A DNA stretch of 27,567 nucleotides from the IMG/VR virus record IMGVR_UViG_3300036945_000462, positions 1 to 27,567 of that record. The stretch is one strand, 5' to 3'. The translations under genes were made by a program, and so were the position numbers. Positions 1 through 27,567 of the stretch are shown here, one piece after another. The stretch comes from a virus. The notes below the pieces were generated by a model. It saw only the letters and a list, made by a program, of their open reading frames with translations, searched no databases and was not told the DNA's origin. Positions within the stretch are counted from its first letter, which is position 1. Every line of letters begins with the position of its first letter.

Positions 1-37
1 CCCTTCTCTTCATAAACCGCAACATTCGGGAACCTTC

Positions 38-454
38 ATGGCGACGCGCGGCAGAACATCGGTGGCGGCTTTAGCCGTCCAAGGCGCGGTTGCAATCGTT
101 CGCAGGCCTGATGCGCCTCTGCACTTGACGCCAGATCAGACTGACGAATGGGTTGCGGTTGCCAATGCGATGCCTGCGGACTGGTTCACGCGGGAAACCC
201 ATGCGCTGCTTGAACAATGGTGCAGGCACACGGTGGACGCGCGGCGCATTGCGTTCCTGGTTGATCAGGAGATGTCGCGGGCCGAGGTGGATGTGCAAAC
301 GCTGGACAAGCTTCTGGCAATGCAGGCGCGCGAAACATCGGCGATGAAAGCTTTGGCATCGGCTATGCGGATTTCACAACAGGCCAGCTACACGACGAAG
401 GCGGCGGGCACTGAGAAGTCGGGCCGAGCGATGGTTAAGCGGCCTTGGGAGTGA
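38..454 (+). CDS. Probable phage terminase small subunit
   Basis: This 138-residue protein is probably the small terminase subunit, which recognises phage DNA and hands it to the large subunit for packaging. The identification rests mostly on position: it lies directly before a clear large terminase and overlaps it by four bases (GTGA, 451-454). Its size and all-helical look, with a basic Ala/Arg-rich N-terminus, a W-C-R-H stretch in the middle and a long amphipathic helix over residues 80-115, fit the P27-like small terminases. The ATG at 38 has only a weak upstream GGGAA. The window starts 37 bases before it, so the late promoter is not visible. No catalytic motif is expected in this family. 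Confidence 0.75.
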   Translation: MATRGRTSVAALAVQGAVAIVRRPDAPLHLTPDQTDEWVAVANAMPADWFTRETHALLEQWCRHTVDARRIAFLVDQEMSRAEVDVQTLDKLLAMQARETSAMKALASAMRISQQASYTTKAAGTEKSGRAMVKRPWE

Positions 455-2022
455 GGCGCAAGAAACCCGCCACCCAGACGCGGGCCGAACGCAACATCGT
501 TTGGTGTGAACAACACCTGAGACTGCCCGAGGGGAAGTTCGTCGGCCAGCCGTTGAAGATGGCTGAGTTCATGAAAGAGGATTTCCGCCTGATCTATGAC
601 AACCCGCACGGAACGCGGCGGGCGATCATCACGCGGGGGCGCAAGAACGCCAAGACGACCGAAAGCGCAATGATCGTTGCGCTGCATTTGTGCGGACCAG
701 AGGCGCGGCCAAACTCGCAACTGTTCAGCGCTGCGCAATCGCGGGACCAAGCGGCGATCTTGTTTAACCTTGCGGCCAAGATGATCCGCATGTCGCCGGA
801 TCTGTCGGCGGTTGTGACGATTAGGGACACGGCCAAGCAGTTGTTTTGCCCTGAATTGGGGTCGTTGTATCGGGCGCTGTCGGCGGAAGCCTCGACGGCT
901 TACGGCCTTAGCCCGGTTCTGACGATCCACGACGAATTGGGCCAAGTTAAAGGGCCGCGTTCGCCGCTGTATGACGCAATGGAAACGGCGACGGCTGCAC
1001 AGGAAAGCCCGCTGTCTATCATCATTTCGACGCAGGCACCGACTGACGCTGATCTGTTGTCGGTATTGATTGACGACGCCAAGACGGGGCAAGACCCCCG
1101 CACGGTTTTGCGGATAGATACGGCGCCGGCCAATCTGGACGCATTCAGCGAGGATGCAATTAAGGCGGCTAACCCGGCTTTCGGCGTGTTCATGAACAAG
1201 CAGGAAGTCTTGGCGATGGCCGAGGATGCGCGGCGGATGCCATCGCGGCAGGCCGAGTTTGAAAATCTTGTGCTTAATCGCCGGATCGACGCAAGCGCAC
1301 CGTTCATTTCGCAGCGGGTGTTTAGCGATTGTATGGGCGACACGATAGACGATCTGGCGGGCCGCGTTGTCTTTGCGGGGCTGGACTTGTCGGAGGTGGC
1401 CGACCTGACGGCCTTCGTTGCAGTCACGCCTGACGATGGGATTTGGCACGTCAACCCAACCTTCTGGTTGCCTGGCGTGGGTTTGAAAGACAAGGCGCGG
1501 ACTGACCGGGTTCCCTATGATCTGTGGGCAAGCCAAGGCTTCTTGCAGACCAGCCCCGGCAAGACGATTGAATATGAGTTCGTTGCGGAATGGATCTGGG
1601 CACTGTGTCAGGTCGCGGACGTGCGCAAGATCGCGTTTGACCGCTGGAACTGGCAGCACCTTAAGCCTTGGTTGGCGCGGGTTGGGTTCCAAGATGCGCA
1701 ACTAGAGGGTGACAACGCGGTATTTGTGCAGATGGGGCAGGGCTTTCAGAGCATGTCGCCCGCGTTGCGTGACCTTGAGGGCGCTTTTCTGAATAAGAAG
1801 ATACGGCACGGCGGGCACCCCATCCTTGAGATGTGCGCCCGCAACGCCACGGTGCAGGCTGATCCTGCGGGCAACCGCAAGCTTTCCAAGGCGAAATCAC
1901 ATGGCCGGATTGACGGCATGGTTGCGCTGGCGATGGCAATGTCTGTGGCAGGCACGTGGCAGGAAACCAATGCAGCCCTGACCCCTTGGGACTTGGACCC
2001 GAATTACAGGATGGCGTTTTGA
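451..2022 (+). CDS. terL: Phage terminase large subunit
   Basis: This is the packaging motor: an N-terminal ATPase pumps DNA through the portal and a C-terminal RNase H-like nuclease cuts it. From the GTG at 451 the protein has 523 residues, typical of the HK97-like terminase family (Terminase_1). An atypical Walker A (GRKNAKTT, about residues 63-70) is followed by a Walker B strand ending in DE (VLTIHDE, about 156-162). The nuclease half has a GLDLSEVADLT strand carrying its first acidic residue and a late RIDGMVALAMA segment with another. I chose GTG 451 because it makes a GTGA overlap with the small subunit; an in-frame TTG at 445 is the alternative. The stop overlaps the portal start as TGATG. 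Confidence 0.95.
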   Translation: MRRKKPATQTRAERNIVWCEQHLRLPEGKFVGQPLKMAEFMKEDFRLIYDNPHGTRRAIITRGRKNAKTTESAMIVALHLCGPEARPNSQLFSAAQSRDQAAILFNLAAKMIRMSPDLSAVVTIRDTAKQLFCPELGSLYRALSAEASTAYGLSPVLTIHDELGQVKGPRSPLYDAMETATAAQESPLSIIISTQAPTDADLLSVLIDDAKTGQDPRTVLRIDTAPANLDAFSEDAIKAANPAFGVFMNKQEVLAMAEDARRMPSRQAEFENLVLNRRIDASAPFISQRVFSDCMGDTIDDLAGRVVFAGLDLSEVADLTAFVAVTPDDGIWHVNPTFWLPGVGLKDKARTDRVPYDLWASQGFLQTSPGKTIEYEFVAEWIWALCQVADVRKIAFDRWNWQHLKPWLARVGFQDAQLEGDNAVFVQMGQGFQSMSPALRDLEGAFLNKKIRHGGHPILEMCARNATVQADPAGNRKLSKAKSHGRIDGMVALAMAMSVAGTWQETNAALTPWDLDPNYRMAF

Positions 2023-3275
2023 TGTTTGGGTTTGGCCGCAAAGCAGCAAGGGAACCGGAGACGCGGGCCATGACGGTCACGCAGTCGTCGCCGGATTTCT
2101 TGGAAGTGTTCGGCATCCAATCATCTGCGGCTGGCATTGCGGTGACGACGGAAAACGCGCTTGGGGTTCCGGCGATCTGGGCGGCGGTCAACTTCATCAG
2201 CGGGACACTGGCGGGCTTGCCGTTGGACCTGTTCGAGGTGAATGGCGATGACCGGGCCAAGGTCAAGGGAACGCCGCTGGCGCGGTTGCTGCATGACGCG
2301 GTTAACGACGGGCTGTCGTCTTTCGAATGGCGCAAAGGGTTTTTCCAGAACGTCCTGACAGGCGGGCGCGGGCTTTCGTTTATTGAACGCGATGGCAGGG
2401 GCAACGTGGTCAATCTGTGGCCGCTGAATCCTGCATGGACTACGGTTAAGAGCGAGGCGGGGCGCAAGTTCTACCTGTATAAAGAGCCGCAACAATCGCA
2501 GAAACGCTATGAAGCGGCGGAAATCATCGACATTTGCTTTATGTCGAAGTCAGATGGGGTTGGGCATTACGGGCCAATCGCTACGAATCGCGATGTGATT
2601 GCGCTTGGAATTGCGGCCACGCAGTTCGGTAGCAAGTTTTTCCAGAATGGCGGGGTGCCCCCGTTTGCAGTGATTGGCAACTTTGCGTCAGGTTCGGCGA
2701 TGAATCGGGCCGGTGAGGATCTGGCCGAGGCTACACGCAAGGCATCCAAGGAACAGCGCCAGGCGTTGGTCTTGCCCGCTGGAATGGATATCAAGCCGCT
2801 AGGCGCGGATGCTGCCAAATCGCAGCTTGTCGAGTTGAAGCAATTCCTGATTTCGGAATACGCGCGGATTTACAGTATGCCGCCCACATTCTTGCAAGAC
2901 TTGTCAAACGGCACATTCAGCAACACCGAGCAGCAAGATTTGCACGTTTCAAAGCATACCATCAAGCGGTGGGTTGAGGCGTTCGAGCAGGAATTGAACC
3001 TGAAGCTTTTCGGGCGCGGCGGTGAACGCAAGTTCTTCGTTGAAATGAACATGGATGGCCTGTTGCGGGGCGACTTCAAAACGCGGATGGAAGGCCACGC
3101 GGCTGCCATTCAGAGCGGTCAGGAGACGCCAAACGAAGCGCGCCGGATTGAAAACCGCCCGCCGTTGCCCAATGGCGACGTTCTATTGATCCAGGGCGCG
3201 ACCGTGCCGCTGGGTTCCCAGCCCACAAGCCAGCCTGATGCGGGCGGTCAAGAGGTAAGTGCCAATGGATCGTGA
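2022..3275 (+). CDS. Phage portal protein, HK97 family
   Basis: The portal forms the dodecameric ring at one capsid vertex through which DNA enters and leaves and to which the tail connectors bind. This 417-residue protein has the usual HK97-portal features: an N-terminal VPAIWAAVNFISGTLAGLPLDLF segment-type region (about residues 45-70), a central KSDGVGHYGPI stretch, and a helical C-terminal half with YARIYSMPPTFLQDL and NTEQQDLHVSKHTI motifs (about 280-325). The ATG at 2022 overlaps the terminase stop as TGATG. An in-frame ATG at 1956 would add 22 residues inside the terminase gene and is less likely. The last residues overlap the protease gene by 11 bases. Confidence 0.95.
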   Translation: MFGFGRKAAREPETRAMTVTQSSPDFLEVFGIQSSAAGIAVTTENALGVPAIWAAVNFISGTLAGLPLDLFEVNGDDRAKVKGTPLARLLHDAVNDGLSSFEWRKGFFQNVLTGGRGLSFIERDGRGNVVNLWPLNPAWTTVKSEAGRKFYLYKEPQQSQKRYEAAEIIDICFMSKSDGVGHYGPIATNRDVIALGIAATQFGSKFFQNGGVPPFAVIGNFASGSAMNRAGEDLAEATRKASKEQRQALVLPAGMDIKPLGADAAKSQLVELKQFLISEYARIYSMPPTFLQDLSNGTFSNTEQQDLHVSKHTIKRWVEAFEQELNLKLFGRGGERKFFVEMNMDGLLRGDFKTRMEGHAAAIQSGQETPNEARRIENRPPLPNGDVLLIQGATVPLGSQPTSQPDAGGQEVSANGS

Positions 3276-3846
3276 AGTTCGCGGGTTCAAGCCCGCTGAA
3301 ATCCGCGCTGATGCGGCTGGCATTCGGGTTTCCGGCTATGCCGCCGTTTTTAACGAGCAAGCCGACATCGGCGGAATGTTCCGCGAGGTCATCGCACCGG
3401 GCGCGTTTACGGATGCCATCGGGCGGGATGATGTGGTGTTTTTGATCAACCATGATGGCTTGCCGTTGGCCCGTACACGTTCCGGCACACTGATCTTGAC
3501 GCAAGATGACACCGGCCTGCGGATGGAAACCGTTCTGGACGGCGAAGATCCTGACGTGAAGTCGATTGTGGGCAAGATGAAGCGCGGCGATCTGGACAAA
3601 ATGTCGTTTGCGTTCGTGCCCGAAGTGCAAACTTGGGATGAATCGGGCGAAATCCCGGTGCGCACCATCCAAAAAGCGGCGCTGTTTGACGTGTCGATTG
3701 TGACGCAGCCCGCCTATGACGGCACAAGCATCGGCCTGCGGAGCCTTGAAGCGCACCGCAAAGAGCAAAAAACCAGCAATTTCAACGCGGCGGCCATGCG
3801 CCATCGCATGAAAATGAACCTGCGCCTTCGCGCGGAGAACGGCTGA
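3265..3846 (+). CDS. Prohead protease, S78 (HK97) family
   Basis: This serine protease matures the prohead by clipping the N-terminal scaffolding part of the capsid protein and then itself. The 193-residue sequence shows the family's GYAAVFN start region (about residues 24-30), IAPGAF (43-48), the catalytic histidine in LINHDG (His63) and the catalytic serine in DKMSFAFVP (Ser114). The basic tail after residue 160 is typical of the part lost on self-cleavage. The ATG at 3265 sits nine bases after AGAGG, so I prefer it to the GTG at 3259. It lies between portal and capsid genes, its standard place. Translation begins within the end of the portal gene, suggesting coupling. Confidence 0.95.
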   Translation: MDREVRGFKPAEIRADAAGIRVSGYAAVFNEQADIGGMFREVIAPGAFTDAIGRDDVVFLINHDGLPLARTRSGTLILTQDDTGLRMETVLDGEDPDVKSIVGKMKRGDLDKMSFAFVPEVQTWDESGEIPVRTIQKAALFDVSIVTQPAYDGTSIGLRSLEAHRKEQKTSNFNAAAMRHRMKMNLRLRAENG

Positions 3847-3898
3847 ACGGCTGCGCGCCGGAAGCCCATCCCTGAAACGGTCATCACAGGAGACCCCA

Positions 3899-5173
3899 AT
3901 GACCCGTATCACCGAGCTGCGTGAGCAGCAGGCGCGCGTTCACACGAATGCACGTTCCAAGTTGGAAGAAATCACCGCATCGACCCCCGAAGATCGCGCC
4001 GCCGAAATCAACGGCGAATTTGATCGCATGATGGCCGACTATGACCGTCTGCAAGGTCAGATTGACCGTTTGGAAAAGCTGGACAGCCTGGAGCGCAGTC
4101 TGAACCGCGATCCGCGCCGCCCGGTGGGCAATGGCGAGGGCCGGGGCGTTGACGAAGGCACCCAGCCGACCTACCGCGACGCTTTCCATGCCTATCTGCG
4201 TTCGCAGGGCAACGTGGCCGTTATGTCGCCTGAGGAGCGCGCCGCGCTGCGTCAGGGCTACCAGGCACCGGAACAGCGCGCCCAGACCACCACGGCGGCG
4301 GCGGGCGGCTATACCGTGCCCACCGAATTGGCCGGTTTCATCACCCGTTCTATGCTGATGTGGGGGCCGATGTACAACGAGGCCATCACCTCGCAAATCG
4401 TCACCACGGGCGGCAACACCATCTACCTGCCGACCGTAAACGACACGACCGGCGCGCAAATGGCGGTTGTGAAGCACACCGAGGGCACCACGCTGACTGA
4501 TGACGGCGGCGCAGATGTTGTGTTTGGCCAGAAGCAACTTGACGCGTATCCCTTCAACACCGAATGGCTGCGCGTTTCGAAGGAACTGGTGGACGATAGC
4601 GTGTTCAACGTGGAGCAACTGCTGGGCGATCTGCTGGGCGAACGTCTGGGCCGTCGCGCCAACACCGAACTGACCACCGGCGACGGCACGGGCGATCCGA
4701 ACGGCATCGTTACGGCGGCGGCATCCGGCAAGGTTGCGGCTTCGACCACGGCCATCACGTGGGATGAAATCATGGATCTGGAGCATTCCGTTGACCCCGC
4801 CCATCGCATGGGGCCGAAGGTTCGCTACATGTTCAACGATTCCACCTTGGCCGCAGTTCGCAAGCTGAAAGACGGCAACGGCAACTATCTGTGGCAGATG
4901 GGTGACGTGGTGGGCGGCGTTCCGGCATCGTTCAACGGTCGCGCCTATTCGATCAACCAGGCAATGGCTGGTCTGGCATCGGGCGTGTCGTCGCGGGTCA
5001 TGCTGTTTGGCGATTTCGGCAAGTACTACGTCCGCAAGGTTGGCGCGCCGATGATCGGTGCGATCCAAGACAAGGACTTCTGGCCGGGGTTCGGCATTGC
5101 CGGGTACATCCGATTTGACGGCGAACTGTCGGATACGGCGGCTGTGAAGTATCTGGCGCTTGCCGCGTCCTGA
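3899..5173 (+). CDS. Major capsid protein, HK97 fold
   Basis: The 424-residue shell protein carries its scaffold as an N-terminal delta domain. Residues 1-70 are a charged coiled coil (repeated REQQ, RLQGQIDRLEKLD), and the mature HK97-fold part probably begins in the Ala/Thr-rich stretch before GGYTVPTEL (about residue 136). Family landmarks in the mature part are the RVSKELVDDS helix, the GDGTGDPNGI loop and the C-terminal FGDFGKYYVRK strand. A good ribosome site (AGGAGA) precedes ATG 3899. The cleavage site cannot be fixed by eye. The gene is followed by a stem-loop rather than overlapping the next gene, in contrast to the tight packing elsewhere, as is usual for the most highly expressed gene. 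Confidence 0.96.
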   Translation: MTRITELREQQARVHTNARSKLEEITASTPEDRAAEINGEFDRMMADYDRLQGQIDRLEKLDSLERSLNRDPRRPVGNGEGRGVDEGTQPTYRDAFHAYLRSQGNVAVMSPEERAALRQGYQAPEQRAQTTTAAAGGYTVPTELAGFITRSMLMWGPMYNEAITSQIVTTGGNTIYLPTVNDTTGAQMAVVKHTEGTTLTDDGGADVVFGQKQLDAYPFNTEWLRVSKELVDDSVFNVEQLLGDLLGERLGRRANTELTTGDGTGDPNGIVTAAASGKVAASTTAITWDEIMDLEHSVDPAHRMGPKVRYMFNDSTLAAVRKLKDGNGNYLWQMGDVVGGVPASFNGRAYSINQAMAGLASGVSSRVMLFGDFGKYYVRKVGAPMIGAIQDKDFWPGFGIAGYIRFDGELSDTAAVKYLALAAS

Positions 5174-5184
5174 TCGGTTTTCTG

Positions 5185-5205
5185 GCGGGGCTGTGATGGC
5201 CCCGC
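5185..5205 (+). other. Stem-loop after the capsid gene
   Basis: A perfect 7-base-pair stem, GCGGGGC with GCCCCGC, and a 7-base loop lie 12 bases after the capsid stop. No T-run follows (TTATC), so a full intrinsic terminator is unlikely. It may stabilise the capsid mRNA 3' end or attenuate transcription into the connector genes; this is inference. Confidence 0.5.
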
Positions 5206-5230
5206 TTATCAAGCCGAACGGAGTTTTCCC

Positions 5231-5410
5231 ATGAAAATCACATTGCTGACATCCCGCGCCACGGCGACGGGTTCGCAAAATCGCGGCGACGTGATCGACG
5301 TGTCGGACGCGGAGGCCATCCGCATGATTGATGCAGGCCAAGCGCAGCCCGTTGCGAAAGTGGCAACAGAGCGCGCCGTTTCCCGCGCCAAACCGGAAAA
5401 ACGCGGATGA
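5231..5410 (+). CDS. Small head-region protein of unknown function
   Basis: This 59-residue reading frame begins MKITLLTSRATATG and continues with a GDVIDVSDAEAIRMIDAGQA core and a basic Lys/Arg tail. Its reality is supported by the ATGA overlap with the next gene at 5407-5410 and by the fit into the gap after the capsid gene. Small proteins with the same 'GD-I-V-D-AEA-RMI-AGQA' pattern are common between capsid and connector genes of HK97-like phages, and I recall them without a proven role; they may be head decoration or connector-associated proteins. The ribosome site (CGGAG, 5219-5223) lies seven bases before the ATG. Confidence 0.75.
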   Translation: MKITLLTSRATATGSQNRGDVIDVSDAEAIRMIDAGQAQPVAKVATERAVSRAKPEKRG

Positions 5411-5967
5411 TTTTGCGCCGTATCGGATCAGCCGGAACGCCGCCCGTGACTTTGGCCGAGGCTAAGGCGCACTTGCGCGTTACGGATAGCAGCGAAGATG
5501 ACCTGATCACGGCGATTGTTGCGGCGGCTTGCGCGGCTGTTGGCGAGGAATCGGGCCGCGCTATGGCGTCTGAGACGTGGGAAATAGCGGATTATGGCTT
5601 TGACGGGCTGGTAAAATTGCCGAAAAGCCCGGTTTTGTCGCTGACTTCGGTGAAATACTACGTTGACGACACGCTGACCACGGCGACGCTTGCAAACTAT
5701 CGGCTGTATCAGGACGACGATTATACGCATGTCGGCCCGATTGAAACAGCATCCTGGCCTACATCGCAGACCCGCCCTGATGGCACGGTCATTCGGTTTA
5801 CGGCTGGATATTCGACATTGCCGGTCACGTTGAAACATGCGGCGTTGCTGACTGTCGGTCATTGGTTCGCAAATCGTGAAGCCGTCACCGAAAGCGCAAT
5901 GGCTGAACTGCCGCGCGCTGCTGAATTGCTGATCGGCATGGAAAAGCTGGGCTGGGCCGGGGCATGA
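5407..5967 (+). CDS. Head-tail connector protein (gp6/phiE125 gp8-like)
   Basis: The 186-residue protein probably forms the first connector ring below the portal. Its N-terminus, with PVTLAEAKAHLRV followed by an acidic SSEDDLI and an Ala-rich helix, is the hallmark of the gp6-like/phiE125 gp8 connector families, which share a helical-bundle N-terminus. The C-terminal part has a PDGTVIRFTAGY strand and a LKHAALLTVGHWFANRE helix, also usual in this group. The start forms ATGA with the preceding small gene and the end overlaps the next gene by four bases, so the connector genes appear translationally coupled. The residues between the two halves (about 70-110) are less conserved in appearance. 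Confidence 0.88.
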   Translation: MILRRIGSAGTPPVTLAEAKAHLRVTDSSEDDLITAIVAAACAAVGEESGRAMASETWEIADYGFDGLVKLPKSPVLSLTSVKYYVDDTLTTATLANYRLYQDDDYTHVGPIETASWPTSQTRPDGTVIRFTAGYSTLPVTLKHAALLTVGHWFANREAVTESAMAELPRAAELLIGMEKLGWAGA

Positions 5968-6287
5968 ACGCGGGCAAGCTTGACCAGTTCATCACCATTG
6001 AACGCCGCGCGACTGCAACGGACGGCATGGGCGGCTTTATCGACGCATGGGCAACCCATTGCGAGGTCTGGGCCAATGTGAAGGCCAAGGCGGGACGCGA
6101 GGGCCTGAGCGAGGGCCGCACGAATGCGGTCTATGTCGTCAATTTCACCATCTACAACATCGCCGATCTGTCTGAATTGGACCGGATCGTGTGGAACGAA
6201 GAAACCTACAACATCCGCAACATCATGCGCGAGGGCAACCGGGCGCTGCATGTGAAGATTGAAGCCGAGCGCGGGGTGGCATCGTGA
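5964..6287 (+). CDS. Phage head-tail adaptor (head closure) protein
   Basis: This 107-residue beta-rich protein matches the SPP1 gp16-like head-tail joining family, which closes the connector channel and binds the tail. The visible pattern is GKLDQFITIERR at the start, a central W-ANVKAKAGRE segment with 'EGRTNAVYVVNFTI', then DRIVWNEETYNIRNI and a final strand. Size and position (directly after the gp6-like connector and before a gp10-like protein) fit. ATG 5964 overlaps the upstream stop as ATGA. The end overlaps the next gene as GTGA. Nothing unusual is seen. Confidence 0.9.
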   Translation: MNAGKLDQFITIERRATATDGMGGFIDAWATHCEVWANVKAKAGREGLSEGRTNAVYVVNFTIYNIADLSELDRIVWNEETYNIRNIMREGNRALHVKIEAERGVAS

Positions 6288-6700
6288 AGGTGAAGATCAC
6301 CGGCATTGCGGACGTTAACCGCATTCTGGCCGAGATCGCACCGAATGAAGCCAAGAACCTGCTGCGCGGCGTGACGCTGGAAATGGCGCGTGATCTGGCA
6401 AAGGACGCCAAAACTCACACGCCAGACGACCCGGCAACGGAGGAATGGGTCGGCACAAGCTTTGCGTGGAAGCGTGAGCGCGGCGACCGGAACACCGTGG
6501 CGGCTTCCACAATCGTCAAGCGCGCACCGGGTTCGCGGTCATTCATCTGGCGGTTTTTGGAGTATGGCACGGGGCCGGAAGGCGTTGAATACGCCATGTT
6601 TCTGAAATCGTTCCAAGCGATGAAACCGGAAATCGTGCCCACCTATTTGCGCATTTTTGGCGAGAAACTCGAAAAGCGCCTGAAGCGTTTGAGGAAATGA
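6284..6700 (+). CDS. HK97 gp10-like tail completion protein
   Basis: This 138-residue protein fits the HK97 gp10 family, which acts at the head-tail junction or tail terminator complex. Typical features are the opening strand VKITGIADVNRILAEI, a helix ending MARDLAKDAKTHTP (about residues 30-45), a RSFIWRFLEYGT motif (about 85-97; the W-FLEYGT part is the family signature) and a basic C-terminal helix ending in Lys/Arg. The start is a GTG in a GTGA overlap. A single base separates the stop from the next ATG. Confidence 0.88.
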   Translation: MKVKITGIADVNRILAEIAPNEAKNLLRGVTLEMARDLAKDAKTHTPDDPATEEWVGTSFAWKRERGDRNTVAASTIVKRAPGSRSFIWRFLEYGTGPEGVEYAMFLKSFQAMKPEIVPTYLRIFGEKLEKRLKRLRK

Positions 6701-6701
6701 A

Positions 6702-7094
6702 ATGGGCGCGGCACAAGCAACCAAGCAGGCGCTTTATGAGGCCATCGCCGAGTTGGGCTTTCCGACCTACACCGTCACGCCACAACTGGTTGACGGCGGC
6801 GCTGCGACTGACTGGCCCCATGTGCAAATCGGCGCTGTGGTTCATTCGGATTACGACACGTTTTCTCGCAATGGATTTGACTTCACGGCGCGCATTTATA
6901 CGCGGTGGCGCGGTCAATCCGAGGCTCTAGGCCTTGCAATGCAGGACGCCATTTATGAGCGGCTGCATCACGGGGCTTTAGACATTACCGGATATTCGCT
7001 GGTCCTTTTGGAACGGCAAATGAGCGCAGTGACCCCGCTTGAAGGGTCTTTCACAGGGCTTTGTGAGTATCACGCCCTTATCACGGAGACTTGA
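6702..7094 (+). CDS. Tail terminator-like protein (DUF3168)
   Basis: The 130-residue protein resembles DUF3168 proteins, which are thought to cap the tail tube and join it to the head. It starts with an amphipathic helix (ATKQALYEAIAELG), then VTPQLVDGGAATDWPHVQIG, a central FDFTARIYTRWRG strand and a helix LAMQDAIYERLH before a final strand pair. The order of secondary structure and the position between gp10-like and tail tube genes agree with the family. It has no catalytic residues. ATG 6702 is one base after the previous stop. Confidence 0.85.
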   Translation: MGAAQATKQALYEAIAELGFPTYTVTPQLVDGGAATDWPHVQIGAVVHSDYDTFSRNGFDFTARIYTRWRGQSEALGLAMQDAIYERLHHGALDITGYSLVLLERQMSAVTPLEGSFTGLCEYHALITET

Positions 7095-7097
7095 GAA

Positions 7098-7499
7098 ATG
7101 GCAGCTAGAGCAGCGCGAAATCTTGTTTTGACGGTGAATACCACGGCCATTGCCAGCATTCGGGTGATCGGCATCAAAATGGACAGCGAGTTCATTGACG
7201 TGACCAGCGCGGACAGCGACGGCGTGCGCAAAATCTTGGCGGGCGCACCGGCTGGCGTAAGCTGCACCATCACCGTGTCGGGCGTGTCTGACAGCAACGT
7301 ATTGCGCGCCATTGCGCTTGACCCGGCGACTGATCGGCTTTTGACGGGCGTGACGTTGAACGACCCTGGGGCACCCACCGGCACCGACCTGATCACCTGC
7401 GACTTCTTTATGACGTCGTTTGAAAACAACGGCGAGTATAAGGATGCCGTCATGTTTTCCGCAACTCTGGAATCCTCGGGCGCGTGGGCCGCTACCTAA
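7098..7499 (+). CDS. Major tail (tube) protein
   Basis: This 133-residue beta-rich protein is probably the tail tube subunit, which polymerises around the tape measure protein. Sequence hints are an N-terminal strand LVLTVNTTAIASIR, then EFIDVTSADSDGVRKIL (the 'DVTS' segment is common in TP901-1-like major tail proteins), CTITVSGVSD and a C-terminal FSATLESSGAW strand. Its place just before the chaperone pair and tape measure is the fixed location of this gene in long-tailed phages. The stop and the next start share bases as TAATG. The protein is on the short side for the family, with no extra Ig domain. Confidence 0.85.
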   Translation: MAARAARNLVLTVNTTAIASIRVIGIKMDSEFIDVTSADSDGVRKILAGAPAGVSCTITVSGVSDSNVLRAIALDPATDRLLTGVTLNDPGAPTGTDLITCDFFMTSFENNGEYKDAVMFSATLESSGAWAAT

Positions 7500-7843
7500 T
7501 GCGCGCCGTTGAAATGAAATGGCGTGGGAAGGCTTACACCATCCCCGCCAACAAAGCATTTGACGCGGGCGAACAGGTTGAGGATGTCGTCACGCTTGGC
7601 GAGATTTCAAGCTGGGGCGCAAACATCAAAACCAGAAAGCTATCCAAAGCATACGGCGTATTACTGAGGTATGCCGGGGCAAAGGTGGCTGACGTGACGG
7701 TTTTGGAAGAAATCACGTCAACGGGCAGCGGACTTGCGGATGCTGGCCAAGCCGTAAAAGCATTGGTTGACGTTATCCTGTCAGGTGCAAACCAACGGAC
7801 CGATGACAAGGCCGAACCGCCAAAAAAGACTTCCGATTTGTAA
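7499..7843 (+). CDS. Tail assembly chaperone, upstream (G-like) frame
   Basis: This 114-residue protein is the zero-frame product of the tail assembly chaperone pair that binds and protects the tape measure protein during tail assembly. Evidence is its position between tail tube and tape measure and the slippery site near its 3' end (A-AAA-AAG, 7822-7828). The sequence is mixed alpha/beta: MKWRGKAYTIPANKAF at the start, VEDVVTLGEI in the middle and an AGQAVKALVDVILSG helix at the end, followed by a polar Lys/Asp/Pro tail. I chose ATG 7499 (TAATG overlap with the tail tube stop) over an in-frame GTG at 7484. The N-terminal pattern resembles chaperones of GTA-like tail modules. Confidence 0.8.
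   Translation: MRAVEMKWRGKAYTIPANKAFDAGEQVEDVVTLGEISSWGANIKTRKLSKAYGVLLRYAGAKVADVTVLEEITSTGSGLADAGQAVKALVDVILSGANQRTDDKAEPPKKTSDL
7822..7828 (+). promoter_or_regulatory. Probable -1 ribosomal slippery site
   Basis: In the frame of the upstream chaperone the bases read A-AAA-AAG, the canonical X-XXY-YYZ heptamer used in E. coli dnaX. A -1 slip at codon 110 (AAG) continues with GAC at 7828 and stays open through the ATG at 7852 to the TGA at 8017-8019. The fusion would have 173 residues, 63 of them from the -1 frame. An AAGG lies 10 bases upstream (7808-7811), at the spacing known to stimulate dnaX shifting, though four bases is weak support. Conserved frameshifts in this gene pair are established for lambda-like phages. 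Confidence 0.75.
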
Positions 7844-7851
7844 GGTGGGCG

Positions 7852-8019
7852 ATGCGGTTTTGGGTTCGCGAGTTGAACCAGCCGCTTGCCGACTTTTGGC
7901 GCACCGACCCGGCGCATTTTTGGCTGCTGGCGGAACCGGACAAATCGGACACGCGCCTGACGGACGACGACAAAGAAGAATTGCTGCAACTGTTGTACGA
8001 GGCGCGCGAGAATGGCTGA
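7852..8019 (+). CDS. Tail assembly chaperone, downstream (T-like) frame
   Basis: This 55-codon frame is the second chaperone segment. It is open in the -1 frame of the upstream gene and probably reaches the cell mainly as the C-terminal part of a frameshifted fusion. The residues MRFWVRELNQPL, then DFWRTDPAHFW and an acidic Asp/Glu/Lys end, have the aromatic 'W--P-HFW' pattern seen in downstream tail chaperone segments. An independent start is also possible: AAGG (7842-7845) stands six bases before ATG 7852. The stop overlaps the tape measure start by eight bases (8012-8019). Confidence 0.72.
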   Translation: MRFWVRELNQPLADFWRTDPAHFWLLAEPDKSDTRLTDDDKEELLQLLYEARENG

Positions 8020-10687
8020 CGCGGTTGCAGACATTGCGATTGGAATCACGGCGGACATATCGCCGCTCATGCGGGAAACCGCGCGGGCGGGCAGGGCTGT
8101 CAGCAAGTTCGGCGCTGACATGTCGCGCGATGTTGGCAACGGCGCACGGGGCGTACAGGGCGCGTTAGGGCAGGCATCGGTTGCGGCAGCGTCATTCGGT
8201 AAGGCTTTTGTTGGTGGCCTTGCAGCGGGCGCTATATCCGCTGGCTTGGCGGCAGTCACGACGAACATTCGCGCAAGCATCGGCGCTATTGCCGACATGG
8301 CCGACGAGGCGCAGCGGATTGGCATGACGACTGACGAGTTCCAGGGCCTTAGCTATGGAATGAAGCTTGCCGGGGTGGCGCAGGAAGAATTTGCGTCTGG
8401 CCTGTCCAAGTTCGTTGACAACATCGGCGACGCGGCCAGAGGCACGGGCAAGCTGAAAGATGTACTGGAAGAAAACGGCATTGCTTTGCGCGATGTTGAC
8501 GGCGGCGTGCGCAACACCAGCGAACTGTTGGCCGACTTCGCAGACATGATCCAGCGGGTTCCCGACGAGGCCTCGCGCATGTCGTTGATAACTGAGGCGT
8601 TCGGCAAGGGCGGCAAGGCAATGACCTTGGCACTGGCCGGGGGCGCGGCGGGCCTCGCTGAAATGGAGCAAGCGGCGCGCGATGCCGGGGTTGTGCTGGA
8701 TAGCAGCGTGGTTGCCAAAGCGGCGGAGCTTGACGACAAGTTCGACGCACTGACGGCGCGGGTTCGCACGTTCTTCCAGGAGGTCGCGGTGGGCGCGGCG
8801 GGCGCGGCTGATGATCTGGCGGGGATGTTCGCGCCCGGTGTTGCAGACAACCTGCTGGGCGGGCTTGACGCGGATGGCCTTCTGGGCGTGGATATAGCGC
8901 AACGGTTGCGCGACAATCCGGCCATGATGGCGGCGGCGCGGGATGCTTTGCTGGATTACGGCGCGACGCTGAAAGTGATCGGCGGCGACGTTGACACCTA
9001 TGCCGACGCCTTGGGCACCTTGGCCGACAATCTGGACATGGCTGGGGCATATGACCAAGCGGACGCAATCCGCGCGCTTGGGGTGCAACTGGTCGAGGCG
9101 CGGCGCGGGCTGGATGATGGCAGCGTAAGCGGGGTGCAATATGCGGCCACGCTGGAAGGCATCAAGGCCAAGATCAATGAAATCATGGTTCCCGTGTCCA
9201 AGCTACAGGGCGCGCAATTCAAATCCGCTGTGGCATCGGCGGTTGATTTCAACGATGCGTTTGACCGGCTGAGTGCTGGCATGGCGCTTGCCTACAATCA
9301 CCTGCTGGCAGTCACCGGCTTGACCCCGACAATGGCGGGTTTGGCGCGTGAAGCAGACGAACTGAGCGCGGCGTTTACCGCAACGGAACGGCAGTTGCGG
9401 GCGGTTGGCGAGACTGGCGCGGCGGATCTGATGCGCGACTTGGCGCAGGAAGTCGGCGACGTTTCCCAAAAATTCCGCGATGGCAGCATCAGCGGCGATG
9501 AAATGCGCAGCAAGCTTGACCTGTTGACGCAAGGCGCGGGATTTGCCGTTGACAGTCTGGGCGACATTGACGGCGTGACATTTGATAACGTCAAGACCGG
9601 CATTACAGGCGTATTTGACTATCTGGTGGGTCTGGCAGCGCAGGCGGCACGGACCAAGGCGGCACTTGCGGCGGCTACATCACCCGCCACCATTGCGGGC
9701 CACGGCGGGCGGGCGGAGCCTGGCGAGTATGTCAGCCCCGTTGCGCCGAAAACCTCCATCACCCCCAAAATGCGGGATGTGGACTTTGATCACGGCGCCC
9801 CCGACACCCCCGACACCCCCGACACCCCCGACACCCCCGACACCCCCGACGCACCATCAAGCGGCGCAGGTTCGTCCGCACCCGACCTTGACGCGCTGCT
9901 GACCAGCCTTGAGACGGAAAAGGAAATCCTGGACGGTTGGTACGCTGAAAGCCAAGCCATGCTGGCAAACGCGACCGATGCGCAGCTTGCGCAGATCGGC
10001 GGTCGGCATGAGGCAATCCAGCGGCTTGAGCAAGAACACCAAGAGCAACTGGCGGCAATCTTGGCGGATGGCGGCGCGATAGACGTGGAAGCCGAGACTG
10101 CACGGGCTGACGCGCAGCTTGCCGCGCGGGTCGCACAAATCCAATCTATGACCGACGCAGAACTGGGCGCGCAACAAGGGCGGGCGGCGGCGCTGGAGAA
10201 AGCGGAGCGCGAACACCAAGAGCAACTGGCGGCTATTCGTGGCATCGGAACGCAGCAAGCCTTGGGCAACACGGCAAGCTTTTTCAACAGCATGGCAACG
10301 ATTGCCCAAGCCGGGGGCGACAAGGCGCTGAAAGCTTACCGTGCATTCGCGGCGGGTGAGGCGCTGATTAACGCATATCGCGCGCAGGCGCAGGTGTTGG
10401 CAGACCCTACCGTGCCATTCTGGGGCAAGTTCGCAGCGGTCGCGTCAATCGCTTCTGCTGGCATGGGACTTGTGACCGCCTTGAAAGGACCGAGCGGGGG
10501 GGCATCGGGCGGCGGCAAGGCATCGGGCAGCACGGCATCAGCGGGCGCGTCATCGGGGGGGCCTATGTCGGTCGCCAACATCACCTTGAACGGCGATACG
10601 TTCAGCCGCTCCAGCATCGAAGATTTGTTCAAGCAGCTAAATGACGGTCTGAAATCGGGCCGCACAATCAATCTGGTGCGTGCATGA
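8012..10687 (+). CDS. Tail tape measure protein
   Basis: With 891 residues this is the longest gene in the window and the tape measure by position and composition. It sets tail length and is ejected ahead of the DNA. The N-terminus (residues 8-40) has the ITADISPLMRETARA start common in alphaproteobacterial tape measures. A hydrophobic glycine-rich segment (about 61-83) is followed by MADEAQRIGMTTDEFQGL-type sequence (about 96-113), characteristic of this group. Long Ala-rich helices fill the middle. A Pro-Asp-Thr repeat (597-613) forms a hinge before two copies of an EHQEQLAAI helix (10034-10060 and 10211-10237). The C-terminus has hydrophobic and Gly/Ser-rich stretches before a final strand-helix. 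No peptidase or lysozyme domain is apparent. Confidence 0.92.
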   Translation: MADAVADIAIGITADISPLMRETARAGRAVSKFGADMSRDVGNGARGVQGALGQASVAAASFGKAFVGGLAAGAISAGLAAVTTNIRASIGAIADMADEAQRIGMTTDEFQGLSYGMKLAGVAQEEFASGLSKFVDNIGDAARGTGKLKDVLEENGIALRDVDGGVRNTSELLADFADMIQRVPDEASRMSLITEAFGKGGKAMTLALAGGAAGLAEMEQAARDAGVVLDSSVVAKAAELDDKFDALTARVRTFFQEVAVGAAGAADDLAGMFAPGVADNLLGGLDADGLLGVDIAQRLRDNPAMMAAARDALLDYGATLKVIGGDVDTYADALGTLADNLDMAGAYDQADAIRALGVQLVEARRGLDDGSVSGVQYAATLEGIKAKINEIMVPVSKLQGAQFKSAVASAVDFNDAFDRLSAGMALAYNHLLAVTGLTPTMAGLAREADELSAAFTATERQLRAVGETGAADLMRDLAQEVGDVSQKFRDGSISGDEMRSKLDLLTQGAGFAVDSLGDIDGVTFDNVKTGITGVFDYLVGLAAQAARTKAALAAATSPATIAGHGGRAEPGEYVSPVAPKTSITPKMRDVDFDHGAPDTPDTPDTPDTPDTPDAPSSGAGSSAPDLDALLTSLETEKEILDGWYAESQAMLANATDAQLAQIGGRHEAIQRLEQEHQEQLAAILADGGAIDVEAETARADAQLAARVAQIQSMTDAELGAQQGRAAALEKAEREHQEQLAAIRGIGTQQALGNTASFFNSMATIAQAGGDKALKAYRAFAAGEALINAYRAQAQVLADPTVPFWGKFAAVASIASAGMGLVTALKGPSGGASGGGKASGSTASAGASSGGPMSVANITLNGDTFSRSSIEDLFKQLNDGLKSGRTINLVRA
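9800..9850 (+). repeat. Nine-base tandem repeat coding (Pro-Asp-Thr)n
   Basis: The unit CCCGACACC occurs five full times from 9800 to 9844 and ends with CCCGAC at 9850. It codes a run of Pro-Asp-Thr triplets in the tape measure protein, an extended flexible linker. The copies are identical at the base level, so the array probably changes length by slippage; each unit adds three residues and keeps frame. Confidence 0.95.
10034..10237 (+). repeat. Paired 27-base direct repeats in the tape measure gene
   Basis: The bases 10034-10060 and 10211-10237 are identical over their first 23 positions and differ in the last four. Both read EHQEQLAAI in frame, within longer similar helices (IQRLEQ- before the first copy, LEKAER- before the second). 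The copies lie 177 bases apart (59 residues), so they look like a duplicated coiled-coil segment. Confidence 0.85.
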
Positions 10688-11469
10688 TTGTCATTGAATC
10701 CGGGTTCACCGGCACAACCTACCCGCTGACAAATCCCCGCATTGCGGCCTATCCGATCACCGGCACTGTCACCGCATCGACTGCGGCGGCGGGGTTTGCA
10801 GGCGACAATGCCAACAACGAACTGACCTATACCGCGTGGAAGCCCACGGCGGTTCCGGCCACTTGGCAGCTTTCCTTCACCAGTACGGTTGTCAGTTATT
10901 GCGCAATCGCCGCGCATAACATCGGCAGCACGGGCGGCACGGTGCAGGTGCAGGAATACCTTGCCGGAACCTTCACGCAACTGGACACCCACACGCCAAC
11001 CGATGACAGCCCGATTGTGTTTTTGTTCGCAGGACGCACAACCGATCGGATCAGGGTTCGCGTCACCAACGCCATCCCGACGATAGGCGTGATCTGGTTC
11101 GGCGCGGCGCTGGAATTGCCGCAAAAATCTCAATGGATTGACAGCCTGCCGTTCAATGAAGCCGTGACCAGCGTTTACACCGAGAACGTCTCGGACGGCG
11201 GGCACGTCATGGATCGCTTTGCCACGCGCAAGGCGGGCACCTGTGCGATGGAAGTGCGCAACGTGAGCGAGACATGGGCGGCGGCGAACATCCCCGCCCT
11301 GCAAGCGCATATGGGCGCGTTGCCCATATTCATGGCAGATCGGCCAAGCACCTATCCCAAGTCGGTTGTGTACGGGTCGCAGCAAGAGCCGCTGACCGCG
11401 CCGCGCGTGAATGTTTTGAACGCCGCGCGAACGCTGAATTTCAACGTCATAGCGAATGAACCGGCATGA
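10684..11469 (+). CDS. Distal tail protein, function not assigned
   Basis: This 261-residue protein follows the tape measure with an ATGA overlap and precedes the hub-like gene, the slot of distal-tail (Dit-like) proteins. It is beta-rich and largely neutral. Residues 15-150 look like a carbohydrate-binding-type sandwich (strands WQLSFTST, YCAIAAHNIGS, GTVQVQEYLAG, RIRVRVTN), and the C-terminal half has a PKSVVYGSQQEPLTAPRVNVLNA stretch resembling tail-ring closures. I do not recognise a named family with certainty. A role in baseplate or tail-tip assembly is inferred from position. Confidence 0.7.
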   Translation: MIVIESGFTGTTYPLTNPRIAAYPITGTVTASTAAAGFAGDNANNELTYTAWKPTAVPATWQLSFTSTVVSYCAIAAHNIGSTGGTVQVQEYLAGTFTQLDTHTPTDDSPIVFLFAGRTTDRIRVRVTNAIPTIGVIWFGAALELPQKSQWIDSLPFNEAVTSVYTENVSDGGHVMDRFATRKAGTCAMEVRNVSETWAAANIPALQAHMGALPIFMADRPSTYPKSVVYGSQQEPLTAPRVNVLNAARTLNFNVIANEPA

Positions 11470-13247
11470 CCGTCAAGATCCCGCTTCAGGTCGTTGAACT
11501 GCGCCAACCGCGCTGCGCCTTGCGGTTCGGGGTTGGGACGTGCCCAGCGACCGGAACGCCCAAATGCTACAACACTTGGGCGACATGCCAGAGCGCGGCC
11601 ACGCGGGCGGTCTATGACAACACCGGCTTCATCTCTTGGCGGTTTGTGCGCAACAGCCCCGGCAAGCGGATGTTCGGCGATTTCGCGGATGCGGATGACA
11701 CCAAGACAAACGGCATTCCGGTTTCCGGCCTGACCGTTTCCGCCTCCAAATCGCAGATTAACGTGGGCGGGATACTGTCCGGCAAATCTCCCTTTGGCAT
11801 CCTTGGGTCTGTCACGGTTACGATGGACGATTTCCAATGGGCCGATCCAGTTGGCGACTTCTACCTTGCAGACCGAACCGACATGCCCGCGCGCACGTTC
11901 TGGGCGGTGTTCATGGCGCGCAATGCGCTGCTGTCCAACATGGAATTGCGGATTTATGACGGCTACGAGGGCGACGACTTGGCCGACATGCGCCAACGGC
12001 TTTACATCCTCGAAAGCATTGACGGGCCGTCTGGTGGGCGCGTCACGCTGAAAGGGATTGACCCGCTGATGTTGGCGGACGGGCGGCGCAGCCTGTTCCC
12101 CCCCGCGTATGACATGTCTCTGTACGCCAACATCACGGCAACGGCGACGAGCCTGGACGTTATCACGGGCGACGAAGCGAACGTGTCGGGCGCGGTTGGC
12201 ATGTCAACCAATCGCTACATCCTGATCGGTTCTGAAATCATCGGCTATACGGGCTACACGGTCGCCACGGCGGGGCAGTACACGCTAACCGGCCTGTTGC
12301 GCGGCCAAGGTGGCAGCACCATCGCAAGCGCGTCCAGCGGGGCTAAAATCGGGCGTGTGGGCTATTTCGAAAACCGCCTGTTGGTGGATGTGGCGAGATA
12401 CCTGCTGACCGACTGGACCACGATTGCCGACGCGTTGATTGACGATGCCGGGTGGGATGCCGAGCGCGATGATTATCTCAGTGTCAGCTACACCAACGCA
12501 TTCATTGCCAAGCCGACGCCGGTTGTGGATCTTATGGGCGAACTTTGCCAACAGGGTACGTTCAACGTCTGGTGGGATGAATACGCGCAACTGATCAAGC
12601 TGCAAGCCGTGCGCCCTCCATCCGGCACGGTTACGGCGATGACTGAAACCAACGCTATCTTGGCCGATAGCGCCGATTTGACGATGGACCCAGATGCGCG
12701 GTTGACACGCATTCTGGTTCTTTATGACGCGATAGACGCAACCAAGACAGGCGCGGAAAATTACCGGGTTGTCACTGGCTTGATCGAGGCGGATGGCGAA
12801 GTGGCAGCGGCGGGCGGCGAACCTCGCACCCTGCAAATCTTGGCGCGGTGGATCACAACAGAGGCGCAAGCCTATCAGGTCATCAGCCGGACGTTCTTGC
12901 GGTACAAAGCCATCCCGCAAATGCTGTCCATTCGGATCAGCGCCAAGGACCGTGAAATCGATCTGGGCGAGGCTTTGGATATCACGACGCGGGCCGTTGT
13001 GGATACCGAGGGCAAGAGCCGCGAAAAACGTTGGCAGGTTGTTTCAGTGTCCGAAGTCGTGATGGGGCAGACCTATCAGTTGGACATGCAGGCATTCAAC
13101 CTGACAGGGCGATACGCCAAGATCATGGATGCGTCTGCAACCGCCGACTACACAAGTGCGACGGATGAAGAAAAGGCAAACGGCTGCTATTTGTCGGATG
13201 CCAATGGCCTCATGTCGGATGGCACCGAAGGCTATAAATATTCGTGA
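11466..13247 (+). CDS. Tail tip/baseplate hub protein with four-cysteine motif
   Basis: The 593-residue protein overlaps its upstream neighbour as ATGA and is probably the tail hub. Near the N-terminus (about residues 16-41) it has four cysteines spaced C-x8-C-x7-C-x6-C in RCALRFGVGTC...KCYNTWATCQ. I recall this pattern from tail hub proteins of siphoviruses; by analogy with lambda gpL it may hold an iron-sulfur cluster, but that is inference. The following beta-rich parts include MELRIYDGY and LKGIDPLMLADGRR, a long strand-rich middle with QYTLTGLLRGQGGS (a segment type common in alphaproteobacterial tail proteins) and a C-terminal YQVISRTFLRYK helix with strands. The gene probably organises distal tail and spike attachment. 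Confidence 0.75.
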   Translation: MTVKIPLQVVELRQPRCALRFGVGTCPATGTPKCYNTWATCQSAATRAVYDNTGFISWRFVRNSPGKRMFGDFADADDTKTNGIPVSGLTVSASKSQINVGGILSGKSPFGILGSVTVTMDDFQWADPVGDFYLADRTDMPARTFWAVFMARNALLSNMELRIYDGYEGDDLADMRQRLYILESIDGPSGGRVTLKGIDPLMLADGRRSLFPPAYDMSLYANITATATSLDVITGDEANVSGAVGMSTNRYILIGSEIIGYTGYTVATAGQYTLTGLLRGQGGSTIASASSGAKIGRVGYFENRLLVDVARYLLTDWTTIADALIDDAGWDAERDDYLSVSYTNAFIAKPTPVVDLMGELCQQGTFNVWWDEYAQLIKLQAVRPPSGTVTAMTETNAILADSADLTMDPDARLTRILVLYDAIDATKTGAENYRVVTGLIEADGEVAAAGGEPRTLQILARWITTEAQAYQVISRTFLRYKAIPQMLSIRISAKDREIDLGEALDITTRAVVDTEGKSREKRWQVVSVSEVVMGQTYQLDMQAFNLTGRYAKIMDASATADYTSATDEEKANGCYLSDANGLMSDGTEGYKYS

Positions 13248-13254
13248 GGATTGA

Positions 13255-13851
13255 ATGGCATTTACGGTAATCTCGGACGCATCACTGTCGGTTGATAAAT
13301 TTATGACATCGCCAACGGTGATGGCATTGCGGGACAATCCCGGCGCAATTTCTGAGGCGGCAAGCGGTGCCCCTGTCATCCAACAGGCTTGGCATCCGTA
13401 TGATAAAGTCACAAACGGCGATGCCAACATTGGGCGCATATACAACTCGGCAGTTGATGGGGCGCTTGCGAACTTGGTGACGGCAGACTTTGCCGATGGG
13501 TACGAATACCAGTTGCGGATTGCGCGCGTGTTTTGTTCGGCTGTTGTTTCCAGCACCATGCGGATGGAGTTTTACGGCGAAACCTCGGCGGCATACAGCC
13601 CGACCACCATATCAATCCAGACGATTGCGGCGGGCGATGCTGTCACCGGGATGATTGATTTCCCCTTGGTGCGTTCGGTTTTGTGGAGCCATCCTTACGA
13701 CATGCACGGCGGCGTTGCCATGTCGTCGGGCCTGCTGACATTCACGGGCAGCGCGCAAAAGACGCTGAAAATTCGCCTGTCGTTTTCCACCGGAAATATC
13801 AACGGCGGCAAAATCTACCTGTATCGGCGCAAGGCGTTCGAGCTGACCTAG
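13255..13851 (+). CDS. Small tail-tip protein, unrecognised
   Basis: I do not recognise this 198-residue protein. It is beta-rich and has no obvious membrane segment or signal. Visible features are an N-terminal strand (FTVISDASLSVDKFM), a middle RIARVFCSAVVSSTMRMEF region and a C-terminal half (LLTFTGSAQKTLKIRLSFS, GGKIYLYRRKAFEL) that looks like a jelly-roll or Ig sandwich. Gene order between the hub and the spike suggests a tail-tip or spike-adaptor role. GAGGA stands four bases before ATG 13255. Confidence 0.7.
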   Translation: MAFTVISDASLSVDKFMTSPTVMALRDNPGAISEAASGAPVIQQAWHPYDKVTNGDANIGRIYNSAVDGALANLVTADFADGYEYQLRIARVFCSAVVSSTMRMEFYGETSAAYSPTTISIQTIAAGDAVTGMIDFPLVRSVLWSHPYDMHGGVAMSSGLLTFTGSAQKTLKIRLSFSTGNINGGKIYLYRRKAFELT

Positions 13852-13883
13852 CGCCTGCCCTTTAGTTTAAGGAACCCCCCAAA

Positions 13884-16385
13884 ATGGCTATTGTCACCAG
13901 CACGGTCACTGGCCGCGTTCTGCTGCCTAATGATACGGCATACACTGACGGCGTTCTGTCGTTTCAACTTTCCGAAACGGACGTGGAATCCGAGGCGGTC
14001 ATTCCGACAGGCAAGTTGTCCGTCACGCTGGACGACGACGATATCCCGGCTGGGTTTACGCTTTGGCGAAACACACGCGGGCTGCGGGGCACCTATTACA
14101 CCGTCACCCTGACGGCAACGATTGTCAGTGAAGTGGGCAACGGTCGCACGATATCGGTGCGCAAAACATTCAGCCTGGGCACCTGCCAAGTGGGCGCGGA
14201 AAGCACGTACACCATTGGCGCACTTCTGGGCGATCCGGTGGGCGATGCAGCCGATTGGAAGCGTCAGGTCCGGTATTGGGACACCCGAGCCAACTTTGTG
14301 ACTTGGGCCGGGGCCAATGACCCTTATGTGGGCACGGTTGTATTCACCGAGGGCGTTGCCTACCGCTTTATTGAAAGCGGCACGGCGATTGGCGACTTGC
14401 CGGGATGGATCATTCAGGAAGCCGGGTCAACCTCGATTGCCGATGACGCAGTAACAACCGCTAAGATCAACAACGACGCAGTGACTAACGCCAAGCTTGC
14501 CGAAATGGCGCAGGCCACGTTCAAGATGCGGGCATCGGGCGCAGGCACGGGCAACCCCATCGACGGCACGGCCACGCAAGCCAAGACGGCCCTTGCCATT
14601 GCTGGCAGCGATGTTTCCATGAGCGGCGGCGGCACGGCGGCGGATTATGCGGGGTTCAGCACCCGCGCGGCCTTCGTGACGTGGGCGAGCGGCAAGACCC
14701 CGGCCACGGGCACTGTCGTCTTTGCGGCGGGTGACGGCTATCGCTACATCGCAAGCGGCACGGCTATCAGCGACTTGGCCGGGTGGGTTCCGCTTGAGGT
14801 TTCGCGGCTGACCCATTGGCCCGCGACGCTTGCCGGGTTCCAAGCGGCAATGACCTATTGTGAGGGCAAAAAGCTGATCATCCCTGCGGGGTCGTACAGC
14901 TACACCCTGACCAGCGATCTGACGTTCAACAACATCGATAACATCGTCATTGAAGGCGAGGGGCAGGGTATTTCAAATATCACCTTCACCCATGCAATCA
15001 GCTACATGCGGATCATCCGTGGCGCGAATATCACCGTGCGAAATCTGTCATTGACGGTCAACAGCACGTTTGTTGGGACAAGCAACACTATTTTCGTTTT
15101 CGTCTCTAACAGTAAATTCCTGATGGAGAGTTGCAATTACACGACCAATTCAAGCATTGCGTCAACGCGCCTTCACCATATTGGTCAACTGAGTGATGCG
15201 GCTATTTCGGCGGATGACTATTCTATCATCGACTGCAACGTTGACGGAATTGCCTATTTCCTGTTGAAACTGAACAGTTCGCTTTCAACCTGCAAGCGTG
15301 TTCGCTTTCAAGGTAACTACATCACGAACGCGACCGATGAAGCCATGTCGGTCAATTCACCGTTGGGGTCTATCGAAGATATCATCATTGACGGGAATAT
15401 CTGCAACGTACACCTGTCGGCGGCAAGCAGCACCATCGGCCACTGGATTGGAGCCGCCACGGCCAAGCGGGTATTGATCACCAACAACCTGATGACTGGC
15501 AACGTTGTGGAGGCGATCCATATTGAGAACGCCGCAGAAAGCTTGGTCATCAGCGGCAACGTGATGCACATTGATTTCACGGGCACAACATCCTCGGGGA
15601 TGATTGTTGTCCTGAATGGTTTGGACGGCACTGGAGCCATGCCGGGGCGCGTGGTTATCACCGACAATATCATGTATCAGACCGGCGCAACAAAGATGGG
15701 CTTTGGTGTCTGGGTTTACGATTTCACTTCTGGACTGCAAGCAACATCGGCAAAGCACGTCAAAGTTCACGGCAACATTGTCCAGAACTGCGAATACGGC
15801 TATGACGTGTTCGGCGGGGCGGTGACGGGCAACGAGGTGACGGGCAACTTGGCTGTCGCCTGCACGATTGGTTTTCTGCATCGCTACGTCAACCAAGCCA
15901 CCTATCGCGGCAACACATCCAAGGAATGCGATTACGGCGTTGCAACCTACAGCATTGGCCGGTTCAGTGACCACATATTCAATCAATGCACCGCGCTTGT
16001 GGGTTCTAAAAATGTGGCAGCCGGTGTTGTGGCGCTGGAAGGCTTCACCGTTGTAAAAGCAGATCGTGATTTTACAATTGGCAGCAGCTTTGGCTATGCA
16101 ATTGGCGCGGGCTTCGATTCTTCGGCCCGTTCAAGCATGGAAGTCGGCGTCATGATGAACGGTATCACGCAGTCAACCTACATCCATAAGACAATGCGGG
16201 CGGATTGGGATGGCACGACGTTGACCAGCACGGCGGGGATATCGCGGGCTGTGAATGCTACAGCCACGCTGGCGGTATCGTCTGGGGTTTTGACGGCCAC
16301 GGTTGGCGTTACCGCCGCAGAAAACAACTGCCGTTTCAGCGCCAAGTTCAACGGCACGGCGCTGCTGTCGGCTGCTGTCATCTAA
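13884..16385 (+). CDS. Tail spike/fibre with predicted beta-helix
   Basis: The 833-residue protein is likely a receptor-binding tail spike. Residues 1-115 form an Ig-like attachment domain. Next come two copies of a WA-----GTVVF----YR-I-SGTAI-DL-GW module (about 134-178 and 260-304), separated by a tail-fibre linker with DAVTNAKLAEMAQATFKM and TQAKTALAIA. From about 320 to 700 the sequence reads as a right-handed beta-helix: an entry LIIPAGSY, then repeated N-x-I-x-I strands such as NIVIEGEGQG, ITVRNLSL, VLITNNLMTGN and VVITDNIM. This is the fold of pectate-lyase-like spikes that hold or cleave surface polysaccharide; no catalytic residue can be named. The last 80 residues look like a trimer-forming beta tip. 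Confidence 0.85.
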   Translation: MAIVTSTVTGRVLLPNDTAYTDGVLSFQLSETDVESEAVIPTGKLSVTLDDDDIPAGFTLWRNTRGLRGTYYTVTLTATIVSEVGNGRTISVRKTFSLGTCQVGAESTYTIGALLGDPVGDAADWKRQVRYWDTRANFVTWAGANDPYVGTVVFTEGVAYRFIESGTAIGDLPGWIIQEAGSTSIADDAVTTAKINNDAVTNAKLAEMAQATFKMRASGAGTGNPIDGTATQAKTALAIAGSDVSMSGGGTAADYAGFSTRAAFVTWASGKTPATGTVVFAAGDGYRYIASGTAISDLAGWVPLEVSRLTHWPATLAGFQAAMTYCEGKKLIIPAGSYSYTLTSDLTFNNIDNIVIEGEGQGISNITFTHAISYMRIIRGANITVRNLSLTVNSTFVGTSNTIFVFVSNSKFLMESCNYTTNSSIASTRLHHIGQLSDAAISADDYSIIDCNVDGIAYFLLKLNSSLSTCKRVRFQGNYITNATDEAMSVNSPLGSIEDIIIDGNICNVHLSAASSTIGHWIGAATAKRVLITNNLMTGNVVEAIHIENAAESLVISGNVMHIDFTGTTSSGMIVVLNGLDGTGAMPGRVVITDNIMYQTGATKMGFGVWVYDFTSGLQATSAKHVKVHGNIVQNCEYGYDVFGGAVTGNEVTGNLAVACTIGFLHRYVNQATYRGNTSKECDYGVATYSIGRFSDHIFNQCTALVGSKNVAAGVVALEGFTVVKADRDFTIGSSFGYAIGAGFDSSARSSMEVGVMMNGITQSTYIHKTMRADWDGTTLTSTAGISRAVNATATLAVSSGVLTATVGVTAAENNCRFSAKFNGTALLSAAVI

Positions 16386-16406
16386 CACCCAAAGGAGCCG
16401 CGCGAA

Positions 16407-16649
16407 ATGGAACTTGACGCCCAAACCCTGCTGAACTTTGCAGGGGCTATCTTGATCGCCATTGGCGGTTGGGTGGCCCGCCAGACCTTTGCGGCGGTTC
16501 AGAAACTGACTTCTGACCTGCAAAAGATCGAGGTTGATCTGCCCAAGAACTACGTGACCAAAACCGACTTCACGACTGCGCTGCAAAGCATTGATCGGAA
16601 GCTGGACCGGATCGAAGGCAAGATTGACAGCAAGGTGGATAAGCCATGA
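16407..16649 (+). CDS. Small membrane protein with coiled coil, lysis-associated
   Basis: This 80-residue protein has one hydrophobic segment (about residues 9-24: LLNFAGAILIAIGGWV) followed by a charged helix and a coiled coil (ALQSIDRKLDRIEGKIDSK). AAGGAG precedes the ATG, and the stop overlaps the lysozyme start as ATGA, so it is coupled to lysis. The topology fits an inner-membrane spanin or a one-segment holin. It also resembles the Mu gp25-type TM plus coiled-coil proteins of unknown role. The lipoprotein at 18947-19129 is a possible partner if it is a spanin. Confidence 0.7.
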   Translation: MELDAQTLLNFAGAILIAIGGWVARQTFAAVQKLTSDLQKIEVDLPKNYVTKTDFTTALQSIDRKLDRIEGKIDSKVDKP

Positions 16650-17089
16650 TTAACCAAGCCGGGATTGACCTGATCAAGGAATTTGAAGGCTTCATGTCGC
16701 GCGCCTACAAGGACAGCGTGGGCGTGTTGACCATCGGTTACGGAACCACGGCGGCGGCGGGCGTTGGCATTACCCCCGCGCTTGGCATGGTCATCACCGA
16801 GGCGCAGGCGGAAGCCTATCTGCGGGCAGCGGTCAACAAGTTCGCAACCCAGATCAAGGCCAGGATGACACGCGAGCCGACCCCCAACCAATTCGCGGCA
16901 ATGGTTTCGCTGGCCTACAACATCGGGCCGGGTGCTTTTGCGCGGTCATCGGTTCTGCGCCATTTCAACGTGGGCAACATGGCGGGCGCGGCTGCATCGT
17001 TCAAGCTGTGGAACAAGGCGGGAGGCCGCGTTTTGGCTGGCCTGACACGGCGGCGCGCGGCTGAGGCGGCGTTGTTCCTCAAACCCTGA
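16646..17089 (+). CDS. Phage lysozyme (endolysin), glycoside hydrolase family 24
   Basis: This 147-residue muramidase would cleave the glycan strands of host peptidoglycan at lysis. The T4-lysozyme triad is intact: Glu14 in KEFEG, Asp23 in YKDSVG and Thr29 in LTIGYG, spaced 9 and 6 residues apart as in the family. The second half has the QFAAMVSLAYNIG segment (about 90-102) and the RRRAAEAALF end typical of the group. No signal peptide or N-terminal membrane segment is present, so export probably depends on a holin such as the product of 18753-18950 or 16407-16649. ATG 16646 overlaps the preceding stop. Confidence 0.95.
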   Translation: MINQAGIDLIKEFEGFMSRAYKDSVGVLTIGYGTTAAAGVGITPALGMVITEAQAEAYLRAAVNKFATQIKARMTREPTPNQFAAMVSLAYNIGPGAFARSSVLRHFNVGNMAGAAASFKLWNKAGGRVLAGLTRRRAAEAALFLKP

Positions 17090-17126
17090 CCACCCCCACC
17101 CATCGCAATACGAAGGAGCCTGAACC

Positions 17127-17399
17127 ATGCGCGCCTTGCTTTTGCTTGCCTTGATGACAACCCCCGCCTTAGCCACCCCACAATGCAGCAACACCGCCGA
17201 TGTTGTGGCATCGCTCGCCACCAACTATGGCGAAACGCTGCAAAGTTCCGGCCTTGCGCAAGACGGCACCCTGATGGGGCTGTATGCATCGCCCGAGACT
17301 GGCACATGGACGCTGACCGTGACCCTGCCCAACGGGATGACCTGCCTTGTGGCGGCGGGGCAGGATTACATAGCGGCACCGCAGGGTGATCCAGCGTGA
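17127..17399 (+). CDS. Small secreted protein, unknown function
   Basis: The 90-residue protein starts with a clear Sec signal peptide (MRALLLLALMTTPALA, cut probably after residue 16) and so acts in the periplasm or outside. Two cysteines in the mature part (PQCS and MTCL) could form a disulfide. The strand-rich body (GTWTLTVTLPNGMTC) resembles a small family I recall from Rhodobacteraceae genomes and phages, with no known role. AAGGAG stands eight bases before the ATG. Its stop overlaps the next gene as GTGA. A contribution to lysis or superinfection exclusion is only a guess from context. Confidence 0.72.
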   Translation: MRALLLLALMTTPALATPQCSNTADVVASLATNYGETLQSSGLAQDGTLMGLYASPETGTWTLTVTLPNGMTCLVAAGQDYIAAPQGDPA

Positions 17400-18547
17400 C
17401 ACCGCTTTCGCCGGAAGAAATTGCGCAGCGCGTTGCGGCAATCGAGGAAGGCAAGCGGGTCAGTCCACGAACACCAATGGCCCACGCGGTCAAGCTGCTG
17501 CCGGGGATGCGGCCCGGAACGTTGAGCCAATGGTGGCGGGATTATTCGGCGGGCACCAAACAAGATCCCGCCATTCAAGCGGCGATGAATGCCGTCAAGA
17601 CGGGCATGGTTCCGGCATTGGCCTGGGCCAAGACAAAACCGGATAGCGACGGCAATAGCTTCTCGGTGTTGTTGAAGCCAAAGGTTGACGAGTCGGACCT
17701 GCTGGACCGTTTGGTAATGGCGTTCGAGGATCTGGCCCCGTCCATACCAATCCCCGCGCCTGAAAGGGTTTGCGCCGATCTTCTGAGCCTATACCCGGTG
17801 ATGGACGCTCATATCGGGATGCACGCTTGGGGCCGCGAAACGGGCGGCGATGACTATGACCTGAAGCTTGCCGCGACTGACATGCGCGCGGCTTTGGGCA
17901 AGGTGATGGCGCTGACACCGGACGCGGCGCAGGCGGTGCTATTGATCGGCGGCGACTTCTTTCATGCCGATGACAACCGGGCGGAAACCCCGGCCAATCG
18001 CCACAAGCTTGACGTTGACCAACGGCACTTCAAGGTCACGGATGCCGGGGTGGAAATCCTCGTGGAGTGCATCGACCGGCTTCTGTCAAAGCATGACGGG
18101 CTGACGGTGCGTGTGATGCGCGGCAACCACGACGAGCATTCGCACCTGATCCTGACACACGCCCTGTCGCAGCGTTACCGCGAGGAGCCGCGATGCACCG
18201 TCCAGAAGGAGCCGCGCGACCTATTCATGATGCAATGGGGCAAGTGTGGCGTGTTCGCTCATCACGGCGATAAGGCCAAGCCGCAACAGATCGCGCTGTA
18301 CCTGTCGGACGTTTGCCCATTCTGGTCAGCCGTCAAGCATCGGCACTTTCTTTCGGGCCATGTTCACCACGACCACGCCAAGGACGTTGGCCCGCTGCGG
18401 TGGGAAGCGTTGCGCGCGTTCTGCCCACCAGACGCCTATGCGGCATCGATGGGCTACGGCGGGCGGCGGGCGCTGCAATCCATGACATTTCACCTTGAGG
18501 ATGGCTTGGTGCAGCGCAACTACGACCCAATCCAGAGGGCGGCATGA
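17396..18547 (+). CDS. Calcineurin-like metallophosphoesterase with N-terminal helical domain
   Basis: This 383-residue enzyme has all metal-binding motifs of the calcineurin-like phosphoesterase fold: DAHIG (Asp137, His139), GGDFFHADD (Asp187), GNHDEH (Asn244, His245), AHHGD (His289, His290) and SGHVHHD (His322, His324). It would hydrolyse phosphoester bonds, as in nucleic acids or cyclic nucleotides. Residues 1-95 form a separate helical part (TLSQWWRDYSAG) that looks like a winged-helix or HTH domain, suggesting a nucleic-acid substrate. A GTG start overlaps the secreted protein by four bases and the end overlaps the next gene as ATGA. Its place inside a lysis block is odd for a DNA-processing enzyme. 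Confidence 0.9.
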   Translation: MTPLSPEEIAQRVAAIEEGKRVSPRTPMAHAVKLLPGMRPGTLSQWWRDYSAGTKQDPAIQAAMNAVKTGMVPALAWAKTKPDSDGNSFSVLLKPKVDESDLLDRLVMAFEDLAPSIPIPAPERVCADLLSLYPVMDAHIGMHAWGRETGGDDYDLKLAATDMRAALGKVMALTPDAAQAVLLIGGDFFHADDNRAETPANRHKLDVDQRHFKVTDAGVEILVECIDRLLSKHDGLTVRVMRGNHDEHSHLILTHALSQRYREEPRCTVQKEPRDLFMMQWGKCGVFAHHGDKAKPQQIALYLSDVCPFWSAVKHRHFLSGHVHHDHAKDVGPLRWEALRAFCPPDAYAASMGYGGRRALQSMTFHLEDGLVQRNYDPIQRAA

Positions 18548-18741
18548 CCGTCCACCCCTTTAGCCCCAACGATAAAACGCCCTGGCATGTCGGGACTGAA
18601 TGGGCGGTTTTTACCGTCAACGGTCAACCGGCCTGCCGGGTTCCATCGCGCCAATATGCCACACTGATTGCCGATCTGGCGCGCGAGTTGCAGGCGCAGA
18701 TCAATGCGTCTGAAAGAAACCACCCCGAAAATTTCACCTGA
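18544..18741 (+). CDS. Small conserved-looking phage protein, unknown
   Basis: This 65-residue protein begins four bases inside the metallophosphoesterase gene (ATGA). It has no membrane segment. It has a WHVGTEWAVFTVNGQPACRV strand pair followed by one helix (LIADLARELQAQINAS). I do not assign a function; similar short proteins with a W-V-Y-ING-R-Va pattern occur in phage early and late regions. Confidence 0.65.
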   Translation: MTVHPFSPNDKTPWHVGTEWAVFTVNGQPACRVPSRQYATLIADLARELQAQINASERNHPENFT

Positions 18742-18752
18742 AAGGAATCGCC

Positions 18753-18950
18753 ATGCGCGAACTGCTGACCAGCCCGGCCACGCTCCGGGTTCTGATTTAC
18801 CTCATCGCCCCGGTTCTGGGCATGGTTCCCGGCGTCACGATTGACCAAGACGCGGGCACCATCCTGCTCAACATCAACACCGCACTGACCGGGCTTGCCG
18901 CTGGCATCGCTGCGGGCGGCGGCGTCTTTGCGATCTGGGGGAAGAAATGA
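18753..18950 (+). CDS. Holin-like small membrane protein
   Basis: The 65-residue protein has two hydrophobic segments (about residues 10-27 and 40-62, the second Ala/Gly-rich) joined by a short polar turn with DQDAG, and ends in GKK. This is the topology of class II holins that open the inner membrane for the endolysin. An AAGGA ribosome site stands near ATG 18753. The gene sits upstream of the lipoprotein and overlaps it as ATGA. Call is from topology and neighbours, since the lysozyme has no export signal; the 16407 gene is the competing candidate. Confidence 0.68.
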   Translation: MRELLTSPATLRVLIYLIAPVLGMVPGVTIDQDAGTILLNINTALTGLAAGIAAGGGVFAIWGKK

Positions 18951-19129
18951 CCCGCGCCGCGCTTCTCATCGCCGCCCTGGCCCTGTCCGGGTGCATCAAG
19001 CCCGCCGAGATCCTCAAGCTCGCCCCGACCCCGGAGCAACTCTGTGTGCCGTTTTTGCGGGGCACGCTGATCCGGGCAACCAATTCGGACCCGGCAAGCG
19101 TGGGCCTCGCCTGCGCTCTCGTCAATTAA
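18947..19129 (+). CDS. Small lipoprotein, possible outer spanin
   Basis: The 60-residue product has a short signal (MTRAALLIAALALSGC) with a lipobox LSGC and lipidated cysteine at position 16; the mature part is about 45 residues with two further cysteines. A tiny lipoprotein next to a holin-like gene would fit an Rz1-type outer-membrane spanin, which disrupts the outer membrane with an inner partner. It lacks the proline-rich Rz1 look, so the assignment is tentative. The start overlaps the holin-like gene by four bases. Confidence 0.65.
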   Translation: MTRAALLIAALALSGCIKPAEILKLAPTPEQLCVPFLRGTLIRATNSDPASVGLACALVN

Positions 19130-19144
19130 CCAAGGGGGGCCGTC

Positions 19145-20788
19145 ATGGCAATCAGACACGCACACCAGACGGCCCTGCCCGACGATCCAGACAAGGACGT
19201 TTCCGCGAACAAGTGGAATGCGGACCACACCGTCACATTCACCAAGTCCGAACTGAATGCGGCGGTGACGGGCGATAACGTGCGCTTCAACAGCGACACG
19301 GTGGATGTATCGGATATCACCGGGCTTGGCAGTCTTGCCACGCAAAACGGCACTTTCAGCGGCACATCGAGCGGCACGAATACCGGCGATGAAACGGCGG
19401 CGGGCATCCTCGCCAAGCTGTTGACTGTAGACGGAGCAGGATCTGGCTTGGACGCTGATCTGCTGGACGGGCAGTCATCGGCGGCATTCGCCACGGCGGC
19501 ACAGGGCGTTCTTGCAGCATCGGCAAGCCAACCGGAGCATACTCATACCGCATCCGCTATAAACGACTTTGACGCAGCCGTTGCGGCCAATAGCGCCGTC
19601 GCAGCCAACACGGCAAAGACCAGCAACGCGACCCACACAGGCGACGTTACCGGGGCCACGGCGCTAACCATTGCCGCGCGGGCAGTGACATGGGCCAAGA
19701 CGCAAGCCATCGCTACAGCCCGCTTCCTGGGGCGCGTGACGAGCGGGGCAGGTGATGTTGAGGAACTGACGGCGGCAGAGGTCAAGACGGCCCTTGCCAT
19801 CGCGTCTGGCGACGTGTCAGGCCTTGGGTCGCTTGCCACCCTTTCAGCCGCCCCCCCTGCTGGCTCAACCGCGCAGATCCAATACAACAACGCGGGCACC
19901 TTGGCCGGGGCAACGGAGGTTGAGGTAGAGGGCAACCAACTGAGGCTTGAGGCAACCACCAGCCTAACCGCACCCGCTGCGAATGGCGTCAAGCTGATCG
20001 GGCGCGCGGACGCGGGGCGAACCAATCCGGCGTTCCTATCGCAGGACGGAATAGCAAGAGAATTGCAGCCATCCATTGCCCGATCTTCGCAGTTTGTGTG
20101 GAAAGTTCAGGCGGGGTCAACCGCCGTAACTGGCATAGGTGTCTCAGCGCCGGGAACTACTGGAACTGCAACCTCGGCGGCAATGGCTGCAACAAATTTT
20201 TACACCTACATGCCGCGCGTGGAGTATTTGGTGACGACGCCAGCCACCACCGCAATCGCCGCGCTTCGACCTCAAGCCCTTTTGGTTACAACTGGCGGTT
20301 CGTTGGCTAACACAGGCGGGTTTTCTCTGGTCTTAAGGTGGGGGCCAGCAACGGGGGTGGCAACGGCTACGACGCGCGCCTTCGCTGGCCTGACTGGCAC
20401 CACGGCACTCCCAACAGATGTTGAACCATCAACTTCGACCAACTGTGTTTTTATGGGTTGGGATGCGGCTGATACCAATGTGAAGATGATGCACAACGAT
20501 GGGTCAGGGACATGCACGAAAGTGGACCTTGGCGCGTCTTTCCCTGTGCCTACCGTTGACCGCACGACGCTTTACGAATTGGCGTTGTATTCGCCGAAAG
20601 GCACATCGCAGAGCGTCTCTTGGATTGCGACCAACTTGGTCACAGGAGCAACGGCCAGCGGTACAATATCCAGTGACATGCCAAGCACGTCAACATTTTT
20701 GGGGCCGCGAGTTTCAATGTCCGTCGGCGGCACTTCAAGCGTGATCGGCCTTGCGATTGTTGCCATGTGCTTAGACCCGCTCCTGTGA
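19145..20788 (+). CDS. Second tail fibre-like protein
   Basis: This 547-residue, Ala/Thr/Ser-rich protein looks like a receptor-side tail fibre. Residues 1-60 form an attachment part (HQTALPDDPDKDVSANKWNADHT). A triple-helix-like linker follows with DADLLDGQSSAAFA, NATHTGDVTGATALTI, FLGRVTSGAGDVEELTAAEVKTALAIASGDV and QIQYNNAGTLAGA, all common building blocks of phage fibres. The last 240 residues are a strand-rich head domain without an enzymatic signature. It shares the '-KTALAI-' linker with the spike at 13884-16385. Its place behind the lysis block suggests a late-region addition that widens host binding. Confidence 0.8.
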   Translation: MAIRHAHQTALPDDPDKDVSANKWNADHTVTFTKSELNAAVTGDNVRFNSDTVDVSDITGLGSLATQNGTFSGTSSGTNTGDETAAGILAKLLTVDGAGSGLDADLLDGQSSAAFATAAQGVLAASASQPEHTHTASAINDFDAAVAANSAVAANTAKTSNATHTGDVTGATALTIAARAVTWAKTQAIATARFLGRVTSGAGDVEELTAAEVKTALAIASGDVSGLGSLATLSAAPPAGSTAQIQYNNAGTLAGATEVEVEGNQLRLEATTSLTAPAANGVKLIGRADAGRTNPAFLSQDGIARELQPSIARSSQFVWKVQAGSTAVTGIGVSAPGTTGTATSAAMAATNFYTYMPRVEYLVTTPATTAIAALRPQALLVTTGGSLANTGGFSLVLRWGPATGVATATTRAFAGLTGTTALPTDVEPSTSTNCVFMGWDAADTNVKMMHNDGSGTCTKVDLGASFPVPTVDRTTLYELALYSPKGTSQSVSWIATNLVTGATASGTISSDMPSTSTFLGPRVSMSVGGTSSVIGLAIVAMCLDPLL

Positions 20789-20798
20789 GGATAGAACA

Positions 20799-21287
20799 AT
20801 GGAAGTCAAATTCACCCCCGTGCCTGGCAACCGTGTCATCCGCGCCCGGCTTGAGGATGACGGGCTGCACCTGAATGGGCAGGTCTACCCCTGGGCCGAT
20901 GCGCCCACCGTGATCGAGTACGGCGAGGAGGGGGGCTTGCGCGAGTGTATCAGCCTTCAGAGCCAACACACATTCACGGTCATTCCATCGCCGTGGTGCC
21001 CGCCCGCGCCCGAACCGGACCCGGAGGCAGAGGCAGCAGCCGCGCTGGAGGCTTGGCGGCAATCGGGCACGGCTGACGCATGGCAACTGGCCTTTGTCTT
21101 GGGCGAGGCACGTTGGCAGGCATTGGAGGATTGGGCGGGCGGTCACTTCAACACGCGAATACTTGTTGCCAAGGCCACCGTCATTCCGCGCGCATCGGAC
21201 ACCGTGGCGCTGATGGCTTGGGTTCTGGATATGACCGACGAGGAAGTTGACGCTGTTTTCCGCACGGCGGCGCAGATCCGCGCATGA
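20799..21287 (+). CDS. Unrecognised protein of the fibre module
   Basis: The 162-residue protein is acidic and has two parts: a strand-rich N-terminus (residues 1-65, with VIRARLEDDGLHLNGQVYPWADAP) and a helical C-terminus (LEAWRQSGTADAWQLAFVLGEARWQALEDW, then MTDEEVDAVFRTA). A proline-rich acidic linker (about 66-78) joins them. No known family is clear. Between a fibre gene and repeat-type proteins it may be a fibre chaperone or assembly protein; this is inference only. GAGGATAG precedes ATG 20799, and the stop forms ATGA with the next gene. Confidence 0.62.
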   Translation: MEVKFTPVPGNRVIRARLEDDGLHLNGQVYPWADAPTVIEYGEEGGLRECISLQSQHTFTVIPSPWCPPAPEPDPEAEAAAALEAWRQSGTADAWQLAFVLGEARWQALEDWAGGHFNTRILVAKATVIPRASDTVALMAWVLDMTDEEVDAVFRTAAQIRA

Positions 21288-21523
21288 GCATCTTTGACCC
21301 CGCCATATTTGACGGCGCGATATTTGATGTCGTGTTTGCAGACACGCCTGATTTTGAAATCCCGGCGCGGTACGGCCTGACGATCATTCCTGCGCGCTAC
21401 GGTTGGCCCATCATTGCGGCGCAGTACGGTTTGAGCATCGCCCCGGCAAGCTACGGCTGGCCCGAAATCCCCGCCGAATACGGCCTGACAATAATCCCGG
21501 CAGAATGGAAGGAAAAACCATGA
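21284..21523 (+). CDS. Small protein made of 9-residue repeats
   Basis: The 79-residue protein has a start with three near copies of I-F-D-x-x (IFDPA, IFDGA, IFDVV), then five 9-residue repeats over residues 26-70, as IPARYGLTI, IPARYGWPI, IAAQYGLSI, APASYGWPE, IPAEYGLTI, plus a partial sixth. Consensus is I-P-A-x-Y-G-(L/W)-(T/P)-I, with L/T and W/P alternating, so the real period may be 18. Such a pattern suggests a regular beta-structure. The FDPAIFD start occurs in small phage tail-associated proteins I recall, of unknown role. The start overlaps its upstream neighbour as ATGA and its stop overlaps the next gene. Confidence 0.72.
   Translation: MSIFDPAIFDGAIFDVVFADTPDFEIPARYGLTIIPARYGWPIIAAQYGLSIAPASYGWPEIPAEYGLTIIPAEWKEKP
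21359..21508 (+). repeat. 27-base tandem repeat coding the 9-residue units
   Basis: Five in-frame units of 27 bases run from 21359 to 21493, with a partial sixth to about 21508. They share TACGG at the Tyr-Gly codons but differ elsewhere, mostly at third positions. The copies are therefore old and kept for protein structure rather than recently amplified. Confidence 0.85.
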
Positions 21524-21837
21524 GCAGCTACACCGCATATGAAGCCACCGGGATTGATGGCATCACCGAAGAAATCGTGTTTGACGCTTTGCCAGGGGCG
21601 ACAACTGTTACCGGCGCAACAGTGGCCGTGGATGCCGTAAACACCGTTACAGGCACAAAGTACGCGGGGACGGCAACCGTGTATTCGTCAACGCGGATTC
21701 GGTTTGTCTTTGCCGCGTGGGCGTTGCCAGAGGGCACATACAGGGTGCAAGTGCGGGCCACACCGACCGGCTACAACGTGCAGACCGTGGCTGATGTGAC
21801 ATTTCTGGTCAAGAAAAGCGCGGCAGTGCAGCCTTGA
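21520..21837 (+). CDS. Small Ig-like beta-sandwich protein
   Basis: From ATG 21520, which shares four bases with the previous stop (ATGA), the product has 105 residues. It is almost all beta strand: EIVFDALPGATTV, ATVAVDAVN, RIRFVFAAW and YRVQVRATP. The order resembles a phage Ig-like or baseplate-upper domain. An in-frame extension upstream to 21403 would cover the repeat gene in another frame and is unlikely to be translated. The role is probably decoration or a fibre part; unproven. It is the last gene of the rightward late train. Confidence 0.7.
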   Translation: MSSYTAYEATGIDGITEEIVFDALPGATTVTGATVAVDAVNTVTGTKYAGTATVYSSTRIRFVFAAWALPEGTYRVQVRATPTGYNVQTVADVTFLVKKSAAVQP

Positions 21838-21918
21838 TGACTGCGGCGTGATTTGGTATTATTTCGCCACAAACCTGCCACGCCTCTTAACATGCGCACC
21901 TCGGCGGGTTCCTATTGT

Positions 21919-21991
21919 GTAGAGCACGGTGCGACGATGGGAGCGGCGTAAAGCCTTGCGGGTTCGATTCCCGACCCGCCGTGCTCTACCA
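21919..21991 (+). ncRNA. tRNA-like hairpin RNA before terminator
   Basis: The bases 21919-21929 and 21979-21989 pair perfectly over 11 positions (GTAGAGCACGG with CCGTGCTCTAC). The inside holds a T-arm-like GCGGG-TTCGATT-CCCG, and the 3' strand ends ACCA like a tRNA (21988-21991). No anticodon arm or standard D-arm can be folded, and the T-loop lies too far from the acceptor strand, so it is not a canonical tRNA. A second stem, CGGCGGGT (21902-21909) with ACCCGCCG (21974-21981), would compete. It may be a degenerate tRNA, a structured small RNA or a mimic. Confidence 0.5.
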
Positions 21992-21995
21992 AATC

Positions 21996-22027
21996 GCCCC
22001 GCCCGGTCATCCGGCGCGGGGCTTTTT
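21996..22027 (+). terminator. Strong intrinsic terminator of the late operon
   Basis: GCCCCGC (21996-22002) and GCGGGGC (22016-22022) close a stem extended by CCGG/CCGG around a TCAT loop, with one bulged C, followed by TTTTT (22023-22027). This is a textbook rightward intrinsic terminator just after the tRNA-like RNA. The leftward gene 22007-22471 ends inside it. Confidence 0.88.
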
Positions 22028-22471
22028 CATGCGGTCATCCATGCTGGAATAATAACCCCGGATCATGTGCAGCCAATCGCCCATCCCGTATCGTTCCGGG
22101 TGATGCCTGACCATCAGTTCATCAATAGCGGCAATCATCCCGCGCGGGTTTGCAGGGTCAACTTCCGCGTCTGGGTGCGTGAAGTGCGGGTTGCGATAAT
22201 GCAGCCAAGATACGGGCACATCCCGGACCAACTGCCAGTATGTCCGGTCAGGAAACGCCACGATAGCGCGCATAGAAATCCGGGGCGCTTGCCTGCCCCG
22301 TTCTTCTGGCGTCAGTTCTGCCATGCGAAAAGCCGTTGACTCGTCGGGGTAGACGACAAAGTTAAGCACATCGCCAATGTCGCAGCCGCTGAACGCCACG
22401 GACACTTTCCACTTTGCAATGATGTGATTTCCGTCACCCGACAAGATCGGATCGCCTGCTTTAGAGTGCAT
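22007..22471 (-). CDS. Unrecognised leftward gene next to attP
   Basis: This 154-residue protein is read against the late genes. I do not recognise a family. Visible features are an N-terminal part with HSKAGDPILSGDGNHIIAKW, a GDVLNFVVYPDEST strand and a helical C-terminus with DELMVRHHPERYG and basic residues (MKKPRAG). It has no membrane segment. The chosen ATG at 22471 lies seven bases after AGGGG; an ATG at 22477 is too close to that site. An independent promoter (22645-22675) and its placement between the late operon and the attachment site suggest a lysogeny-expressed accessory (moron) gene. Its end overlaps the rightward terminator. Confidence 0.72.
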   Translation of the reverse strand: MHSKAGDPILSGDGNHIIAKWKVSVAFSGCDIGDVLNFVVYPDESTAFRMAELTPEERGRQAPRISMRAIVAFPDRTYWQLVRDVPVSWLHYRNPHFTHPDAEVDPANPRGMIAAIDELMVRHHPERYGMGDWLHMIRGYYSSMDDRMKKPRAG

Positions 22472-22588
22472 CCTCATTCCCCTTTCGCGGTCATCCCGCC
22501 CTTATCGCCACAACCGTTGCCGTCTGCCCCGTTGCGTGTTCAGCCCATCGCAGCATCACGGCGCGAGACAATCCACTTTATGCGCTCC

Positions 22589-22613
22589 GGTTCGCTGAAC
22601 CTGTCCGAACCTG
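22589..22613 (+). repeat. Candidate integrase/Xis arm-type repeats, left side
   Basis: GGTTCGCTGAACCTG (22589-22603) includes a 5-3-5 palindrome, and GAACCTG recurs 10 bases further on (22597-22603 and 22607-22613), about one helical turn. Its inverted copy stands at 22783-22797 on the other side of the tRNA fragment. Phage attP sites usually hold such arm sites on both sides of the core. Confidence 0.55.
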
Positions 22614-22644
22614 ATTACCCTGCCCAAAGCGTGAACACAGGTCC

Positions 22645-22675
22645 AGTATAACATGCGCTTTTGACCAAACATCAA
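22645..22675 (-). promoter_or_regulatory. Possible sigma70 promoter for the 22007-22471 gene
   Basis: On the minus strand TATACT (-10, 22645-22650) has an extended TGT before it, and TTGATG (-35, 22670-22675) lies 19 bases upstream, longer than ideal. It would give a leader of about 170 bases before the ATG at 22471. Confidence 0.45.
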
Positions 22676-22694
22676 TAGCTTGGCGGGTGGTCAC

Positions 22695-22743
22695 ATTCTT
22701 TACACCGAGAATGTCGGCGGTTCGAGCCCGTCACGACCCACCA
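22695..22743 (+). other. attP core candidate: 3' half of a tRNA-Val
   Basis: The stretch TTTACACCGAG carries a UAC anticodon loop, followed by a T-arm GGCGG-TTCGAGC-CCGTC, then ACGACCC and ACCA. This is the 3' half of a bacterial tRNA-Val without a proper D-arm, the classic target of tyrosine integrases. The integrase lies 344 bases to the right and reads towards it. In a free phage genome it is attP; at a prophage end it would be attL or attR, and the phage genes on both sides favour attP. Confidence 0.75.
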
Positions 22744-22782
22744 TATTTCCTTGGCAGATTGGGCGGTTTTGCTTTTCGCGCG

Positions 22783-22797
22783 CAGGTTCAGCGAACC
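22783..22797 (+). repeat. Candidate integrase/Xis arm-type repeat, right side
   Basis: CAGGTTCAGCGAACC is the exact reverse complement of GGTTCGCTGAACCTG at 22589-22603 and lies 40 bases right of the tRNA-Val fragment. It abuts the stop codon of the leftward gene 22797-23090. Confidence 0.55.
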
Positions 22798-23090
22798 TAG
22801 CAGCCATTGCGCTTGCACCAAGCTTTGCCTTTTCTTGACTTCAACCACCTCTCAAACTTGGCATCACTCCGCTCCAGAAAATCCAGAAGTTCATAGAGGT
22901 GACCCGCGCTTAGGCTGATGTATGAATAGCCTTGCGTGTTGATCTGGATTTCATCCAGGTACTGCCAAGACACCTCATAGGTATCGCACTCCGAATCTTC
23001 TAAGTTCATCTTGGCGCGAAACCCCGGATCTTCCTCGGCTGGGCCGGTGTGTTCATTTGGGGCAAATGGCCCTTGGATAACTTGGTTCAC
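22797..23090 (-). CDS. Small gene after the integrase, unknown
   Basis: The 97-residue protein starts at a GTG overlapping the integrase stop (GTGA), so it is translationally coupled to int. It begins with an acidic, extended part (residues 1-33) and continues with a strand-helix core (YSYISLSAGHLYELLDFLERSD) and a short basic end with two cysteines. No family is recognised. Position between int and attP is that of small recombination helper or regulator genes, but this is inference. Confidence 0.7.
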   Translation of the reverse strand: MNQVIQGPFAPNEHTGPAEEDPGFRAKMNLEDSECDTYEVSWQYLDEIQINTQGYSYISLSAGHLYELLDFLERSDAKFERWLKSRKGKAWCKRNGC

Positions 23091-24088
23091 TTCACACTCC
23101 TGACTGTTCCAAACTCCAAAGCCCCAGCGGCCTTGGATAGGTGTTGCGGGGAAAACCTGGCATAGACAGACGCCGTGATCTGCACATTGCTATGCCCGAG
23201 ATACTGGCTGATTTCATCCATCGGCACCCCGGCCTCGGCCATATGCACGGCGGCGGAATGGCGCAGCGTATGCAGCGTCACCCCGCGCAATCCCGCATTG
23301 CCCACAGCCGTCATAAAGCCCCGCCTGATGCTCTTGACCGGGCCGCTTGCCCATTCCACCACCCAAGGCGACAAGGCCGCTTGGCGGGCCTGTAGCAGCG
23401 CGGCGCGGAGGGTATTGTTGATCGGCACAATCGCCCGACCTTTGCGCGGGCCGATCTGGTCACGGCGCAGGTTCACTTGGCCGCGTTCAAGGTCCACCCT
23501 GTCCCATGTCAGATCGAGGACGGCAGACACCCGGCCCGCCGTGGTCAGCATCAAGAGAATCGCCAGCCGGATATGCGGTTCGCAATCGGCGGCAAGCAAG
23601 ACGGCGACTTCATCCCGTGTCAGATATCGGTCTTTCGGCGCGGGCTTCGAAGGGCGTTCGATATGCGGCGCACGGTCGATCAGGCGGGCCTTGGCAGCCC
23701 ATGACAGGCAGGTGCGCAGGTGGCCTAGTTCCGTCCAGACTGACCCCGGCTTGATGCCAAGTTTGGCGCGGTCCTTGGCATAGCCCCGGCAATGCGCCAC
23801 CGTGATCTGATCCGGGCGTAGCGCGCCGAATACCGCGCAGATCGGCTTGCCACTTGAACGCATGTTCTTCTCAACCGGACGGCCTTTGCGGTCCATCAGA
23901 TAGGCTTCCCAGAGCGATGACACGCTTTGCCCTTGCGCGGATACCGTTTCGCGCCGGATGATGTCTATGGCCTCTCTCTCGGCTTCCTTGGCCGTGAGTG
24001 CATCAAGACGATAGCGCCGCCGCTTGCCGTCATCTGTCCATGTGACGACAAAGCGCCCGTTGAGCCTGCCGATCCGATATTCTGACAT
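23087..24088 (-). CDS. int: Tyrosine-family site-specific integrase
   Basis: This 333-residue recombinase would integrate the phage at the tRNA-Val site and, with Xis, excise it. Catalytic residues of the family are present: Arg186 (TTAGRVSAV), Lys216 (PRKGRAI), His273 and Arg276 (TLHTLRH), His299 (LGHSN) and the nucleophile Tyr309 (SVYARF). The N-terminal about 50 residues form a small strand-rich arm-binding domain, and residues 55-140 the core-binding helices. GGAGGA (24095-24100) stands six bases before ATG 24088, which I prefer to the longer frame starting at 24199. The Xis-like gene overlaps the first 41 codons in another frame. Confidence 0.94.
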   Translation of the reverse strand: MSEYRIGRLNGRFVVTWTDDGKRRRYRLDALTAKEAEREAIDIIRRETVSAQGQSVSSLWEAYLMDRKGRPVEKNMRSSGKPICAVFGALRPDQITVAHCRGYAKDRAKLGIKPGSVWTELGHLRTCLSWAAKARLIDRAPHIERPSKPAPKDRYLTRDEVAVLLAADCEPHIRLAILLMLTTAGRVSAVLDLTWDRVDLERGQVNLRRDQIGPRKGRAIVPINNTLRAALLQARQAALSPWVVEWASGPVKSIRRGFMTAVGNAGLRGVTLHTLRHSAAVHMAEAGVPMDEISQYLGHSNVQITASVYARFSPQHLSKAAGALEFGTVRSVK

Positions 24089-24270
24089 TCGTATTCCTCC
24101 ACCGCGTCCAGCGTGATCCGAAACATGCGACCAACGCGGAAATGACGCAACCGCCCTTGTATGCAGAGTTGGCGCACTGTTTCCGATGACACCAGCCATC
24201 GGTCCGCCAAGGTTTCCAGGGTGAACGGGTCAGCCGCCCGTTGAATGCGCTGTAGGTCGGGGGCGCTCAT
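23965..24270 (-). CDS. xis: Excisionase-like helix-turn-helix protein
   Basis: This 101-residue protein is upstream of int in the same operon. Residues 15-62 (FTLETLADRWLVSSETVRQLCIQGRLRHFRVGRMFRITLDAVEEYE) match in layout the MerR-like winged helix of phage excisionases: a helix-turn-helix followed by a GR-F-VG--FRI wing. It would bind attP and direct excision. Ribosome site GGAGG precedes ATG 24270, and the start is coupled to the Lar-like stop (ATGA). The last about 40 residues (Ser/Gly-rich, basic end) overlap int by 124 bases and look unstructured. Confidence 0.78.
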   Translation of the reverse strand: MSAPDLQRIQRAADPFTLETLADRWLVSSETVRQLCIQGRLRHFRVGRMFRITLDAVEEYECQNIGSAGSTGALSSHGQMTASGGAIVLMHSRPRKPRERP

Positions 24271-24884
24271 GGCTTGGCCTCCGTGAACGGGGCGAGGGCG
24301 GCGCGGTAGTTGTCTAGGGCTGCGGATGTATCGGCAAGGAAGTCGTCAAATTCCGCATCCATTATGCGCCTATCATTGACAACATCGTCGGCAGCTTTTG
24401 CCAACCCATCCCCCGCCGTTACCACCGCCTCAAACTGGGCAATGCGGGCAGTCAGGCGCAGGACTTCGGCGGTGTCGCGGCGGTTCCATGCGGCAACCAA
24501 CTGATCGGGGTTCTGGTCCGCCATGCGAATATGGCTTGGACATTGTGTTGCCGGGGCATCGCACTCGATCACATATTCAGGGTTCATAACAATCCACCCG
24601 TTTATGTAGTCATCGCATGACATTCTGACTTCACCACCGCAAAACGGACACGGCAGCAGCTTTTCAATTTGCGCGTTGTCCATCATTCCCCCCCCTGCGA
24701 CTTGACCAGATTGCACATGGATCATCGTCCCGCTCATGTCCGAGACTTTCAGGGCCTTTGCGATTTCCGCAATGGCATTTGCATTTGCCTCGGCGGCCTT
24801 GGCGAGGGCAACCATAGCTTTGGTCGCGCCCTTGCTGACTTTGGGGCCGTGCATCGCGTTTCCGGTAATGGTCAGGTTTTTCAT
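24267..24884 (-). CDS. Lar-like restriction alleviation protein with an N-terminal extension
   Basis: From ATG 24884 (AAGAGG six bases upstream) the protein has 205 residues. The middle carries the Lar signature: LLPCPFCGGEVRM, then acidic CD with a cysteine pair further on and AAWNRRD (about residues 75-140). Lar of Rac relieves EcoKI-type restriction; this zinc-ribbon family is frequent in phage early regions, often with unproven function. The N-terminal about 65 residues (ATKAMVALAKAAEANANAIAEIAKAL) form a separate helical part, joined through a run of eight Gs (24688-24695). The C-terminal helix has no named family. An earlier in-frame ATG at 24908 overlaps the previous stop. Confidence 0.72.
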   Translation of the reverse strand: MKNLTITGNAMHGPKVSKGATKAMVALAKAAEANANAIAEIAKALKVSDMSGTMIHVQSGQVAGGGMMDNAQIEKLLPCPFCGGEVRMSCDDYINGWIVMNPEYVIECDAPATQCPSHIRMADQNPDQLVAAWNRRDTAEVLRLTARIAQFEAVVTAGDGLAKAADDVVNDRRIMDAEFDDFLADTSAALDNYRAALAPFTEAKP

Positions 24885-24904
24885 GTTTATCCTCTTTGTG
24901 TCTG

Positions 24905-25108
24905 TCATTTCGCGGCGTCCAGCTCGGCAAGGACGGCGCGGCCAAGGTCGGTGAGCTTTGGGTCGGGGAATTTGCCAAGTAGGCAGACGCTGTGACGATG
25001 CTCAAATATCTCCGCAGACCTATAGGACTGCCAACTGCATCCACTCGGATCACGCAGCGCCCGCACCTGCGCCGGGGTCAGCTTCTTGGCGATTTCAGCG
25101 GGGGTCAT
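24905..25108 (-). CDS. Small early protein, unknown
   Basis: The 67-residue protein starts at ATG 25108, six bases after GGAGAG. It reads MTPAEIAKKLTPAQVRALRD, followed by a short CSWQSYRSAEIFEHRH part and KLTDLGRAVLAELDAAK. The AEIAKKLTPAQ-RAL and LTDLGRAVL segments look like winged-helix elements of a MarR-type small DNA-binding protein and are common in small phage proteins. No function can be given. A longer frame to 25342 would be open but lies over the 25212-25895 gene and is not supported by a ribosome site. Confidence 0.75.
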   Translation of the reverse strand: MTPAEIAKKLTPAQVRALRDPSGCSWQSYRSAEIFEHRHSVCLLGKFPDPKLTDLGRAVLAELDAAK

Positions 25109-25162
25109 GCTGCACTCTCCATTGCAGAGCCGCCCCATTGGGTGGCGATCAGTTGTTCCATG
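25106..25162 (-). CDS. Possible 18-residue leader peptide
   Basis: A short frame, MEQLIATQWGGSAMESAA, has AGAGG seven bases before its ATG and ends in ATGA overlap with the next gene. It could be a tiny gene or a leader coupling translation; too short to judge by composition. Confidence 0.3.
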
Positions 25163-25211
25163 TTTCGACCTCTGCAATCCTCTCGCCTGCCGGAACAGAC
25201 CGACAGGTAGT

Positions 25212-25895
25212 TCATTCCACCGCCGCCTGATCTGCCGCGCGCTTGGCCTCGGCTTCTGCGGCTGCGAGTTGGTCGGGGGTGGGGTCTGTGATCGGCGGCA
25301 GGCCAAACGGATCGTCGGCAATGGCCGCGTCTGCGTCCGCAATGATCTTCTTCAGTTCATCGGTAACGGTCAGGCCAGCAGCGCGCCCGGCCTTGCCATC
25401 GGGCGAATTCCACCATTGCACAAAGGCTTCCTTGCCGCGACGGGCTGCAACCTTGGCAAGGGCGGGGTAGTCGGTGGGCGGGGCGACCGGGTCGGGCGCT
25501 TTAGCCGCCACCAGCTTCTTGATCGTGACAGGGCGGCGAACCTGTTTCGATTCCGCCGTGATGGTGCGCATGTCGTTCTCGATATGGCTCAACGCCCGAA
25601 TGCGAATGCCGCCAACCTCAAGCCCGCCCCACTTCACTTTGGGGTCGAGGTAAAGCTGCACAGACCGGCCCGGATAGACGGACGTGTCATCGCCCCATGC
25701 CTCCATCAAAATGCGGCCGGTCGTCTTGCACGTGCGCCAGACCTTGGCGCTGCCCTGAAAGCTGATCGATACGGGCTGTTCAGTTCCAGGCATGATCTTG
25801 ACGCCCGTGATGGTGATGGTCATGTCACCGGCTATCAGGTCCAGTGCGTTGATCTGGTCGCTCTTGGGGGCCAGTGCGGCTGCGAAATCGTTCAT
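25212..25895 (-). CDS. Nuclease-partner phage protein, possible ssDNA-binding
   Basis: This 227-residue protein lies directly after the YqaJ-like nuclease and overlaps it (TGATG). The core (residues about 20-120) is strand-rich: LIAGDMTITITGVKI, PGTEQPVSISF, then GRILMEAWGDD, YPGRSVQLYLDPKVKWGG and VGGIRIRALSHI. I recall this pattern from proteins next to phage exonucleases; function unknown, an OB-fold single-strand DNA-binding or recombination-partner role is plausible. Residues 150-227 form a disordered-looking Pro/Ala-rich tail with a short QWWNSPDGKAG part. The tail may be an interaction region. Confidence 0.78.
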   Translation of the reverse strand: MNDFAAALAPKSDQINALDLIAGDMTITITGVKIMPGTEQPVSISFQGSAKVWRTCKTTGRILMEAWGDDTSVYPGRSVQLYLDPKVKWGGLEVGGIRIRALSHIENDMRTITAESKQVRRPVTIKKLVAAKAPDPVAPPTDYPALAKVAARRGKEAFVQWWNSPDGKAGRAAGLTVTDELKKIIADADAAIADDPFGLPPITDPTPDQLAAAEAEAKRAADQAAVE

Positions 25896-26599
25896 CAGTA
25901 TAGCTCCTGAATTTGGCGGCGTTCGGTCGGGAAAAGGCGGGCATCGCTTGCCACGGCATCGCGGTAAGCATCGATCACGGCGGCAACCTTGGCCTCAAAT
26001 GCGGCGGCGGCTTCGAGGATGGCGGACTGGACAGCATCGTCGGGGTAGACGCGGATCACGACCATCGGCAGCCCGCCCGAATAGCTGATGAAGTCCAGCC
26101 ATGACCGTTCGCTGACCAGCAGCCCGGTCTGGCATTGCAGCATGTAATCAACTGGGATCGTGCCAGCGGCGACACACTCGGCGATGGTCTGGATCTGGAA
26201 CTTTTGCAGGCGGCTCTTGCACTCGATCAGGCCGTCATTGCCCACAAGCCCATCCGGCGAATATCCGATGGTGAAGCCCCACCGCGAATTGGTGATGAAG
26301 CCCATCGTGGTGACCGGCGCGCAGTTCTTTTCATAGATTAGACGCGCATCAACTTCGTCTGTCATGCCTCGCAGCATGTCGTCGCTGATGTAGGTGGGTT
26401 CGACATGGCCGGACAGCCTTTGCGCGGCCAGCTCGTAGACGTGCGCCCGTGTGGCATCGTTCGCCGCGACCTTGAGCGTCGGCGTGAGGATCTTTTTCAT
26501 CTCGCTGGCAGTCAGCAGGCCAGACCGGGCGGCAAGCCACGATTCAGACCCCTGATCAAGGTCAGCATGGTAGCGGATTTGGGGCGCTGCGCCGTCCAT
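25895..26599 (-). CDS. Lambda-exonuclease/YqaJ-like recombination nuclease
   Basis: This 234-residue protein would resect linear DNA for single-strand annealing recombination. Features of the family are the early QGSESWLAARSGLLTASE (WL-AR-G--TAS, residues 17-33), the catalytic YSPDGLVG (Asp116), LIECKSR (Glu126, Lys128) and YMLQCQTGLLV (Gln155, Gln157). The chosen ATG at 26599 overlaps the preceding stop as TGATG; an in-frame GTG at 26602 is possible. It is part of the same leftward operon as int. No annealing protein of the Bet type is visible in the window, though the gene at 25212-25895 may assist. Confidence 0.9.
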   Translation of the reverse strand: MDGAAPQIRYHADLDQGSESWLAARSGLLTASEMKKILTPTLKVAANDATRAHVYELAAQRLSGHVEPTYISDDMLRGMTDEVDARLIYEKNCAPVTTMGFITNSRWGFTIGYSPDGLVGNDGLIECKSRLQKFQIQTIAECVAAGTIPVDYMLQCQTGLLVSERSWLDFISYSGGLPMVVIRVYPDDAVQSAILEAAAAFEAKVAAVIDAYRDAVASDARLFPTERRQIQELY

Positions 26600-26877
26600 C
26601 ACATCACCACCGGCAAGGTCATGACGTAGATCACCATGACGATCACACCAACGGTCGCGGCGATCAGGGCCACGCTGGCAGCGATATCAATCGCGCGGTC
26701 CAAGCCGCTTTTCTGCGTGTCCTTGCGCTTCCAACCGATCGGATCAGTGTAGCCCAGCAGGTCACGCGCAGCCTTCTGCACTTCGGGGGGCGTTTTGGCA
26801 TCTGTCAGCGCGTTGCGGGCGGCGCGGTGGCCGGGGATCGGTGCGTTCGCCTCGGTGGTGTTCATGCGGTGGGTCAT
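26599..26877 (-). CDS. Small C-terminally anchored membrane protein
   Basis: The 92-residue protein has a soluble N-terminal part (about residues 1-55, with TDAKTPPEVQKAARDLLGYTDPIGWKRKDTQKSG) and one hydrophobic segment at the C-terminus (about 64-88). Start ATG 26877 lies next to GAGGTG and shares ATGA with the end of the pentapeptide-repeat gene. Small tail-anchored early proteins may act in superinfection exclusion or membrane association of replication, but nothing here shows which. No family recognised. Confidence 0.68.
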   Translation of the reverse strand: MTHRMNTTEANAPIPGHRAARNALTDAKTPPEVQKAARDLLGYTDPIGWKRKDTQKSGLDRAIDIAASVALIAATVGVIVMVIYVMTLPVVM

Positions 26878-27567
26878 GGCATCACCTCAATCGTCGGTTT
26901 TGCAGGGCACAGTTCAATCGTGGCGAAGATCCACGCCTTGTATTTTGACCACCAAGCTAAGGCTTTTGCCCCGTCCATTGCGCGGATATGAGCGTCTGAA
27001 AATGCCGCCCAATCGGCCAGGGGATGCCGCTGGCATCCGATCTGCATCACTTCGGCGGTGTAGGTGATCGGGTAGGTGTCAATCTGGATGCACTTGACCC
27101 AGTCATTGATGCCGCTGGCACCGTCAAGGCTGGCACCGACAATGCTGGCACGGTCAAGGCTGGCACCGACAAGGCTGGCACGGTCAAGGCTGGCACGGTC
27201 AATGCTGGCACCGACAAGGCTGGCACCGACAAGGCTGGCACGGTCAAGGCTGGCACCGTCAAGGCTGGCACGGTCAAGGCTGGCACCGACAAGGCTGGCA
27301 CGGTCAAGGCTGGCACCGACAAGGCTGGCACGGTCAAGGCTGGCACGGTCAATGCTGGCACCGACAAGGCTGGCACCGACAAGGCTGGCACGGTCAAGGC
27401 TGGCACCGACAAGGCTGGCACGGTCAAGGCTGGCACCGACAAGGCTGGCACGGACAAGGCTGGCACGGTCAATGCTGGCACCGACAAGGCTGGCACCGAC
27501 AAGGCTGGCACGGTCAAGGCTGGCACCGTCAAGGCTGGCACGGTCAAGGCTGGCACGGTCAAGGCTG
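26874..27567 (-). CDS. Pentapeptide-repeat protein, 5' end outside the window
   Basis: The reading frame is open from the right edge to the TGA at 26874-26876, so the start is missing. It reads 30 or so pentapeptides of the A-S-(L/I)-(D/V)-(R/G) type, the A(D/N)LXX class that folds as a right-handed square beta-helix (four pentapeptides per turn). A non-repeat C-terminus of about 80 residues follows: CIQIDTYPITYTAEVMQIGCQRHP, ADWAAF and KALAWWSKYK, a tail I recall from phage pentapeptide proteins. Its function is unknown. Known pentapeptide proteins such as MfpA and Qnr bind gyrase by mimicking DNA; whether this one does is unproven. Other frames through the repeat are open only because the units lack stops. 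The stop overlaps the next gene as ATGA. Confidence 0.82.
   Translation of the reverse strand, partial: SLDRASLDRASLDGASLDRASLVGASLVGASIDRASLVRASLVGASLDRASLVGASLDRASLVGASLVGASIDRASLDRASLVGASLDRASLVGASLDRASLDGASLDRASLVGASLVGASIDRASLDRASLVGASLDRASIVGASLDGASGINDWVKCIQIDTYPITYTAEVMQIGCQRHPLADWAAFSDAHIRAMDGAKALAWWSKYKAWIFATIELCPAKPTIEVMP
27115..27567 (-). repeat. 15-base tandem array, about 30 copies
   Basis: From about 27115 to the window edge the 15-base unit GGCACCGACAAGGCT (plus strand) repeats without a break and with only a few variants: two base pairs (D/V, R/G codons) and one (L/I) change. Four units make 60 bases and one predicted coil of the beta-helix. The order cggtcaatg-ccgacaagg-ccgacaagg-cggtcaagg recurs at 27196, 27346 and 27466, which points to larger-unit copying. 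Confidence 0.95.

Follow-up and report, generated by a model that had tools for sequence, protein, structure and literature searches.

The phage protein described here has A-x-L-x-x units and a predicted quadrilateral beta-helix in common with the pentapeptide repeat proteins (PF00805, Rfr beta-helix; MfpA, QnrB1, AlbG, HetL; Beta1 solenoids). Its C-terminal domain of about 80 residues, which lies in the same frame as the repeat array, is shared with two phage protein families of unknown function, phrog_31567 and phrog_37032, and the library entries of both are silent on function, array turnover and selection. A change by whole units has affected the array in the pentapeptide gene of the Caulobacter phages RW and GB2A. 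According to the available text of the report on these phages, their genomes were assembled with HGAP4, and within 62 kb the differences consist of two SNPs, two C and, in the pentapeptide gene, a 375-bp deletion (PMC11053796). The available text contains no discussion of array evolution, and the C-terminal domain of the RW/GB2A protein is divergent or different from that of the family studied here. Nor does the pentapeptide gene appear in the main text of the paper on the Barba phages. We found no description of phage pentapeptide arrays with concerted evolution and positive selection in the open-access literature, subscription literature being outside the scope of the search. The fold family and the phage families are known; what appears to be new is the way in which the array evolves.

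The window, i.e., the whole stretch of 27,567 nt that was analyzed, carries genes for terminase, portal, capsid, head-tail connector, tape measure, and tail fibre on the plus strand. Judged by its integrase gene as a marker, it derives from a temperate tailed phage. The tape measure gene harbors a perfect 9-nt tandem repeat (CCCCCGACA, 5.9 copies, positions 9798-9850), and imperfect 15-nt and 27-nt tandem repeats are present downstream of the structural genes at 21289-21439. The array, its gene and the neighboring genes are listed in Table 1.

Table 1. Positions in the window of the pentapeptide array, its gene and the neighboring genes.
Feature	Position	Strand	Basis
Pentapeptide units ASL/I-D/V-R/G, 29 complete	27120..27554	-	Tandem Repeats Finder; PF00805 E 9.6e-28; AlphaFold
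5'-truncated pentapeptide gene, whole	26874..27567	-	open frame to stop at 26874; homologue L014:5428-6249
C-terminal capping domain SGINDWVKCIQIDTYPITYTAEVMQIGCQRH...W..F.D..I..MDG..AL.WW.KYK, family hallmark	26877..27119	-	phrog_31567, phrog_37032
92-aa gene, next in operon	26599..26877	-	phrog_12936 match weak, E 0.004
YqaJ/RecE-type recombination exonuclease gene	25895..26602	-	PF09588 E 4.8e-12; phrog_149 E 2.9e-25
phrog_11517 gene, unknown function	25212..25895	-	E 1.6e-40
Lar-like restriction alleviation gene	24267..24908	-	PF14354 E 2.5e-7; phrog_599
Excisionase-like HTH gene	23965..24270	-	HTH_17 E 5.6e-7; excisionase phrogs
Tyrosine integrase gene	23087..24199	-	PF00589 E 1e-21; phrog_1 E 6.3e-58

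A first-pass annotation of this DNA had described about 30 consecutive 15-base units of two alternating types that reach the window edge. The 29 complete 15-nt units and a further partial unit of 13 nt at the contig edge (27555-27567) confirm this count, and the IMG/VR contig indeed stops inside the array, so that only the units up to the edge are counted and the full length lies beyond. Tandem Repeats Finder reported the array at 27114-27567 with a period of 15, 30.3 copies, 89% matches, 0% indels and a score of 684; the score was 754 at periods of 30 and 45. Six kinds of units were present (ASLVG 11, ASLDR 10, ASLDG 3, ASIDR 3, ASLVR 1, ASIVG 1), which by their final two residues are 13 DR, 12 VG, 3 DG and 1 VR. 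Only three nucleotide sites vary across the units (CTT/ATT, GAC/GTC and CGT/GGT), and not a single synonymous difference was found. Adjacent units were identical in 11% of cases versus 26% in shuffles (z -2.1). The proposed alternation is thus a tendency rather than a rule. The clearest periodicity was seen at a lag of 8 (z 3.5) and of 10 units (z 2.8), as expected from block duplications.

The start codon and the N-terminal domain of the window gene lie past the contig end, while the complete homologue in L014, the closest relative, encodes 273 aa. The window frame scored 95.8 bits against PF00805, for which the cut-off is 20.2. Its C-terminal domain carries the MQIGCQxH motif of the family, with the G, C, H, W and M residues that are invariant in 51 relatives. 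AlphaFold modeled the array as a continuous, regular beta-helix (mean pLDDT 90.3, mostly >90) with one bridge per five residues, and a right-handed quadrilateral beta-helix is thus predicted. Foldseek matched the modeled rod to pentapeptide proteins of solved structure (E values as low as 1.6e-12), the nearest folds being MfpA, QnrB1, AlbG and EfsQnr and also designed Beta1 solenoids. The model of the C-terminal domain was confident as well (pLDDT 91.4), and this domain had no solved relative by sequence or by fold. On our best reading, the protein has a cap at either end of a right-handed pentapeptide beta-helix, the C-terminal one being conserved and made of beta structure plus a long helix.

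When viral contigs were searched with the C-terminal domain, 159 relatives were retrieved, and the loci of 80 of these were fetched. Nine further relatives were retrieved from bacterial genomes, mostly of Rhodobacterales, with five in one Roseovarius chromosome. Complete members of the family consist of an N-terminal segment (e.g., FTAEIDC...SVKLGLAVxWAV), roughly 8-47 units and the C-terminal domain. The five prophage copies in the Roseovarius MAG (OX638333.1; L104-L107, L109) are near-identical, most of them about 46-49 kb apart, and they span the record origin, resembling a tandem prophage array. No second record of the phage in the window was found with a 30-nt probe from the C-terminal domain. 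A 30-nt unit-pair probe matched only L171:10423-10847 (IMGVR_UViG_3300028805_000262), an otherwise different phage that has this unit pair exactly in common with the window. The pentapeptide protein of L171 terminates in DUF5758 (PF19062), and this locus also stops inside the array. The 30-nt identity reflects either convergence or an exchange of units between unrelated phages.

The mean pairwise nucleotide distance between units was 0.085 in the window and 0.30-0.65 in 22 cellular arrays, taken from pentapeptide proteins of bacteria in the same family as Shimia marina. This agrees with the earlier statement that ordinary pentapeptide proteins are more diverged. The uniformity of the array is unusual in comparison to cellular proteins but not within its own phage family, in which the median of 81 arrays was about 0.12 and the window ranked 10th of 81. 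Near-identical units are normal for this family, although the arrays of some members are old and diverged (L014, L108, L110). L014 has unit kinds in common with the window (e.g., GCC AGC ATT GAC CGT), and in its array 21 of 30 units are distinct and the within-array pS is 0.30. Between the C-terminal domains of the window and L014 we determined a pS of 0.304 and a pN of 0.046, whereas pS was 0 among the 29 units of the window. It follows that the array in the window was homogenised after the split from L014 or much faster than this split. These values support the suggested recent expansion, or a recent homogenisation, of the array in the window.

Differences in unit number were found in four groups of relatives, three of them distant, the phage of the window itself not being among them. 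The Caulobacter phages RapA, BL94 and JessA have 27, 22 and 20 units, respectively, of three kinds and in differing order. The N-terminal 135 nt are identical in these three phages, with at most one difference across the last 288 nt, and between RapA and JessA the caps do not differ at all, with no more than a handful of mismatches in 6.5 kb. The arrays of RW and GB2A comprise 47 and 22 units, a clean difference of 25 units that accounts for the reported 375-bp deletion (PMC11053796), and their regular units show no silent variation. Of 60 records of Rheinheimera Barba phages, 44 have 22 units and others have 14, 15, 18, 19, 21 or 26, as counted by a search for joined flanks, which are 99.8% identical, with some spans being off-frame. 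A frameshift splits the gene in 4 of 12 examined Barba arrays (L094, L099, L101, L103), which may be due to sequencing errors in the repeats or to broken genes with real loss of function. Close by, the Barba phages encode another repeat protein, gp043 with about 30 NTGxx units (annotated PF01469; L006:1245-2222, L007:1249-2226), which also differs at a few units between isolates. The Roseovarius prophages have arrays of 23 or 7 units: three of the five copies have the same 23 units, one copy shows a D to N change in a single unit, and in the fifth an in-frame deletion of 261 nt with a 3-nt CCT microhomology has taken away 16 units together with a portion of the N-terminal domain.

Among these relatives, near-identical alleles thus differ in how many repeats they have and in the order of these repeats, as is the case in PRDM9 and TAL-effector arrays. 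The expected variation of unit number between isolates was therefore observed in all four groups. We consider rapid turnover of the array in the family highly probable on these comparisons, but it is not universal, as the orthologous arrays of L108 and L110 appear to be under purifying selection (pS 0.33, pN 0.07).

The changes between units were strongly biased towards nonsynonymous substitutions. pN exceeded pS in 63 of 71 arrays, and pS was 0 in 23 of the 71. The mean pN at the exposed codons i-1, i+1 and i+2 was 0.195, 0.302 and 0.263, respectively, and 0.050 and 0.017 at the buried codons i-2 and i. For 29 independent arrays (one per cluster, C-terminal domains <75% identical) minimal codon paths yielded 138 nonsynonymous and 14 synonymous changes, compared to 46 synonymous changes expected from a neutral model with a kappa of 2; the changes per array are few, and arrays from different phages are perhaps not fully independent if units move, as L171 may indicate. 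A synonymous count of 14 or lower occurred in none of 200,000 neutral simulations, and 132 of the 138 nonsynonymous changes affected exposed codons. As in PRDM9 and TAL-effector arrays, the excess of nonsynonymous changes is thus found at exposed residues within homogenised units. The C-terminal domains of the same genes served as a control. Their median pS was 0.63 and their median pN 0.20, with pN exceeding pS in only 1 of 538 pairs, which shows purifying selection on the C-terminal cap. Since silent changes accumulate normally in the C-terminal domain, codon bias is not a ready explanation for their shortage in the arrays. Residues i+1 and i+2 were linked above other pairs, with a normalised mutual information of 0.40 compared to 0.15 after shuffling; this linkage is incomplete, and a strict two-residue module was rejected. 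Altogether, diversifying selection on the surface of the array is likely.

We read the feature as the repeat portion of an early accessory protein of the phage. We assign a probability of about 0.55 to the whole reading, in which a capped beta-helix carries an array that turns over by recombination and a surface that is under diversifying selection. Unequal recombination between units would turn the array over. This recombination may be RecA-mediated or of the phage annealing type, and the neighboring YqaJ exonuclease could contribute to it. Diversifying selection would keep the exposed residues varied, because the surface of the rod would bind a changing partner. The main competing explanation is neutral turnover, in which slippage and unequal recombination homogenise the units, any unit number is tolerated and the exposed residues are merely unconstrained. 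Unit counts without a preference for whole coils, the loss of the frame in some variants and the conservation of buried next to free exposed positions fit this explanation. Relaxed constraint predicts, however, a pN near pS and not the 138 to 14 changes that were observed, and silent changes are normal in the C-terminal domain of the same genes. We, therefore, regard neutral turnover as rather unlikely, though it deserves more weight than any of the following alternatives. An assembly artefact, by which collapsed or misjoined repeats of the metagenome would have produced a near-uniform array at a contig end, would agree with the end of the contig inside the array and with exact internal repeats of up to 115 nt, the longest having its two copies 10 units apart. 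The unit order in the window hinges on the assembler resolving repeats up to this length, and order and number of the units in the window remain unsure. The array is, however, in frame with its own C-terminal domain, and L014 carries the same unit kinds inside a contig of 39.8 kb. Arrays of the same type are also present in a chromosome-level assembly and in the phages reported as assembled with HGAP4, RW and GB2A, whose assemblies we take to be long-read data. An artefact as the source of the array is thus very improbable.

The confinement of the variation to few exposed codons would also be in agreement with targeted hypermutation, in which a diversity-generating retroelement writes the variable codons. 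The varying bases in the window are C/A, A/T and C/G and thus not adenines alone, as adenine-directed mutation would require, array length and order change as well, and no reverse transcriptase was found among the genes scanned on the partial contig; we consider this mechanism hardly credible. A DNA-mimicking inhibitor of gyrase of the Qnr/MfpA kind was also considered, and we rate it as improbable, slightly less so than an artefact. The modeled fold is shared with MfpA, QnrB1, AlbG and EfsQnr, and a topoisomerase would be a fitting target for the product of an early gene beside genes of replication and recombination. The surface of Qnr and MfpA is strongly acidic, while the 29 units of the window contain 16 Asp and 14 Arg, the Arg facing out, with a net charge of -2 and a family median of -0.13 per unit. 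These values speak against the DNA-like surface that had been suggested. The charged and neutral units had further been expected to form bands of charge on the faces of the helix. When the units were assigned to four faces, face 2 was mostly DR and face 3 mostly VG, while faces 0 and 1 were mixed. As banding is only partial, a charged-band DNA mimic is not supported. The unit counts showed no clear preference for whole coils (mod 4), and face periodicity across the family was marginal (lags 4 and 8, t about 1.8). The C-terminal domain, which is without a solved relative, differs from that of the gyrase inhibitors, and length and surface of the array are free to vary, unlike in a mimic tuned to one conserved enzyme.

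If the capped and recombining rod does bind a partner, the leading candidate, which we propose tentatively, would be a protein that serves the host in DNA metabolism or defence and is met early in infection. The position of the gene would fit to this. The ATG of the adjacent 92-aa gene overlaps its stop codon by 4 nt (ATGA). The pentapeptide gene adjoins DNA polymerase I in the Caulobacter phages and lies near a DNA polymerase in an Escherichia phage, and in Manatee Spring phages its neighborhood includes a gp157-like or ParB-like gene. In all of these phages and in the window, the gene lies in an early or DNA-metabolism region. In SR18, which is related to the Caulobacter phages, the position after DNA polymerase I is taken by an unrelated 67-aa gene (L175:3097-3300) and the pentapeptide gene is absent, which indicates that the gene is dispensable there.

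Pentapeptide proteins of phages are common and mostly filed as unknown. Given its fast turnover and the nonsynonymous excess at exposed residues, this family is probably engaged in a conflict with a host partner or in adaptation to one. RapA and JessA, RW and GB2A, the Barba isolates and the Roseovarius prophages provide ready model pairs for effects of array content in near-identical phages.

In comparison to other PF00805 proteins, the family differs by near-identical DNA units, a number and order of units that vary between isolates, phage-specific caps and little net charge. PRDM9 zinc-finger minisatellites and TAL-effector repeats are homogenised coding repeats of variable number and order, with differences at contact or exposed residues. 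The phage array would resemble them by analogy and in its mode of evolution only; its fold and sequence are unrelated to theirs, and we claim neither shared ancestry nor a nucleic-acid code. A more far-reaching and rather doubtful idea is that the protein is a modular recognition rod built by recombination, in which the exposed residues and the order of near-identical modules set partner specificity. If this were true, reshuffling of the modules while the phage grows would allow a lineage to track a changing host target or defence factor, and the rod would represent, on a beta-helix scaffold, a prokaryotic counterpart to the arrays of PRDM9 or TAL effectors.
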